DNA from: Peptostreptococcus russellii
GTDB lineage: Bacteria > Bacillota > Clostridia > Peptostreptococcales > Peptostreptococcaceae
Direction: 5' to 3'
DNA length: 64,000 nt
NCBI RefSeq assembly: GCF_003012055.1
Contig: NZ_JYGE01000003.1
Span: 248,001 to 312,000 of the forward strand
Numbering within the stretch: position 1 is the stretch's first letter; each line of letters opens with the position of its first letter. Positions 1-64,000 of this stretch are shown in pieces. A program made the translations under genes and the position numbers. The notes beneath the pieces are model-generated. The model was not told the origin of the DNA. It searched no databases and saw nothing but the letters and a program-made list of their open reading frames with translations.

Positions 1-165
1 TCAGGATAATATGTAAAGATATATCTATAAAATACTTTATAGTAATATAATCTAAAAAAATATTACAAACATATTATACTAGAAAAAGATATTACTTGCA
101 AGAATATAGCATAGATATAGAATATCTTGATAGTAAGTTGCTAGTTTATATCTATTTCAATAAAG

Positions 166-200
166 TAAAGACAGCTCTTTTTATTTTGAGCTGTCTTTAT
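166..200 (-). terminator. Intrinsic terminator of the M42 peptidase gene
   Basis: A perfect 12-bp inverted repeat (arms 166-177 and 188-199, 10-nt loop) lies just beyond the stop of the minus-strand aminopeptidase gene. The flanks are T/A-rich on both sides. Sequence 1-165 holds no gene I can support. Confidence 0.75.
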
Positions 201-236
201 TATACTAAAATATTTTAAATTAAGTCTTATTAGTTT

Positions 237-1295
237 TTAATCTTCAAGGTAGGCTTGAATTAATCTAAATGTATTTTCAGCACCTTCAATATGGCTTCTT
301 TCATAACCGTGAGAAGCATAAACTCCTGGTCCTATAAGTCCGTGCCTAATATCATGACCTGCTGCTAGAGTAGCTTCGACATCAGAGCCATAGTAAGGGT
401 ATATATCAACTGCATATCCTATATCATATTTATCTGCCAAATCAATCAGTCTATTAACTACATCATAATTATATGGGCCACCTCTATCTTTTGCGGCTAT
501 TGATACTTCTTTTTCTGTACAATTTAATTCTTCGCCCACACAACCCATATCTACTGACCAAGCTTCTGTAACTCCATCTGGACAAGGTGAAGCACCGCCG
601 TGACCAACTTCTTCATAGATAGTAAAGTGCATATAAACAGTTCTATCTAATTCAATTTTATTATCTGAGACATACTTTGCATATCCAAGAAGTACAGCAG
701 CAGAAAGTTTGTCATCTAAAAATCTACTTTTTATATAACCTGACTTTGTAACTCTAGTTCTTGTTTCAAAACATACATAGTCTCCAGATCTTATTCCTAA
801 TTTTGTAACATCTTCCTTTGAAGATACATCTTCATCAATTACAATCTCTATACTATCCCAATTACGTTCTGTCTTATTGTATTCGCCATTTACATGAAGA
901 GAGGCATTTATTAACTGGCAAGTACCTTCGTATATATCGCCCTTTCTTGTAATAATTCTTACATTTTCAGCTTCAGCATTATTTGGGTTCATTCCTCCAA
1001 TATTAGTCATTTTTAGACGTCCATTAGACTTAACTTGATGAACCATAGCTCCTAATGTATCACAATGAGATTCAAATAGTATTGCATCATTTTGATCTTT
1101 ACCATCAAGTCTTGCAACAACACCGCCTTTTATAGTCTGGTAGGCATATACACCCATATTACTTAGTTCTTTCATAAGATAGTCCATAACAAATTTTCCA
1201 TAACCTGATGGACTGTCAATGTTAAGTAAGTTTTTTGCCTCTTGGATTATATAGTCGCTGTAATCCTTATAAGCATCTTTTTTAAAATTATTCAA
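237..1295 (-). CDS. M42 family metallopeptidase (aminopeptidase/endoglucanase-like)
   Basis: A 352-residue cytosolic peptidase that should release N-terminal residues from peptides using two metal ions. The M42 metal-ligand pattern is visible: His77 and Asp79 in ESHCDT, Asp194-Asp195 in FLDDK, the Glu228-Glu229 pair before VGHGG, Asp249 in VDMG, and a C-terminal histidine in the RSHIEG stretch. Length is normal for the family. The ATG has a clear AGGAGG site about 8 nt upstream on the minus strand. It appears monocistronic, with its own terminator at 166-200. Family substrates range from glutamyl or aspartyl peptides to general peptides, and the sequence alone does not decide. The family call is very secure; specificity is not. 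Confidence 0.95.
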   Translation of the reverse strand: MNNFKKDAYKDYSDYIIQEAKNLLNIDSPSGYGKFVMDYLMKELSNMGVYAYQTIKGGVVARLDGKDQNDAILFESHCDTLGAMVHQVKSNGRLKMTNIGGMNPNNAEAENVRIITRKGDIYEGTCQLINASLHVNGEYNKTERNWDSIEIVIDEDVSSKEDVTKLGIRSGDYVCFETRTRVTKSGYIKSRFLDDKLSAAVLLGYAKYVSDNKIELDRTVYMHFTIYEEVGHGGASPCPDGVTEAWSVDMGCVGEELNCTEKEVSIAAKDRGGPYNYDVVNRLIDLADKYDIGYAVDIYPYYGSDVEATLAAGHDIRHGLIGPGVYASHGYERSHIEGAENTFRLIQAYLED

Positions 1296-1415
1296 AATAA
1301 AATCCTCCTGTAATTAATAAATTAGTAAATTCCAGTTTATATAATTGAAAAAATGGAATACTTAAGTTATATTTTTTATTAATAAGTATAATAATAAATA
1401 TAACCTAATTATATA

Positions 1416-1434
1416 ATACTACTTATTGTAGTAT
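1416..1434. promoter_or_regulatory. Small inverted repeat upstream of the M42 peptidase
   Basis: ATACTAC and GTAGTAT face each other across 5 nt. The repeat lies next to a minus-strand TATAAT (complement of 1408-1413), so it could be an operator over the peptidase promoter. No matching -35 box is obvious, and this remains a weak call. Confidence 0.3.
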
Positions 1435-1481
1435 ATTTATATAGATATTTCTAAAAATTTAGAAAAATATATATAAAGAAA

Positions 1482-1515
1482 ATAAAAAAGCTCAACAGTA
1501 AAATGCTGCTGAGCT
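1482..1515 (-). terminator. Intrinsic terminator of the ThrE-type exporter operon
   Basis: On the minus strand a hairpin (arms 1510-1515/1489-1494 and 1506-1508/1496-1498, one mismatch) is followed directly by a T-rich run (complement of 1482-1488). It begins 8 nt after the stop codon of the upstream gene. Confidence 0.85.
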
Positions 1516-1522
1516 AATAAGT

Positions 1523-2380
1523 TTAATTATTTTTTTTGTCGTCTTTTTCTTTGATAGATATATCATTGCTTTCATCTAAGTGTTGACTTTTTTTGCAAGT
1601 AGAATTTGAACATTGCTTATCTTCTTTAATATTTTTTTCAATACAATTTTTTTCCTGGCAGACTTGATCAGGCTTACAAGTACATTTTGGAATATCTTCA
1701 TTTTTTTTATGTTTTTTGTTTTTTGATAGACCTAAATCTACTGCAAAGTCTTCAGTTCTACTTCTTTCCATTTTTTCTATATCTTCTCTTTCTCTAGAAG
1801 CAACATCTATATTTAAACTATTTAAAGATTCGTTCATTTCTTTTCTATCAAGAATAAATCTATTTCTAGTTCTGTTCTTTCCAAGATTCACCCAATTTTC
1901 ATACTTAAAAGAGTCATTTTTCATAAATGCTTTTTTAAGCTGATAGAGGTTTAATACCTTTGACATAGAAGACATTACTAGTATTCCAAGTGCTATACCA
2001 AGGCTAGTTATAAAAGCTCTAGTGCCGACAGTAGCAGCTTGTAAATATTCTTTTTGAATTACATAGTATACGGTGTTATAGAGACCAAGTCCTGGAACAA
2101 GCGGAAGTATACCTGGAATTACAATTATAATAGCAGGTTGTTTTAGCTTTCTTGCTAAGTACTCTGCTGACAGAGATACAAACCCTGCAGCTAGGAAAGA
2201 AAATATCATAGGATTTTCATAGTGTTGGGAGGCAATTACATATATAAGCCAACCGATACCACCAACTATAGAGTCATAAAAGAGTATCTTTCCTCTTACA
2301 TTGAAAAATATGGCAAAACCACAAGTGGCTATTGCAGAAAAAACAAAATGTTGCCATAGTGGAACATCATATATACTCAT
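1523..2380 (-). CDS. Threonine/serine exporter family, small subunit (YjjB/DUF3815-like) with Cys-rich tail
   Basis: A membrane protein of the ThrE_2 (DUF3815, YjjB-like) type, which pairs with a DUF1212/YjjP-like partner to export threonine, serine or small dicarboxylates. About five hydrophobic segments fill residues 1-145. A charged cytoplasmic region follows, then an unusual C-terminal tail with seven cysteines (CTCKP, VCQEKNC, QCSNSTC), which is not typical of the family. The GTG nine bases upstream overlaps the AGGAGG site, so I chose the ATG at 2380, properly spaced. The partner gene ends 2 nt before this start, so translational coupling is likely. The transported substrate is inferred from the family only. 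Confidence 0.85.
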   Translation of the reverse strand: MSIYDVPLWQHFVFSAIATCGFAIFFNVRGKILFYDSIVGGIGWLIYVIASQHYENPMIFSFLAAGFVSLSAEYLARKLKQPAIIIVIPGILPLVPGLGLYNTVYYVIQKEYLQAATVGTRAFITSLGIALGILVMSSMSKVLNLYQLKKAFMKNDSFKYENWVNLGKNRTRNRFILDRKEMNESLNSLNIDVASREREDIEKMERSRTEDFAVDLGLSKNKKHKKNEDIPKCTCKPDQVCQEKNCIEKNIKEDKQCSNSTCKKSQHLDESNDISIKEKDDKKNN

Positions 2381-2381
2381 T

Positions 2382-3158
2382 TTATACACCTCCTATTCCA
2401 AGTACAAGCGCTACACCAGAAGCTATTGCAGTCACGATTACGAACACCTCAAACAATCTCGAAGTTCCTGAAACTAGATTTCCTGAGATTAAATCTCTCA
2501 TTGCCTTTACGAAGGAAACTCCAGGAAGAAGTGGCATAATAGAACCAACAATCAAGGCTGATGGTCTAGGAATTAACCCCCAATTATGCATAATAACTCC
2601 CATACCTGTAATTACAATTGAAGCTAGAAGTACAGAGAACATCATTATAGAACTGTATTTCATTGTTTTATCATATACAAAAGTACCAATTATAGATACT
2701 AATACAGTTAACATAAAGGTATGAATTTGATTACCACCTAAAGTTGCTGCAAAACCTGCAGATGCAACTCCTGTTCCTAAAAAATATATAAGACTGGGGT
2801 AAGCATTAAGCTTGTCAATCCTATGTAATTCTTTTATTTCTTCATTAATATCCGGGTCAACTTTGTTTACAAATTCTCTTGAAAAGTTATTTAATAGAGA
2901 AATTTTATCTAAATTCATTCCTCTCGTATCAATTGTCTTCATAAAACATAATCCATCAAACTTATCATCTGATATAATAATTACAGTTGGAGTAGTAAAG
3001 CAGTTTATATGATTGTATCCTCTAGATTTACATATCCGTAAAACACTGTCTTCTACTCTGTATGTTTCAGCTCCATTTTTTACCAATAATTCTCCAAGAA
3101 AAAGTGCAAGTTTAATAGTTTGCATTTTGTATTCTTTATCTTCAAGTTTATTTACCAC
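2382..3158 (-). CDS. Threonine/serine exporter family, large subunit (YjjP/DUF1212-like)
   Basis: First gene of the two-gene exporter operon. This 258-residue protein matches the ThrE_1 (DUF1212) half of ThrE-type exporters: a cytoplasmic N-terminal half containing LLVKNGAETYRVEDSV, followed by about five membrane segments from residue 120 onward (including LPGVSFVKAMRDLISG). In Corynebacterium ThrE both halves are fused; here they are separate adjacent genes, as in E. coli YjjP/YjjB. The start is a GTG with an AGGAGG site 6 nt upstream. A minus-strand promoter and a possible attenuator hairpin lie at 3294-3415. Confidence 0.88.
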   Translation of the reverse strand: MVNKLEDKEYKMQTIKLALFLGELLVKNGAETYRVEDSVLRICKSRGYNHINCFTTPTVIIISDDKFDGLCFMKTIDTRGMNLDKISLLNNFSREFVNKVDPDINEEIKELHRIDKLNAYPSLIYFLGTGVASAGFAATLGGNQIHTFMLTVLVSIIGTFVYDKTMKYSSIMMFSVLLASIVITGMGVIMHNWGLIPRPSALIVGSIMPLLPGVSFVKAMRDLISGNLVSGTSRLFEVFVIVTAIASGVALVLGIGGV

Positions 3159-3173
3159 GGATGTCCTCCTTTC

Positions 3174-3187
3174 TATACATATGTATA
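3174..3187. promoter_or_regulatory. 14-bp palindrome abutting the ThrE-type exporter RBS
   Basis: TATACAT and its complement meet with no spacer, just upstream of the exporter's ribosome binding site. A related 12-bp palindrome (ATGTATATACAT) lies at 3353-3364. Either could bind a dimeric regulator, but both are AT-rich and could arise by chance. Confidence 0.3.
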
Positions 3188-3293
3188 CATCAATTAATTT
3201 TTATTATACTACAATAATTACTTGTAAAGTCTTAGTTTTAAGATGTTTATGAATACATGATTTCTATAAAAACTATATGAAAAATGCATTCAC

Positions 3294-3318
3294 AAAAAAA
3301 TGAAGCCTTTATGCTTCA
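3294..3318 (-). terminator. Minus-strand terminator or attenuator upstream of the exporter operon
   Basis: Read on the minus strand, a 6-bp stem (3313-3318 with 3301-3306) is followed by seven T residues. It sits upstream of the exporter genes and downstream of a good minus-strand promoter, so it either ends a short RNA or attenuates the exporter transcript. Confidence 0.6.
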
Positions 3319-3387
3319 AAATACATAAATACTATACAACATGTAAGTAGAAATGTATATACATATTTTAAAAAAATACATATATAT

Positions 3388-3415
3388 ATTATAACCAATA
3401 AAATAAATAATTCAA
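3388..3415 (-). promoter_or_regulatory. Minus-strand sigma-A-type promoter
   Basis: On the minus strand, TTGAAT (complement of 3410-3415) and TATAAT (complement of 3388-3393) are separated by 16 bp. Transcription would start near 3381 and run toward the hairpin at 3294-3318 and then the exporter operon. Confidence 0.5.
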
Positions 3416-3542
3416 TTGATAAAATAGTTTTTATTTTAAATAAAAAAAGAAATCTCTTTTACTAGGAATTACTTTTAAAATAGAAGAAGGATATAATGAA
3501 TAAAAAAGATTTATATAAATAAAAAAATAAAAAAACATGTTC

Positions 3543-3582
3543 TTTGTATCTATATTTGTATAGATACAAATATAGATACAAA
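3543..3582. repeat. Near-perfect 40-bp palindrome
   Basis: Two perfect 19-nt arms, TTTGTATCTATATTTGTAT and its complement, flank a 2-nt centre. The repeat is built from the unit TATAGATACAAA in both orientations. It lies in the non-coding stretch between the exporter and the first CWB2 gene. On the minus strand it is followed by T-rich sequence, so it might act as a terminator; on DNA it could be a multi-site operator. Confidence 0.6.
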
Positions 3583-3666
3583 TATAAACTTCTATAGATA
3601 GCTAATATTAATGAAAAAACTATTTTTATTAATATTAAATATAGTTTTTAAAATAGGAATTTATGG

Positions 3667-3886
3667 TATAATATTGAGTTGGAAATAGATACGTATATTT
3701 GATTTGTAGATTCGCTTATATTTATCCTATAAAGGGTGTATTTATAAGAAGCTTACAAATCATATTTTCTCTAGAGATACTTGACTTATAAGTAAAAGAT
3801 AGAGAGATGTATATTATACGATAAAGCTTGCCATATTAAAAAATTTAATATTCAAGCTTAAAGATAGTAGTTTTAAAATAGGAGGA
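3667..3886 (+). promoter_or_regulatory. Promoter and long structured leader of the first CWB2 gene
   Basis: A TATAAT at 3667-3672 implies a leader of about 215 nt. Visible pairings are GATTTGTA 3701-3708 with 3754-3761, CTTATA 3715-3720 with 3743-3748 inside it, a TCTCTAGAGA palindrome at 3768-3777, and a two-part hairpin with arms 3824-3830/3853-3859 and 3833-3840/3844-3851. The last ends about 20 nt before the AGGAGG at 3881-3886. I could not match it to a riboswitch class I know. Confidence 0.5.
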
Positions 3887-3892
3887 ATATTT

Positions 3893-5539
3893 ATGAAGAA
3901 GAAAATGTCAGTAGTTCTTTCGGCAACTTTAGCTCTAAATTTAATGGCTTTTAGTGCTAGCCAACTTTCAAGAGTAAATGCTGAAGAAGAAACAAGTCAG
4001 TTTGAAACGATTTCTAGCTTAGAAATAGATAATGTAAAAAGAAGCGAAGTAGAAGATAGTATATTAAAGCCAGGAATTCCAAATGCCCCAGTTCTAAAAA
4101 TAGATGACTATGCAAGCGCAGTAGCGGATATAAGAAAAGATTTGAATAAAGATATCGAACTACCTTTATTTGTTAGCTCTTCTCAAAGTGCTATAAAAGG
4201 TAAGTTAATGAAGGGTGTGGGTGTAGCTCTTTATAAGCTTAGTGATGAAGATCTAAAGAAAAATGAATTTACACCAATAGCCAATGGAACAAATAGCGAT
4301 AATCTAATATCTGATAGTAAATTCAGTATCCAATCAGAAAATGGGGATTTTTTACTTCCTTTTAAGAATGAAAATTTAAAACCAGGAGATCACATAGGAA
4401 TATGTGTTTCATACTCAGTTAATAATCAAAATAAAACTTTTATAATTGATTCTATATACTTGGGTATAAACTCTCCTACAATAGCCCTTAATGAAAAGGT
4501 CGATGTTAAAACGCTAATAACAGGTCTTCCAAGTGATGCAATAATTGAGACTGTTAAGGAAGTAGACAGCTCTACAATAGGAAGTCATGAAGCTAAAATC
4601 AATATTAAGTATAAAAATACATCAACACCATTATCACTAGCTGTTTTAGTGAATGCTAATGGAGGCACAGGTCAGGAAAATATAGTTACAAGTCCTTATA
4701 GAGTTGCTGGAAGTAATAGATTTTCAACAAATATAGAGTCTATTAATAGAAACTTTGAAAAGGGGAAGGTCGACACAGCTATAGTAGCTTCTGGATTTAA
4801 CTTTGCAGATCCACTAGCAGCTGGACCTTTAGCAATGAAGATGAACGCTCCAATAGTATTTTCTGGTGATAAAGGCTTAAACGCTGAAGCTATTAAGACA
4901 ATAAATAATTTAGCTGTTAAGAATGTAATAATAGTTGGTGGAAATAACACAGTTCCAGCAAATGTAGAGACACAATTAAGCGGTCTAAATGTTAGAAGAA
5001 TAGCAGGTGTGAATAGATATGAAACATCTAAGTTGATAGCAAAGGAATATGGTCCTTCTAGAAGTGCAATATTTACTGATGGTAGAATGTTTGCGGATGC
5101 ACTATCAGCAACACCTTTGTCCAAGAAAATATCTGCACCAATAATTTTACTTAGAAATGAGAACAATATACCTGCAGATGTAAATAAATATAAAGATGCT
5201 TATATAGTTGGTGGTAAAAATTCAGTAAGTGTAGGAATCGAAAATAAATTAAAGAACTCAATAAATCCAGACAAGGTTTATAGGGTGTTTGGTGCAAATA
5301 GATCACAAACATCTACACAGGTAGCAAAACTTGTTAAATTCGAAAAAAATATTATAGCAAATGGAAATAGCTTTGCAGATGCTCTAAGTTCAGTAAATAT
5401 GCTGAATACAGGTGGTAAAAACCTAGTCTTAGTTGGAGATACAAGAGCTTCAAATGATGCAATAGAGTTTATAAGTGGAAAGACTAATTACATAATAGGT
5501 GGTTATTCTACAGTTCCAAAATCAATATTAGGATTTTAA
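3893..5539 (+). CDS. Secreted cell wall-binding repeat 2 (CWB2/Cwp-type) protein
   Basis: A 548-residue exported protein. The N-terminus has a signal peptide (KKK, hydrophobic core, likely cleavage near VNA-EE at residues 29-31). Residues about 45-260 form a domain I do not recognise, possibly two small beta-rich modules. Residues 262-548 carry three CWB2 repeats (Pfam PF04122), each opening with a RxAGxNR or RVFGANR motif and containing FADAL or FADPL and an IVGG or IIGG turn. In Clostridioides such triplets bind anionic cell-wall polymers non-covalently. The function of the N-terminal part is unknown. It has its own promoter region and terminator, so it is probably monocistronic. Confidence 0.9.
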   Translation: MKKKMSVVLSATLALNLMAFSASQLSRVNAEEETSQFETISSLEIDNVKRSEVEDSILKPGIPNAPVLKIDDYASAVADIRKDLNKDIELPLFVSSSQSAIKGKLMKGVGVALYKLSDEDLKKNEFTPIANGTNSDNLISDSKFSIQSENGDFLLPFKNENLKPGDHIGICVSYSVNNQNKTFIIDSIYLGINSPTIALNEKVDVKTLITGLPSDAIIETVKEVDSSTIGSHEAKINIKYKNTSTPLSLAVLVNANGGTGQENIVTSPYRVAGSNRFSTNIESINRNFEKGKVDTAIVASGFNFADPLAAGPLAMKMNAPIVFSGDKGLNAEAIKTINNLAVKNVIIVGGNNTVPANVETQLSGLNVRRIAGVNRYETSKLIAKEYGPSRSAIFTDGRMFADALSATPLSKKISAPIILLRNENNIPADVNKYKDAYIVGGKNSVSVGIENKLKNSINPDKVYRVFGANRSQTSTQVAKLVKFEKNIIANGNSFADALSSVNMLNTGGKNLVLVGDTRASNDAIEFISGKTNYIIGGYSTVPKSILGF

Positions 5540-5596
5540 TTAGAGAGTAGCTATTTAAAATCAATCGTATAGTAAAAGTATTATTTCTTTAAAAAG

Positions 5597-5627
5597 AGCC
5601 CTTTAGTGTGTACTAGAGGGCTTTTTT
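5597..5627 (+). terminator. Intrinsic terminator after the first CWB2 gene
   Basis: An 11-bp stem (5597-5607 with 5612-5622, one G-T pair) closes a 4-nt loop and is followed by six Ts. This is a textbook intrinsic terminator. Confidence 0.92.
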
Positions 5628-5833
5628 ATTGTGAACATAATTTAGTGTAATTAAACTTTAAGTATTCAGAAAATATTGATTTTTATATCTATATATGTTA
5701 ATCTAAAACTATAAGACTGCATTATTTTCTTTTATTTTATAATGTTGATTGAAGTAAAAAATTATTATTTATTAATAATTTGATATTTTACAAGAATTTA
5801 TTTAAAAAGTATTTTATTTTTTTAATTGAAGGA

Positions 5834-5839
5834 TATAAT
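5834..5839 (+). promoter_or_regulatory. -10 box of the second CWB2 gene
   Basis: TATAAT, 37 bp before the ATG; no convincing -35 box. The rest of the gap 5628-5833 is AT-rich with no gene or structure I can support. Confidence 0.45.
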
Positions 5840-5875
5840 TTTAATTAAAAAAAGATTAATTAAGGAGGGGATTAT

Positions 5876-7174
5876 ATGAATAGTCGTAAAAAAATTAGTG
5901 TTTTATTGATTTCTAGCATTGCCTTATCATCTGGATTTATCCAAACTCCTGTTATGGCAGATACTAGTCAAACAGAGCACGTAGGGGATATAATCAATTA
6001 CTCTCCTGAAATGATGGCGAGTGGTGAGGGGATAAACCCTAGAAAAATTGTAGATAGAAGCTCTATAAAAGAGATAACAACTTTGTATAGGGAATCGGAA
6101 AAAATAGAATTAGATAGTTCAAAGATTTTAGATAATTATGATCTATATTTGAACTTTGCCAATAATGTTACCATAGGATTTAGAACGAAGGAACTGGACG
6201 GAGATTATTTGGGCTATTGTACTACTGGAGGTCAAATAGTTCCTTTTAAAACAAAAGAAAATATAGCTGTGAAAATATTAGAGATAATTAGAAATACAAA
6301 CAAGTTTACTGATTATTATGATGACGGACAATCAATACGTGAAGGAGACTCTGTTGCAAAAGCAATTGAGCTAAGTAGAGCAAGCTATTCTTCAGCTGAA
6401 AACGTTGTAATTACAGGCGTAGATGGTATTGCAGACTCACTTGCATCAGCACCATTATCAAGCTTTTTAAAAGCACCAGTACTTGTTACAGAAAAAGAAA
6501 GTTTAAGGAGCGATTTAGAAGCTGAAATCAAAAGGTTGGGAGCGAAAAATATATACTTTACATCTGGAAACAATGTTATAAGTTCTGGAATAAAAGATAA
6601 ATTAAAGAAAAATGGGTATAATATAAATGATCTCTCTTCTAGAAATAGATACGAAACTGCTGAAAAGATAGCACAGTATTTAATTTCAGAGGATGGAAGT
6701 GGAGAAAAAACTATTTTAATTAATGGGAAAAATTATGCCGATGCACCTTCGATATCAGCATTTTCTTATGAACATAGAGCTCCCATACTACTTACAAATG
6801 GTAAAATATTAAGAAAAGAAACATTTGATATCATTAAGAAAAATGAAAACCTATTGATAGTAGGGGGGTACAATTCTATACCAGAAGCTATGCAAAATAA
6901 ATTAAGTGATAATTATATCAAGAATGCTAGACTGGATGGTAAGAATAGATACGAAACTTCTAGAAATATAGTATCTGGATTATTTACCGATACAGATAAA
7001 CTTTTGATTGCTGATGGAAACAAGGATTTAGCTGCAGGAATAATATCAGCAGGATACTGTGTCAAAAATGATAGGCCATTATTACTTATAAAAAAAGGCG
7101 ACAAAAATAATGCTTTGCTAAAAGATAAGGGAGTAATGTACTTATCTATCAAATCATACGAAAATTTACATTAA
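5876..7174 (+). CDS. Secreted CWB2-type cell-wall protein, second copy
   Basis: A 432-residue exported protein with a signal peptide (NSRKK, hydrophobic stretch, likely cleavage after VMA near residue 29). A short unknown region covers residues 30-150. Three CWB2-like repeats follow: GDSVAKAIELSR with ITGVDGIADSLASAP, then SRNRYETAEKIAQ with INGKNYADAPS and IVGGYNS, then GKNRYETSRNIVS with IADGNKDLA. The first and last repeats are degenerate compared with the neighbouring gene, lacking a clean FADAL or a final VGG turn. RBS AAGGAGGGG precedes the ATG. It probably arose by duplication with the preceding gene, since both are tandem, separately terminated and similarly organised. Confidence 0.85.
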   Translation: MNSRKKISVLLISSIALSSGFIQTPVMADTSQTEHVGDIINYSPEMMASGEGINPRKIVDRSSIKEITTLYRESEKIELDSSKILDNYDLYLNFANNVTIGFRTKELDGDYLGYCTTGGQIVPFKTKENIAVKILEIIRNTNKFTDYYDDGQSIREGDSVAKAIELSRASYSSAENVVITGVDGIADSLASAPLSSFLKAPVLVTEKESLRSDLEAEIKRLGAKNIYFTSGNNVISSGIKDKLKKNGYNINDLSSRNRYETAEKIAQYLISEDGSGEKTILINGKNYADAPSISAFSYEHRAPILLTNGKILRKETFDIIKKNENLLIVGGYNSIPEAMQNKLSDNYIKNARLDGKNRYETSRNIVSGLFTDTDKLLIADGNKDLAAGIISAGYCVKNDRPLLLIKKGDKNNALLKDKGVMYLSIKSYENLH

Positions 7175-7196
7175 TAATATTAACCAATACTTTAAG

Positions 7197-7232
7197 ATAG
7201 CTTACTGAAATATTCCTCAGTAGGCTATTTTT
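7197..7232 (+). terminator. Intrinsic terminator after the second CWB2 gene
   Basis: A 12-bp stem (7197-7208 with 7217-7228, one wobble) with an 8-nt loop, followed by a T-run. Confidence 0.88.
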
Positions 7233-7362
7233 GTTTAAAATAAAAAAGTTTATATCTAGTAAACAATTAAGCATCTTTTATTAAACTTCGATAATTTTAA
7301 AAGCTCCATAAGGTGTTGAATATACGGCTTTGGGTGAGAAAATATTTTTTCTTGATTATTTC

Positions 7363-7383
7363 AAAAAAATCATTGATTTTTTT
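7363..7383. repeat. 10-bp inverted repeat, A-tract/T-tract hairpin
   Basis: AAAAAAATCA and TGATTTTTTT are separated by one base. It lies in the 370-bp gap before the polyamine operon. It could end read-through from the CWB2 gene or bend the DNA near the promoter. I see nothing else in 7233-7362. Confidence 0.4.
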
Positions 7384-7406
7384 CTGTCTAGCATATATAA
7401 TTAATC

Positions 7407-7427
7407 TTGTTTAATAATTATAAACAA
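7407..7427. promoter_or_regulatory. Candidate operator of the polyamine operon regulator
   Basis: TTGTTTA and TAAACAA form a perfect 7-bp inverted repeat with a 7-bp spacer, a spacing suited to a dimeric XRE-type helix-turn-helix protein. It lies about 120 bp upstream of the regulator gene, just ahead of a possible -10 (GATAAT near 7456). Autoregulation is an inference. Confidence 0.4.
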
Positions 7428-7544
7428 ATAGTTTAGTGTTTGCTAACTTAAATGCGATAATATTTAAGGAATTAAAATATTATACATAAATATTTTTAAG
7501 TACAAAAACATTATATAAAGCTAATAGGAATGGAGGGAATTTAG

Positions 7545-8084
7545 ATGGATATTGGTGAGAAGATTAAAAGACTGCGTACAGAAAAACAGCTGACCCAGGA
7601 AGAATTGGCAAATCGATGTGAATTGTCAAAGGGGTTTATTTCACAATTAGAAAATGACTTAACATCACCGTCGATTGCTACATTGGTAGATATATTAGAG
7701 ATACTAGGAACGAACTTGAGAGACTTTTTTGCTGAAGAGGTTACAGAAAAAATAACTTTCAAAAAAGATGATATGTTTGAAACAGAAGATTTTGAACTGG
7801 GATATAAATTTAAGTGGCTGGTTCCAAACTCTCAAAAAAATGATATGGAGCCTGTTCTAGTGAAGGTCGAAGCAGGTGGAAGGTATAAGGAAGATAAGCC
7901 TCATGAAGGTGAAGAGTTCGGATATGTTTTGAAGGGAACAATATGCCTATATATAGGCGATAAGAAGTTAAAGGTAAGAAAAGGCGAAAGCTTTTATTAC
8001 AAACCAAAAAAGAATCATTATATTACGAATGAAGGGAAGACTCCAGCTGAATTAATATGGATTAGCTGCCCACCGTCATTCTAA
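7545..8084 (+). CDS. XRE-family regulator with C-terminal cupin, likely controls potABCD
   Basis: A 179-residue regulator. Residues 5-60 form a classical XRE helix-turn-helix ([19 protein letters not shown], then SKGFISQLE). Residues 105-175 form a cupin_2 fold with [20 protein letters not shown] spacing ([14 protein letters not shown]) and a KGESFYYKP turn. This HTH-cupin layout is common in regulators of polyamine and amino-acid uptake such as PuuR. It is the first gene of an operon with potA, potB, potC and potD, 22 bp upstream of potA, so sensing polyamines or a related metabolite through the cupin is a reasonable inference. The RBS GGAGGG precedes the ATG. Confidence 0.92.
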
Positions 8085-8106
8085 TTTTAATAAAGGGGTG
8101 AAGTAT

Positions 8107-9150
8107 TTGAAAAATAAATTAATAGAGTTGAAAAATATTTCAAAATCATTTGATGAAAATACAGTGTTAGATAATTTTAATCTTACTATAAATGAAAATG
8201 AATTTTTAACACTTTTAGGTCCAAGTGGATGTGGTAAAACGACACTTTTGAGGATAATAGCAGGATTTGAGTTTGCTGATGAGGGAGATGTGTACTTTGG
8301 CGGTTACAAGGTTAATAGTGTGCCAGCTTATCAAAGAAATATAAATACAGTATTTCAGAAGTATGCTCTGTTTCCACATATGGATGTCTATGATAATATA
8401 GCTTTTGGTTTAAAAATCAAAAAGCTAGATAAAGAAACTATAGATGAAAAAGTAAAAAATATGTTAGCTTTAGTATCTTTGGCTGGCTATGAAAAAAGAT
8501 CTGTAACAAGTTTGTCTGGAGGACAGCAGCAGAGAGTAGCTATAGCTAGGGCTCTAGTAAATGAACCAAAGGTATTATTATTGGATGAACCTTTGGGTGC
8601 GCTTGACTTGAAATTAAGACAAGAAATGCAAAGCGAACTAAAAAAAATACAGAAAAAATTAGGAATTACATTTATATTTGTAACACATGATCAAGAAGAG
8701 GCTTTGAGTATGAGTGACACCATAGTAGTTTTAGACAAGGGTGTTATACAGCAAATAGGAAGTCCAGTAGATATATATAATGAGCCACAAAATGCATTTG
8801 TAGCAAACTTTATCGGAGAGAGTAATATAGTAGATGGAGTGATGCATAATGACTTTGATGTAGAATTTTGTGGAAAAAGATTTGAGTGTGTTGATAAGGG
8901 ATTTAAAAAAGATGAAGAAGTAGAGGTTGTAATTAGACCAGAAGACATATCTATGGTAAGTGCAGATGAGGGAATGCTAAGAGGTATAGTCAAGTCATCA
9001 ATATTCAAGGGTGTTCATTATGAAATAGAAGTAGAAGAAGAAGGGAGAAAATGGCTTCTTCAAAATACTAAAAGTGCCAGAATAGGAAGCGAACTAGGGA
9101 TGGCATTTACACCTGAGGATATTCATATAATGCATAAAGGAGATGCATAG
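8107..9150 (+). CDS. potA: Spermidine/putrescine ABC transporter ATP-binding protein PotA
   Basis: The ATPase that drives polyamine import through PotB-PotC. Walker [10 protein letters not shown] lies near residue 36, the Q-loop at [10 protein letters not shown], the signature [15 protein letters not shown] near residue 137, Walker [12 protein letters not shown], and the switch histidine in VTHDQEEA. The C-terminal third (from about residue 235) is a TOBE-type regulatory domain. A GTG at 8098 is in frame but lies within the only ribosome binding site (AAAGGGGTG). The TTG at 8107 is correctly spaced, and I prefer it. The stop lies 2 nt before potB. Confidence 0.95.
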
Positions 9151-9152
9151 AT

Positions 9153-10028
9153 ATGAAGAAGATAAGAAAAAATACAGAGGCAGACAAGAGAACTAGTAGA
9201 ATGGCCTATCCCTATGCACTATGGTCAGTAATCTTTATTCTTGTACCGCTAGTATTAGTTGTTTTTTATAGTTTTACACAAACATCAGATCTTGGTGTTA
9301 CTTCTTTTACTTTTGACAACTATAAAGAAGTATTTAATCCTTTGTTTTATAAGGTATTTTTTAGATCATTTATCTTGTCAGGAGCAGCTACAATAGTCTG
9401 TATATTAATAGGATATCCAGTAGCATACATAATATCAAAGATGGATATTAGCAAAGGCTCAACTTTAATTTTGCTATTTATACTTCCTATGTGGATGAAC
9501 TTTCTTCTTAGAACATATGCATGGATAGCTATATTAGGTAAAAATGGGCTTTTAAATAATTTTTTAGCTTTATTTGGGTTACATCCAAATTCTATATTAT
9601 ATACAAGTACTGCAGTTTTGTTGGGTATGGTATATAACTTTTTACCTTTTATGGTACTTCCTATCTATACAACTTTACAGAAGATAGATGGTGATTTGAT
9701 TAATGCAGCCAAGGATTTGGGTGCAAATGATATTACTGTTTTTAGAAAAGTAATATTCCCCCTTAGTATTCCTGGAGTAATGAGTGGTGTGACTATGGTA
9801 TTTATGCCTTGTGTTACAACATTTGCAATATCAAGGTTACTTGGTGGCGGAAAGACTATGCTAGTGGGTGATTTAATTGAACAGCAGTTTACTACAGTAG
9901 GAGATTGGAACTTTGGTTCGGCAGTTTCTATTGTTATGATGTTGATTATACTAGTATTTATGGGGATTATGAATAAGGTTGATAGAGAAGCTACGGAAGG
10001 GGGCGAACACAGTGTTAGGACAAAGTAA
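9153..10028 (+). CDS. potB: Spermidine/putrescine ABC transporter permease PotB
   Basis: A 291-residue integral membrane permease with six hydrophobic helices. The binding-protein-dependent transport EAA loop is visible around LINAAKDLGANDITVFRKVIFPLSIPG (near residue 185-210), which docks onto PotA. The WxxFLLRTYAW segment (MNFLLRTYAWIAILG) is typical of PotB. The RBS AAAGGAG lies inside the end of potA, and the gene overlaps the preferred start of potC by 17 nt. Position between potA and potC supports PotB identity. Whether the importer prefers spermidine or putrescine cannot be told from the permease. Confidence 0.95.
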   Translation: MKKIRKNTEADKRTSRMAYPYALWSVIFILVPLVLVVFYSFTQTSDLGVTSFTFDNYKEVFNPLFYKVFFRSFILSGAATIVCILIGYPVAYIISKMDISKGSTLILLFILPMWMNFLLRTYAWIAILGKNGLLNNFLALFGLHPNSILYTSTAVLLGMVYNFLPFMVLPIYTTLQKIDGDLINAAKDLGANDITVFRKVIFPLSIPGVMSGVTMVFMPCVTTFAISRLLGGGKTMLVGDLIEQQFTTVGDWNFGSAVSIVMMLIILVFMGIMNKVDREATEGGEHSVRTK

Positions 10029-10815
10029 GAGAAGAAAGATATTCTCAAATATATATTTAGTATTAGTGTTTATTTTCCTATACGCACCCATAGCAGCCTT
10101 GATTATTTTCTCTTTTAATAAATCAAAATCAATGGGTCATATTACAGGATTTACTCTACAGTGGTATAAACAACTTTTACAAAATGATACTATAATGAGT
10201 GCACTTTACTATACATTGACAATTGCCATACTTGCATCAGTTATTTCTACAATTTTTGGAACAATAACATCTATTGGTATATTTAAGATGAGGGGCAAAG
10301 CAAGGATGACTCTTTTAAATATAAACTATCTTCCAGTTCTTAACACTGAGATAGTAACAGGTATTGCGATAATGAGTTTATTTGCATTTTTTAAAATGAA
10401 CTTCGGCTTTAAGACTATGCTTTTATCACATATAATGTTTTGTACGCCTTATGTGATATTATCGGTTCTTCCAAAGTTAAGGCAGCTTCCTGAAAATGTA
10501 GAAGAAGCAGCACTTGATCTTGGAGCAACACCTTGGTTTGCCATAAGAAAGATTGTTATACCACAGATTAAGCCAGGAATTATTTCAGGGTTTTTGATGG
10601 CGTTTACAATGTCTATAGATGACTTTGTAATATCATTTTTCAATACAGGAAATGGAGTAAGTAATCTATCTATAGAGATATATGGTATGGCTAGAAGAGG
10701 TATAAAACCAGAGATAAATGCCCTGTCTACTCTTATGTTTACTACTGTTTTGATACTTTTATTCCTTGCAAATAGAAGGGATTCTATTATCAAGCAGGCT
10801 TCTAATAGAATGTAG
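10012..10815 (+). CDS. potC: Spermidine/putrescine ABC transporter permease PotC
   Basis: The second permease of the polyamine importer, with six membrane helices and an EAA loop (NVEEAALDLGATPWFAIRKI). It starts with a hydrophobic helix containing YAPIAALIIFSFN, characteristic of PotC. The open frame extends to 9979, but the GTG at 10012 has a strong GAAGGGGG site about 8 nt upstream and gives a normal PotC length (267 residues), so I use it. It overlaps the end of potB and is followed after 17 nt by potD. Confidence 0.94.
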   Translation: MLGQSKRRKIFSNIYLVLVFIFLYAPIAALIIFSFNKSKSMGHITGFTLQWYKQLLQNDTIMSALYYTLTIAILASVISTIFGTITSIGIFKMRGKARMTLLNINYLPVLNTEIVTGIAIMSLFAFFKMNFGFKTMLLSHIMFCTPYVILSVLPKLRQLPENVEEAALDLGATPWFAIRKIVIPQIKPGIISGFLMAFTMSIDDFVISFFNTGNGVSNLSIEIYGMARRGIKPEINALSTLMFTTVLILLFLANRRDSIIKQASNRM

Positions 10816-10832
10816 GTGAAGAGGAGGATATT

Positions 10833-11894
10833 ATGAGAAAAAATAAAGCATTAAAAATAATATTTATGCTATCAATAATTATATCAACTTCATTTTTCTT
10901 TTCAGGATGTAAGTCTGGTGGGCAAGACTCTTCAAAGGTATTAAATGTATACAATGTTGGTGATTATATAGATGAAAGTCTTATAAAGGAATTTGAGAAA
11001 AAAACAGGTATAAAAGTACAGTATTCAACTTATGATACAAATGAAATGATGTATCAGAAAGTAAAAAGTGGAAGCACAAAGTATGATTTAATATTCCCAT
11101 CTGATTACATGGTGCAAAAGATGAGTAATGAAGGTCTATTAAAAAAGATAAATTACAATAATATACCAAACTATAAATATATAGATAAAGAATTTTTAAA
11201 CAGTAAGTACGATCCAGAAAATCTTTATTCTGTACCATATATGTGGGGTACTCTAGGTATAGTTTACAATAAAAATTTAGTAGATGAAAAAGTTGATAAT
11301 TGGGATATACTGTGGGATCAAAAATATAGAAGAAATATACTTATGTTTGACTCAGTAAGGGATACTATGGGAGTAGCTTTGAAAAAGTTAGGATATAGTA
11401 TGAATACGAAAAACCCAAAAGAAATTGAGGAAGCTACAAAGCTTTTAATAAAACAAAAACCTTTAGTTTTGGCATATGTTAATGATGACGGTAAGGACAG
11501 AATGATAGGAAATGAAGCGACTATGGGTATCTTTTACTCAGGAGATGTTCCTATGATGAAAGAAGAAAATCCAGACCTAGAGTATGCTATTCCAAAAGAA
11601 GGTAGTAATATCTGGACAGATGCTATATGTATTCCTAATACAGCAGATAATCAGGATTGGGCAGAGGCTTTTATAAACTTCTTGTGTGATCCAGATGTCA
11701 ACGCTAGAAATACAGAATATATAGGCTATTCAACTCCAATATCAGAAGGTAGAAAGAAATTACCTAAAGAGATGAGAGAAGATCCTAGTCTATATCCAGA
11801 TAAAGACATAATAAAAAAATGCGAGGCCTTTCTAGACCTTGGGTCAACGATTAAGATCTATGATAAATCTTGGATACAATTAAAAAGTAATTAG
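10833..11894 (+). CDS. potD: Spermidine/putrescine-binding lipoprotein PotD
   Basis: The extracellular substrate-binding component of the polyamine importer. The N-terminus is a lipoprotein signal (KNK, hydrophobic stretch, lipobox FSGC with the acylated Cys at residue 26), so the mature protein is anchored to the outer face of the membrane. The body is a type-2 periplasmic-binding fold: LNVYNVGDYIDESLIKEFEK at the start, YDLIFPSDYMV, YSVPYMWGTLGIVYN, then AFINFLCDPDVNA near the end. Length (353 residues) is normal. It is the last gene of the operon, before a strong terminator. Confidence 0.95.
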   Translation: MRKNKALKIIFMLSIIISTSFFFSGCKSGGQDSSKVLNVYNVGDYIDESLIKEFEKKTGIKVQYSTYDTNEMMYQKVKSGSTKYDLIFPSDYMVQKMSNEGLLKKINYNNIPNYKYIDKEFLNSKYDPENLYSVPYMWGTLGIVYNKNLVDEKVDNWDILWDQKYRRNILMFDSVRDTMGVALKKLGYSMNTKNPKEIEEATKLLIKQKPLVLAYVNDDGKDRMIGNEATMGIFYSGDVPMMKEENPDLEYAIPKEGSNIWTDAICIPNTADNQDWAEAFINFLCDPDVNARNTEYIGYSTPISEGRKKLPKEMREDPSLYPDKDIIKKCEAFLDLGSTIKIYDKSWIQLKSN

Positions 11895-11899
11895 TATAT

Positions 11900-11935
11900 A
11901 AGTCGAAGTGAGTTTTTTACTTCGACTTTATTTTT
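11900..11935 (+). terminator. Intrinsic terminator of the pot operon
   Basis: A perfect 10-bp stem (11900-11909 with 11919-11928) followed by a T-rich run, starting 5 nt after the potD stop. Confidence 0.92.
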
Positions 11936-11969
11936 TATTATTCTTTAGAAAAGCTTAAGACTTGATTTA

Positions 11970-11998
11970 TTGACATAATTAACATTATTTAAGATAAT
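11970..11998 (+). promoter_or_regulatory. Sigma-A-type promoter of the glucosaminidase gene
   Basis: TTGACA at 11970-11975 and GATAAT at 11993-11998 are 17 bp apart, near-consensus. The leader would be about 138 nt. Confidence 0.75.
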
Positions 11999-12143
11999 AT
12001 CATTAGATTTAAGAATGTACTTAAGCTAAAGTATAGACTTTTGTATAGAATAGACTAAGGTATATTATTGTTAGTTAATTTTACTATTTTATTATATATA
12101 AGATGATAAAATTATAAGGAGCAATAAATTCAGAGGAGATAGT

Positions 12144-12884
12144 ATGGATATATGTATAGAAAAAAGAAGTTTATTTTCTGAAGAAGAAATAATAAATAAT
12201 ATCAATAGAAATAACACTTTATATAGAAGTGGAAAGGTATCTAAAAGTAAGAAAAGAATTAAAAGAAAGAGAAAGAGAAATAAGAAAAGAAAAAAATGGC
12301 CAATGCTTATTTTAATATTATTCTTTATATTTGTCTATGGAACAGTAACAAATATAAGAAATTCAAATAATTTAATGATTGATAAAAATAACATTGATAA
12401 AGAAGAATTTATATCTAGAGTGGAGAAGGTAGCAGTAAGTGAGTATGAAAAAAGTGGTATTTTGCCTTCAATTACAATATCTCAGGCTATTTTGGAGTCG
12501 AGTTGGGGTAATTCTAGATTATCAATGGAAGGTAATAATTTATTTGGAATTAAGGCCGATAAGTCTTGGAGTGGAGAGAAAATCAACTTTACCACAGAGG
12601 AGTATAAAGATAATTATGAAAAAGCTGATTTTAGAAAGTATAACTCTTGGGAAGACAGTATAAAAGACCATAGTAAATTCCTTATGGAAAATAAAAGATA
12701 CTTAAATAGCGGACTCTTTAATAGTAAAGGATATAAGGAACAAGCAAAAGCACTTGAAGATGCAGGCTATGCAACAACAATAGATTCGGCTGGAAATAAA
12801 ATCTATGCTGAAAAATTAATCAGGGTAATAGAGAGCTATAAATTATATGAAATAGATAATAAAGTAATTAATAAAAGTGAATAA
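12144..12884 (+). CDS. Membrane-anchored glucosaminidase-domain peptidoglycan hydrolase
   Basis: A 246-residue protein. Residues 33-52 are extraordinarily basic (runs of K and R), followed by one membrane helix (PMLILILFFIFVYGTV, about 53-70). This gives a short cytoplasmic tail and an extracellular catalytic domain. Residues 90-240 match the glucosaminidase fold (PF01832): PSITISQAILESSWGNS with the catalytic Glu, NLFGIKA, FRKYNSWEDSIKDHSKFL, and YATTIDSAGNKIYAEKL. It likely cleaves glycan strands during growth or separation. GAGGAG precedes the ATG. The arginine/lysine block may hold the protein at anionic lipids. Confidence 0.9.
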   Translation: MDICIEKRSLFSEEEIINNINRNNTLYRSGKVSKSKKRIKRKRKRNKKRKKWPMLILILFFIFVYGTVTNIRNSNNLMIDKNNIDKEEFISRVEKVAVSEYEKSGILPSITISQAILESSWGNSRLSMEGNNLFGIKADKSWSGEKINFTTEEYKDNYEKADFRKYNSWEDSIKDHSKFLMENKRYLNSGLFNSKGYKEQAKALEDAGYATTIDSAGNKIYAEKLIRVIESYKLYEIDNKVINKSE

Positions 12885-13004
12885 TTTAAAGTAATTAATA
12901 AATTGTAGATTTTAAAATAAAAAATAGTATACTTTATAGTCGTATTTTAAAATATAAATAAATTATGTTTTTATAAAAAGGTTTATTTTTATTGAAAAGT
13001 ATGG

Positions 13005-13010
13005 TAAAAT
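13005..13010 (+). promoter_or_regulatory. rnpB: -10 box of rnpB
   Basis: TAAAAT ten bases before the paired 5' end of RNase P RNA; the -35 region is weak (T-rich around 12982). Confidence 0.45.
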
Positions 13011-13019
13011 AGTTAATTG

Positions 13020-13353
13020 TTGAGTACAGCAGATGATCGCAGGCAGAAATGCGTGAGGAAAGTCGGAGCACCACAGAGCAGGGTGCTAGGTAACGCCTAG
13101 TGAGAGCAATCTTAAGGACAGTGCAACAGAGAGATACCGCCGTTTTATACGGTAAGGGTGGAAAGGCGAGGTAAGAGCTCACCAGCGCATAGGTGACTAT
13201 GTGGCTATGTAAACCCCACCTGGTGCAAGGCCAAGTTAGGAATTAGGAGTGTAGCTCGCACTCCCCAGATGGTAGGCCGCTTGAATCTATTGGTGACAAT
13301 AGGTCTAGAAAGATGATCATCTAATACAGAACTCCGCTTATAGCTGTGCTTAA
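13020..13353 (+). ncRNA. rnpB: RNase P RNA (bacterial type A-like)
   Basis: The catalytic RNA that trims the 5' leaders of tRNA precursors. The universal core is visible: GAGGAAAGTCGGAGC (P4 5' strand region), the GGTAACGCCTAG stretch, GCAACAGAGAGATA, the GTAAACCCCACC loop, and the 3' ACAGAACTCCGCTTATAG (P4 3' strand). The P1 helix can be drawn exactly: TTGAGTACAGC 13020-13030 pairs with GCTGTGCTTAA 13343-13353, with two G-U pairs. This fixes both ends. The arrangement looks like the ancestral type A rather than the Bacillus type B. Confidence 0.97.
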
Positions 13354-13397
13354 TAAAAATAGCTGCATTGTTTTTTCAATGCAGCTATTTTTATTAA
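13350..13397 (+). terminator. Terminator of rnpB
   Basis: A perfect 21-bp inverted repeat (13350-13370 and 13377-13397) with a 6-T loop. The descending arm carries the T-run. It overlaps the last bases of the rnpB P1 helix. Confidence 0.92.
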
Positions 13398-13539
13398 TAA
13401 TGTGAAATAGGTCTAAACAAATACATTGAGGAGTGTATCAGTACATATTTATATGGATTTATACAGCCAGATATTGTATAATAGAAATGTATATTGCAAA
13501 ACATTTTTTGCGAAACTTAACTAGTAAGGAGTGAAGGTT

Positions 13540-16500
13540 TTGGATAACTATGGAAAAGAATTAATCCAATCTGCTGTTAAAGAGGTAGATAGGAAGTTTA
13601 TAGAAAATAAATATGAATTTAATCGCGAACTAAATAACGCACTAAGAAACAAATACAATAAAGTAGAGAAAGATGAAGAAAAATATATAGGACTTTTAAA
13701 GTTTAATGTGATCTACTATAAAGCCATTATAAAAAAATTGGAAACTATAATGGAAATGTGGATACAAAACGGGGTAATATCAAGTACAGAATCTGTAGAT
13801 AAAAGTATAGAAAATATTACTAGATCTTCAAGAAAGTATGTCAATGAGGCTATGAAAGGTGGTCCTCAACATCTAAATGACAAGGACAAAGAGATATTCT
13901 TCTCTTATGATAATAACAGTGGATTAGAAAGAATTGAAAAAGTAGAAAATGACTATAAAATATTAAATATCTACAAGGATATGCTGGGAATGGTAATAAC
14001 TGAAATTTCTAGTAATGTAGACAAGTATAAAGTTATTTTGGATATGAATGTAGCTGAAGTAAAGATTGACACAATGGATGAAATATTTAAAATGGTCAAT
14101 GAAATCCTATTTAGCGAAGATCCTTCTAAAAGTGAATTTGAAGATGAAGCATTGGTAGGGGATGAAGAAATTACAAGTACTAATGTTGAAGACTCAGATA
14201 AATGCACAAGCTTTAAAAAGTATGTATCAATGATTAGTACACCAGAAATTTCTGTTAAAATTAATGATATGTTCAGAAGGTCAAATGATTTAGAAGGGGT
14301 TGAAGAAGGAGATTCATATCTTTTTTCAGTTGGAATGAAAGATTATGTTTCTTGTATGGTTCTTTTGCAAGATTATCTACCAGAAGACAATAGAGCATTT
14401 ATAAAAAATATTTTTAGAATGTTTGTAGTGGGTAAAATCAGTGAAGAGAAGTTCAAAGAAATATGTGACAGTTTTATAAGAGACTATACTTTTCTTGATA
14501 AAAGAACTTGGTTGGAGTGTCAGAAGAATGTAAAGTCAGATTTTAATTTAAAAAACAATAACTTCTTTGGTGAAAGAAGTATAGATCATAATATAGAAGG
14601 ACTTTCCAATGATGAAATAATAGAACTACTAATTCATCTTGAAGATGGAATGAGTATAGCAGAAGGTATAGAGTATGCAATAGAAGATTCTTTTGTAAGA
14701 CAAGATGAAGAAAATATTACTGGATTTGCTCAAAAAATCAAGCAAGGTTTTTCTTCTCTTTCAGATAAGTTAAAAATAAATGAAAGTCATGGAGATGAAG
14801 AATATGGTGACTTGGAAGAAGACTTTGATGAAGAGTTTTATGATGATGAATTTGAAGACGATATAGATGATTATAACGAAGAGTATGATGACAAAGAAAG
14901 TTTTACTAGCAAAATAAAAAATCTATTTAGTAAGCATAAATATGATGATGATCTTGAAGATGAGTCGGATGATTATTATGATGAGGATGAATTTGAAGAT
15001 GATGTCGAAGATTATGAGATAGATCCAGAAATGTTTACTGGAGATGAAGCGATTCAAGATGAAGGCGCTATCGAAATACTAAAGATGCGAGAAAAAAGTA
15101 AGAGAAGAGAAGACGAAAGAATTAAGAAAGAATATGATAAGTTACAAAGTGAAAGACAGTTAACTGAGGAAATAAATAAAAATGGTTCGATGTCTTTTGT
15201 AGAAGATGAAGATATAATATTTGATGAAAATGACTATGTATATAAAAAAGACAAGGAAGTAAGAAGAGATTCATCAGAAAAAATAAATAAGGATCTATTT
15301 GATAATACTATAAATGGAGAAATATCTTTAGATGAAGAAAGAATACAAGAAGATACTGAAAAGGAGTCAAGTATAAAACAATCTATCACTCCTGATGATC
15401 TTGAAAAGTATAATAAGGAAGAAAAAAATGAGTTTAAACCTATCTTAGGAGAAACTCAAAGACTTCATACTGGTAATATCAGAAGATCTGATGATGAGAC
15501 AACAGTAATAGAATTAGGAGCTTTGGATAGTGTTAGAGAAAAGAATAAAAAACATCCTCATATAAAAGATGATGTGCAGAAGATAGATAGAAAGAAAAAA
15601 ATCTACTCTTATGAGGAGTCATTGCCATCAAAGTTAAAAGCGGATGAAGATAAAAAAGAATCTGAAGTAAAAAAAATAGAAAAGAAAACAGATGATAAAG
15701 ATGCGAAGCTTAAGAAAATGAATGATGGACATGTATTTGAAGAGTTGGAAGCTATGAAGGCTATGAATTGCAAAGATATCTCTGTAACACCAACTGATTC
15801 AAATAAGAAAGAAAAGGTGGACCTATCTTCTTTTGGAAAAAACAAACACAAAAATAAATCTAATAAAAAGCTTAGCGTAGATAAAGTGACTAGCACTGAG
15901 AAAGTAGCTAGCAAGAATGACAGGCCGAAAAAAGAAGAGTTAAAGCAAGAAAAAGAAAATAAAAAATCAATAGATATAAAAAGCAAAATAGGGAATATAG
16001 GTAAGGGAATTGTAGGAGATGATACTGGTGAAACTGTTATGTTCTCTAAGAAGAAGATGATAAGAGATACTGTAATAGTAGTGGCAATAGTAGTATTAAT
16101 ATTCTTCTCATACATATTTATTATCAAAGGATTTAAGGTTCCAACAGTAGAAGAGACTAATAAGAATACGAAAATAGCACAAGAAGCAAAGAATAAAACA
16201 AATGTAGACTCTTATAATAAGGGATTAAATAAGGACACAAAGGACATTACTCAAAAGACTGAAAAAGAAAAAGAAAAAGATGAAATTGAAGCTAAGGCAG
16301 GAGAACTGGATAGAGAAGCCGCAAAGTATAAAGGGCAAAAGGGTGTTTACTATACAGTATTTGTTGGAGCTACAAAGGATAAGGATGGTGCTGAATCTGT
16401 TGCATATAATTTTGCACAAAGAGGTATAGACTCTAAAGTTGTAAGAAATGGTGGTTATTATATGCTAAAGGTAGGAGAATACTTTGATTATAATCAAGCA

Positions 16501-16737
16501 TACTCCCAGTCACAAAAGATTAGTTCAAAAGGAATACAAAATTATATAGCTGCTCAGAATAAATATTATGATTTAAAGATTGAAGCATATCAAACTAGAA
16601 TACCTAACTTGTCTGCGGATCAGCTTAAGACTGATTATGAAGATCTCAAAAATCAAATATCTTCAACAGGAAAAAATTCTCAATATGTTACAAACTTAGA
16701 TGAAATTTATTCAGAGGCTATAAAAGAAAAACAATAA
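13540..16737 (+). CDS. Large bitopic membrane protein with C-terminal SPOR domain (MldA-like division protein)
   Basis: About 1065 residues: a long cytoplasmic N-terminal part, a very acidic D/E-rich stretch (roughly residues 422-500), K/E-rich coiled-coil-like sequence to about 835, one membrane helix (about 841-864), and an extracellular SPOR domain (about 932-1010, VYYTVFVGATKDKDGAESVA ... YMLKVGEYFD). SPOR domains bind stripped septal glycan, so this protein should sit at the division site. Membrane topology, coiled coils, SPOR domain and a following cytoplasmic partner match the published description of C. difficile MldA; homology is inferred, not proven. The GTG at 13531 lies in the RBS (AAGGAG), so the TTG at 13540 is preferred. 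Confidence 0.85.
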   Translation: MDNYGKELIQSAVKEVDRKFIENKYEFNRELNNALRNKYNKVEKDEEKYIGLLKFNVIYYKAIIKKLETIMEMWIQNGVISSTESVDKSIENITRSSRKYVNEAMKGGPQHLNDKDKEIFFSYDNNSGLERIEKVENDYKILNIYKDMLGMVITEISSNVDKYKVILDMNVAEVKIDTMDEIFKMVNEILFSEDPSKSEFEDEALVGDEEITSTNVEDSDKCTSFKKYVSMISTPEISVKINDMFRRSNDLEGVEEGDSYLFSVGMKDYVSCMVLLQDYLPEDNRAFIKNIFRMFVVGKISEEKFKEICDSFIRDYTFLDKRTWLECQKNVKSDFNLKNNNFFGERSIDHNIEGLSNDEIIELLIHLEDGMSIAEGIEYAIEDSFVRQDEENITGFAQKIKQGFSSLSDKLKINESHGDEEYGDLEEDFDEEFYDDEFEDDIDDYNEEYDDKESFTSKIKNLFSKHKYDDDLEDESDDYYDEDEFEDDVEDYEIDPEMFTGDEAIQDEGAIEILKMREKSKRREDERIKKEYDKLQSERQLTEEINKNGSMSFVEDEDIIFDENDYVYKKDKEVRRDSSEKINKDLFDNTINGEISLDEERIQEDTEKESSIKQSITPDDLEKYNKEEKNEFKPILGETQRLHTGNIRRSDDETTVIELGALDSVREKNKKHPHIKDDVQKIDRKKKIYSYEESLPSKLKADEDKKESEVKKIEKKTDDKDAKLKKMNDGHVFEELEAMKAMNCKDISVTPTDSNKKEKVDLSSFGKNKHKNKSNKKLSVDKVTSTEKVASKNDRPKKEELKQEKENKKSIDIKSKIGNIGKGIVGDDTGETVMFSKKKMIRDTVIVVAIVVLIFFSYIFIIKGFKVPTVEETNKNTKIAQEAKNKTNVDSYNKGLNKDTKDITQKTEKEKEKDEIEAKAGELDREAAKYKGQKGVYYTVFVGATKDKDGAESVAYNFAQRGIDSKVVRNGGYYMLKVGEYFDYNQAYSQSQKISSKGIQNYIAAQNKYYDLKIEAYQTRIPNLSADQLKTDYEDLKNQISSTGKNSQYVTNLDEIYSEAIKEKQ

Positions 16738-16778
16738 ATTCACTGTATTAATATACTGATATTAAGGAGGAACAGGTT

Positions 16779-18764
16779 TTGTTAAAACTTGGAGAAAAAA
16801 TAATATTTAGTATAAAATCTGGATTCAGTCTAAATGGCGGTTACGATTACAATTTAGATGATAAGTGCTTGCAATTAACAAACCTTGGAAACATATATGT
16901 TTCCAAGGTTGATTGTTTACCAGAAGAATGTTCAGATTTTATTATGTATGACTATTCTGAAGAAGGAATTAATCTGTATTCAGAGCTAGATGGCGAAAGT
17001 ATTAATATTATTTCTGAAGAATTACCATTTAAACTCATAGAGGGTAATCATAAGACAGAAATAAAATTAAGCCTAATTATGATATTAGATTTCGAAGAAT
17101 TTGCAAAAATTGATGAAGAAATCAAAAATATGATATTTGATTTTAGGCAAGGTGACATTATAATGACAGCAGATGGTAAGCATATATTTGCTGGAGAGCT
17201 AGAAAAAGAAGATGCAAGGCTAATATTTAATAGTGGAAGAAATCGATTTGAATTGAACTTTGAAGATGTTGAAAGCTTCTCTGAATCGTTTAATCGAATA
17301 AATTTTAAGGGATACTTCTATATGGATACAAACTCCATAGTTATGAGAAATATTTCTTTTGTAGGAGCGATCGAGCAATATCTATTACCGAGAGACTTCG
17401 AAAAAATACTATCTGAAAATAAAAAAATTGGAAGACTACCGAAAGAAGATCCTGTGGTTTTTTGTAAGGTTACGGGAAGAATAAAAGAAAAAACATATTT
17501 ATCTAAGAATATGTTTCTTATAAACCATGATGATTTATTTGTGTTTTATGAAAAGAAACAAAAGAATGAAGTTATATGTAAGGAAATTAGCAACTTTACT
17601 AAATACGATTTGGGAAATGGAAATTATATAATTTACGACGGTGATGATGTATACAATATGTACATTAATAAAAATGACGCAGAAATGGTAGGGTTTAATA
17701 GTATGGGCGAAATTAATGAGAAATATATAGGTTATACAGAAGGTATGAGACCTTTCTTCATAGAGATTGACAAAGATTTAATAAAAATAGGCAACTCTAA
17801 AGAAAATTCTGTACTAAATATTAAAAAAGAAGAAATTTCCGAAATAAATATTCATGAAGAAAAGAAAACAGTAAATGAAAATCTGATCAATATTCAAATT
17901 AGGTATGCGAATAAAAAAGTAAACTTGAACTTAAGTAGAAAACTAGTTCCAGAGTTAATTGATGATGTATTTTCAGGTTATCAAAACTCACTATTTGACT
18001 ATGTGTCAGTAGAAGAAAGTTATCTAAATTGGGTTAAGACCGTTTCTGATATGGTAGTTTACAATCTATTTGGTGAAATATATGGATTAAGCGGCAAGCT
18101 ACCTATGGGTAGACCAGAAAACTATGACACACTAGAATGGGTAGATTTTATTAACGATTTTCATGAGGAAATTGAGTCCCAAAAAAGAAATACTGATGAA
18201 ATCACAGTATACCTTACAGATATACTAGAAAAAAATGAGTTGAAATACTTTAAAGGTTTAGGGAAAGAATGTGATACATCTAGTCTCGAAAAGTTAAGCT
18301 CACTTTTAATTGAAATGAGAAGAGATTTAAATTATGATTTAAATGATATCCTTAAGAAATTTGAGATGTTAGATTATTTAATTTTGCCTAAAAACATGAG
18401 AAAATCATCAATCAGACTTCTAAAAGAAAGTCAAATATATCAAATAGAATATTTTGGTAAGATGGCCCTTAAAAAGATAAGACATTTAATTTATGCTATG
18501 CTACCATATTATATAGAAAAGACTATAAAGAGTATATTTGAAATATACTTTAAAATATATGAAAATTATGAAGGAATAGATGAAATAGAATTAAAAACTG
18601 AGTTAATGAATAGAATAAAATCTGCTTATATATTTAAACAGTTCTCTATCAGTGAAGAATCCTGTGTATTGAGAAAAGATGCAATAGATGACTTATATTC
18701 ACTGGTTAAATTTTCTTCTATGAGAATTGATAGTGAATTTTACTATACTGGTGGATACAGATAG
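16779..18764 (+). CDS. Large cytoplasmic protein of unknown function (MldB-like candidate)
   Basis: A 661-residue soluble protein with no signal peptide or membrane helix. I do not recognise a named domain. The first ~230 residues look beta-rich and may be a repeated module: GDIIMTADGKHIFAGELEKE and a related segment near residue 340. The last ~200 residues are helical (DLNDILKKFEMLDYLILPKN onward). The start is a TTG with AAGGAGG at good spacing. It lies 41 bp after the SPOR protein gene, presumably co-transcribed. C. difficile MldB is described as a cytoplasmic division protein with two conserved domains of unknown function, which fits; assignment is by context. Confidence 0.75.
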   Translation: MLKLGEKIIFSIKSGFSLNGGYDYNLDDKCLQLTNLGNIYVSKVDCLPEECSDFIMYDYSEEGINLYSELDGESINIISEELPFKLIEGNHKTEIKLSLIMILDFEEFAKIDEEIKNMIFDFRQGDIIMTADGKHIFAGELEKEDARLIFNSGRNRFELNFEDVESFSESFNRINFKGYFYMDTNSIVMRNISFVGAIEQYLLPRDFEKILSENKKIGRLPKEDPVVFCKVTGRIKEKTYLSKNMFLINHDDLFVFYEKKQKNEVICKEISNFTKYDLGNGNYIIYDGDDVYNMYINKNDAEMVGFNSMGEINEKYIGYTEGMRPFFIEIDKDLIKIGNSKENSVLNIKKEEISEINIHEEKKTVNENLINIQIRYANKKVNLNLSRKLVPELIDDVFSGYQNSLFDYVSVEESYLNWVKTVSDMVVYNLFGEIYGLSGKLPMGRPENYDTLEWVDFINDFHEEIESQKRNTDEITVYLTDILEKNELKYFKGLGKECDTSSLEKLSSLLIEMRRDLNYDLNDILKKFEMLDYLILPKNMRKSSIRLLKESQIYQIEYFGKMALKKIRHLIYAMLPYYIEKTIKSIFEIYFKIYENYEGIDEIELKTELMNRIKSAYIFKQFSISEESCVLRKDAIDDLYSLVKFSSMRIDSEFYYTGGYR

Positions 18765-18950
18765 AAAGTTATTTTATAGCTTATAATAAATAAAATTGTA
18801 TGATTTATGGAAAGCTATGAGAAAATGTAGTATTATAGGTAGTATATTCTTTTTGTATATTATTTTTAGTTATAGTTAGTAATTAATAAAGACAGTGCTT
18901 GTATAAGATATAATATATTTATAATTGACTTGAAGGGAATGGTTAAAGTT

Positions 18951-19127
18951 ATGTTGATAAGCGATATAATGAATAGAGAATATAAATTATGTGAATTTGA
19001 TGAAAGAGAAAAAAGCGTGTTATATCGACTAGTAGATTTAGATGATCTACTTTTAGAAGATGCTAATATTGATGAAGATAATATTTTGGAAATTGTGGAT
19101 CCAGATATAGCGGGCAAACTTATTTAG
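18951..19127 (+). CDS. Small acidic protein (MldC-like candidate)
   Basis: A 58-residue very acidic protein (EFDEREKSVLYRLVDLDDLL, then LEDANIDEDN), predicted cytoplasmic. It has no domain I recognise. Codons are open from a TTG at 18930; the ATG at 18951 has GAAGGG about 12 nt upstream, and the ATG at 18939 touches that site. The true start is therefore uncertain by up to 7 codons. A possible -10 (TATAAT near 18910) lies upstream. It follows the large cytoplasmic protein and ends 17 nt before the preferred galE start, so it may be co-transcribed with either. As the third member of the SPOR-protein cluster, it parallels MldC, a cytoplasmic protein without known domains. Confidence 0.65.
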   Translation: MLISDIMNREYKLCEFDEREKSVLYRLVDLDDLLLEDANIDEDNILEIVDPDIAGKLI

Positions 19128-19144
19128 AGGAGATGATAAATTTT

Positions 19145-20167
19145 ATGGATACAATATTATTAGCGGGTGGTGCAGGCTATATAGGAAGTCATACTGCCGT
19201 AGAACTATTAAATTCTGGTTATAAAGTTATAATAGTTGACAACTACTCTAATAGCTATCCAATTGTAATAGATAGGATTGAAAAAATCACTTCAAAGAGA
19301 CCTACTGTATATGAAACAGATACTAGAAGTAAAGATTTTGAAAAAGTATTTAAAGAAAATAAAATAGATGCAGTAATAGATTTTGCAGCATATAAATCAG
19401 TTGGAGATTCAGTAAAGGAACCTTTAAAATATTATGATAATAATATTTTATCACTTTTAAATACATTGAATCTGATGAAGAAATACAATGTCAATAACTT
19501 TGTTTTCAGTTCATCGGCAACTGTATATGGAAGTGTTCCAGATGAGGATCTTCCAGTAGATGAAGATTATGGTAGAACTACTACTAATCCTTATGGAAAC
19601 ACAAAGCTAATGGGAGAAGAAATTCTTGAAGACTTATCACATTCAGATAAACAATTTAATAGTATTATTTTGAGATACTTCAATCCAATAGGCGCACATA
19701 AATCGGGGCTTATTGGTGAGGAGAGTACAGAAGTTCCAGCAAACATTATGCCTTATCTTACAAAGGTGGCTATTGGTGAGCTTCCATATCTTAGAGTGTT
19801 TGGAGATGACTATGAAACAGCTGACGGTACTGGTGTAAGAGATTATATACACGTTGTAGACTTGGCAGTTGGTCATGTAAAGGCTCTAGAGAGAATCTTA
19901 CACAAGAATACAGGGCTAGAATATTATAATCTTGGAACAGGTAGAGGCTACAGTGTGATGGAACTTATAAATGAATTCTCAGCTGTTAGTGGAATAGATA
20001 TTCCATATAAGGTTATTAAAAGAAGAGAAGGAGATGCAGCATCTTCTTATGCAGATTCGTCAAGAGCAAAGAAAATATTGGGCTGGGAAGCAGTTCATAA
20101 CTTGAAAGATATGTGTGAAGATTCTTGGAGATGGCAGAAGATGAATCCCAAAGGATATATAGAGTAA
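19145..20167 (+). CDS. galE: UDP-glucose 4-epimerase GalE
   Basis: Interconverts UDP-glucose and UDP-galactose with bound NAD, supplying galactose for surface glycans or channelling it into central metabolism. It shows the Rossmann motif GGAGYIGSH at residues 8-16, the SSSATVYG segment with the catalytic Ser/Thr, the YGNTK catalytic Tyr/Lys pair (NPYGNTKLMGEEIL), and the conserved GTGVRDYIHVVDLA. Length (340) is normal. The ATG at 19133 is fused to the GAGGAG site, so the ATG at 19145 is the credible start and gives the usual N-terminus. The two lipoprotein genes downstream may share its transcript. Confidence 0.96.
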   Translation: MDTILLAGGAGYIGSHTAVELLNSGYKVIIVDNYSNSYPIVIDRIEKITSKRPTVYETDTRSKDFEKVFKENKIDAVIDFAAYKSVGDSVKEPLKYYDNNILSLLNTLNLMKKYNVNNFVFSSSATVYGSVPDEDLPVDEDYGRTTTNPYGNTKLMGEEILEDLSHSDKQFNSIILRYFNPIGAHKSGLIGEESTEVPANIMPYLTKVAIGELPYLRVFGDDYETADGTGVRDYIHVVDLAVGHVKALERILHKNTGLEYYNLGTGRGYSVMELINEFSAVSGIDIPYKVIKRREGDAASSYADSSRAKKILGWEAVHNLKDMCEDSWRWQKMNPKGYIE

Positions 20168-20202
20168 CAGTTGTAAATCAAAAAGATAGTGGAGGAGGAT
20201 TT

Positions 20203-21315
20203 ATGTTCAAAAAACTTGTTTCTGTTGTTTTGATTACAATGCTAGTTATTCTTATACCTGGATGTAGCAATGACAAAAGCGTGAAATCAGACAACAAAGA
20301 TATCACTAATAAAAAGGCTGAGGTAACAATATATTTGCCTGAAGGACAGGATATAGATAATAAGTATAAAGATGATATTGATATAGCGGTCAACTATCTT
20401 CCAGATAATGGTAAAGATTTTACCAAAAAAGATGTAGACACTATTGTAAATAATATAGATAAACACGTAAAGGTATTAGTTATTAGCACTGAAAAAAGTG
20501 GTCTAAGCGATGTGTTTAAAAAGGTGAAAGAAAAATTGCCAGGTGTAATAACAGTAGCAGGCGATATAGGAGAAATGCACAATGATAAATTCGCTTCTCT
20601 TTTGAAAAACCCGAATCTAGATGTAGGATTTAGAGTAGAAAAAAATAAGTGTGGGAAATTAGCAGCTGAAATGGCCGAGCAGATGAATGCAAATAAATTT
20701 TTATATTTATATTTAGAAGACACTAAAGAAAATCCAAATCTATATGAAGATATTAGTCAAGCAAAAGCATACTGTGATAAAAATGGGATGGCTTTTTCAA
20801 AGCTTGCAGTAAAAAAAGAAGATATAAACTCAGGACTTGCTGAAAAAATAAAAGCTATACAGCCTGATAAGATTGAAAATTTAGCAGTATATCCTGCTAG
20901 CTCAGCCTTATCAAAGGAAGTACTTAACGGTGCAGTTAAGAATTCTTATATAATTCCATATCTAAATAGTGGACAAGACGGCAATTTGCTATCTGACAAA
21001 CTGAACTTGGATAAGGAATATAAAGAGCTAAGTAGATTATCATTTGATAAAAAAGTTCAGGACAAACTAAGTAAAATAAATATGGATGGAAAAATAGCTG
21101 GAATATCAGAAGGTGTTGATTCAGTGCCAGCTGAACTAACAATAGAAATAGCAAAATATATGTATGAAAGAAACTATATGATAGAAGAATGCTATACTGA
21201 TGATTCTGTAAAAGACAGAGCGAATAGAATGCTAGATTTATCGATACTTCCAGAATACATCGGAGCATCTTCAGGATATATAAAGAATCTATCAATTAGT
21301 CCAAGAGTGTATTAA
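20203..21315 (+). CDS. DUF3798-like surface lipoprotein, first copy
   Basis: A 370-residue lipoprotein: signal KKLVSVVLITMLVILIPGCS with the lipobox Cys near residue 20, then a type-1 periplasmic-binding-like fold (VTIYLPEG, VKVLVISTEKSG, PGVITVAGDIGE, KFLYLYLED, KIAGISEGVDSVPAELT). It resembles the second, clearer DUF3798-type gene just downstream. Function is unknown for this family; solute binding is likely from the fold. The frame is open from 20125 inside galE, but the ATG at 20203 follows GGAGGAGG and a lipoprotein signal begins there. Stop and next start are 12 nt apart, so the two are co-translated. Confidence 0.8.
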   Translation: MFKKLVSVVLITMLVILIPGCSNDKSVKSDNKDITNKKAEVTIYLPEGQDIDNKYKDDIDIAVNYLPDNGKDFTKKDVDTIVNNIDKHVKVLVISTEKSGLSDVFKKVKEKLPGVITVAGDIGEMHNDKFASLLKNPNLDVGFRVEKNKCGKLAAEMAEQMNANKFLYLYLEDTKENPNLYEDISQAKAYCDKNGMAFSKLAVKKEDINSGLAEKIKAIQPDKIENLAVYPASSALSKEVLNGAVKNSYIIPYLNSGQDGNLLSDKLNLDKEYKELSRLSFDKKVQDKLSKINMDGKIAGISEGVDSVPAELTIEIAKYMYERNYMIEECYTDDSVKDRANRMLDLSILPEYIGASSGYIKNLSISPRVY

Positions 21316-21326
21316 TGGAGGGAAAG

Positions 21327-22514
21327 ATGAATAAAAAATTTAAAAAAATTCTTCTTGCATCTACTTCTATAGTTTTATCATCACTTCTATTGATTGGATG
21401 TTCAGGAAAAGAAAGCAAAAACCAAGCTGAACTACTAGACAGTAAAAAAGATTTAAATACCAAAGTAGCAATAGTAACTCAGAGTAAGAAGGAAAATGAA
21501 AGAGCATTTTCTTCTGCAGAATCAGAGAAACTAAACAGTCTATACAGAATAGAAAGAGATCCAAAGAAAAAAAGTAGTGTAGAGCACTTTGTTTTGCCAG
21601 ACAACTTTGAGAGTAATGAAAAAGCTACTAGAGATGTATTTGATAAAATAAAAAAAGATAAAAAAATAAATGTTTTAGTTTTATCTTCAAACAAATCAGG
21701 AAGCCTACCGTACATTAAAGATTTAAAAAAAGAAAGAAAAGATATAATGACTATTTCAGCTAACTTAAATGAAGATGACAATAGTCTTATCGATACTTTT
21801 GATTTAAACTTTGAGACCGCTGATATTGACAGAGGTGAAAGAATAGCCGAACTTGCAAAGTCACTGGGTGCTGAAAGATTTATTTACTTTGCTTCAGATA
21901 AAGATTTAAGTAATGAAAAAAATAAAAAAATACTGGATGGAATAGTATCTAAGTCAAAACAATGTGATATGCCTACTGAGGAGATAAAAATAGCAAATGA
22001 ATTGAACTCCTATGAAAAGAAAGCTTTCCTATCAAATAAAATTGATGAGTTAGTGAAAAAGTATGGAAAAGATATAAATATATATAGCTTTGATAGCGAG
22101 TTAGATGAAGTGTTGGCTAGTAAACTTTTGGAGCAGAAATTTTTTGTTGCTGAGTTTTCCAAGCCAAATGTATCAAAGCTACTGATGAATATATATGGAA
22201 TAAAGGGAATTTCAAGAATGCAGGAAAATTTTGTATGGATGAATTCTCAAATAGGAACATTTTTAAGAGTTAATCATGATATAGAAAGAAGAGTGGGATC
22301 AAGTGGAGTGGATGCAGACTCTTATATTATTAAATTTGCTTCTGACCTAGGAGCAAATCTTAAGAGCAAGAATAAGGGAGCTCAAACAGCCTATAACTCA
22401 TACTTCTTAGAAAAGATATCTAGAGCAAGAGGAAAAACTGAAAGTGGATTTGTGAATAAGTATAAGGGTGTGGGTAATTTTAAAATTATTGATCCAGACC
22501 AAATAGTTTATTAA
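21327..22514 (+). CDS. DUF3798-family surface lipoprotein, second copy
   Basis: A 395-residue lipoprotein with lipobox LLIGC (Cys near residue 25). The mature part matches DUF3798 proteins: VAIVTQSKKENERAFSSAE, VEHFVLPDNF, INVLVLSSNKSGSLPYIKDL, DIMTISANLNED, GAERFIYFASD. It has a periplasmic-binding-like alternation of strands and helices. No transporter permease or ATPase gene accompanies either copy, so it may serve an unlinked transporter or act as a receptor. The ATG at 21315 runs through the GGAGGG site; the ATG at 21327 is preferred. It is followed 39 nt later by asnA. Confidence 0.83.
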   Translation: MNKKFKKILLASTSIVLSSLLLIGCSGKESKNQAELLDSKKDLNTKVAIVTQSKKENERAFSSAESEKLNSLYRIERDPKKKSSVEHFVLPDNFESNEKATRDVFDKIKKDKKINVLVLSSNKSGSLPYIKDLKKERKDIMTISANLNEDDNSLIDTFDLNFETADIDRGERIAELAKSLGAERFIYFASDKDLSNEKNKKILDGIVSKSKQCDMPTEEIKIANELNSYEKKAFLSNKIDELVKKYGKDINIYSFDSELDEVLASKLLEQKFFVAEFSKPNVSKLLMNIYGIKGISRMQENFVWMNSQIGTFLRVNHDIERRVGSSGVDADSYIIKFASDLGANLKSKNKGAQTAYNSYFLEKISRARGKTESGFVNKYKGVGNFKIIDPDQIVY

Positions 22515-22553
22515 TACTTATACGCAAAAATAAATTATTAGGAGAGATTTAAT

Positions 22554-23558
22554 ATGGTTATGATTATACCGAAAGATTACAAGTGTAAACTTGGAGTATT
22601 GGAAACACAGAAAGCTATAAAGAATTTAAAGGACTTTTTTCAAACAGAATTAAGTAAAGAACTAAATTTATTGAGAGTTTCTTCACCTTTATTTGTATTG
22701 CCTGAATCAGGTACAAATGATAATTTAAGTGGAGTAGAAACACCAGTAAGTTTTAGTGTACCCTTTTTAAATAAAAAAGCTGAAATAGTACAGTCACTTG
22801 CAAAGTGGAAAAGAGTAGCAATTAAAAAGTATGGTATTCCAGTAGAAGAAGGAATATATGCAGATATGAATGCTATAAGAAAAGATGAAGAGTTAGACAA
22901 TATACATTCATTTTATGTTGACCAGTGGGACTGGGAATATAGAATCAATAAAAGCGATAGAAACTATGAAAAATTAGTTTGGATAGTAGAAAAAATATAT
23001 AAGGTTTTCAAAGAAACAGATATGTATATATCAGAGCAGTATCCAGTATTTGAACCAATGCTACCAGAACATATCACTTTTGTATCTTCACAGGATTTGG
23101 AAAGTGAATGGCCAAATTTGGAACCAAAGGAAAGAGAAAGAAGAATTGTTAAAAGACACAAAGCTGTATTTTTAACTGAAATAGGAAAAACTCTAGAATC
23201 AGGAGAAAAACATGATGGAAGATCACCAGATTATGATGACTGGGAATTAAATGGAGACTTTTTATTCTATAATCCTACTCTAGATGATGTTATAGAACTA
23301 TCATCTATGGGTATAAGAGTAGATGAAGACTCTTTAGAAAAACAGTTAGAAATTGCTGGTGCTGAAGACAGAAAAAATCTTGAGTATCATAGACTTCTAT
23401 TAAATGGAGAGTTGCCTTACACAATAGGTGGTGGAATAGGACAATCAAGAATATGTATGTTTTTCCTTAGAAAAGCACATATAGGTGAAGTTCAGGTTGG
23501 TATATGGCCAAAGGGAATGATTAAGGATTGTGCAGCAGCAGGGATTGACCTATTATAA
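22554..23558 (+). CDS. asnA: Aspartate-ammonia ligase AsnA
   Basis: Makes asparagine from aspartate, ammonia and ATP (AMP-forming), a class II tRNA-synthetase-like fold. Recognisable segments are LLRVSSPLFVLPESGTND with NLSGVE, VSFSVPFL, QSLAKWKRVAIKKYG, GIYADMNAIRKDE, DQWDWE and the C-terminal GGGIGQSRICMFFL motif. Length (334) is typical. GGAGAG precedes the ATG. There is too little upstream space (39 nt) for a T-box leader, so it likely depends on upstream transcription. Asparagine supply may connect with the D-aspartate cross-bridge cluster elsewhere in the window, though that is speculative. Confidence 0.96.
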   Translation: MVMIIPKDYKCKLGVLETQKAIKNLKDFFQTELSKELNLLRVSSPLFVLPESGTNDNLSGVETPVSFSVPFLNKKAEIVQSLAKWKRVAIKKYGIPVEEGIYADMNAIRKDEELDNIHSFYVDQWDWEYRINKSDRNYEKLVWIVEKIYKVFKETDMYISEQYPVFEPMLPEHITFVSSQDLESEWPNLEPKERERRIVKRHKAVFLTEIGKTLESGEKHDGRSPDYDDWELNGDFLFYNPTLDDVIELSSMGIRVDEDSLEKQLEIAGAEDRKNLEYHRLLLNGELPYTIGGGIGQSRICMFFLRKAHIGEVQVGIWPKGMIKDCAAAGIDLL

Positions 23559-23608
23559 TAGCTAGATAGCTTATATTAATAAATGGAGTATATTGATAGA
23601 AATTTTAA

Positions 23609-23674
23609 TTAGTTATTACACATCACTTATATTTAAATCTATAGTATAGATTTGTTGTGATATGTAATAACTAA
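23609..23674. repeat. Nested inverted repeats between asnA and hpt
   Basis: An outer 18-nt pair (23609-23626 and 23657-23674, one mismatch) encloses a perfect 9-nt pair (23635-23643 and 23645-23653) with a 1-nt centre. As RNA it would end the asnA transcript, although only a modest T-rich stretch follows. Confidence 0.6.
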
Positions 23675-23690
23675 AATGTTTTGTTGGTGA

Positions 23691-23714
23691 AATTGAGTAA
23701 AAGTTTACTCAATT
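23691..23714. promoter_or_regulatory. 11-bp palindrome over the probable hpt promoter
   Basis: AATTGAGTAAA and its complement flank 2 nt. The TTGAGT inside the left arm could be a -35 box for a weak -10 at 23714-23720, so a protein bound here would block hpt transcription. This is an inference from geometry. Confidence 0.4.
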
Positions 23715-23754
23715 ATTATACAAATTTAATTATTGATGGAAATTTGGAGGGAAA

Positions 23755-24285
23755 ATGTATAAATTAACAGGTGTATTACTAAGTGAAGAAGAAATAAAGG
23801 CGAAGGTGAAGGAGCTTGCTTCAATAATTGAGAAAGATTATGAAGGACAGTCAGTATTATTAGTAGGAATACTAAAGGGTGCAAGTGTTTTTGTAGCTGA
23901 CTTAATGAGAGAAATTGATTTGAATGTAAATATTGACTTTATGAGTGTATCTAGCTATGGAAGTGGAACAGAATCTTCAGGTACTGTAAAGATATTAAAA
24001 GATTTAGATGTAGATATAGAAGGCAAAAATGTATTGATTGTAGAAGATATTATTGATTCAGGGGCAACACTTAGAAATCTTTACGATACTTTGATGACTA
24101 GAAATCCTAAGAGTTTGAAGCTTTGTACACTTTTAGATAAGCCACACAGAAGAAAAGTAAAGATAAATGTTGATTATGTTGGATTTGAAATTCAAGATAG
24201 ATTTATAGTTGGTTACGGAATTGACTATGATGAAAGATATAGAAATCTTCCATATATTGCAATAGTAGAAGATGTTCAAGAATAA
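23755..24285 (+). CDS. hpt: Hypoxanthine phosphoribosyltransferase
   Basis: Purine salvage: converts hypoxanthine (and often guanine) plus PRPP to IMP/GMP. The PRPP-binding motif is present (NVLIVEDIIDSGATL, residues about 88-102), as are the family segments LVGILKGASVFVADLMR, DFMSVSSYGSGTESSG, and the C-terminal VGFEIQDRFIVGYGIDYDE. Length (176) is normal. GGAGGG precedes the ATG. It sits alone between palindromic control DNA and a terminator, so it is probably monocistronic. Confidence 0.97.
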   Translation: MYKLTGVLLSEEEIKAKVKELASIIEKDYEGQSVLLVGILKGASVFVADLMREIDLNVNIDFMSVSSYGSGTESSGTVKILKDLDVDIEGKNVLIVEDIIDSGATLRNLYDTLMTRNPKSLKLCTLLDKPHRRKVKINVDYVGFEIQDRFIVGYGIDYDERYRNLPYIAIVEDVQE

Positions 24286-24305
24286 TTAATAGACTTTAAG
24301 AAAAA

Positions 24306-24353
24306 GCATGGCATAATTTTGTATTTATTTACAGATTTTACCATGTTCTTTTT
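24306..24353 (+). terminator. Terminator of hpt
   Basis: A hairpin with core GCATGG/CCATGT (24306-24311 and 24341-24346) plus A-rich/T-rich extension arms, followed by TTCTTTTTC. The loop is long. Confidence 0.65.
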
Positions 24354-24383
24354 CTAATTAGATATATTTAAATGGGGTGTAAA

Positions 24384-25169
24384 ATGAAAACTAAAAAATA
24401 TTTTTTCTTTGATATTGACGGAACTATAGCTGTTGGAATGCCTAGATATGTTCCAGAATCTACGGAAAGAGCACTTAATAAGCTAAAGGAAAAGGGGCAT
24501 TTTATAAGCATTGCAACTGGAAGAATGCATGTGATGACTACTGAGTTTTGCGAAAAATTTGATATAAGAAATATGGTAACAGATGGTGGAAATGGAATAG
24601 TTTTGGATGGAAAAAAAAGGATTGAGGCTTTAGATAAAAAAATGGTTGAAAAAGCTATACAGGCTTTTGAAGATAATGACATACCATGGAGTATTTGTAT
24701 AAAAGATGAAAGAGTTTGGCATACAAAGGATGAAAGATTTCCAGAAGCTATTAAAGAAGTTATAAAAATCCCAAATTATATGCAAACAAATATTAATCCA
24801 GATCTAGATATTAAAAAAATAGATACTGTTTATAAGGGCTTTGCATATCTTAATAGGGAGCAAGAAGGTAAGATTAAGGAATTAAAAGATGTAAGTTATA
24901 CTAGATATAGTGATGAATATATTATAATTGAAGCAGATGATAAGTCAAAAGGTATAAAAGAGATTATGGAAATTATGGATATTGAGGATAAAGATGTTGT
25001 CGTATTTGGCGATAATACAAATGATATTAAGATGTTTAGACCTGAATGGACATCAATAGCTATGGGAAATGCTGTAGATAGCTTGAAAAAAATTGCTGAT
25101 TTTGTAACTACAGATGCTGATAAAGATGGTATCGAAGTAGCTTGCAAGCACTTTGGATGGATAGACTAA
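24384..25169 (+). CDS. HAD-superfamily (Cof-type) phosphatase
   Basis: A 261-residue cytosolic hydrolase of the Cof/YidA subfamily, acting on sugar phosphates or cofactor phosphates. Motif I FFDIDGTIAVG carries the nucleophilic Asp near residue 9; motif II is SIATGRMH; the motif III lysine is in the DDKSKG stretch; motif IV VVFGDNTNDIKMF carries the metal Asp residues. A type IIB cap lies between motifs II and III. The ATG at 24384 follows GGGGTG at correct spacing; the ATG at 24372 includes that site. Substrate cannot be predicted. Confidence 0.92.
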   Translation: MKTKKYFFFDIDGTIAVGMPRYVPESTERALNKLKEKGHFISIATGRMHVMTTEFCEKFDIRNMVTDGGNGIVLDGKKRIEALDKKMVEKAIQAFEDNDIPWSICIKDERVWHTKDERFPEAIKEVIKIPNYMQTNINPDLDIKKIDTVYKGFAYLNREQEGKIKELKDVSYTRYSDEYIIIEADDKSKGIKEIMEIMDIEDKDVVVFGDNTNDIKMFRPEWTSIAMGNAVDSLKKIADFVTTDADKDGIEVACKHFGWID

Positions 25170-25279
25170 ATACATGTATAGACTAAATACCTTATTGAAT
25201 GAATATTATAAAATATGAAATAAAATAAACAGAAGTTTTTCTATTATTTATAGGGTCTATAAAAATTCAAAAAATCAAA

Positions 25280-25297
25280 TGCCTAAAAAATTAGGCA
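25280..25297. repeat. Small hairpin before the flavoprotein gene
   Basis: TGCCTAA and TTAGGCA with a 4-A loop, about 20 nt before the RBS. Without a T-run, a role as terminator is doubtful; it may affect translation. Confidence 0.35.
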
Positions 25298-25325
25298 AAT
25301 AGAAATAAAAAATTTAGGAGTATAT

Positions 25326-26561
25326 ATGAAAAAAGTATTAGTAATAGGTGCAGGAGCATCTGGAACAATAGCTGCTTATTTTGCAGCTAAATCAGATGCA
25401 AATGTAACTATTTTAGAAAAAAATAAAATGATAGGTAAAAAATTAAGAATAACAGGTAAGGGCAGGTGCAATCTTACAAATGCTGCAGATGTCGAAGAGA
25501 TAATAAAAAATATCTACAGAAATGGTAATTTTATGTATAGCTCTTTATATTCTTTTAGCAATGATGACTTGATGAGCTTGTTTGAAAGCTATGGATTAAA
25601 GTTGAAAGTTGAAAGAGGAAATAGAGTATTTCCAGAAAGTGACAAGGCTATAGATGTAGTAAGAACACTAGAAAAAATGCTGGAAGATAAAAAAGTAAAT
25701 GTGGATTATAAAAAAAATGTAGAATCAATCATCATAAAAAATGATAAAGTTGAGGGAGTAAGACTAATATCAGGAAAAGAGTTATTAGCTGACTCTGTAA
25801 TTATTGCTACAGGCGGGGCAAGCTATCCTATAACAGGATCAAATGGTGATGGCTATACGATTGCCAAGAAATGTGGACATAGTGTCACAAGACTTAAGCC
25901 AGCACTTATAGGTATGGAAACAAAAGAAAGACCTAAGGCTGAAATGATTGGCTTGAATCTAAGAAATATCAGCATAAGTCTTAAAAGGAATAATAAGAAA
26001 ATATATGATGATTTTGGAGAGTTAGAGTTTAGAGATTATGGTATAGATGGTCCTGTTATAAAATCTGCCAGTTGTTATGTTGAAGATATAGAAAAAAATA
26101 ACTATCAGATTGAATTAGACTTAAAGCCTGCCTTATCTTTTGAAAAATTGGACAATAGAATACAGAGAGATTTTAAGAAATATATGAACAAAAAATTTGA
26201 AGAATCTTTAGTTGAACTTTTACCAAGGACAATGATTGATTTTGTTATACATAAAAGTGAAATAGATAGAGGTAAAATGGTTCATCAAATAACAAAGAGT
26301 GAAAGACATCAGCTCATTCATAGCATCAAAAATATTGTGTTTGATATAAAGAGTTTAAGACCTATTGATGAAGCTATTGTGACTTCTGGTGGTGTAGAAA
26401 TAAAGGAAATAAATCCTAGCACTATGGAGTCAAAAAAAGTGAAGGGCTTATATTTTGCGGGAGAGATAGTTGATATAGATGCATATACTGGAGGTTACAA
26501 TCTACAGTCTGCATTTTCGATGGGATATCTTGCAGGAATTTCATCTGCAATAGATGATTAG
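25326..26561 (+). CDS. BaiN/HI0933-family NAD(P)/FAD-dependent oxidoreductase
   Basis: A 411-residue flavoprotein. The N-terminal dinucleotide-binding motif VIGAGASGTIAAYFAA and the ILEKNKMIGKKLRITGKGRCNLTN stretch define the HI0933/YhiN family; the C-terminal TGGYNLQSAFSMGYLAG completes the FAD site. The family includes BaiN, proposed to reduce bile-acid intermediates in gut clostridia, but most members have unknown substrates and I make no such claim here. The start ATG has AGGAG close by. It appears to be a single-gene unit. Confidence 0.92.
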   Translation: MKKVLVIGAGASGTIAAYFAAKSDANVTILEKNKMIGKKLRITGKGRCNLTNAADVEEIIKNIYRNGNFMYSSLYSFSNDDLMSLFESYGLKLKVERGNRVFPESDKAIDVVRTLEKMLEDKKVNVDYKKNVESIIIKNDKVEGVRLISGKELLADSVIIATGGASYPITGSNGDGYTIAKKCGHSVTRLKPALIGMETKERPKAEMIGLNLRNISISLKRNNKKIYDDFGELEFRDYGIDGPVIKSASCYVEDIEKNNYQIELDLKPALSFEKLDNRIQRDFKKYMNKKFEESLVELLPRTMIDFVIHKSEIDRGKMVHQITKSERHQLIHSIKNIVFDIKSLRPIDEAIVTSGGVEIKEINPSTMESKKVKGLYFAGEIVDIDAYTGGYNLQSAFSMGYLAGISSAIDD

Positions 26562-26678
26562 AAAAATATAATATAGGGTTTTAAAATAGGAGAACTTATA
26601 ATTTAAGTTTATATTGACTAGTTTTAATAAGTATAGATCCTTAATATTTTAAGAAAAAATAGCGTTTTAAATAAGTAA

Positions 26679-26723
26679 AGGCTGATGTTATGTTGAAGTA
26701 TTGTAACAACTATAACTCAGCCT
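26679..26723 (+). terminator. Hairpin downstream of the flavoprotein gene
   Basis: A bulged stem: AGGCTGA/TCAGCCT (7 bp), GTTAT/ATAAC (5 bp) and GTTG/CAAC (4 bp), followed by CTCTCTTAAAA. The structure is strong but the T-run is imperfect. It lies between convergent genes and may serve either strand. Confidence 0.5.
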
Positions 26724-26795
26724 CTCTTAAAACTATTAATTATAAAATGCTCAAATCTTTTTAAATAATTAAGCCTAGAATTCAGCAAAAATATA

Positions 26796-26819
26796 ACCCT
26801 AATATAAAACATATAGGGT
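26796..26819 (-). terminator. Terminator of the minus-strand unknown gene
   Basis: On the minus strand, arms 26811-26819 and 26796-26805 pair around a 5-nt loop, followed by T-rich sequence, about 25 nt after the stop codon. Confidence 0.6.
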
Positions 26820-26844
26820 GGATTTACTGACAAGTAAAAACCAT

Positions 26845-27309
26845 CTAAACAGTCTTTACAACATAATTGAATATTTTTTCGTTTCCTAAATCGATGTTTC
26901 CTGTCTTAACGAATTTCTCAATACAATCTATGTCACATTGCGTCAAATACTGTGCAGGTATAGACAAATCATATCCATTATCTAGCAAAACTTCATTTAG
27001 TTTGAAAATACTAGAAAAAGATGCTCTTTGTGAATAATATCTTGATTGTTCCTTTTGTTTAGCCAAACTCTTATTCTGTATTTCAATTAATGTGTCCACA
27101 TACTCTTTGTAGGTGTCCCTAAATTCAGGTACAGATACATTTATGCCTTTCAAAATATCCGTCATATCTGGATCTTCTAGCATATTGTCTACAAATTGCT
27201 CAGATGTAAGCTTACCAGAAACTATTCCCTTTTGGTACTTACGCAATACTTTTTTTGTTTGAGCATAGATCTTATAACGCGCATCTAAATTCAATTGTAA
27301 GAATTTCAT
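26845..27309 (-). CDS. Hypothetical protein, mostly helical
   Basis: A 154-residue soluble protein I do not recognise. It is predicted mostly alpha-helical, with K/Q-rich helices (YAQTKKVLRKYQKGIVSG, QNKSLAKQKEQSRYYSQ) and no signal or membrane segment. One Cys pair (CDIDC) lies near the C-terminus. A GTG at 27318 overlaps the AGAGGTGA site, so the ATG at 27309 is the likely start. It is transcribed alone on the minus strand, divergent from the phosphatase gene. Clean RBS, terminator and intact frame support a real gene. Confidence 0.7.
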   Translation of the reverse strand: MKFLQLNLDARYKIYAQTKKVLRKYQKGIVSGKLTSEQFVDNMLEDPDMTDILKGINVSVPEFRDTYKEYVDTLIEIQNKSLAKQKEQSRYYSQRASFSSIFKLNEVLLDNGYDLSIPAQYLTQCDIDCIEKFVKTGNIDLGNEKIFNYVVKTV

Positions 27310-27503
27310 CCGAATCACCTCTACTACAATTATACTATAAGGAATTGTTAAAATCTATAGCTTTGAAGAAAATAAAAAAATTTACAGAAAATTTTTGAAA
27401 TTTATTTATAATATAAAATATAAATAAAGCTAATAAATAGCAATAAAAAAATAAGCAAAGTATAATATTTTTGAAATTAGTATAAAAAGTTGTGAGACTA
27501 TAG

Positions 27504-27509
27504 TATAAT
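27504..27509 (+). promoter_or_regulatory. -10 box of the PP2C phosphatase gene
   Basis: TATAAT, 35 bp before the chosen start. If used, it excludes the upstream ATG at 27508, supporting the start at 27544. No good -35 is visible. Confidence 0.5.
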
Positions 27510-27543
27510 GAGAAGTAACGTAATAATATTTGGAGGATTGATT

Positions 27544-29322
27544 ATGAGCGATGTGAAAAAAATGAAAAATCTAGTAGAAATATCCAAAATAGTAACTAGT
27601 TCAGATAATTTTTTTGAGATAAAAGATCTAATAATCAATAAAATGCTCAATGTTGTTCACCCTACCAAGGCTTGTGTAAACCTTTTTTATGATAAAGACT
27701 ATAATTATTCTCACTTGGTATGTTCTGCAACATTGGATTATATACCTAAATTATTTCCAAAAGACGAGGAGTACGGAGCTAAGATTGATTTTAATATTTA
27801 TCCAGAATATATTCATGAGGCTGTATTTCAGCAAAAAGTGGTAGTGATTAAAGATGTTTTAAATGATAAAAGAGCTGACGGCGAGCAGCAAATGGCAATA
27901 AAAGAGGACTATATTGGTCGAGCGGTTTTTCCATTTGTTATAAATAATGAAACGGTAGGTTTTATGACCTGTTATTTACAAAAAAATGAATCTATAACAC
28001 AAAGTGATATAGATTTTATTACTCAGGTGGCATCATTGATGTCTCTATCTATTTCAACAACTAATAAAAATAGAGATATTCAAGGCTTGATTAACAAGCT
28101 AAGAACATCGATTTCAAACATAAATAAAGCGGCTAGAAAATTATATTCATCTAAGGATATATTTTATTACCTAAACAAGATGGCTTCAGTAATAGCAGAT
28201 ACAACTAATAGCAAGTATGCAGTTATAAATGTCTACAATACTGGCGATAAGGGAGAAATTTTGGGGCAAAAAATTAGTACAGCCTTCCCTAAGGACAAAA
28301 TGAATCAAATAAATTCAATAATGCCACAAATTATAAAATCCAATCAATTTTCAGGACTTAACAATTCTATAAAGATGGAACTACCAGATGGAACAATAGT
28401 GGAAAATTATTTGTTTTATAAATTTGTTATAGATTCAAAGTCAGAATTGGTGGTTGTATGTGCTGGAAGTGAAAATTACAGTGCGGATGACGAAAATACT
28501 ATTTCTATACTGTCAAAACAAGTAAGAAGTAGTATACAGGTATATGAATATTATCAAAATGAAGAAAAACACAAAGATATAGAAAATGATCTGTCAATAT
28601 TGAAAAGACAGCAGGGATTAATAATGAATAGTAATAGCGATTTAGAGGTATTTTCAGATAATCAAATGTACTTTTATCATGAAACAGCTAAATTAGTAGG
28701 AGGAGATTTTTATAATGCTATTGACTTAGGAGAGAAAATTGTATTTATTGTAGCGGATGTAATGGGTCATGGAGTGGTATCCAACTACATAGTAGCAATT
28801 ATTAAAGGGGCTTTTGATATCTTAGCAAGATATACCAGCTCGCCAAAGGAAATTCTAAGACAGATGAATGACTATTTATACAATGAATTTGATAAAATGG
28901 GCATATACTCTACTGCTATAGTGGGGGTTTTTGATAAAAAGAGATTAAAACTTACCCTAGCAAATGCTGGACATTACTTTCCGATTATTGTATACAATGA
29001 CTCCACAATTGTAAGTGATCAAGAGGGTGAAAGAGGTATACCTATAGGAATAATGCAAGGTTCACCTTACACAGATGTTAGTTATGAACTATCGAACGTC
29101 AAAGAACTATGTTTTTTTACAGATGGTATATTGGAAATGAAAAATAAAGAAGGAGTAGAATTTGGATTAGAAGGTCTAAATAATTTCTTGATTGAAAATA
29201 TTGATAGTGATAAAAATGAAACTTTGGAGAATATGAAAAATTGTATTGAGGGTTTTGTATACAATCAAGAAAAGTTAGATGATATCCTGGTTGTATTTAT
29301 AAAAGATAAAGAACCAAAGTAG
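27544..29322 (+). CDS. GAF-domain SpoIIE/RsbU-type serine phosphatase
   Basis: A 592-residue signalling protein: two GAF-like sensor domains (about residues 10-160 and 190-340), a short coiled linker, and a C-terminal PPM/SpoIIE phosphatase domain (about 375-590). Phosphatase metal residues are visible in GGDFYNAID and in FIVADVMGHGVVSNYIVA, with FFTDGILEMKN near the end. Such proteins dephosphorylate anti-sigma-factor antagonists (STAS proteins), tying a ligand signal to sigma-factor release. No STAS or anti-sigma gene is adjacent, so its partner is elsewhere. GGAGG precedes the ATG at 27544. Confidence 0.92.
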   Translation: MSDVKKMKNLVEISKIVTSSDNFFEIKDLIINKMLNVVHPTKACVNLFYDKDYNYSHLVCSATLDYIPKLFPKDEEYGAKIDFNIYPEYIHEAVFQQKVVVIKDVLNDKRADGEQQMAIKEDYIGRAVFPFVINNETVGFMTCYLQKNESITQSDIDFITQVASLMSLSISTTNKNRDIQGLINKLRTSISNINKAARKLYSSKDIFYYLNKMASVIADTTNSKYAVINVYNTGDKGEILGQKISTAFPKDKMNQINSIMPQIIKSNQFSGLNNSIKMELPDGTIVENYLFYKFVIDSKSELVVVCAGSENYSADDENTISILSKQVRSSIQVYEYYQNEEKHKDIENDLSILKRQQGLIMNSNSDLEVFSDNQMYFYHETAKLVGGDFYNAIDLGEKIVFIVADVMGHGVVSNYIVAIIKGAFDILARYTSSPKEILRQMNDYLYNEFDKMGIYSTAIVGVFDKKRLKLTLANAGHYFPIIVYNDSTIVSDQEGERGIPIGIMQGSPYTDVSYELSNVKELCFFTDGILEMKNKEGVEFGLEGLNNFLIENIDSDKNETLENMKNCIEGFVYNQEKLDDILVVFIKDKEPK

Positions 29323-29584
29323 AAATAATAAAAGTAAAATAAATCAATGAGTATTGTATTAATTTTTAAAAGACGTGAACGAATTAACGATAAACATATT
29401 ATTTATTGGAGAAATTATTTTAATAAATTTTTTTGATAGAGAATAAATTAGTCTAAAAAAATGAAAATTACTTTTAAATGTTTAAAAGTCAATATGTTTA
29501 TAAAAATAAATGGGAGATCGTAATCATGGATTAAATATGAAATTAGTATGATTATAAATAGACAAAATAAATTTGTTTATCAAG

Positions 29585-29613
29585 TTGATTTTTTTTATTT
29601 TTTTTAGTATAAT
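29585..29613 (+). promoter_or_regulatory. Promoter of the pyruvate:ferredoxin oxidoreductase gene
   Basis: TTGATT at 29585-29590 and TATAAT at 29608-29613 are exactly 17 bp apart, with T-tracts in the spacer. The start would be near 29620, giving a leader of about 214 nt. Upstream, 29340-29580 holds only AT-rich DNA with a 20-bp palindrome (29470-29489). Confidence 0.8.
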
Positions 29614-29621
29614 TAAGTCTG

Positions 29622-29773
29622 TAGTTGAAAGATAAGTAAAAAATACAAGTTATTTATATATAACTTTTCAACTATTACTGTTATTAGATTAAATATGGAA
29701 TAAATTGCTAAATCAATTTGAATTCGTTTTTTTTAAAAAAAACGTTATCCAAATTATCGGCTAGCAATTTATT
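29622..29773 (+). promoter_or_regulatory. Structured 5' leader of the pyruvate:ferredoxin oxidoreductase mRNA
   Basis: Two structures. The first pairs TAGTTGAAA 29622-29630 with 29666-29674 and holds a small inner hairpin. The second is three-tiered: arms 29699-29710 and 29762-29773 (12 bp), AATTTG/CAAATT at 29715-29720 and 29750-29755, and a 20-bp palindrome CGTTTTTTTT/AAAAAAAACG at 29725-29744. It ends 45 nt before the AGGAGG. It may stabilise the mRNA or regulate it; I recognise no riboswitch class. Confidence 0.6.
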
Positions 29774-29833
29774 TTATATTGTATACAAGAAACATTATAT
29801 TAATAATTGAAATTCTTAAGGAGGATTTAAATC

Positions 29834-32800
29834 ATGGCTAAATTTATGAAAACAGTTGATGGTAATACAGCTGCTGCTCATGTATCTTATGCATTTACAG
29901 ATGTTGCTGCTATTTACCCAATCACTCCTTCTTCAACAATGGCAGAAGTTGTTGACGAATGGGCATCTCAGGGAAGAAAGAATATATTTGGACAGGTAGT
30001 AAAGGTTGTAGAAATGCAGTCTGAAGGTGGAGCAGCAGGTGCATTCCACGGATCTTTATCAGCAGGTGCATTAACATCTACTTATACTGCATCTCAGGGT
30101 ATGTTACTAATGCTTCCAAACATGTATAAGTGCGCTGGTGAATTACTACCAGGTGTATTCCATGTTACAGCACGTGCTCTAGCTTCACAGGCACTATCAA
30201 TATTCGGAGATCATCAGGACGTTATGGCAGCTAGAATGTCAGGATGTTGTTTACTAGCATCTGGATCAGTTCAGGAAGTTGCTGATATAGCTCCAGTAGC
30301 TCATTACGCTTCTATAGAAGGTAAACTACCATTTATACATTTCTTCGATGGTTTCAGAACTTCTCATGAAATTCAGAAGGTTGAACTATTTGAAAATGAT
30401 GACTACGCTAAGTTATTAAACTTTGACGCAGTTAAGGAATTTAGAGATAGTGCACTTTCTCCAAATAAGCCAATAACAAAGGGTACTGCTCAGAACCCTG
30501 ATATATACTTCCAGACAAGAGAAGCATCTAACAAGTACTATGACAACATTGTAGGAGTAGTTGAAAAGTACATGAATAAGATGTCTGAAATGACTGGTAG
30601 AAAGCACGGATTATTCGATTACTACGGTGCAGAAGATGCTAAGTATGTAATGGTAGCTATGGGATCAGTTACAGAAGCTGCTGAAGAATTAATCGACGTA
30701 TTAAACGCTAGAGGCGGAAAATACGGTATAGTTAAGGTTCATTTATATAGACCATTCTCTAAGAAGCACTTCCTAGATGCTATGCCAAGTACTGTTGAAA
30801 GAGTAGTAGTACTAGACAGAACTAAGGAACCAGGTGCTAATGGTGAACCACTATACTTAGACGTAAGAGATATCTTCTACGGAGAAGAAAATGCTCCTAT
30901 GGTTATAGGTGGTAGATACGGATTAGGATCTAAGGATACTATACCTACAGATCTAAACGCTGCATTCGAAAACTTAACTTCAGATGCTCCAAAGGATAGA
31001 TTCACTCTAAGCATAACTGATGATGTTACAGATCATTCAATTGCCGCTAAGGAAGAAATAAAGATAGCTCATCCAGGAACAGTAAGATGTAAGTTCTGGG
31101 GTCTTGGATCAGATGGTACTGTTGGTGCAAACAAGCAGGCTATAAAGATAATAGGTGATAACACTGATAAGTATGTTCAGGCTTACTTTGATTATGACTC
31201 TAAGAAGTCTGGTGGTGTTACAATGTCACATCTAAGATTCGGTGATGAACCAATCAAGTCTACTTACCTACTAGATGAAGCTGATTACATTGCATGTCAT
31301 AAGCAGAGCTATGTATACCAGTATGATACTATAAAGGGATTAAGAAAGGGCGGAATATTCGTTCTTAATACTGTATGGACTCCAGAAGAATTAGATTCTC
31401 ATTTACCAGCTGACTTAAAGAGATATATAGCTAGAAATGATATCAAGTTCTACACATTAGATGCTGTTCATATCGGTAAGGAAATAGGATTAGGAAATAG
31501 AATAAACATGATTTGTCAGGCTGCATTCTTCAAGCTAGCTAACATAATACCAGAAGAAGATGCTGTTAAGTACCTAAAGGATTCTATAAAGAAGACTTAC
31601 GGTAAGAAGGGTGACAAGATTGTTAACATGAACTACGAAGCTGTTGATCAGGGTATGGGAGCTCTAGTTAAGATAGATGTTCCTGCAGCTTGGGCAGACG
31701 CAGTAGACGAAGAAAAGACAGAAGCTGTTGAACCAGCATTCATAAAGGATATATTAAGACCTATGACTGCAGTTGAAGGTAATAGCCTTCCAGTATCTGC
31801 ATTCAACGGTAGAGAAGACGGACGTTTCCCAGCTGGTACAGCTGCATATGAAAAGAGATGTATAGCAGTAGATGTTCCAGAATGGCAGTTAGATAACTGT
31901 ATCCAGTGTAACCAGTGTTCACTAGTTTGTCCTCACGCTGCAATAAGACCATTCTTATTAACTGAAGAAGAAGCAGCTAATGCTCCTGAAGGTTTCAAGA
32001 CTAAGAAGGCAGTAGGTAAGGGATTAGAAGGATTACAGTATAGAATACAGGTATCTGCTATGGACTGTACAGGATGTGGAAACTGTGCTGACATATGTCC
32101 AGCAAAGACAAAGGCTCTAGTAATGAAGCCAATGGAAGAACAGAAGGAAGTTCAGGAAGAAAACTGGTACTTCGCTACTGATTTCTCTAAGGTATCTGCT
32201 AAGCCAGACGCTATGCCAAACACAACTGTAAAGGGATCACAGTTTAGACAACCACTTCTTGAGTTCTCAGGAGCTTGTGCAGGTTGTGGAGAAACTGCTT
32301 ACATGAAGTTAGCTACTCAGTTATTTGGACCAAGAATGATGGTTGCAAATGCTACAGGATGTTCTTCAATCTGGGGTGCTTCAGCTCCATCAACTCCTTA
32401 CACTATCAACCACGAAGGTAAGGGTCCAGCATGGGCAAACTCACTATTTGAAGACAATGCTGAATACGGATACGGTATGTACTTAGCTGTTAGCCAGTTA
32501 AGAGATAAGGTTAAGAATTTAGCTGAAGAATTAGTTGGATTAGTTTCTGATGAAGCTGAAAAGACTGTTATAAATGAATACTTAGCAAACATGTTCAATG
32601 GCGACACAACTATTGCTACAAGTGAATCATTCACTTCATTAGTTGAAAAGTATGCTGCTGAAGGTAAGTACTCAGATGTAGTTGCTGAATTAGTAGAATT
32701 AAAGGACTACTTCGTTAAGAGATCTCAGTGGATCCTTGGTGGAGACGGTTGGTCATATGACATCGGTTACGGTGGATTAGATCACGTTCTTGCTTCAGGA

Positions 32801-33370
32801 GAAGATGTAAACGTACTAGTATTTGATACAGAAGTTTACTCTAATACTGGTGGACAGTCTTCAAAGGCTACTCCAGCTGCTGCAATGGCTAAGTTCGCTG
32901 CTGCAGGTAAGAGATCTAAGAAGAAGGATCTTGGTATGATGGCTGCTACTTACGGTAACGTATACGTTGCTCAGGTATCTATCGGTGCTGATAAGAACCA
33001 CTTCTTAAAGGTATTACTAGAAGCTGAAAGATATGATGGACCATCTCTAATAATAGCTTATGCTCCATGTATCAACCACGGAATTAAGAAGGGTATGGGT
33101 AAATCAGTAGAAAACGAAGCTGATGCAGTTAAGGCTGGATACTGGCACCTATACAGATACAATCCACAGCTTAAGGCTGAAGGTAAGAACCCATTCTCAT
33201 TAGATTCTAAGGAACCAACAGAATCATTCAGAGAGTTTATCTTAGGACAGAACAGATATGCTTCAATAGCTAAGATGTTCCCAGAACAAAGTGAAGAATT
33301 ATTCACTATGGCTGAAGAGAATGCTAAAGAAAGATATGAAGGCTATAAGAAAATGGCTGAAAGTAAGTAA
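29834..33370 (+). CDS. nifJ: Pyruvate:ferredoxin (flavodoxin) oxidoreductase
   Basis: The central catabolic enzyme of anaerobes: pyruvate plus CoA to acetyl-CoA, CO2 and reduced ferredoxin, with thiamine diphosphate and three 4Fe-4S clusters. This is the single-chain 1178-residue form. Domain I begins GNTAAAHVSYAFTDVAAIYP; a ferredoxin domain has CIQCNQCSLVCP and CTGCGNCADICP (about residues 690-760); the TPP domain has CAGCGETAY, GDGWSYDIGYGGLDH and NTGGQ. Codon use is strikingly biased (AAG for Lys, CAG for Gln), unlike neighbouring genes, as expected for one of the most highly expressed proteins. AGGAGG precedes the ATG. Confidence 0.98.
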   Translation: MAKFMKTVDGNTAAAHVSYAFTDVAAIYPITPSSTMAEVVDEWASQGRKNIFGQVVKVVEMQSEGGAAGAFHGSLSAGALTSTYTASQGMLLMLPNMYKCAGELLPGVFHVTARALASQALSIFGDHQDVMAARMSGCCLLASGSVQEVADIAPVAHYASIEGKLPFIHFFDGFRTSHEIQKVELFENDDYAKLLNFDAVKEFRDSALSPNKPITKGTAQNPDIYFQTREASNKYYDNIVGVVEKYMNKMSEMTGRKHGLFDYYGAEDAKYVMVAMGSVTEAAEELIDVLNARGGKYGIVKVHLYRPFSKKHFLDAMPSTVERVVVLDRTKEPGANGEPLYLDVRDIFYGEENAPMVIGGRYGLGSKDTIPTDLNAAFENLTSDAPKDRFTLSITDDVTDHSIAAKEEIKIAHPGTVRCKFWGLGSDGTVGANKQAIKIIGDNTDKYVQAYFDYDSKKSGGVTMSHLRFGDEPIKSTYLLDEADYIACHKQSYVYQYDTIKGLRKGGIFVLNTVWTPEELDSHLPADLKRYIARNDIKFYTLDAVHIGKEIGLGNRINMICQAAFFKLANIIPEEDAVKYLKDSIKKTYGKKGDKIVNMNYEAVDQGMGALVKIDVPAAWADAVDEEKTEAVEPAFIKDILRPMTAVEGNSLPVSAFNGREDGRFPAGTAAYEKRCIAVDVPEWQLDNCIQCNQCSLVCPHAAIRPFLLTEEEAANAPEGFKTKKAVGKGLEGLQYRIQVSAMDCTGCGNCADICPAKTKALVMKPMEEQKEVQEENWYFATDFSKVSAKPDAMPNTTVKGSQFRQPLLEFSGACAGCGETAYMKLATQLFGPRMMVANATGCSSIWGASAPSTPYTINHEGKGPAWANSLFEDNAEYGYGMYLAVSQLRDKVKNLAEELVGLVSDEAEKTVINEYLANMFNGDTTIATSESFTSLVEKYAAEGKYSDVVAELVELKDYFVKRSQWILGGDGWSYDIGYGGLDHVLASGEDVNVLVFDTEVYSNTGGQSSKATPAAAMAKFAAAGKRSKKKDLGMMAATYGNVYVAQVSIGADKNHFLKVLLEAERYDGPSLIIAYAPCINHGIKKGMGKSVENEADAVKAGYWHLYRYNPQLKAEGKNPFSLDSKEPTESFREFILGQNRYASIAKMFPEQSEELFTMAEENAKERYEGYKKMAESK

Positions 33371-33431
33371 TTAGCTACTGTTTTCATAAACTAGAAATAG
33401 TACATGATAAGATAGTTATGATTTGATATAT

Positions 33432-33474
33432 GATGCCCTGTGAGTTTGAAATATAACTCTCGGGGCATCTTTTT
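33432..33474 (+). terminator. Terminator of the pyruvate:ferredoxin oxidoreductase gene
   Basis: A 15-position stem with one mismatch (33432-33446 and 33455-33469), GC-rich at the base, followed by five Ts. Confidence 0.93.
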
Positions 33475-33622
33475 ATTAAAAATCATATTTTGAGTAGGAA
33501 TCAAAGGTAAATGATATAAGTATTTTTTATTGCTATTTAATTTTGTTCAAAAGTATGATAATATTTCTATTAGAGAGTAAAATATATTTAGTGGATTTTT
33601 ATGGATATAAGGAGGTATGAAT

Positions 33623-34471
33623 GTGCTTATCAAACAAGTATACAATAATAATGTAGTACTGGTTTTGGATGCTTATTCTAAAAAAGAGTATATTCTAACT
33701 GGAAAAGGCATTGGCTTTCAGAAAAAAAAGGGAATGCTTGTAGATGTAGATAGAGTTGAAAAGAAGTTTATATCAAGCGATGCAGGTGTTAAAAATAGAT
33801 TGATGTCTTTGGTTGAGGAAATAGATGAAGAAGTTTTTGAAGTTGCAGCTGAAGTCATAAAAATATTAGAGACTAAGCTTCAAGAAGAACTATTTCAATA
33901 TATTTATATATCTTTAACAGATCATATAGAATTTGCAATAAAAAGGGCAAAAAATGATATGCTTATAAGAAATACTTTTTTGCATGAAATAAAAAGGGTA
34001 TACAAAAAAGAATATGAAGCTGCTCAGTTGGCTGTAGATCATATTAATGAAAGTTTTGATATTGAGCTTACAGATGATGAAGCTGCGTTTATTGTTACAC
34101 ATATAATAAATGCTTACTATCAAGGAAATAGTGATAAACGCGATGAAGATATGAAAGTTTTAAAAATTTTGAAAGATGTCTTGAATATTATCAGATATTA
34201 TTATAAAATAGATTATATAGAAAACGATTTAGATTATGATCGTTTGGTAACACATATTAGGTTTTTTGCTAAAAGACTTCTTTCAGGAGAAAATTCTTCT
34301 GATGGTAATGGTGATTTACTTGATGTGGTTAAAATTAAATATGATAAGGCTTATGGATGTGTTCAAAAGATAAAAGTATATATCAAAAATAACTATAATT
34401 ATGATATTAGTAAAGATGAGGAGCTTTATCTTATGATACACATTGATAGAGTCACTAAAAAATTACAATAG
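33623..34471 (+). CDS. BglG/LicT-family transcription antiterminator
   Basis: An RNA-binding antiterminator that lets RNA polymerase pass a terminator when its sugar is present. Residues 1-55 are the CAT RNA-binding domain (QVYNNNVVLVLD, GKGIGFQKKKG); two PRD domains follow (about 65-170 and 175-282) with the phosphorylated histidines in LTDHIEFAI, VTHIINAY, LVTHIRFFAKRL and LMIHIDRV. PTS phosphorylation of these would tune activity. The ATG at 33617 abuts AGGAGG; the GTG at 33623 has 7-nt spacing and gives the usual N-terminus. Its RNA target starts 8 nt after its own stop, ahead of the PTS gene. Confidence 0.95.
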   Translation: MLIKQVYNNNVVLVLDAYSKKEYILTGKGIGFQKKKGMLVDVDRVEKKFISSDAGVKNRLMSLVEEIDEEVFEVAAEVIKILETKLQEELFQYIYISLTDHIEFAIKRAKNDMLIRNTFLHEIKRVYKKEYEAAQLAVDHINESFDIELTDDEAAFIVTHIINAYYQGNSDKRDEDMKVLKILKDVLNIIRYYYKIDYIENDLDYDRLVTHIRFFAKRLLSGENSSDGNGDLLDVVKIKYDKAYGCVQKIKVYIKNNYNYDISKDEELYLMIHIDRVTKKLQ

Positions 34472-34478
34472 TTTTACT

Positions 34479-34506
34479 AAGATTGTTACTGAAGAAGGCA
34501 AGACTT
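34479..34506 (+). promoter_or_regulatory. RAT antiterminator element for the LicT-like protein
   Basis: GATTGTTACTG followed by AGGCAAGACTT closely matches the ribonucleic antiterminator consensus of LicT/SacT/GlcT targets. Its 3' end overlaps the left arm of the terminator at 34501, so the two folds are mutually exclusive. Confidence 0.9.
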
Positions 34507-34607
34507 AGGTATATGTAAGAGTAAATAGTATTTTAAGGGAGTTAATTTGTCACAATTACTTTCTAGAAATCTATTATTTATTGTTACATGTGCTTAAGTC
34601 TTTTTTA
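34501..34607 (+). terminator. Conditional terminator controlling the PTS gene
   Basis: An 18-bp stem with three G-U pairs joins 34501-34518 to 34584-34601 across a 65-nt loop, followed by a T-run. Binding of the antiterminator to the overlapping RAT would prevent it. A further bulged hairpin lies at 34664-34700, and the rest of the gap to 34816 holds nothing else I can support. Confidence 0.85.
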
Positions 34608-34816
34608 TTATTATAAATATGAATGATTAGAATGCTTTATAATTTGGTATATATACAATGTAGGCAGAATATTCATAAAAAGGTGTTTTTTGAATATTGC
34701 TTGATTTTATTAGAAATTATAAAATATTTAGAGTTTATTGCTTGTTTGTATTGATAATATAAAAAGGCTTACATATGATAAATATAAAAGTTTTTATTTT
34801 AATTAAGGAGGATCTC

Positions 34817-36961
34817 ATGGGAGAAAACAAAATTTTTGGTGTTTTACAAAGGGTTGGTAGATCATTTATGCTTCCGATAGCAATTCTACCAGTTGCAGGT
34901 CTGTTCTTGGGTATTGGTGGATCATTTACTAATACTACAATGTTAGAGGCCTATGGATTAATGGGCGTATTAGGACCTGGAACATTTGCAAATTCAATAC
35001 TGACTGTAATGAAAAGTGCAGGTGATATAGTATTTGCGAATCTACCTATATTATTTGCAATGGGAGTTGCAATAGGTATGGCTAAGGCAGAAAAGGCTGT
35101 TGCAGCTTTATCTGGTGCAGTGGCATTCTTTATTATGCACGCCTCAATAGGTGCGATGATTGAAGTAAATGGCGGTGTTGAAAAGATGATGGAAGGTTCT
35201 ACTGCATTGACAGTAGGTATCAATTCATTACAAATGGGTGTGTTCGGTGGTATTATAGTAGGTTTAGGAGTTGCAGCCTTACATAATAGATTTTATAAAC
35301 AAGAATTACCACAGGCATTATCATTTTTCGCTGGTACTAGATTTGTTCCAATAATATCTGCAGTAGTATTTTTAATTGTTGGAGTATTGATGTTTTATAT
35401 TTGGCCAACGGTTCAATTTGGAATAAATGCAGTAGGTAATGTGGTTAGAGTGTCAGGTTACTTTGGAACGTGGGTATATGGATTCATGGAAAGAATATTG
35501 ATTCCATTTGGACTTCATCATGTATTCTATCTACCATTTTGGCAAACATCTGTAGGTGGTACTATGATGGTTGCAGGTAAGATGGTAGAAGGTGCACAGA
35601 ATATATTCTTTGCTCAGCTTGCCGACCCAAATACAACAGTATTTAGTGTTGAAGCTACAAGATTTATGTCAGGTAAGTTCCCACTTATGATATTTGGTTT
35701 ACCAGGAGCAGCTTTAGCAATGTATAAAACTGCCAAGCCTGAAAAGAGAAAAGTTGTAGGTGGACTACTATTTTCAGCAGCACTTACATCTATGCTTACA
35801 GGTATTACTGAACCAATAGAATTTACATTCTTATTCGTAGCTCCATTTTTATACTTAATTCACTGTATACTAGCAGGGCTATCTTATATGTTGATGCATA
35901 TACTTCAGGTAGGTGTAGGTATGACTTTCTCAGGTGGATTAATAGATATGACTTTATTTGGTATTTTACAAGGGGATGCAAAGACTCATTGGCTTAGAAT
36001 TGTGATGGTTGGTATTGCATATTTTGCAGTCTATTATTTCTTATTTAGTTTCTTGATTAAGAAGTTTGATTTAAAGACACCAGGTAGAGATGACAGTGCT
36101 AATGAAGAAGTGAAACTTTATACTAAGGCAGATGTAAATGCTAAAAAGGGTAAGGGTGGATCTAAAGAATCAGAGGCAGTTATAGATGAACTTTCAATGG
36201 CAATCGTTCATGGTTTAGGTGGAAAGTCAAATATAGAAGATGTTGACTGTTGTGCAACAAGATTAAGATGTACTGTGGCAGATTCTGCTAAGGTAAAAGA
36301 TGATATTTTAAAGGCTACTGGTGCTGCTGGTGTAGTAAAAAGCGGTGGAGGAGTACAAGTTATATATGGACCTAGAGTATCTGTTATCAAGTCAAACTTG
36401 GAAGAATATATAGAGGCATCTAGTGTTGACGATGCATACCTTGATTATCAAAAGGAAGAAAAAAATATAGAATCAACAGATGAAACTAAGAAGGTAGATT
36501 TATCTAATAGTGATATAAAAATAGTTTCTCCTGCTAAGGGAGAACTTTTGGACATATCAAAGGTTGATGATGAAGTATTTTCACAGAAATTAATGGGAGA
36601 AGGCTTTGCAGTGAAGTCAGTTGATGGAGATATATTTGCCCCAGTTGCAGGTGAAGTTGGAATGATATTCCCAACTAAGCATGCGATTATAATTGCTACA
36701 GATGATGGACTAGAAGTTTTGGTACATATGGGTATAGATACAGTTAAATTAGAGGGAGAAGGATTTGATATAGCTGTAAATGTAGGTGATAAGGTAGAGC
36801 TTGGAGACAAATTGGCTCATATGGATAATGAGTTTATAAAGTCAAAAGGATATGATACAATAACACCTGTTATATTTACAAACTTAGAGTCTGGAAAGAA
36901 AGTAGAAGTTGAAGAAGGAAAAATTGCTGCAAAAGAAGAAGGCAGAATTGCAGTTAAATAA
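34817..36961 (+). CDS. ptsG: PTS glucose-type transporter, EIICBA fusion
   Basis: A 714-residue membrane permease that imports and phosphorylates a hexose, most likely glucose. EIIC covers about residues 1-415 (opening MGENKIFGVLQRVGRSFMLP; GITEPIEFTFLF motif). EIIB (about 458-535) has its phosphorylated Cys479 in CCATRLR. EIIA (about 568-708) has active His637 in VHMGIDTVKLEG. The C-B-A order is that of PtsG. The open frame reaches back to 34775, but AAGGAGG lies before the ATG at 34817. Expression should depend on the LicT-like protein just upstream. N-acetylglucosamine or maltose specificity is less likely but not excluded. Confidence 0.95.
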   Translation: MGENKIFGVLQRVGRSFMLPIAILPVAGLFLGIGGSFTNTTMLEAYGLMGVLGPGTFANSILTVMKSAGDIVFANLPILFAMGVAIGMAKAEKAVAALSGAVAFFIMHASIGAMIEVNGGVEKMMEGSTALTVGINSLQMGVFGGIIVGLGVAALHNRFYKQELPQALSFFAGTRFVPIISAVVFLIVGVLMFYIWPTVQFGINAVGNVVRVSGYFGTWVYGFMERILIPFGLHHVFYLPFWQTSVGGTMMVAGKMVEGAQNIFFAQLADPNTTVFSVEATRFMSGKFPLMIFGLPGAALAMYKTAKPEKRKVVGGLLFSAALTSMLTGITEPIEFTFLFVAPFLYLIHCILAGLSYMLMHILQVGVGMTFSGGLIDMTLFGILQGDAKTHWLRIVMVGIAYFAVYYFLFSFLIKKFDLKTPGRDDSANEEVKLYTKADVNAKKGKGGSKESEAVIDELSMAIVHGLGGKSNIEDVDCCATRLRCTVADSAKVKDDILKATGAAGVVKSGGGVQVIYGPRVSVIKSNLEEYIEASSVDDAYLDYQKEEKNIESTDETKKVDLSNSDIKIVSPAKGELLDISKVDDEVFSQKLMGEGFAVKSVDGDIFAPVAGEVGMIFPTKHAIIIATDDGLEVLVHMGIDTVKLEGEGFDIAVNVGDKVELGDKLAHMDNEFIKSKGYDTITPVIFTNLESGKKVEVEEGKIAAKEEGRIAVK

Positions 36962-36994
36962 AAAGTAAAGAATTAAGATTAATTAAAAAAACCC

Positions 36995-37027
36995 AAAAGA
37001 GACACTTAAATTTAAGTGTCTCTTTTT
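36995..37027. terminator. Bidirectional terminator between the PTS gene and maf
   Basis: A perfect palindrome with 16-nt arms (36995-37010 and 37011-37026), A-rich on one side and T-rich on the other, serving the PTS gene on + and probably maf on -. Confidence 0.88.
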
Positions 37028-37115
37028 ATGTTAATTTACTCATTTATCTATAAATACAAAAATAAATCTAGAAAGTATACTTTAGATAGTATGCTATGAA
37101 TATTAAAAGTATAAC

Positions 37116-37718
37116 TTAAATATAAGGAAGAAGCTTTCTGTATAGTCTTGAAATTGGTAGACCCATAACAGTGTAATAATCGCCCTTGATTTCCTTAATT
37201 AAAAGAGATCCCATATCCTGAATTCCATATGCTCCAGCCTTATCCATTGGAGAAGCTGTTTTTATATACTCTCTTATTATATTTTCCATATCTTCATCAT
37301 ATTTAAAGAATTCAACCTCTGTGTAGTTTGTAAATGTAAATTCTTCTTCACCATTTATAAACAGACTCACAGCAGTATAGACTCTATGAACTTTTCCACA
37401 CAATTGTAACAATGTTTGATAAGCATCTGATTCATTTAAAGGTTTGCCTAGTATTTTAAGGTCGCTGGCAACTACTGTATCAGATCCTATAACAATATGA
37501 TTAGGATTCCTTAATGAAACTATTTTAGCCTTGTTATATGCCAAAGAGGCTGTTAAACTATCTGCTTGAGCATATATATTATCGTCTTTTTTTTCTTTTA
37601 AAATTTTTTTCTCTATTTCTTTTTCATCTATATCAGAAACAAGAGTTTCAAATGAAATATTACACATTTCTAGAAGCTCTTTTCTTCTAGGTGATTTACT
37701 TGCAAGTATTATATTCAT
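37116..37718 (-). CDS. maf: Maf-family nucleotide pyrophosphatase
   Basis: A 200-residue house-cleaning enzyme that hydrolyses non-canonical or canonical nucleoside triphosphates (dTTP, UTP, modified bases) and can affect septation when overproduced. The signature SKSPRRKELL is at residues 6-15, with GSDTVV and LGKPLNE, and DKAGAYGIQD near residue 158. AAGGAA lies before the ATG on the minus strand. In many bacteria maf neighbours mreBCD; here it stands alone. Confidence 0.95.
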   Translation of the reverse strand: MNIILASKSPRRKELLEMCNISFETLVSDIDEKEIEKKILKEKKDDNIYAQADSLTASLAYNKAKIVSLRNPNHIVIGSDTVVASDLKILGKPLNESDAYQTLLQLCGKVHRVYTAVSLFINGEEEFTFTNYTEVEFFKYDEDMENIIREYIKTASPMDKAGAYGIQDMGSLLIKEIKGDYYTVMGLPISRLYRKLLPYI

Positions 37719-38206
37719 TTATATTTCCTTTCTTAAAAAATTATAATTATTATCTCTTTAAGTAATATCTTAATATATTTCACAAAAAAAATAAAGTTAA
37801 TAGTTGGTAGACCCTTATAGAATGAGTAAAACAGTGAGTAGATAGGAGCAATAAAATTATAAATTGCTATTTTAGAAACTGTCTTATATATGGATTTGAA
37901 TTGTACTTTATAAGAACATCTGAAGTTTGCTAGAAAGAGGCTATAAAGCAAGTGATACAAGGCTTTAAGAGAAAAAAAGTCCTGTATATTTTACCTAAAA
38001 TAAATATTTTTATGGTATAATAATTAATATATAATGTAACTTTATACTAAAAAATAATGAATTAGGCTTAGATATATATACTAAGTGAATTATTTTAAAT
38101 TTATCATTTAGCATTAATTTTTATATAAAAGGTATATATATGCTTATATAGTTTGTTGCTAAATCGATTAGTTAAACTTATTTGAGTAAAGGCTAAGGGA
38201 GGTTTT
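37719..38206. other. 488-bp non-coding stretch
   Basis: AT-rich DNA between divergent genes. A TATAAT at 38016-38021 may serve the downstream + gene. Short reading frames exist but lack ribosome binding sites and coding character. No RNA gene is recognised. Confidence 0.4.
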
Positions 38207-39295
38207 ATGGAACAGTTACTAAACAGAGAAGTGATAGAATTTGTAATGTATTTTTTTATATATGCATTTTTGGGGTGGACTGTGGAAGTTTCCTATCACG
38301 CCCTTAAGTGTGGTAAATTTATAAACAGAGGTATGTTAGCTGGGGCAGTATGTCCGATTTATGGATTTGGAGCAGTAATTATTGTTTATTTTTTAGAGCC
38401 AGTAAAAGATAATTTACTTTTATTATTTATTGGGTCCGCAGTTTTGTGTAGTGTTTTGGAATATTTTGCAGGCCTTATTTTAGATAAATTATTTAATAAA
38501 AGGTGGTGGGACTATTCAGATGTTCCCTTCAACTTAGGAGGCTATGTAAGTTTGCAGTTTAGCGTTTATTGGGGTATAGGAGGAATTATACTTATAAGGG
38601 ACATTCAAGAGCTTATAGAAGCATTTGTATCTTTGTTCAGTACAGATATTTTATTTTTATTTACAATTATATTTGCTATTACAATGTTTATAGATGCACT
38701 TGCAACTGTTTTATCAATCAATAAGTTTAATAGAAAGCTAGAGCTTTTGAGTGAGATACAAGGTCAGATACATAGGGTAAGTGATGTGATTGGTGAAAAT
38801 GTAAGTGAAGGAACTCTTGAAATAGTGGATAGAGGTCAGCCAATAATTGATAATATAGAAACTAAGACGTCTGATATGAAGGAAAAAACAAGTCAAGTAA
38901 AGGAAGACTTTGTTGGAAGAAAAGAAAAGTTACTATATGATATGCAAGAGTACTCTAATGAAAAGAAAAAAGAAAAGGAAGAAAGCAAGAAAAACAGAGA
39001 AGTTACAAGGGAAAAATTCAAAAAAGACTTATCGAGCAGAATTTATAATAGAGAGATAAAAATCGAGAAATTTACAATAGATAAAATGAATAAACTATAT
39101 CGCAATATCTATGGTGAAGATGGATTTGCAGATGATAAAAAATATACTGCTTCTGAGCTTAGGGATAAAAAGAGAAAAATACACAACAGTCTAAAGCATA
39201 GTGAAAGAAGGCTTTTAAAGGCATTCCCTAATCAAAAAGAACATAAGCGTGAAGAAGAATTTAATGAAATAAAAGAAAAATTAAAGAATGACTAG
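38207..39295 (+). CDS. CmpB-type putative ABC transporter permease (PF06541)
   Basis: A 362-residue membrane protein. Residues 1-175 carry about five helices with the family pattern FFIYAFLGWTVEVSYHALKCGKFINRG, then GRxxPIYG-like CPIYGFGA, and RWWDYSD with NLGGYV. The family is annotated as an ABC-transporter-like permease, but no ATPase is adjacent and transport is unproven. The second half (180-362) is a long charged, probably coiled-coil cytoplasmic tail rich in K/E, larger than in many family members. GGGAGG precedes the ATG. Confidence 0.85.
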   Translation: MEQLLNREVIEFVMYFFIYAFLGWTVEVSYHALKCGKFINRGMLAGAVCPIYGFGAVIIVYFLEPVKDNLLLLFIGSAVLCSVLEYFAGLILDKLFNKRWWDYSDVPFNLGGYVSLQFSVYWGIGGIILIRDIQELIEAFVSLFSTDILFLFTIIFAITMFIDALATVLSINKFNRKLELLSEIQGQIHRVSDVIGENVSEGTLEIVDRGQPIIDNIETKTSDMKEKTSQVKEDFVGRKEKLLYDMQEYSNEKKKEKEESKKNREVTREKFKKDLSSRIYNREIKIEKFTIDKMNKLYRNIYGEDGFADDKKYTASELRDKKRKIHNSLKHSERRLLKAFPNQKEHKREEEFNEIKEKLKND

Positions 39296-39521
39296 ATAAA
39301 CTTTAGAACTAGAAATCTTGCAAATATTTTAATTATAATATATTATAGGTAATGTATATTTGTATATTTATGGTATTTTTAATCCTGCTTTTGAATAGAA
39401 AAGAAAAGTTGAAAATATATAGAGCAGTTTTTTAAAAACAATTGATTATATAGATATATTGATTATAAAATTAAAAGAAGACAATTTGTCTAATGAATAA
39501 TAAAAAGAGGTGGACATTAAA

Positions 39522-40739
39522 ATGGAAAATAAGAAGATACAGCCGATATTATGCGGGGGTGATTTGAACTGCTATAGTGTTGCTAGAGCCTTTCACGAAG
39601 AGTATGGGGTCACTTCAATAGCTTTCGGAAGGTACTATCTAGGAGCTACTAACCACAGTAAGTTTATTGATTTTAGGGAAACTCCAGAGATTACAGATGA
39701 GTCAAAATTTGTTAGGATATTACTTGATGAAGCTGACAAGCACGGTGATGATGAAGTATTGATTCTTATGGGATGTACAGATGAATATGCAGAGTTAATT
39801 ATAGATCATAGGGAGGAGCTAAAAGATAAGTTTATAGTTCCTTATATAGATTCTGATCTGAAAAACAAACTAGTAGAAAAAGAATCTTTCTATGACGTTT
39901 GCGAAAAATATGGTTTGGATTATCCAAAGACATATATATATAATAAAGGTGACAAGACAAGAGAGTTTGACTTTAAGTATCCAGTTATTATAAAGGCATC
40001 TGATAGTATATCTTTCTTCCAGAATCCTTTTGAAGGTATGAATAAGGCTTATATAGCACATTCTGAAGAAGAATTTGGAAATATTATGGATGAAATATAT
40101 TCACATGGCTATGAAAAAAGTATGATTGTACAAGATCTTATTCCAGGGGAAGATGATCATATGAGAGTGCTGACTTGTTATTCAGACAGATTTGGAAAAG
40201 TAAAGATGATGTGTCTAGGTCACGTACTTTTGGAAGAACATACACCAAAGGGAATAGGAAATCATGCAGCTATAATAACGGAGTATGATAAGGAATTGAT
40301 GGAAAAATATAAAAAATTCCTAGAAGATATAGGTTATGTAGGATTTTCAAATTTTGATATGAAGTATGATGATAGAGATAATAAATATAAAGTATTTGAA
40401 ATAAACTTAAGACAGGGAAGAAGCAACTACTATGTAACATCATCAGGAAATAATGTTGCAAAGTATGTAGTAGAAGATAGAGTATATGAGAAGGATATGG
40501 ATCTTAAGATACAAAAGGATGAATTTTACTGGCATGTAATTCCAAATGCAGTAGTTTATAATTATGTTTCAGATAAAAAGCTTGTAAATAAATGTAAGAA
40601 ACTAGTGTCAAGTGGAAAAAGTGCACATTCATATGAATATGATTATGACTTAAAGGGTAACTTTAAGAGAAGCCTTTATATCAAATTGTATGGAATAAAT
40701 CAAAGAAAGAAATTCAAAAAATATTGTGGCAAGAAATAA
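39522..40739 (+). CDS. ATP-grasp carboxylate-amine ligase, probable D-aspartate ligase
   Basis: A 405-residue ATP-grasp ligase. It resembles D-aspartate ligases (Asl type of Enterococcus and lactic acid bacteria) that attach D-Asp to the lysine side chain of the peptidoglycan precursor. Visible are the N-terminal ILCGGDLNCYSVARAFHEEY, GCTDEYAELI, ATP-grasp YPVIIKASDS, VQDLIPGEDDHMRVL and the metal-binding FEINLRQGRSNYYV. Context is strong: an aspartate racemase and murE follow within 30 bp each, supplying D-Asp and the lysine-bearing precursor. The GTG at 39510 lies in the AGAGG site, so the ATG at 39522 is preferred. Confidence 0.85.
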   Translation: MENKKIQPILCGGDLNCYSVARAFHEEYGVTSIAFGRYYLGATNHSKFIDFRETPEITDESKFVRILLDEADKHGDDEVLILMGCTDEYAELIIDHREELKDKFIVPYIDSDLKNKLVEKESFYDVCEKYGLDYPKTYIYNKGDKTREFDFKYPVIIKASDSISFFQNPFEGMNKAYIAHSEEEFGNIMDEIYSHGYEKSMIVQDLIPGEDDHMRVLTCYSDRFGKVKMMCLGHVLLEEHTPKGIGNHAAIITEYDKELMEKYKKFLEDIGYVGFSNFDMKYDDRDNKYKVFEINLRQGRSNYYVTSSGNNVAKYVVEDRVYEKDMDLKIQKDEFYWHVIPNAVVYNYVSDKKLVNKCKKLVSSGKSAHSYEYDYDLKGNFKRSLYIKLYGINQRKKFKKYCGKK

Positions 40740-40758
40740 GTAGTTTGGAGATAGTAAT

Positions 40759-41472
40759 ATGAAAAAAAATAAAACTGTAGGAGTACTAGGCGGATTAGGT
40801 CCAATGGCAACTGTTTATTTTTATGAGTTAGTAGTGGAAATGACTGAATCAGCTAAGGATCAAGATCACGTAGATATGATAGTGGTTAATAGAGCAAGCA
40901 CTCCAGATAGAACAGCATATATAGTGGGTGAATCAGAAGATTCTCCATTAGACTACATTGTAGAAGATGCCAAAAGATTAGAGTCTATAGGTGTTGACTT
41001 TCTAGTATTGACTTGTAACACAGCACATTATTTTCACGAAAAAATAAATAATAGTGTAGCAATACCACTTTTAAATATGATTGAAGAAACAGTTGACTAT
41101 GCAATAAAAGAGAATCATAAAAAAATAGGTATACTAGCTACTACTGGCAACATTAAGACAGGACTTTATCAGGATATGTGTGAGAAAAAAGGAGTAGATT
41201 ATCATGTTTTGGATGATGAAAATCAAGAAAAAATAATGAAAATAATCTATGAAGATGTTAAGGCTGGAAAAGATGCTGATATGGATATGTTTAATGAAGT
41301 TATCAGTGTATTAAAAGAAAATGACTGTGACTGTGCTATATTAGGATGTACAGAGCTATCACTTATAAAGAGAAATGAAGGCCTATCAGATGATTTTTTT
41401 GTAGATTCATCTGAGGTATTAGCTATGAACACAATAGTAAAATCAGGAAGAAAACTTAAAAAGAGAGTTTAA
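40759..41472 (+). CDS. Aspartate/glutamate racemase family, likely aspartate racemase
   Basis: A 237-residue cofactor-independent racemase that makes D-aspartate from L-aspartate. Both catalytic cysteines are present: LTCNTAHYF (near residue 84) and LGCTELSL (near residue 197), plus the N-terminal [16 protein letters not shown] and the NRASTPDRT segment that favour aspartate over glutamate. It sits 19 bp after the D-aspartate-ligase-like gene and 11 bp before murE, so all three are probably one operon. Confidence 0.92.
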
Positions 41473-41483
41473 GAGGTGTAGAT

Positions 41484-42977
41484 ATGAAACTCAGTAACAT
41501 ATTGGAAGGGATTGAATATATATCTAGTATAAATCCCTCTGAAACAGATAATATAGATATTGAAGATATAGTATATGACTCAAGACTAGCAAAAGAAAAC
41601 TATATTTTTATAGCCATAAAGGGCGAAACTATGGATGGGCATGATTTTATAAAAAATGCTTATGATAATGGATGTAGAGTGTTTGTTGTAACAGAAAATA
41701 TAGAATTACCAGAAGGAAGTATAAAAATTCTTTTAAAAGACACTAGATTAGCCTTGTCAAAGATGTCATCTAATTTCTTTGGTGATCCATCTAGCAAGCT
41801 TAAGGTGATTGGTGTTACTGGTACAAAGGGAAAGACTACGATTACAAATTATATAAGAACAGTTCTTTGTGAATCTGGATTAAATACAGGTGTAATAGGA
41901 ACAAATGGAGTATTCTATAATGATGTGAAATCAAAAACTGTAAACACAACTCCTGAAAGTTATGAAATTCATAAAACAATCAAGGAAATGCTTGATGCAG
42001 GAGTAGAATGCGTAGCTATGGAAGTTTCATCTAGTGGTTTAATGATGGACAGAGTTCACGATGTAAAATATGATATAGGTATATATACAAATCTATCACC
42101 AGATCATATAGGTCCAAAAGAACATCCTACATTTGAAGACTATAGATACTGTAAGAGTAAGTTGTTTTCACTTTGCAAGCATGGAATAATAAATATAGAT
42201 GATGAAAATGCTTGGTATATGATTGAAAATGCAAAATCAGACATAGCAACATTCTCTATACATAAGGAAAGTGATCTTCAAGCAGAAAATATAGATCTTA
42301 CAAGAGATGAAAAAGCTTTAGGAGTAAACTTTGACTATATAGAAGATGGATCTGAAAAAACAAATGCACATATATGTTCACCAGGTGAATTTAGTATATA
42401 CAATGCTTTGGCCGTTATTTCAGTTTGCAAATATCTTGATATAGATAAAGAAAAAATGCTAAAGTCATTATCAACTGCAAAAGTTGATGGAAGAGTAGAG
42501 GTATTGCCTGTATTACCATATGCAACAGTTGTAGTAGATTATGCTCATAATGGAATGAGTTTAGAAAATGTTCTTGAAACACTACATATGTACAAGCCTA
42601 ATAGAATGATTTGTCTATTTGGTTCAATAGGTGGTAGATGTGTAATCAGAAGAAAAGAGCTAGGTGATGTAGCAGCAAAACTAGCAGATATAACAGTTAT
42701 TACAACAGATAATCCAGACGATGAAGAACCAATGGACATAATAAACGATATAGCAAAATCTTTTGTTGACTCAGAGTGTGAAATATATAAAATAGCTGAT
42801 AGAGCAGAGGCTATTTATAAAGCTCTTAGCATAGCTGAAGAGGGAGATATGATTCTTATTACAGGAAAAGGTCATGAAAAGTATCAAATTATAAATGGTG
42901 AAAGAGTTTTCTATGATGAAAAGGGCGAAGTAATTAAAGCTGCTAAAAGAGTAAGAGAAGAAAAGGGACTAGAATAA
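41484..42977 (+). CDS. murE: UDP-MurNAc-tripeptide synthetase MurE, probably L-lysine-adding
   Basis: Adds the third residue to UDP-MurNAc-L-Ala-D-Glu. The P-loop GVTGTKGKTTITNY is near residues 112-125, followed by NTTPESYEIH and MEVSSSGL, then the C-terminal ligase domain with VVDYAHNGMSLENVL and GHEKYQ. The acceptor motif reads DNPDD, not the DNPR characteristic of diaminopimelate-adding enzymes, and the GTKGKTT P-loop resembles lysine-type enzymes. I therefore infer L-lysine, which fits the neighbouring D-aspartate bridge genes. It lies outside the dcw cluster found 10 kb downstream, which lacks murE. Confidence 0.93.
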   Translation: MKLSNILEGIEYISSINPSETDNIDIEDIVYDSRLAKENYIFIAIKGETMDGHDFIKNAYDNGCRVFVVTENIELPEGSIKILLKDTRLALSKMSSNFFGDPSSKLKVIGVTGTKGKTTITNYIRTVLCESGLNTGVIGTNGVFYNDVKSKTVNTTPESYEIHKTIKEMLDAGVECVAMEVSSSGLMMDRVHDVKYDIGIYTNLSPDHIGPKEHPTFEDYRYCKSKLFSLCKHGIINIDDENAWYMIENAKSDIATFSIHKESDLQAENIDLTRDEKALGVNFDYIEDGSEKTNAHICSPGEFSIYNALAVISVCKYLDIDKEKMLKSLSTAKVDGRVEVLPVLPYATVVVDYAHNGMSLENVLETLHMYKPNRMICLFGSIGGRCVIRRKELGDVAAKLADITVITTDNPDDEEPMDIINDIAKSFVDSECEIYKIADRAEAIYKALSIAEEGDMILITGKGHEKYQIINGERVFYDEKGEVIKAAKRVREEKGLE

Positions 42978-43035
42978 TATAAGTGTATAAATAAAACATT
43001 TAAATACTTATAAAAATTTGATAATTGATAAAAAT

Positions 43036-43085
43036 AAACAGGCTACTTTTAAATTTCAATAGTTAAAAGCAGCCTGTTTTTATTT
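43036..43085. terminator. Bidirectional terminator between murE and the DUF308 gene
   Basis: Arms 43036-43044/43071-43079 plus 43046-43052/43063-43069 with one mismatch, flanked by T-rich sequence on + and A-rich sequence on the other side. Confidence 0.85.
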
Positions 43086-43102
43086 ATAGATACATTTAAA
43101 AC

Positions 43103-43666
43103 TTATTTTAAGTTTCTAGATGTAAAATTAGTACTTTTATTAGAATCTTTTCTACCTGTTATGGCAAAGATAGTATATTCTATTCCGGATACTAAAAACG
43201 TAACCCCAAGTACGATTGCTAAGGATATACTTGCAACCCAAGGGTTTATTATAATACAAATACCACCGATAAGAAGAAGGACATTTGCTAAAATTCCAAG
43301 TATATATAGCCCAAAGTTGATTCTCTTTAGTAGATTTATAGAGAAGAAATTATTTACTGAATCGTAAATAAACCAGATGGCTAGTATATAGGCAAATACA
43401 TTATTTGCAAATATAGGTTTTAATATAAAAATAAATCCAATAATAGAAAGTAGTATTCCAAGAACTAGGAAAGTATTGGCTTTAAAAGCCATAAAATCTC
43501 TATTTTTGAAATATAAATAGATAAAGTGGATTCCCTTTAAAATTGCGGCTGATCCAATAATGTATCCGAGTACTGTAAAAGTAGCAGTTGGCTTTGTAAA
43601 AGTAAATACGGAACATATAATCAATAAAATTCCTAAAATTAATTCAATAGCACTTCTTTTATTCAT
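43103..43666 (-). CDS. DUF308 (HdeD-like) membrane protein
   Basis: A 187-residue integral membrane protein with six short helices covering nearly the whole chain. It matches the DUF308/HdeD family pattern of paired hairpins (ILGILLIICSVFTFTKP, then GILLSIIGFIFILKPIFA, then LLIGGICIIINPWVAS). In enterobacteria HdeD is an acid-stress membrane protein; function in Gram-positives is unknown. GGAGG precedes the ATG on the minus strand, and a minus-strand TATAAT lies at 43695-43700. Confidence 0.85.
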   Translation of the reverse strand: MNKRSAIELILGILLIICSVFTFTKPTATFTVLGYIIGSAAILKGIHFIYLYFKNRDFMAFKANTFLVLGILLSIIGFIFILKPIFANNVFAYILAIWFIYDSVNNFFSINLLKRINFGLYILGILANVLLLIGGICIIINPWVASISLAIVLGVTFLVSGIEYTIFAITGRKDSNKSTNFTSRNLK

Positions 43667-44011
43667 AATAAGACCTCCATGGTAAATTAATAATATTATA
43701 TCATAAAATTAAAAGAAATTGTAATGTAAGAGCTGATCATTTTAAATACTAATGATATAATATAAATATATTAAAGTATAAAGCTGATAATAATTTATAT
43801 GAAAAATATAAAAGATAGAATATAGTAAAAAATAAATAAAAATATTTATAAATTATAACAGAAAATATCATAAGAGAAATAAACTATATAATGAGAGTAT
43901 CTAATAGAAAAAATCTATGATTAGAATTTTCTTATTATAGCATTATTGTGGTATTATAGATATAATATATAAAAATATAGAGAGTTTATATTAAAAAAGA
44001 AAGGGAAAAGT
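43667..44011. other. Divergent 345-bp intergenic region
   Basis: Contains a minus-strand TATAAT (complement of 43695-43700) for the DUF308 gene and a plus-strand TATAAT at 43961-43966 for the rhodanese gene. The rest is AT-rich with no other feature I can support. Confidence 0.45.
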
Positions 44012-45415
44012 ATGTTATCGAAGAAAAGTATTTTAAAAACAGTATCATGTGCTATGATATTAGGTTTATCCTTGACTGGATGTAACAGTAAAGTTAGTTC
44101 AAAATCAAGAGATAAGAAAGAGGATACTGTACAATTTTCCAGTATATCTACAGAAGATGCTGAAAAGTATGCCTTAGATGATGATTATATATTTGTAGAT
44201 ACAAGGAATGATAGTTATTATAATGGTTTTAAACAAGATGGATTAGCAAGAGGTGGTCATATAGAGGGTGCACTTCAGTATAGTGCTGACTGGATAGGAA
44301 GGGTAAATGATAATAAGCTTGCTAAATTTGTTGAAGATAAGGGAATAGATAAAAAGAAAAAGATTATTGTCTATGATACAGATTCAGAAAATACTAAAAA
44401 GGTTGCTAAAATGTTAAAAGATTTAGCTTATGATGTATCAATTTACAATAAACTCAATGAGTTTTCAGAGAATGAAGAAAATAATATGATTAGCTTTCCA
44501 AGATATGAACAGCTGGTAAATGCACAGTGGCTAAAAGACTTAACTGATGGAAAAGAAGTGGAAAGTTTAGAGAATAAGGATTATATGATATTTGAGGTAT
44601 CTTGGGGTCCAGTGAGTCAGGCAAAGGACTATAAAAATTCACATATAAAAGGAGCATATCATTTCAATACAGATTGGATAGAAAACGGTCCTGACTGGAA
44701 TATTTCAAAAGCTGAAGTAGTTAAAAAAAATCTTGAAAAGGCTGGCATATCAAAAGATAAGACAATAGTTCTTTATTCAAGTGATTCGTCTGCAGCTGCT
44801 AGGGTGATGTTTGCATTGAAGTGGGCGGGCGTTGAAGATGTAAGAATATTAAACGGTGGATTGAAAGCTTGGCAAGAGGCAAAGTATCCAACTGAATCAA
44901 AAATAAATAAGCCTAAAAAAATAGATAATTTTGGAGTAGTAGCTTCTAACTCTCAAATAAATATTTCGACAGCTATGGAAGTTATAGAAAAAATGGGTAG
45001 TGAGAAGTTAAAATTAATAAGTATAAGGTCTTGGGAAGAGTATATAGGTAAAACTAGTGGATATGACTATATATCTAAAGCTGGAGAACCAAAGGGAGCT
45101 ATATGGGGATTTGCTGGAAGTGATGCATCTAGTATGCAGGATTATTACGACCCAGATGGAACATTTAGAAATCCATTGGAAATGGCAGAACTTTGGGAGA
45201 AGCAAGGAATACAAAAAGATGATAAGGCAGCCTTTTACTGTGGAACTGGATGGAGAGCCGCAGTGCCTTGGGAAATGACACAGATGATGGGCTGGGATAA
45301 CTTTGTATTATATGATGGTGGTTGGAATATGTGGCAGATGGATGAAGAGTTGCCTGTTCAGCTTGGTGCACCAAATAATATGAAAAAGCCAGACTCAAAA
45401 AATGATTTTAAATAG
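44012..45415 (+). CDS. Rhodanese-domain surface lipoprotein (sulfurtransferase-like), three domains
   Basis: A 467-residue lipoprotein (lipobox LSLTGC, Cys near residue 24) with three rhodanese folds, about residues 40-150, 170-300 and 310-455. Only the third keeps a catalytic cysteine, in CGTGWRAA. At the same position the first has YDTDSEN and the second YSSDSSA, so both are inactive and may be structural or substrate-binding. Extracytoplasmic rhodaneses move sulfane sulfur from thiosulfate or related donors. The spacing (VDTR at the start, GHIEGA and SHIKGA loops) is characteristic. Its physiological acceptor is unknown. Confidence 0.9.
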   Translation: MLSKKSILKTVSCAMILGLSLTGCNSKVSSKSRDKKEDTVQFSSISTEDAEKYALDDDYIFVDTRNDSYYNGFKQDGLARGGHIEGALQYSADWIGRVNDNKLAKFVEDKGIDKKKKIIVYDTDSENTKKVAKMLKDLAYDVSIYNKLNEFSENEENNMISFPRYEQLVNAQWLKDLTDGKEVESLENKDYMIFEVSWGPVSQAKDYKNSHIKGAYHFNTDWIENGPDWNISKAEVVKKNLEKAGISKDKTIVLYSSDSSAAARVMFALKWAGVEDVRILNGGLKAWQEAKYPTESKINKPKKIDNFGVVASNSQINISTAMEVIEKMGSEKLKLISIRSWEEYIGKTSGYDYISKAGEPKGAIWGFAGSDASSMQDYYDPDGTFRNPLEMAELWEKQGIQKDDKAAFYCGTGWRAAVPWEMTQMMGWDNFVLYDGGWNMWQMDEELPVQLGAPNNMKKPDSKNDFK

Positions 45416-45431
45416 ATTAAGAAGAAAATAA

Positions 45432-45853
45432 ATGAAACTTTTAAAAACAATGATGTATATAATAGAACTTACCCCTTTTTTCTTATTTGCACTAATAAAC
45501 TATCTCGCAAACACTAAAATGTCTATGATGAGATATGTAACATATAAAAATATATACTTTGAAGAAAAAATATTTACTGATAGTATAGTAAATTTATTAA
45601 TTTATTTATTGATTTTTTTAATATTAATAAATTTATTTTTGCTGATAAAAAGAAAATATACTTTTCAAAAGATATTTTAATAAATGTTTTAATTCTTTCT
45701 TTGATGATATTTTTCGCCAAATATTTTAGTATAGAGAAAGTTTTTACATATTACTATATGCTTATATCAATCTCAATAGTTTTACTTTGCGAATTTATAA
45801 AAATTATAGCAGTTATGGTGTATGAAAGTAGGAAAAATATTGGTAAATTTTAA
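45432..45853 (+). pseudogene. Small multi-pass membrane protein gene interrupted by a frameshift
   Basis: An open frame from the ATG at 45432 encodes two hydrophobic helices and stops at 45680 (82 residues). Directly at that point, the frame shifted by -1 (codons from about 45668) continues with DILINVLILSLMIFFAKYF and another helix, MLISISIVLLCEFIKIIAVM, to a stop at 45853. Joined, the two parts make a sensible ~140-residue, four-helix protein. The shift lies at a CAAAAG run. It could be a mutation, an assembly error or, less likely, programmed slippage. No strong RBS is visible at either piece. Function unknown. Confidence 0.6.
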
Positions 45854-45882
45854 TGTATAAATAAAAAGAAATATGCTTATAA

Positions 45883-45915
45883 GTTAGAGGCTATTGTCGA
45901 TCAATAGCCTCTAAC
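45883..45915. terminator. Strong hairpin, probable terminator
   Basis: A perfect 14-bp inverted repeat (45883-45896 and 45902-45915) with a 5-nt loop. The downstream T-run is weak. The remainder of the gap to 46157 is AT-rich promoter DNA for the next gene. Confidence 0.65.
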
Positions 45916-46157
45916 TATTATATAATGAATTAATATAAAGTTAAAAAATATCTTTCAAAGCAAAAATAGTAAATAATAAAAAGCTTAAAAGAGGTCTAAA
46001 ACATTGATTTTATAATATTTATAAGATATAATATAGAGTGTTAAAAAGCGTGTTTTTTTATTATATATGTTTTATTGAGCATTTTTTTATTTATAAAAAT
46101 CCTTTAAAATATAATTAATAACACATAAATTGATTTATTTAGTGGAGGTAATATATT

Positions 46158-47255
46158 ATGAAATTAGGTATCGTAGGATTGCCAAATGTTGGTAAAAGTA
46201 CTTTGTTCAATGCAATTACACAGGCTGGTGCTGAATCTGCCAACTATCCTTTCTGTACAATAGATCCAAATGTAGGAGTTGTGTCCGTACCAGATAGTAG
46301 ACTTAACAAATTGAAAGAACTTTATGATTCTAAAAAAATTGTTCAGACAGCTATAGAGTTTGTAGATATAGCAGGTCTTGTAAAGGGTGCATCAAAAGGA
46401 GAAGGTCTAGGAAATAAATTCCTATCAAATATAAGAGAAGTAGATGCTATTGTTCACGTAGTAAGATGTTTTGAAGATTCAAATGTAGTACACGTAGATG
46501 GAAATATAAATTCTTTAAGAGATATTGAAACAATTAATCTAGAGCTAATATTCTCAGATGAAGAAATATTAGATAGAAGAATAACTAAGACAACAAAGGG
46601 ATTAAAAGCAGATAAAACTTTGCAGTCTGAGTTGAATATATTGAAAAAATTAAAAGAAACTTTGGAAGAAGGTAAGAGTATAAGAACTATGGATCTTACT
46701 GAAGATGAATGGGATTATGTAAAAACTTTGGATCTATTAAGTTCAAAGCCAGTTATCTATGTATCTAATGTATCCGAAGATGATTTAATAAATGATGGTG
46801 CAAATAATGAAATGGTTAAGGCAGTAAGAGAGTTTGCAGCAACTGAAGATTCAGAAGTTGTAGTTGTATCAGCTCAGATTGAAGCGGAAATTGCTGAGTT
46901 GGAAACTGAAGAAGAAAAGCATGAGTTTTTGGAAACATTAGGATTAGAACAATCAGGTCTTGATAAGCTTATACAGTCTTCATATCATCTTTTAGGATTG
47001 ATATCTTTCCTTACAGCAGGTCCTCAGGAAGTAAGAGCATGGACTATCAAAAAGGGAATGAAGGCTCCACAGGCAGGTGGTAAGATTCATTCTGATATAG
47101 AAAGAGGATTTATAAAGGCTGAAACTATTGCCTATGAAGATCTTCTTGAATACGGAACTATGTCGGCTGCTAAAGAAAAAGGATTAGTAAGACTAGAAGG
47201 AAAAGAATATATAGTTAAAGATGGAGATGTAATTTTATTTAAATTTAATGTATAA
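46158..47255 (+). CDS. ychF: Redox-responsive ATPase YchF (Obg-family P-loop protein)
   Basis: A universally conserved 365-residue ATPase associated with ribosomes and stress responses. P-loop [15 protein letters not shown] at residues 6-20, switch region [17 protein letters not shown], an altered G4 ([11 protein letters not shown]) that explains ATP preference over GTP, a central coiled-coil arm and a C-terminal TGS domain ending [20 protein letters not shown] precedes the ATG. It is monocistronic with a strong terminator. Confidence 0.97.
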
Positions 47256-47280
47256 AATAAATTTAAATATCCATATTAAA

Positions 47281-47317
47281 AAGCTAGTTGTTCATATTGT
47301 GAACGGCTAGCTTTTTT
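47281..47317 (+). terminator. Terminator of ychF
   Basis: A 14-bp stem with two G-U pairs (47281-47294 and 47300-47313), 5-nt loop and a six-T run. Confidence 0.93.
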
Positions 47318-47507
47318 GATTTTAAAATATATTTTTAAAGCATCTAAAGAATTATAGTCCTTTAAAAGATTTTATATATTTTGCTGAACCTAGGCTCAAA
47401 CTTAAGTAGTATTAAGGGATATTTATATAGCTAACTTATAGAAAGTTTGATTAATTATATATTAAAAAGAAGTTTATATATATAATTTAAATAATAAAAT
47501 CAATTTA

Positions 47508-47581
47508 AAAAGAAAATATATGGAATAGTTTAGCTATAAACTGCTTTTCTTTTAAATATATAAAATCATATATTTGAAAAG
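47508..47581 (+). other. Two mutually exclusive hairpins upstream of the LRR gene
   Basis: Hairpin A pairs AAAAGAAAA 47508-47516 with 47545-47553 and holds AGTTTA/TAAACT inside. Hairpin B pairs CTTTTC 47544-47549 with 47576-47581 and AAATATAT 47554-47561 with 47568-47575. They share bases, so only one can form. They lie upstream of the likely LRR promoter (TATAAT 47719-47724). The rest of the 515-bp gap shows nothing more. Confidence 0.4.
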
Positions 47582-47770
47582 TGATAGTTATATTTTGATT
47601 GTTTCATAACTGAAAAACAATATAAAACTTTTGGATATAAATAATTAACGATAAAAAATTAATAGTATTCAGCTGTATTTTTAAAATTCTTGGAATTTAA
47701 CAAACTATGATTTTATGTTATAATAACTAGATAGACGTTTTGGTAAAATACAAGAAAAGAGGGAGTATAA

Positions 47771-48226
47771 ATGTTTGTTGATTTTGAATGTGAGAATTTA
47801 AAAAAAGCAATAATAAAAAATTATAAAGAAAAGATTGATCCTAATTTTGATGGTGTGGAAGTGACACCTGAGATGATGGAAAAGTTTGACTTATTAGATT
47901 TAAATGAATCAGATATCAGTAGTTTGAAGGGAATAGAATATGCTAAGAATTTAAGGCATTTATATATGGCTTTTAATTCAATAAATAATATAGAACCTTT
48001 GAAGGCTTGCCAAAATCTAGAAAAGTTAGATTTTCATGGAAATGATGTGGTTGATATATGGCCTTTAGAGGGTTTAAGACGTTTAGAGTTTTTGAATATT
48101 GCCAATAATAGGATTACAGATGTTATGGCATTAAATGATATTGCCAATATTGACGCTATAAACATAAAAGGAAATACAATAGAGAATCAATTACCACTGC
48201 GTCATATAAGATTTGTAAAAAAATAA
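47771..48226 (+). CDS. Small cytoplasmic leucine-rich-repeat protein
   Basis: A 151-residue protein without signal peptide or membrane segment. Residues 45-145 carry about four SDS22/internalin-type repeats of ~22 residues (SDISSLKGIEYAKNLRHLYM, NSINNIEPLKACQNLEKLDF, NDVVDIWPLEGLRRLEFLNI, NRITDVMALNDI). Such arcs bind proteins. It lies 16 bp before the YmfF-like peptidase gene, so it may be co-expressed. The partner is unknown. GAGGG is spaced well before the ATG. Confidence 0.85.
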   Translation: MFVDFECENLKKAIIKNYKEKIDPNFDGVEVTPEMMEKFDLLDLNESDISSLKGIEYAKNLRHLYMAFNSINNIEPLKACQNLEKLDFHGNDVVDIWPLEGLRRLEFLNIANNRITDVMALNDIANIDAINIKGNTIENQLPLRHIRFVKK

Positions 48227-48242
48227 GGAGAAAAATTTTAAT

Positions 48243-49502
48243 ATGTCTAATATAAGTATATTTGACTTAGACAAAGGAGTGTCTTTAGGTCTTATAAAGA
48301 ATGAAAAGTTTAAATCGAATTTGATTTCAATATATTTTGCAAGAAACCTGAAGAGAGAAGAGGCAACTAAGGTATCATTGTTATCAAATATGCTATCTGT
48401 GGGTACAATGAAATACCCTACTATGAGAGATATATCTAGAAGGTTGGATGAACTATATGGAATGTCAATGAATGTAGGAGTAAGTAAACATGGTGAAAAA
48501 GCATTAACTTACTTTAAATTTTTGAGTGTATCAGATAAATATTTAGATGAACCTATATTTGAAGAGGTAGTAGACTTTATAAATGAAATAGTCTCAAATC
48601 CCTTAGTAATAGATAATAAGCTAAATCCAGATATGTTTGATATAGAAAAAGAAATATTAAAGGATGAGATAAATTCAAAAATAAATGATAAGAGAAGCTA
48701 TGCATCTTTAAGATGTATAGAAGCAATGTGTTATGATGAGCCTTACTCTATAGATCAAGTAGGTTATGTGGAGGATTTAAAGTCAATAACTGCTGAAAAT
48801 ATGTATGAGATGTACAAAGAATTTATAGCTACATCAAGAATATTTATAACTGTAGAAGGCGACTTTGATGAAAAAGAAGCACACAAAATTTGTCATGACA
48901 AGTTTAAGTTTGACAGAGGTAACATAGAAAATATTGAAAGAGAAAGGTTTGATATAGTTCCTCATGATCCGACTTATCTAACGGAGATAATCGGTGCTAA
49001 TCAAGGAAAACTAGTAATTGGATACAGAACAGGTGTTGATTATAAGGATTATGAAAACTATTATAGCTTGATGGTTGGCAATAGTTTGTTTGGTGGTGGA
49101 CCACATTCAAAACTATTCAATAATGTAAGAGAAAAAGAAAGTATTTGCTACTATGCAAGCTCTGTTTTAGAAAAGTGCAAAGGTCTAATGATTGTGAGTT
49201 CAGGTATAGAAGTTAACAATTATGAAAGAGCATTAGAACTTATAACAAAGGAATTGCAAGATGTAATAAATGGCAACTTTTCAGAGGAAGATGTAGATAA
49301 TTCTAAAAAGAGTATATTAAACGCTCTAAAGGCATCTTATGATTCAGTATCAGGAGAGTCTGACTTTACTTATAATCAATTTATTAGTGGAACAAATCTA
49401 GAGATTGAAGAAGTTATAAATTATGTATCAAATGTAGATAAAGAAAGCATTGTTAGGTCCATGGCAAATATTTTTGAAGATACTGTTTACTATCTAAGGT
49501 AA
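48243..49502 (+). CDS. M16-family protein, YmfF-like (catalytically degenerate)
   Basis: A 419-residue zinc-peptidase-fold protein lacking the HxxEH zinc motif: the matching helix reads LSNMLSVGTMKYPTMRD. It therefore resembles the inactive half of M16B pairs (YmfF of Bacillus). The active partner (YmfH-like) is the next gene. The pair is linked in recent annotation to modification of elongation factor P, which I have not verified. Recognisable later motifs are LVIGYRTGVDYKDYENYY and LFGGGPHSKLFNNVREKESICYY. AGGAG precedes the ATG. Confidence 0.88.
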   Translation: MSNISIFDLDKGVSLGLIKNEKFKSNLISIYFARNLKREEATKVSLLSNMLSVGTMKYPTMRDISRRLDELYGMSMNVGVSKHGEKALTYFKFLSVSDKYLDEPIFEEVVDFINEIVSNPLVIDNKLNPDMFDIEKEILKDEINSKINDKRSYASLRCIEAMCYDEPYSIDQVGYVEDLKSITAENMYEMYKEFIATSRIFITVEGDFDEKEAHKICHDKFKFDRGNIENIERERFDIVPHDPTYLTEIIGANQGKLVIGYRTGVDYKDYENYYSLMVGNSLFGGGPHSKLFNNVREKESICYYASSVLEKCKGLMIVSSGIEVNNYERALELITKELQDVINGNFSEEDVDNSKKSILNALKASYDSVSGESDFTYNQFISGTNLEIEEVINYVSNVDKESIVRSMANIFEDTVYYLR

Positions 49503-49685
49503 TTAAGCTAATAAGATTACTGTAAAGAAATCTACAAAAAGAATTTGTAAATAAAAATGTAATGCAATAGTATTTCTGTTATTAGCTTTATTAATTTTTC
49601 TTAATATATAAAATAGAATAAGAAATTTATAAGCTAGCTGAAAGAATATATGCAATAACATTTTAAAATATTTGGGAGGACTTTG

Positions 49686-50993
49686 ATGAATAAAATTTAC
49701 AATGATATTATAAATGAAGAGCTATATTTTGATAAAATGGAAAATGGCCTTGAGGTATTTTATATACCCAAAAAGGGATTTGTGAACAAATATGCGGTAT
49801 TAGGAGTAGACTTTGGGTCAAATGACTTAGAGTTTGTTCCAATAGGAGAAACTGAGAAAATAAGGGTAAGTGAAGGAATAGCACATTTTTTAGAACATAA
49901 AATGTTTGAACAAGCAGATGGTTCAAATGCTTTTGATGAGTTTTCTAGATTAGGGGCAAGCGCAAATGCATTTACAGGCTTTACAATGACGGCATACTTA
50001 TTTTCAGCTACAGAAAATTTCTATCCTTCTTTAAAGCACTTAATTGAATATGTTGAAGCACCATATTATACTGAAGAAAATGTCGAGAAAGAAAAAGGAA
50101 TAATTGCACAGGAAATAAAGATGTATCAAGATGATCCTGACTGGAATGTTTATTTTAACTGTTTAAAGGCGATGTATTCTAAACATCATACTAATATAGA
50201 TATTGCAGGGAGTGTAGATAGTATATATAAGATTACTCCAGAAGAATTATATAAGTGTTACAATACTTTTTATAATCCAGCAAATATGAAGCTATTTATT
50301 GTCGGTGATTTAGATCCAGACAAATTGATTGAGACTATTAAAGAAGCCAATAATGATGATATTGACTTCTCTGAAAATATAGAGAGATTTATGGAAAAAG
50401 AACCTTTAGAAATTAACGAAAGTCTGATAGTAGACAAGTATACAGTATCTATGCCAATGTTTTATATAGGTTATAAAGATGAATTTGTAAAAAGGGAAGC
50501 TAGGGAAAGTTTGAAGTTAGAAATAATAACAGATATGTTGTTCGATATAATCTTCTCAGAAAGTGGAGATCTTCATCAAAATCTATATAATGAAGGATTG
50601 ATTGTTGGTGGAATTTCTGGAGGTTATCTATCTCAAAAGGATTATGCATATGCAGTTGCTTCAGGAGCATCAAAAGATCCGAGAGAAGTGAAGAAAAGAA
50701 TAGATGAATACATAGAAAATCTTAAAAAAACAGGTATAGATAGCTATGAATTTGAAATCAATAAGAAAAAGAAAATCGGTGGATTTTTGAAGTCTTTTGA
50801 TTCAATAAACTATATAGCAAACAATTTTTTGAACTATATGTTTAGAGGAATCAATTTCTTGGAGTACTTTGAAGTATTAAAGGAAGTTGAAATAGAAGAT
50901 ATAAATAAAAGACTGTATGAGTTTTTTAAGGAAGATAATAGTGTTTTATCTATTGTAGAGCCAAAAGAAACTACTAGAGAATTCAACCAATAA
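49686..50993 (+). CDS. M16-family zinc peptidase, YmfH-like (active partner)
   Basis: A 435-residue peptidase with the inverted zinc motif HFLEH near residue 63 and the downstream Glu (EKEKGIIAQEIKMYQDDP) that completes the site. A second M16 domain follows from about residue 185. With the preceding YmfF-like protein it should form a heterodimer with one active site, in the cytoplasm. The TTG at 49683 is in frame, but the adjacent ATG at 49686, spaced from GGGAGG, is preferred. A 183-bp gap separates the two M16 genes and shows no promoter I trust. Confidence 0.92.
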   Translation: MNKIYNDIINEELYFDKMENGLEVFYIPKKGFVNKYAVLGVDFGSNDLEFVPIGETEKIRVSEGIAHFLEHKMFEQADGSNAFDEFSRLGASANAFTGFTMTAYLFSATENFYPSLKHLIEYVEAPYYTEENVEKEKGIIAQEIKMYQDDPDWNVYFNCLKAMYSKHHTNIDIAGSVDSIYKITPEELYKCYNTFYNPANMKLFIVGDLDPDKLIETIKEANNDDIDFSENIERFMEKEPLEINESLIVDKYTVSMPMFYIGYKDEFVKREARESLKLEIITDMLFDIIFSESGDLHQNLYNEGLIVGGISGGYLSQKDYAYAVASGASKDPREVKKRIDEYIENLKKTGIDSYEFEINKKKKIGGFLKSFDSINYIANNFLNYMFRGINFLEYFEVLKEVEIEDINKRLYEFFKEDNSVLSIVEPKETTREFNQ

Positions 50994-51048
50994 TTTAAAA
51001 TTAAATCAATGCTAAAAGATTTAAAGTTTTTGTATTGAAAAAAAGACT

Positions 51049-51097
51049 ATATATTCTATTCAATATAATTTATAATTGAATAGAATATATTATTTTT
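51049..51097 (+). terminator. Terminator of the YmfF/YmfH unit
   Basis: A perfect 16-bp inverted repeat (51049-51064 and 51075-51090), 10-nt loop, then TATTTTTAG. Confidence 0.8.
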
Positions 51098-51122
51098 AGA
51101 GGGTAAATACTAGGAGGAAGAG

Positions 51123-51860
51123 ATGAATAGAGTAGCATTTTCTGTTTTTGGCATAGATGTAATGTGGTATGGAATACTTATAGCTATTGGTATGCTCTTG
51201 GCGGTTGTAATCGCAACAAGAGAAGCAAAAAGAGTAGGCTATAAGGAGGACGATGTAATAGATTTAGCGTTGTTTTTAATTCCTCTTGGTGTAATTGGTG
51301 CTAGAATATACTATGTTATATTCAGTTGGGACAACTACTCAGGAAGTATATCAGCAATGTTTAACATACGTGGCGGAGGTTTGGCAATACACGGTGGTAT
51401 AATCGCAGGAATTATTACAGGAGTAGTATTTGCAAGAGTAAGAAAGCTGAATTTTTTTAAGCTAGCAGATATAGTAGTATTAGGAGTTCCCTTGGCACAA
51501 GCAATTGGAAGATGGGGAAACTTTATAAATCAAGAAGCACATGGTGGACCAACTAATTTACCTTGGGGTATAATAGTGGAAGGGCAAAAAGTTCACCCTA
51601 CGTTTTTATACGAGTCAATATGGGATTTATTGATATTTATATTTATATTTGCCAGAAGAAAAGAAAAAAAATATGAAGGCTATATATTAGTAGAATACTT
51701 GTTATTGTATTCTTTTGGTAGGTTTTTAATAGAGGGACTAAGAACGGATTCCTTAATGTTTGGACCTATTAGAATGGCTCAATTAATCAGTTTGATTGGG
51801 ATAGCAGTAGCGATTGTATTGCATATAGCTTTATTAAAAAGGAGTAAAAATGGAATTTAA
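51123..51860 (+). CDS. lgt: Prolipoprotein diacylglyceryl transferase
   Basis: Transfers diacylglycerol from phosphatidylglycerol to the lipobox Cys of prolipoproteins, the first step for the lipoproteins in this window (PotD, the DUF3798 pair, the rhodanese protein). A 245-residue membrane protein with seven helices. The signature [16 protein letters not shown] is at about residues 129-144, with [11 protein letters not shown] upstream and [11 protein letters not shown] near the end. AGGAGG precedes the ATG. Its stop overlaps rsmH by 11 nt, so the two are translationally coupled. Confidence 0.97.
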
Positions 51861-52785
51861 TCATGTTTCTGTACTCTTAAATGAGTGCATAGAAAATCTT
51901 AATATAAAGCCAGATGGTGTATATGTTGATTGTACGATGGGTGGAGCAGGTCATAGCAAGGAGATAGCAAAAAAATTATCTGAAGATGGAAGACTTATTT
52001 GTTTTGATCAAGATATAAATGCTATTAATGTTGCAAAAGAAAGATTGGCAGAGTTTGGAGAAAAAGTAATACTTGTTCATAGTAATTTTGAAAATATAAA
52101 AGATGAGATAAAGTCTTTGGGGATAGACAAGATTGATGGAGTTTTGGCTGACTTAGGAGTATCATCACATCAGCTAGATGAGGCTTCAAGAGGATTTTCA
52201 TATATGAATGATGCACCACTTGATATGAGAATGGATAATAGATGTGAAAATTCTGCGTGGGACATAGTAAATAATTATTCTGAAGAGAGTCTTCACAAGA
52301 TTATAAAAGAATATGGGGAAGAAAACTGGTCTAAAAGAATCGCTAAGTTTATAGTAGAAGAAAGAAAAGACAAGACAATAGAAACTACATATGACTTGGT
52401 AGAAATAATAAAAAAGGCCATACCTAAAAAAGCCAGAATGAATGGACCTCATCCAGCAAAGAGGACATTTCAAGCTATAAGAATAGAAGTAAATAATGAG
52501 TTGGGTGTAATAAAAAATATGATAGATGATGCAGTAAGTATTATGAATCCAACTGGAAGAATTTGTATAATAACATTTCATTCTTTAGAAGATAGAATAG
52601 TAAAGAATGAATATAAATATTTAGCTCAGGACTGTATATGTCCACCAGAGATGCCATTTTGTCAATGTGACAAAAAAAGTGAGGTAAAAATAATCACTAG
52701 AAAGCCTATTTTACCTAGTGAAGAGGAAGTAAATGTCAATCCAAGGTCAAGAAGTGCAAAATTAAGGGTGGCAGAAAAAAAGTAA
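51850..52785 (+). CDS. rsmH: 16S rRNA (cytosine-1402 N4) methyltransferase RsmH
   Basis: Methylates C1402 of 16S rRNA (with RsmI) and is the usual first or second gene of the dcw cluster. Visible are HVSVLLNE at the start, SAM site [53 protein letters not shown], and [13 protein letters not shown]. Length 311 is normal. No mraZ lies upstream; lgt takes that place. After it, where ftsL and a penicillin-binding protein gene normally lie, there are only about 210 bp of non-coding DNA. Confidence 0.97.
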
Positions 52786-52894
52786 AACTGGTAATATAAT
52801 AGATGTTGAAAAAATATGGTCTGTAGATAAGAGATAACTTTTATGATTGAGTAATAATAAATATTCATTGCTACTTACAGTATAAATGGATATG

Positions 52895-52935
52895 TTTAGA
52901 AATAGTTATATTAATAGATTATAGCTATTTCTAAA
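52895..52935. repeat. 16-bp hairpin between rsmH and murF
   Basis: Arms 52895-52910 and 52920-52935 with one G-U pair and a 9-nt loop. It sits exactly where ftsL and pbpB are expected. It may be a terminator with a weak T-run or a deletion scar. Confidence 0.5.
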
Positions 52936-52997
52936 ATTTATTAGCGATTATAAATCATTTGTTATTTACAGTTTCCATTTATTTTAGGAGGAATAAG

Positions 52998-54410
52998 ATG
53001 ATTAGCTTAACAGTTGAAGAAATACTCAAGTCAACAGAAGGCAAATTGATCTATGGTGATGAAAATAATGAGATCAAAAAAATTGTTATAGATAGTAGGA
53101 TGGCAGATAGTCAATCTTTGTTTGTAGCAGTCGTAGGTGAAGTTCAAGATGGACATAAATACATAAAAGACGCCTATCAGCTTGGATGTAGAGCATTTTT
53201 GATTAGTGATGAATCTTTTGTTGAAAAAGAATTGGAAAACTCATCAGTAATTGAGGTGGAAAATACAGAAATAGCACTTGGCAAAATTGCTAAATATTAT
53301 AGAGGGGCTTTTGATATTCCAGTAGTTGGTGTTACTGGAAGTGTAGGAAAGACAACTACTAGAGATATGATTTATTCTGTTTTATCCAATAAATTTAACA
53401 CATTAAAAAATGAGAAAAATTTAAACAATCAATTTGGGGTGCCTCTAACTCTATTTAATTTAAATAGAGAAAATGAATGTGCCATTATAGAAATGGGAAT
53501 GTGTGGATTTGGTGAAATTGAATATTTAGTTGATATAGTTAGACCAAAAATAGGTGTCATATCTAATATAGGAATGTCACATATAGAACTTCTTGGATCA
53601 CAAGAGGGAATTTTCAAAGCAAAAATGGAAATTGCTAGCTACTTTGATGAAGCTTCTACTCTAATAGTAAATGGAGATGATAAGTTTTTATCTGAAGTTT
53701 ATAAGGAATATAACAAGGGTGATAAAGAAGGATACACAGTATACTCATTTGGAAAAGGAAGAGATAATACTGTTTCATGTAGAAAGATAGTATCAATAGG
53801 AGATGAAAAAACATTATTCACTCTTTCTATTGAAGGCATAGAAGATGAAATAGAGTTTGAAATACCAACTGTTGGAGAACATAATGTATATAATGCTATG
53901 TCTTCTATACTTGTAGGGTTGATTTTAGGGATGACTATTGAAGAAATAAAGGAAGGTTTGCTAAATTTCCAAGCAACTAAAGATAGACAGGATATAATAA
54001 ACACAGATGATTTTACAATAATAAATGATGTTTATAATGCAAGCCCAGATTCTATGATAGCTTCAATGAAAGTTCTTAGCCTATATAATGACAAGAGAAG
54101 AGTAGCAATACTGGGAGATTGTCTTGAAATGGGAGAATTTGCAGAAGAAGCTCATAGAAAGATTGGAGTTCAAACGCTTGACAAAGTGGATGTCATAATC
54201 ACTACAGGAGAATCTGCTGAATTTATAGGCACTGAAGCTAAGGAACGTGGATTTGATCTAAGTAAGGTATATCATTTTAAAACTAAGGAAGAATTAATAG
54301 CTTCTCTATCTGATATATTAAAAAAAGATGATGCTATATTAGTAAAGGCATCAAGAGGTATGAAATTTGAAGATATAGTAAAGTATATAGAAGGAGGCTG
54401 TAAATGCTAG
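52998..54410 (+). CDS. murF: UDP-MurNAc-tripeptide:D-Ala-D-Ala ligase MurF
   Basis: Adds D-alanyl-D-alanine to make the UDP-MurNAc-pentapeptide. P-loop GVTGSVGKTTTRDM near residue 110, central domain NEKNLNNQFGVPLTL and EMGMCGFGEI, and C-terminal NDVYNASPDSMIASMKVL. The open frame begins at 52959, but AGGAGG is spaced for the ATG at 52998, which gives the usual N-terminus. It overlaps mraY by 7 nt. The P-loop has Ser-Val in place of the more usual Asn-Gly or Ser-Ala, still compatible with ATP binding. Confidence 0.96.
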   Translation: MISLTVEEILKSTEGKLIYGDENNEIKKIVIDSRMADSQSLFVAVVGEVQDGHKYIKDAYQLGCRAFLISDESFVEKELENSSVIEVENTEIALGKIAKYYRGAFDIPVVGVTGSVGKTTTRDMIYSVLSNKFNTLKNEKNLNNQFGVPLTLFNLNRENECAIIEMGMCGFGEIEYLVDIVRPKIGVISNIGMSHIELLGSQEGIFKAKMEIASYFDEASTLIVNGDDKFLSEVYKEYNKGDKEGYTVYSFGKGRDNTVSCRKIVSIGDEKTLFTLSIEGIEDEIEFEIPTVGEHNVYNAMSSILVGLILGMTIEEIKEGLLNFQATKDRQDIINTDDFTIINDVYNASPDSMIASMKVLSLYNDKRRVAILGDCLEMGEFAEEAHRKIGVQTLDKVDVIITTGESAEFIGTEAKERGFDLSKVYHFKTKEELIASLSDILKKDDAILVKASRGMKFEDIVKYIEGGCKC

Positions 54411-55369
54411 GATTTAAAGATTTAACCTTAACAGCTATAATTGCATTTGTTTTGGTGATGGTTATGGGGCCAGTTTTAATACCATTTTTACATAAATTTA
54501 AGTTTGGACAAACGGTAAGAGATGATGGACCTCAATCACATCTAAAGAAAAACGGAACGCCTACAATGGGTGGAGTAATGATGATGTTGGCAATTCTTAT
54601 TGCAACACTTATAAGAGCAGATTTAAGCACTGAAATATTTATGGCTCTTTTATGTATGTTAGGATTTGGAATGGTTGGCTTTATAGATGATTTTGTAAAA
54701 ATAAAAATGACAAGATCACTAGGGCTTACTGCTAAACAAAAGATTGTATTACAGGTAATACTAGCTTTAGTAATTTCAATTTATAAATATAAAGCAATTG
54801 GAAGTGGTATACAGTTTATAGTTCCATTTTCACAGGCAGGAATTAATATAGGCATAGCTTATGTTCCTGTAATGTTAGTTGTAATACTTGGAACTGTAAA
54901 TGCAGTAAACCTTACTGATGGATTGGATGGATTAGCCAGTGGTATAACAGCTATCGTATCTACTTTCTTTATGGTATTTGCTCTTATGATAGCAAATAAT
55001 ATGGGTATGTCTCAAATGGCAGCAGCTACTTTAGGGGCTTGTATAGGCTTTATGTGGTTCAATGTAAACCCTGCTAAGGTATTTATGGGGGACACAGGTT
55101 CAATGGCACTAGGAGGCGCTGTTACAGCATTTGCAATATTTACCAATTCAGTACTTATTATTCCAATAGTTGGAGGAATATACTTTGCAGAGGCACTATC
55201 TGTTATAATACAGGTTCTTTATTTTAAGAAGACTAAGAAAAGAATCTTTAAAATGGCTCCTCTTCACCATCATTATGAACAGTGTGGATGGCCAGAAACA
55301 AAGGTTGTATTTATATTTTGGATAGTTTCCATCGTTCTTGCATGGATCGGTGTTGTAGCAATGTTTTAG
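54404..55369 (+). CDS. mraY: Phospho-MurNAc-pentapeptide transferase MraY
   Basis: Transfers phospho-MurNAc-pentapeptide to undecaprenyl phosphate, making lipid I. A 321-residue membrane protein with ten helices. Key sites are GPQSHLKKNGTPTMGG (substrate loop), the aspartate pair in VGFIDDFVK, NLTDGLDGLA, FMGDTGSMALGG and MAPLHHHYE. The start lies inside the murF end. murD follows closely, so they are one transcript. Confidence 0.98.
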   Translation: MLGFKDLTLTAIIAFVLVMVMGPVLIPFLHKFKFGQTVRDDGPQSHLKKNGTPTMGGVMMMLAILIATLIRADLSTEIFMALLCMLGFGMVGFIDDFVKIKMTRSLGLTAKQKIVLQVILALVISIYKYKAIGSGIQFIVPFSQAGINIGIAYVPVMLVVILGTVNAVNLTDGLDGLASGITAIVSTFFMVFALMIANNMGMSQMAAATLGACIGFMWFNVNPAKVFMGDTGSMALGGAVTAFAIFTNSVLIIPIVGGIYFAEALSVIIQVLYFKKTKKRIFKMAPLHHHYEQCGWPETKVVFIFWIVSIVLAWIGVVAMF

Positions 55370-55400
55370 TAATACATAAATGAATAAAGAGGTGACGGCG

Positions 55401-56777
55401 TTGTTTAGTAAAAACAAGATATTAGTTGTAGGTATGGCAAGGTCTGGCATAGCTTCAGCTAAGTATTTATTAAGAAGTGGAGCCGAAGTAATAATTAACG
55501 ACTCAAAAGATAAAGAAAGTTTAAAAGATATAATTAAAGAATTTGATGAATTTGAAAAGGTAAAGTTTATATTTGGAAGAAATCCAAATAGTAAAGACTT
55601 ATCAGATATAGATTTTGCAGTAGTATCTCCAGGTGTACCACTAGACCTTGATTACATATTAGAAATAAAAGAAAATGGTAAGGAAGTCTTTAGTGAGATA
55701 GAGTTAGCTTATAGGGCTAGTAGAGAAAAAGACCTTGATTTCATAGCTATTACAGGTACTAATGGGAAGACAACTACAACTTCAATAGTTGGTGAAATAT
55801 TTGAAAAAGCAGGCTATGAAACTTATATAGTTGGAAATATAGGAAATCCTGCTATAAGTGCAGTTGAAAAAGCAAGTGAGAAAGCTGTTTTAGTAACTGA
55901 ATTATCAAGCTTTCAATTAGAGAGTGTAGTTGATTTCAATCCTAAAGTTTCTTCTGTTTTAAATCTTACAGAAGATCATTTAAATAGACACCATACTATG
56001 GAAAATTATGCAAAAGCAAAGATGAATGTATTTAAAAATCAGTTTGATAGAGAAGTTTGTGTTTTAAATTATGATGACGAAACTACTAGGAAAATGGCTG
56101 AATATTGCAAGGCTAAAGTAATATATTTTTCTAGAAAAGTTCAGCTAGATGAAGGCATATTCTTAGATAAAGATAATAATATTGTAATGAAAATGAATAA
56201 TAAACTTCAAAAGATAATGAGTTCAAAAGAATTAAGCCTTCCTGGAGGACACAATTTAGAAAACTGTATGGCTGCTATAGCTATTTGCTATGAATATGGT
56301 ATAGATATAGAGACTATTGTAGATTTACTAAAAAACTTTAAAGCAGTTGAACATAGATTAGAGTATGTAGACACTGTAGAAGGAGTTTCATATATAAATG
56401 ACTCAAAAGGTACAAATCCAGATTCGACAATAAAGGCAGTCCAGTCATATGAGCACCCAATAATTTTAATAGCAGGTGGATATGACAAGGGCAGTGACTT
56501 CAATGAGCTATTTGAAATAGCTAAAAAATATGTTAGAAGTGTTGTTATTTTAGGTCAGACATCAGATCTTATAGAAGATACAGCAAAGAAACATGGTCTT
56601 GATGATATATATAGAGTAGAAACTATAAAAGAAGCTGTATATAAGTCACATCAAATAGCTAATGAAAAAGATATTGTACTACTATCGCCTGCATGTGCAA
56701 GTTGGGGAATGTACAATAACTATGAAGAAAGAGGAATAGATTTTAAGAAGAGTGTTCAGGAACTTAAAGAAAAATAA
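55401..56777 (+). CDS. murD: UDP-MurNAc-L-alanine:D-glutamate ligase MurD
   Basis: Adds D-glutamate to UDP-MurNAc-L-Ala. N-terminal Rossmann VVGMARSGIASAKYLL, P-loop TGTNGKTTTTSIV (about residue 115-128), LSSFQLE, NLTEDHLNRHHTMENY, and C-terminal NDSKGTNPDSTIKAVQ and SPACASWGMY. The ATG at 55380 has no ribosome binding site; AGAGGTGA before the TTG at 55401 is well placed, so TTG is preferred (458 residues). Normally ftsW follows; here murG comes directly. Confidence 0.95.
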   Translation: MFSKNKILVVGMARSGIASAKYLLRSGAEVIINDSKDKESLKDIIKEFDEFEKVKFIFGRNPNSKDLSDIDFAVVSPGVPLDLDYILEIKENGKEVFSEIELAYRASREKDLDFIAITGTNGKTTTTSIVGEIFEKAGYETYIVGNIGNPAISAVEKASEKAVLVTELSSFQLESVVDFNPKVSSVLNLTEDHLNRHHTMENYAKAKMNVFKNQFDREVCVLNYDDETTRKMAEYCKAKVIYFSRKVQLDEGIFLDKDNNIVMKMNNKLQKIMSSKELSLPGGHNLENCMAAIAICYEYGIDIETIVDLLKNFKAVEHRLEYVDTVEGVSYINDSKGTNPDSTIKAVQSYEHPIILIAGGYDKGSDFNELFEIAKKYVRSVVILGQTSDLIEDTAKKHGLDDIYRVETIKEAVYKSHQIANEKDIVLLSPACASWGMYNNYEERGIDFKKSVQELKEK

Positions 56778-56801
56778 TCTTAAAATTAGAAGGGAAGTAT
56801 T

Positions 56802-57908
56802 ATGAGAGTTATATTATCAGGTGGGGGAACTGGAGGCCACGTATACCCCGCAATTGCAATAGCCAATAAAATAAAAGAAAAAAATCCAGACACTGAAATT
56901 TTATTTGTTGGAACACAAGAAGGTATAGAGTCAGAGATAGTACCTAAATATGGTTACAATATTGAATTTATAAAGGTAAAAGGATTTAAGAGAAAAATAG
57001 ATTTTGAAAATGTTAAAAGAGTTTTCATGTTTATAAAGTCTCTAGGAGATTCTAAAAAAATAATAAAAAAATTCAATCCAGATATAGTAATAGGAACGGG
57101 AGGCTATGTAAGTGGTTCAGTAGTCTTAAAAGCTAGTAAAATGGGTGTAAAAACTTTTGTTCATGAACAAAATTCATTTCCTGGAATAACAAATAAGATG
57201 CTTTCAAAGAATGTTGACTTTGTTATGACAAGCTTTGAAGATTCACATAAAAGATTTCCAGAAAAAGCCCATAATAAATTGTATCTTACTGGAAATCCAG
57301 TGAGAGATGATATATTAAATGCAGATAGAGAATCATCAAGAAAGAAACTAAATATACCGATGGATAAAAAAATGTTTCTAGTTGCAGGTGGAAGCGGAGG
57401 GTCAGAAGAAATAAATGATGCACTGAGCTTGGCACTACCTAAGATGATAAAAGAAGACTTTGCCTTTACAATATCAACTGGAAAAACATACTATGAAAAA
57501 TTTATGAGTCAATATGGTAATTTGGAATTTAAAAGCTATCAAAGAGTAGTTCCTTATTTAGATGATATGGCTGATAATCTAGCAGCATCAGATTTAGTGA
57601 TTGGAAGTGCTGGGGCTATATCTATGGCAGAGATGACCTCTGTCGGAATACCTGCTATAATAGTACCAAAGGCATATACTGCGGAGAATCATCAAGAGTA
57701 TAATGCAAAAAGCCTTGAAAGTGCAGGTGGTGGAGTTTGTATTACAGAAAAAGAATTAACTCCTGAAAAATTAGACTCAATAATCTTTGAGCTATTATCT
57801 AATGATGAAAAGTTAAAAAGTATGTCAGAGTGTAGCAAAAAATTTGGAAAAAGAGATGCTATTGATTTAATATATGACAAAATCAGCAAAGAATGCTTTT
57901 CCAAATAG
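56802..57908 (+). CDS. murG: Undecaprenyldiphospho-MurNAc-pentapeptide GlcNAc transferase MurG
   Basis: Converts lipid I to lipid II at the inner membrane face. G-loop GGGTGGHVYPAIAIA at residues 7-21, the second G-loop GTGGYVSGS near 102, HEQNSFPGITNKML, and the C-terminal UDP-GlcNAc site GSAGAISMAEM and ENHQEYNA. Length 368. It closes the precursor-synthesis run rsmH-murF-mraY-murD-murG. A 210-bp gap then precedes ftsZ, with no ftsQ or ftsA in it. Confidence 0.97.
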   Translation: MRVILSGGGTGGHVYPAIAIANKIKEKNPDTEILFVGTQEGIESEIVPKYGYNIEFIKVKGFKRKIDFENVKRVFMFIKSLGDSKKIIKKFNPDIVIGTGGYVSGSVVLKASKMGVKTFVHEQNSFPGITNKMLSKNVDFVMTSFEDSHKRFPEKAHNKLYLTGNPVRDDILNADRESSRKKLNIPMDKKMFLVAGGSGGSEEINDALSLALPKMIKEDFAFTISTGKTYYEKFMSQYGNLEFKSYQRVVPYLDDMADNLAASDLVIGSAGAISMAEMTSVGIPAIIVPKAYTAENHQEYNAKSLESAGGGVCITEKELTPEKLDSIIFELLSNDEKLKSMSECSKKFGKRDAIDLIYDKISKECFSK

Positions 57909-58118
57909 ATAAAAGCTATAAAAATGCAAAAAAAATTAAAAATATGTTGCAATAAAGGTGTTTTATAGGATATTATAGAATAGATAGAATGATATTTATT
58001 TGATGATAATATATATAATAGTATTTGTTTGAAAATTTTTAGATATAAAAACATTATTTGTTAATAAAAAGAAAATATTAAATCAGACATAGACTATAGT
58101 GTGAATGGGGGTTTATAA

Positions 58119-59288
58119 ATGTTGAACTTTGTTGAAGAGCAAACAGGCTCTGCCAATATTAAAGTTATTGGAGTCGGTGGTGGCGGAAATAACGCTATTA
58201 ACGTTATGATCAGCTCTGGCGTAAAGGGTGTTGAGTACATAGCTGTAAATACTGACAAACAGGCTTTAGATTCTTCTAAAGCGGAACATATATTACAGAT
58301 TGGTGAAAAACTGACTAAAGGACTAGGTGCAGGTGCCAATCCTGAAAAAGGAAAAAAAGCTGCAGAGGAATCTGCTGATGAACTAGCAAAGGCTATAGAA
58401 GGCGCAGATATGGTATTTGTAACAGCTGGTATGGGTGGTGGAACAGGAACTGGTGCCGCTCCAGTAGTAGCTCAAATTGCCAAAAATGCAGGTGCTCTTA
58501 CAGTAGCTGTTGTTACAAAACCTTTTTCTTTTGAAGGTAGAGTAAGAATGAAAAAGGCTGAAGAAGGTATTGCAGAACTTAAGAAGAATGTTGATACATT
58601 GATTACAATACCAAATGATAAAATACTTCAAATAATAGAAAAAAGAACTACTATTACAGAAGCTTTATCAAAGGCAGATGATATATTAAAGCAGGGTATA
58701 CAGGCAATATCTGGCTTAATATCAGAAGCCGCTCTTATCAACCTTGACTTTGCGGACGTTGAAGCAATAATGAAGGATCAGGGACTTGCTCATATGGGTA
58801 TGGGTACTTCTTCTGGTGAAGATAGAGCTCTTGTAGCTGCAAAGCAGGCAATAGAATCACCTTTATTAGAAACTACAATAGATGGCGCAAAGGGTGTTTT
58901 AATAAATGTAACTGGTGGAACAGACTTAGGATTGCTTGAAGTAAGTGAAGCAACAGAAATAATAAGAGAAAAATGTGACCCAGATGCTATGATTATATTT
59001 GGTGCCGCTACTAGAGAAGATTTTGGTGACGAAATAGTTATAACTGTAGTTGCAACAGGATTGCAAGATGATACTGAGGATATATTTAATACTCCACAGT
59101 TGAGAAGACAGCCATCTCAGCAACCTCCTATAACACCAAAATATAATGAAGTACAAAGAGTTAAAGAGCCACAGAAAGTTGAAAAAGCAAAGCCAGCTGA
59201 AGAGACTTTCACAAATAGTTTTGACGATACTGTGACAGCAGGAGATGACGATATGGTTATCCCTACTTTCCTAAGAAGAAAGAAGTAA
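58119..59288 (+). CDS. ftsZ: Cell division GTPase FtsZ
   Basis: The tubulin-like protein that forms the Z ring. N-terminal [13 protein letters not shown], the tubulin signature [11 protein letters not shown] (near residue 105), the T7 loop [11 protein letters not shown], a glutamine- and proline-rich linker (about 325-370) and the C-terminal tail [13 protein letters not shown] that binds FtsA, SepF or ZapA-like partners. Length 389 is normal. A GGGGG-rich RBS precedes the ATG. Since ftsA is not adjacent, SepF may be the main membrane anchor, as an inference. Read-through into nrdR is limited by the hairpin at 59311. Confidence 0.98.
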
Positions 59289-59310
59289 AAATATCAATAT
59301 AAACGGAATA

Positions 59311-59338
59311 GGGCTCAGCGTATAGTTGAGCCCATTTT
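59311..59338 (+). terminator. Terminator of ftsZ
   Basis: GGGCTCA 59311-59317 pairs with TGAGCCC 59327-59333 across a 9-nt loop, followed by ATTTTATT. Confidence 0.8.
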
Positions 59339-59374
59339 ATTAATAAATTAAGTTTTTAGAAAGAGGTGAAAAGT

Positions 59375-59845
59375 ATGCTTTGTCCTTACTGTGAATGTAA
59401 AGAGTCGAAGGTCCTTGACTCAAGGCATATAGATTCTACATCTATAAGAAGAAGACGTGAATGTGAAAAGTGCAAAAAAAGATTTACAACTTACGAAAAG
59501 ATAGAAATGGTTCCAGTGATGGTAATAAAAAAAGATGGAAGAAGAGAAGCTTTTGATAGAGATAAAATTAAGTTTGGCTTAATAAGATCATGCGAAAAAA
59601 GGCCAGTATCTATTTCAACAATAGATCAGTTGGTAGACTCTATTGAATCAGAAATAAATAAAATGTATATTGATGAAATTGAATCTACTAGAATAGGCGA
59701 GATGGTTATGGAAAGATTAAAAGAAGTCGACGAGGTAGCCTATGTTAGATTTGCATCAGTATATAGGCAATTTAAAGATTTAAACACTTTTGTCAATGAA
59801 TTGGAAAGCATACTGAGTGAAAAAGACAAGAAAGAGGAAGAATAA
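59375..59845 (+). CDS. nrdR: Transcriptional repressor NrdR
   Basis: Represses ribonucleotide reductase genes by sensing ATP/dATP through its ATP-cone. Zinc ribbon CPYC and CEKC at residues 3-34 ([18 protein letters not shown]), then ATP-cone ([20 protein letters not shown], about 48-138). Length 156 is standard. The GTG at 59366 sits in AGAGGTG, so the ATG at 59375 is the start. In many clostridia the sporulation genes spoIIGA-sigE-sigG lie between ftsZ and nrdR; here they are absent. Confidence 0.97.
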
Positions 59846-59869
59846 TCTTTATATAGAGGGGGTATCACT

Positions 59870-60535
59870 ATGGCAAAAATACTTGTGATAGATGATGAAG
59901 AACATATATTGGAGCTTCTAAAGTTCAACTTGGAAGTGTCAGGTCATCAAGTCATATGCTGTACTAATGGCAAAGATGGTCTTAAGATGGCTAGAGAAGA
60001 AAATCCTGACTTGCTATTACTAGATTGGATGCTTCCCAACATAAGTGGAATAGATGTTTTAAAAATTATAAGAGAAGACGATAAAATAAGTGATTTACCA
60101 GTAATAATGCTGACAGCTAAGAACATGGAAGATGATAAAATAGAAGGCTTAGATAGAGGAGCAGACGATTTTATTACTAAGCCCTTTAGCGTAAAAGAGC
60201 TGATGGCTAGAATAAAAACAGTACTCAGAAGATATCATGCATCTGATGAGACTGCATTAAAAGCTGGTAAGATATCTCTGTATTTAGAGAGACATGAGGT
60301 TTATTTAGATGGAGAAAAAATAGAACTAACTCTAAAGGAATTTGAACTATTAAAGCTTCTGATACAAAATAGAGGAAAGGTATTAACAAGAGACTATTTG
60401 TTGGATAAAGTATGGGGCTACGAGTTCTTTGGAGAAACAAGAACTGTTGATGTCCATATAAGATATCTAAGGAAAAAGCTTGGTGAAAATTCAAGTATAG
60501 AAACAATTAGAGGAGTTGGCTATAAATTGAATTAA
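59870..60535 (+). CDS. OmpR/PhoB-family response regulator
   Basis: A 221-residue response regulator. The receiver domain (1-115) has the acidic pair DDEE, the phospho-acceptor Asp in LLLDWMLPN (near residue 53), a Thr in MLTAKN and the Lys in ITKPFSVKEL. The C-terminal winged helix (125-221) has LTLKEFELLKLLIQNRGKVLTRDYLLDKVWGY and VDVHIRYLRKKLGE. It most resembles PhoB/PhoP-type regulators; the kinase follows 150 bp downstream. The target genes cannot be inferred here. Confidence 0.95.
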   Translation: MAKILVIDDEEHILELLKFNLEVSGHQVICCTNGKDGLKMAREENPDLLLLDWMLPNISGIDVLKIIREDDKISDLPVIMLTAKNMEDDKIEGLDRGADDFITKPFSVKELMARIKTVLRRYHASDETALKAGKISLYLERHEVYLDGEKIELTLKEFELLKLLIQNRGKVLTRDYLLDKVWGYEFFGETRTVDVHIRYLRKKLGENSSIETIRGVGYKLN

Positions 60536-60700
60536 TGTGTTTTAAAATTTTGACCGATGATGGGATTTATAAAACTCTAAATTATAAAAAAATAATTATG
60601 AGTATTAAAGTAAGTTATCAATTGAGTGAGATATTTTTATTAGAGGACATTTAAGTAGTTGTTCTGATGAAAGCGGGTTAAATAATTGGAAACAATAAGT

Positions 60701-62041
60701 ATGTATAAAATAAACCATCTTATAGCAATAATTATGATAATATCCTGGATAGTCAGCCTTGTCTTGTATAAGGAAATAAGAAACTTAAGAGATTTTATGC
60801 ATGATGTGATTAATTCATCAAAAAAAGTAAAGGATATGAATTTTGATGCCAAATTAAATATATCTAAACATGCAGAATTCAATACTTTTGCAGGCGACTA
60901 TAATGATATGATTGGTATGCTAGAAAGATCTTTTGAGCAAGTGGAAGGTAAAAATATTCAATTAAATTCGATATTAAAGTCAGTATCAAATGGAATTTTA
61001 GTTATCGACGTATCTGATAGAGTTTTCCTTATAAACGATAAAGCAAAAGAATATCTAGGCTGCCCTATAGATAAGTCTATAGAGCTAGAGTCTATACATG
61101 ATGTTATTAATGACAAAAAAATATTGGAGTTTATACAATACAATATAAATATAGATACAAGTACGAGCAAGGAAATAAAATTAGAAGATGGAAAAATATA
61201 TAATGTCAAAGTAGATCCTTTAAGTATGGAGAGTCGAAAAGAAATATTGATAGCATCTGTAGTAAATATAGAAGATATCACGGAAAGAATTAAGTTAGAA
61301 AATATGAGAAGTGACTTTGCAGCAAATGTAAGTCATGAGCTTAAAACTCCACTTACATCGATACAGGGTTTTGTGGAGACACTAAAGACTAATGATGATA
61401 CAATTAGTCCAGAAATGAGAAAAAGATTTTTAGAAATTATAGAAAATGAGTCATATAGATTAAGAATTTTAATAAATGATATTTTACTATTGTCCTCAAT
61501 CGAAGGAGATGAAGAATTAAATCTTGAATGGGTTGATCTTGAAAAGGTAAATGAAAGAATATTTAATATGTTAGCGGATAAGGCTAAAAGTAAAGATCTT
61601 AATCTTGAGGTAGAATATCAATTGGAAAAAAATGACGAGGGAAAGTTTCTCTTATTAACACATAAACAATATTTTAAAGAGTTAATAATAAATCTTATGA
61701 CTAACGGTATCAAATACAATAATCCAGGCGGATACGTGAAGATTGTGTATGGAGAAGACAAAGATAATTATTATATAACAGTTAAAGACAATGGTATAGG
61801 TATTAGCGATAGTGAAAAAGATAGGATATTTGAAAGATTTTATAGGATTAGCAAATCTAGAAATAAAGATATAGATGGCACGGGTCTTGGACTTGCGATT
61901 GTAAAACATATATTAATATCTCTAGAAGGTGATATAAGCCTAGAATCTAAATTAGGAGAAGGGTCTTCTTTTAAGATAACACTTCCCAAAAATTATAGTA
62001 AAAATAATGATACTATATATTTTGGCTCAAATAATGTATAA
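60701..62041 (+). CDS. PhoR-like sensor histidine kinase lacking an extracytoplasmic domain
   Basis: A 446-residue kinase that should phosphorylate the adjacent regulator. One membrane helix lies at the very N-terminus (LIAIIMIISWIVSLVLY). It is followed by a HAMP-like linker (to about 85), a PAS domain (about 90-200; SVSNGILVIDVSDRVFLIN), the HisKA box SHELKTPLTSIQGF with the phospho-His, and an ATPase domain with N-box LMTNGIKYNNPGG, G1 DNGIGIS and G2 GTGLGLAIVK. The usual first helix and external sensor of PhoR are missing. The start is uncertain: a TTG at 60686 or ATG at 60701, neither with a strong RBS. Confidence 0.9.
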   Translation: MYKINHLIAIIMIISWIVSLVLYKEIRNLRDFMHDVINSSKKVKDMNFDAKLNISKHAEFNTFAGDYNDMIGMLERSFEQVEGKNIQLNSILKSVSNGILVIDVSDRVFLINDKAKEYLGCPIDKSIELESIHDVINDKKILEFIQYNINIDTSTSKEIKLEDGKIYNVKVDPLSMESRKEILIASVVNIEDITERIKLENMRSDFAANVSHELKTPLTSIQGFVETLKTNDDTISPEMRKRFLEIIENESYRLRILINDILLLSSIEGDEELNLEWVDLEKVNERIFNMLADKAKSKDLNLEVEYQLEKNDEGKFLLLTHKQYFKELIINLMTNGIKYNNPGGYVKIVYGEDKDNYYITVKDNGIGISDSEKDRIFERFYRISKSRNKDIDGTGLGLAIVKHILISLEGDISLESKLGEGSSFKITLPKNYSKNNDTIYFGSNNV

Positions 62042-62119
62042 TTATAAATTGATTGAGAAATAGACTAAGCCTAAAAATAAAAATAAATGAAATAAGAATT
62101 TAAGATAGGAAGTGATATA

Positions 62120-63445
62120 TTGAGTAATGAAAACAGACCAATAGTAGCAGTGGTAGGAAGACCAAATGTTGGAAAATCAACAATTTTCAATAAATTGACA
62201 GGAAAGAAAATATCTATAGTAGAGGATACTCCAGGTGTAACTAGAGATAGAATATTTGGTGAAGTAGAATGGCTAAACAAGTACTTTACAATAATAGATA
62301 CAGGTGGTATAGAGCCTGATTCTGATGATATAATAGTATCTCAAATGAGAGACCAGGCAATGCTTGCGATAGATATGGCACATGTAATACTATTTATAGT
62401 TGATGGTAAAGGTGGGCTTACTGCAGCAGATAGAGAGGTTGCAGAAATATTAAGAAAGACAAAGAAAGCAGTAATTTTAGTTGTAAACAAAGTGGATTCA
62501 AAGAGCCAAGAAAACTTAATATATGATTTTTATGAGTTAGGTCTAGGGAATCCAGTGCCAGTTTCAGGTGCAAACAGTATAGGTTTGGGCGATTTGCTAG
62601 ATGATATAGTGGAAAGTTTTCCGGATGGATTAGATACACAGTATGATGAAAGCATTATAAAGGTAGCTATAACAGGTAAGCCAAATGCTGGAAAGAGCTC
62701 TATATTAAATAATATATTGGGTGAAGAAAGAGTTATAGTTTCACCGATAGCTGGTACTACTAGAGATGCGATTGATACATATGTAGAAAGAGATGACAAT
62801 AAATTCCTTCTAATAGATACTGCGGGTATAAGAAGACGTAGCAAAGTCTATGAAAGAGTAGAGAAATTCTCTGTTTTAAGAGCGATGACAGCTGTTGATA
62901 GAGCAGATGTAGTGCTTATAGTAATAGATGCCACTGAGGGTGTCACAGAACAGGATACAAAGGTTGCAGGGCTAGCTCATGACGAAGGTAAAGGCTGTAT
63001 ATTTGTAGTTAATAAGTGGGATTTAATAGAAAAAGATAATAAAACCATGATAAACTTTAGAAATCAAATCAAAACTAAATTCCCTTTTATGAACTATGCA
63101 CCGATACTATTTGTATCAGCTCTTACAAACCAAAGAATTAATAAAATATTACAGACAGTTATGGACGTTTCCTATGAACAGAATAGAACTGTAACAACAT
63201 CTGTTTTAAATGAAGTACTTGGTGAAGCTGTTATGTTAAATCAGCCACCTTCAGATAAGGGTAGAAGATTAAAAATTTATTATGGAACACAAACAGGAAC
63301 AAAACCTCCTACTTTTACATTATTTATTAATGACAAGAAGCTTACTCATTTTTCTTATACAAGATATTTAGAAAATAGACTAAGAGAGAATTTTGGCTTT
63401 GAAGGTACTTCTATAAAAATAGAGTACAAGCAAAAAAGAAGATAA
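62120..63445 (+). CDS. der: Ribosome biogenesis GTPase Der (EngA)
   Basis: An essential tandem GTPase for 50S subunit assembly. First G domain: GRPNVGKSTIFNKLTG, DTGG, NKVDSKS. Second: GKPNAGKSSILNNILG (near residue 183), DTAGIRRRSKV, NKWDLIEK. A C-terminal KH-like domain covers about 355-441. The start is a TTG with AGGAAGTGA upstream at good spacing. The next gene is plsY, a common clostridial arrangement. Confidence 0.98.
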   Translation: MSNENRPIVAVVGRPNVGKSTIFNKLTGKKISIVEDTPGVTRDRIFGEVEWLNKYFTIIDTGGIEPDSDDIIVSQMRDQAMLAIDMAHVILFIVDGKGGLTAADREVAEILRKTKKAVILVVNKVDSKSQENLIYDFYELGLGNPVPVSGANSIGLGDLLDDIVESFPDGLDTQYDESIIKVAITGKPNAGKSSILNNILGEERVIVSPIAGTTRDAIDTYVERDDNKFLLIDTAGIRRRSKVYERVEKFSVLRAMTAVDRADVVLIVIDATEGVTEQDTKVAGLAHDEGKGCIFVVNKWDLIEKDNKTMINFRNQIKTKFPFMNYAPILFVSALTNQRINKILQTVMDVSYEQNRTVTTSVLNEVLGEAVMLNQPPSDKGRRLKIYYGTQTGTKPPTFTLFINDKKLTHFSYTRYLENRLRENFGFEGTSIKIEYKQKRR

Positions 63446-63460
63446 CAGGGGGGAAGTAAT

Positions 63461-64000
63461 GTGCTTTTATTATATGTTTTAATTATAGTATTGTCCTATT
63501 TAATAGGAAATATCTCTAGTTCATATATAATTAGCAAGGCAATATTTGGCAAAGATATAAGAATGCAGGGGTCAAAAAATGCTGGAACGACTAATGCACT
63601 TAGAACTTTTGGCTTCAAGGCAGGATTAGCGACTTTTCTTGGAGATTACTTTAAGGGGACGATTGCCGTATTAATAGCTATGCTTATAGCAAGAAAAGCT
63701 AATTTAGATATAGATCTTGCCAAATATATTGCAACTTTAGCAGTTGTGGCTGGTCATAACTGGCCAGTACTATTGAAGTTTAGGGGTGGAAAGGGTGTTG
63801 CCACTACATATGGTGCTTTACTTGCCATAGCACCCCTACCTACATTAGCTAGTATGCTATTTTTTATAGTACTAGCATTGGTAACTAAATATGTTTCAGT
63901 AGCTTCAATTTTAGGAGTATGTTTATTTCCAATTCTTATGATTATGAGAAGTGACTTAGGCGGAGTATGGGTATGCCTTTTACTTTCTGTATCAGTTATT
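63461..64000 (+). CDS. plsY: Glycerol-3-phosphate acyltransferase PlsY (truncated by window end)
   Basis: Acylates glycerol 3-phosphate from acyl-phosphate, the first step of phospholipid synthesis. The 180 codons present are open to the last base; the usual length is about 200. The start is a GTG after GGGGGAAG; the ATG two bases earlier runs into a stop. Visible motifs are motif 1 YLIGNISSSYIISK (usually with Pro, here replaced), motif 2 GSKNAGTTNALR, and motif 3 AGHNWPVLLKFRGGKGVATT. Several membrane helices. It follows der after 15 bp, so it is probably co-transcribed. Confidence 0.95.
   Translation, partial: MLLLYVLIIVLSYLIGNISSSYIISKAIFGKDIRMQGSKNAGTTNALRTFGFKAGLATFLGDYFKGTIAVLIAMLIARKANLDIDLAKYIATLAVVAGHNWPVLLKFRGGKGVATTYGALLAIAPLPTLASMLFFIVLALVTKYVSVASILGVCLFPILMIMRSDLGGVWVCLLLSVSVI

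Follow-up and report, generated by a model that had tools for sequence, protein, structure and literature searches.

The Mld proteins of Clostridioides difficile provide the closest described counterpart to the locus considered here. The abstract of the 2014 paper on them reportedly describes mld mutants as curved and chaining, and the genes are said to occur only in C. difficile and a few close relatives. A further point of comparison is FtsN, a bitopic protein with an external C-terminal SPOR domain. According to an excerpt of one article (PMC10693644), cell division in C. difficile proceeds with no homologue of FtsA or FtsN and without a canonical FtsW/FtsI pair, and the main text of another (PMC12539705) does not mention Mld. 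A literature search, outside which the 2014 founding paper lay, returned no paper pairing MldA with Peptostreptococcus.

In a 64-kb stretch of Peptostreptococcus russellii DNA (hereafter the window; the host genome is 2.08 Mb), three co-directional open reading frames lie downstream of rnpB and upstream of galE, all on the forward strand. The class A RNase P RNA gene rnpB occupies 13021..13356 (Rfam RF00010, 275.4 bits, E 7.6e-89) and is followed by mldA (13531 or 13540..16737), mldB (16779..18764, start TTG), mldC (18951..19127) and galE (19133..20167; Pfam GDP_Man_Dehyd / Epimerase, and synteny). An earlier note, made from the sequence, had described three adjacent genes for a bitopic SPOR protein, a cytoplasmic protein of about 660 residues and a tiny acidic protein, and the reading frames of 1068, 661 and 58 aa bear this out. 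Its mldA start, TTG at 13540, is plausible because AAGGAG (13526-13531) lies 8 nt ahead of it; GTG at 13531 agrees with the start of C. difficile mldA.

The match to the C. difficile Mld cluster that the note had proposed was examined with hhalign, using profiles of 8 rows per Peptostreptococcus protein against 4 rows per C. difficile protein, and each protein paired with its own counterpart, MldB overwhelmingly (E 2.8e-93) and MldC modestly. MldA aligned with C. difficile MldA over columns 1-1068 against 1-848 (E 4.3e-52). For MldC the value was 0.0024 (probability 12.3) against C. difficile MldC only and 3.6e-6 (probability 87.5, 39 columns) when 9 rows were compared with 8 rows from more genera; the six mismatched Mld protein pairs gave E 0.13 to 0.79. 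The MldC homologue also sits directly 3' of mldB. In its own genome the profile of the MldA N-terminal domain, which contains the protein's own sequence, scored E 4.4e-147. Judged from these alignments, homology of the three genes to C. difficile MldABC is firm in the case of MldA and MldB and good in that of MldC. Neither of the outcomes that the earlier note had named as refuting its proposal came about.

The C. difficile reference matches the published mldA gene. A published table (PMC9674922) gives a phosphopeptide SVVIPIK of CD2717 mldA with S573, and this peptide stands at exactly residue 573 in MldA of locus L065 (genome G042), whose genus group also contains the C. difficile locus L039 (G044, with the same mldB coordinates). 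Elsewhere in the group it is found at 570 (L066) and 565 (L022), and L037, L038 and L040 have I for V. The two clusters share three genes in the same order, an upstream rnpB and a MldA with one span and a SPOR domain; homology extends over the full length of MldA (26% identity to L022), amounts to 30-31% identity in MldB and is at the level of motifs in MldC. They differ in that Peptostreptococcus MldA has 1068 aa with a more acidic linker, compared with 836-862 aa in C. difficile, and MldC has 58 aa as against 106 aa. C. difficile, moreover, carries one extra gene between mldC and galE, galU-like by reading of its sequence, whereas a hairpin lies inside mldB here and in none of the C. difficile loci examined.

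MldA consists of an N-terminal helical cytoplasmic domain (residues 1 to about 345; mean pLDDT of the predicted model 82.9), an acidic linker, one span and a SPOR domain. Its one strong hydrophobic segment has its best 19-residue window at 847 (span about 847-865), and the SPOR domain at 940-1006 (Pfam E 1.8e-4, 22.2 bits against a cut-off of 21) probably lies outside the cell. The D/E-rich stretch at residues 422-500 (14794..15030), which the earlier note had called unusual, is real in composition, with 43 of 79 residues being D or E, a level that 2000 shuffled versions of the protein never reached. Seven of the nine Peptostreptococcus MldA proteins tested have an acidic peak that begins at 410-427 and that 0/200 shuffles reach; the exceptions are L017, with its peak at 583, and L023, whose peak was reached by 2/200 shuffles. 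The peak is not confined to Peptostreptococcus, however, as both Peptacetobacter MldA proteins have one (at 550 and 512, with 0/200 shuffles reaching it); in C. difficile, L037 nearly does so (2/200) and L022 does not (37/200).

MldB has no Pfam match at E up to 1 and no strongly hydrophobic segment in a hydropathy scan. Its AlphaFold2 model (mean pLDDT 85.3) is beta-rich in the N-terminal half and helical in the C-terminal half (387-642), and the predicted structure shows a PH fold in at least one N-terminal domain. A PH-like domain is well supported by the model at 315-402 and modestly at 220-312, and as many as four such modules may make up the N-terminal half. In this region, 220-402, the predicted fold resembles the tandem PH domains of Rtt106 and FACT (SSRP1/Pob3, Spt16), although those proteins are eukaryotic and about 6-16% identical over the aligned parts, a likeness that does not imply common function. 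The PH-like domain of MldB is a new prediction here.

For mldC, a 65-aa reading frame opens at TTG 18930, and alignment with relatives, including the nine Peptostreptococcus MldC proteins, sets the start at ATG 18951, giving an acidic protein of 58 aa with a net charge of -11. In the Metaclostridioides group mldB and mldC are fused in one reading frame (L044:3394-5715 and L051-L054), clearly so in four of the five loci; this fusion is also new here.

A hairpin inside mldB is likewise new. Codons 35-44 (16881..16910, forward strand) form a perfect 30-nt palindrome, and a 13-pair hairpin is kept in all nine Peptostreptococcus, in which one pair has changed at both positions (C-G in four, U-A in five) and there is one G-U; the pair counts are not significant, as 47/500 shuffles were as high with five distinct rows. 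RNA folding z-scores ranged from -3.2 to -4.3 in the eight Peptostreptococcus folded (L035 was left out) and were -1.0 in C. difficile and +1.1 in Peptacetobacter. Within codons 35-47, seven of ten invariant residues are codon-identical in all nine, compared with 9/76 elsewhere (Fisher p 1.9e-4), and codons 35-44 alone give 5/8 against 11/78 (p 0.0049), both for a stretch chosen after the hairpin had been seen; the best 10-codon window of galE holds four identical codons against five in the hairpin stretch. Among the loci inspected from C. difficile, Peptacetobacter, Metaclostridioides and Terrisporobacter, none had the hairpin. Allowing up to three mismatches, the sequence has a single occurrence in the window, and as an exact pattern it had no match in the viral contigs searched. 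It could act either as RNA or as a DNA site.

The gene order around rnpB, a point raised in the earlier note, was compared across 25 loci. rnpB adjoins mldA in 19 of them, in L030 on the opposite strand, and is absent beside mldA in P. anaerobius (L032), Terrisporobacter (L042) and the Metaclostridioides group (L051-L054). The order mldA-mldB-mldC is common to the Peptostreptococcus, C. difficile, Peptacetobacter, Terrisporobacter and Asaccharospora loci. Downstream, galE lies 3' of the cluster in the 11 relatives' loci compared; Terrisporobacter has it upstream instead, and in Peptacetobacter L041 none was seen 3' of the cluster. Further along in the window, two adjoining DUF3798 genes (20125-22514) stand 3' of galE, a pair also present in eight other Peptostreptococcus loci compared and not found in the C. 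difficile stretch L022. Elsewhere in the window, two genes (3893-5539 and 5876-7174) each carry three stretches of the cell-wall-binding CWB2 type (Pfam PF04122), which is familiar from surface proteins of C. difficile. A gene with about 30% identity to the first of the two comes after galE in the C. difficile loci.

An MldB alignment scan of named genomes recovered 16 loci, seven of them in Peptostreptococcus, four in C. difficile, two in Peptacetobacter and one each in Terrisporobacter, Metaclostridioides and Asaccharospora. In the family as a whole, MldB is present in 27 of 71 genomes and six of 23 genera, and the MldA N-terminal domain occurs in exactly those 27 genomes. A search of 393 genomes drawn from the larger order, with at most three candidates scored per genome, returned 27 with MldB, the identical family genomes. 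The statement that Mld is confined to C. difficile and a few relatives therefore amounts, in the genomes searched, to six genera of one family. All nine Peptostreptococcus genomes examined carry both MldA and MldB. In Asaccharospora irregularis (L045:4743-6230) mldB is shortened at its 5' end to a 495-aa reading frame, with two stops in the longer match, which could be either a broken gene or a sequencing error.

In the Terrisporobacter group, Mld was found in one of six genomes, that of T. petrolearius (G084), whose variant set lies at L042:7255-11677. Its MldA has 553 aa and a YARHG domain (PF13308, E 2.5e-22), and no SPOR match was found in it with Pfam; its MldC reads as a string of DxDxDG-like repeats, with Pfam EF-hand matches below the cut-off. 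In an MldB tree of 17 rows T. petrolearius joins Asaccharospora (100/100), and a clade of all Mld genomes is rejected by RpoB/RpoC (p-AU 2.6e-78). The simplest reading of these trees is that the Terrisporobacter set was probably acquired by horizontal transfer. Contamination of G084 is estimated at 6%, and its Mld contig (C111) also carries an FtsX match (E 1.6e-22) close in score to those of its relatives (1.7e-22 in G082). This transferred variant, with YARHG in place of SPOR, is new here.

The same genome is the sole one in which Mld and FtsX meet. The FtsX extracellular domain (PF18075) was detected in 36/71 family genomes, and the 71 divide into one with both systems, the SPOR-less T. petrolearius, 26 with Mld only, 35 with FtsX only and nine with neither. 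This near-exclusion is new here and represents about one evolutionary event. A quick RpoB/RpoC tree covered 63 of the 71 genomes; G015, G023, G052, G054, G058, G063, G066 and G085 had no usable RpoB, and G086 was included without RpoC and G010 with part of it. On this tree 24 Mld-only genomes are compatible with one clade (p-AU 0.562). Since they may be one clade, the contrast comes close to a single event, for which a test of independent pairs has no power, and we treat it as a lead, not proof.

Several explanations can be set against these observations. Mld-like architecture could arise if a SPOR envelope protein of some other family stood beside two unrelated neighbours. SPOR domains are indeed common and that of MldA scores barely above the Pfam cut-off, but MldA and MldB match their counterparts specifically over the full length and the order is kept in several genera, which makes such a coincidence highly improbable; for MldA and MldB it is rejected on those hhalign matches. 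Among other families, FtsN resembles MldA in being bitopic with an external C-terminal SPOR domain, yet differs from it in that about 345 residues of MldA form a conserved cytoplasmic domain and that MldA has MldB and MldC as partners. The NCBIfam FtsN model (TIGR02223) gave MldA 29.1 bits (E 7.1e-7) against a cut-off of 107.65, so that the SPOR protein falls outside this family and fits MldA far better. The FtsN-like layout and the weak profile match do lend something to another proposal, namely that Mld replaces FtsA/FtsN and anchors or activates the septal synthase (PBP1), not hydrolases. The excerpt of PMC10693644 likewise suggests a possible role of Mld in regulating PBP1-driven septal synthesis in a species without FtsA and FtsN. 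No FtsA over the curated cut-off was found in any of the 71 family genomes, with or without Mld (seven of 14 control genomes were positive), so within the family the distribution of Mld does not follow the loss of FtsA, and we regard this proposal as possible but rather doubtful. Five genomes (G077, G068, G023, G011 and G067), all without Mld and all with FtsX, encode long FtsA-like proteins (644-702 aa, 95-112 bits) below the FtsA cut-off.

It is also conceivable that Mld is a functional replacement for FtsEX, an ABC-type complex linking the division ring to wall hydrolases, and that the cluster emerged with the loss of FtsEX from one branch of the family. The likeness between the two lies in a proposed role alone, the joining of the division ring to wall splitting; no ABC-type family in Pfam matched MldA, MldB or MldC at or over its cut-off, and the comparison with FtsEX is one of distribution. 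The counts of FtsX, of Mld and of their single overlap speak for such a replacement, as does a paragraph of PMC12140426 that names Mld where it describes C. difficile as lacking FtsEX and having loose cell separation. According to a passage in PMC6705773, B. subtilis cells that lack FtsEX often show a slight curve or bend. The curved, chaining phenotype reported in 2014 for mld mutants would fit as well; it is at odds, however, with the wording in the same paragraph on C. difficile that MldA and MldB 'promote chaining' (PMC12140426). Against the replacement, too, stand the roughly one independent event noted above, the nine genomes without either system and the one with both, in a count that rests on FtsX, not FtsE, and we hold it to be unlikely. 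In a fuller form, which we judge quite unlikely, Mld would be a second, unrelated FtsEX-like system, a SPOR-anchored, ATPase-less PH-domain scaffold that took over in the Peptostreptococcus-Clostridioides branch at the loss of FtsEX and that is modular, as in the swap of SPOR for YARHG, and mobile between lineages.

The cluster is the Peptostreptococcus version of the C. difficile MldABC cell-division cluster, and on balance we lean towards the reading that it works as a scaffold across the membrane. The sequences show the relationship of the three genes, their order and an outer SPOR domain joined through one span to a conserved inner domain. In the proposed mechanism, the SPOR domain of MldA would bind septal peptidoglycan, while its long acidic linker and helical N-terminal domain would sit in the cytoplasm. 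MldB may serve as a soluble adaptor that combines PH-like with helical parts, and MldC as a short acidic peptide that would dock on the C-terminal side of MldB. MldABC could thereby tie the cytoplasmic division ring to the building and splitting of the septal wall, and as a transmembrane septal scaffold it might perhaps replace FtsEX.

Peptostreptococcus is a genus of anaerobic cocci, and the earlier note had argued that an Mld cluster in a coccoid relative would suggest a more general septation role. That argument has less force than it seems to have: the same genome carries two MreB genes that pass the curated cut-off (G000 C5:132362-133318 and C2:15598-16578), and the coccoid shape here consequently does not mean that the rod gene was lost. 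The comparison contributes evidence that MldB and MldC form a pair, the prediction of PH-like structure, the exchange of the outer domain and the contrast with FtsX. With Mld present in every Peptostreptococcus genome examined, it belongs as a module to part of the family and is not an oddity of C. difficile, and it yields testable predictions, that MldB would bind MldC, that MldB would be a PH-domain protein and that Mld may stand in for FtsEX.
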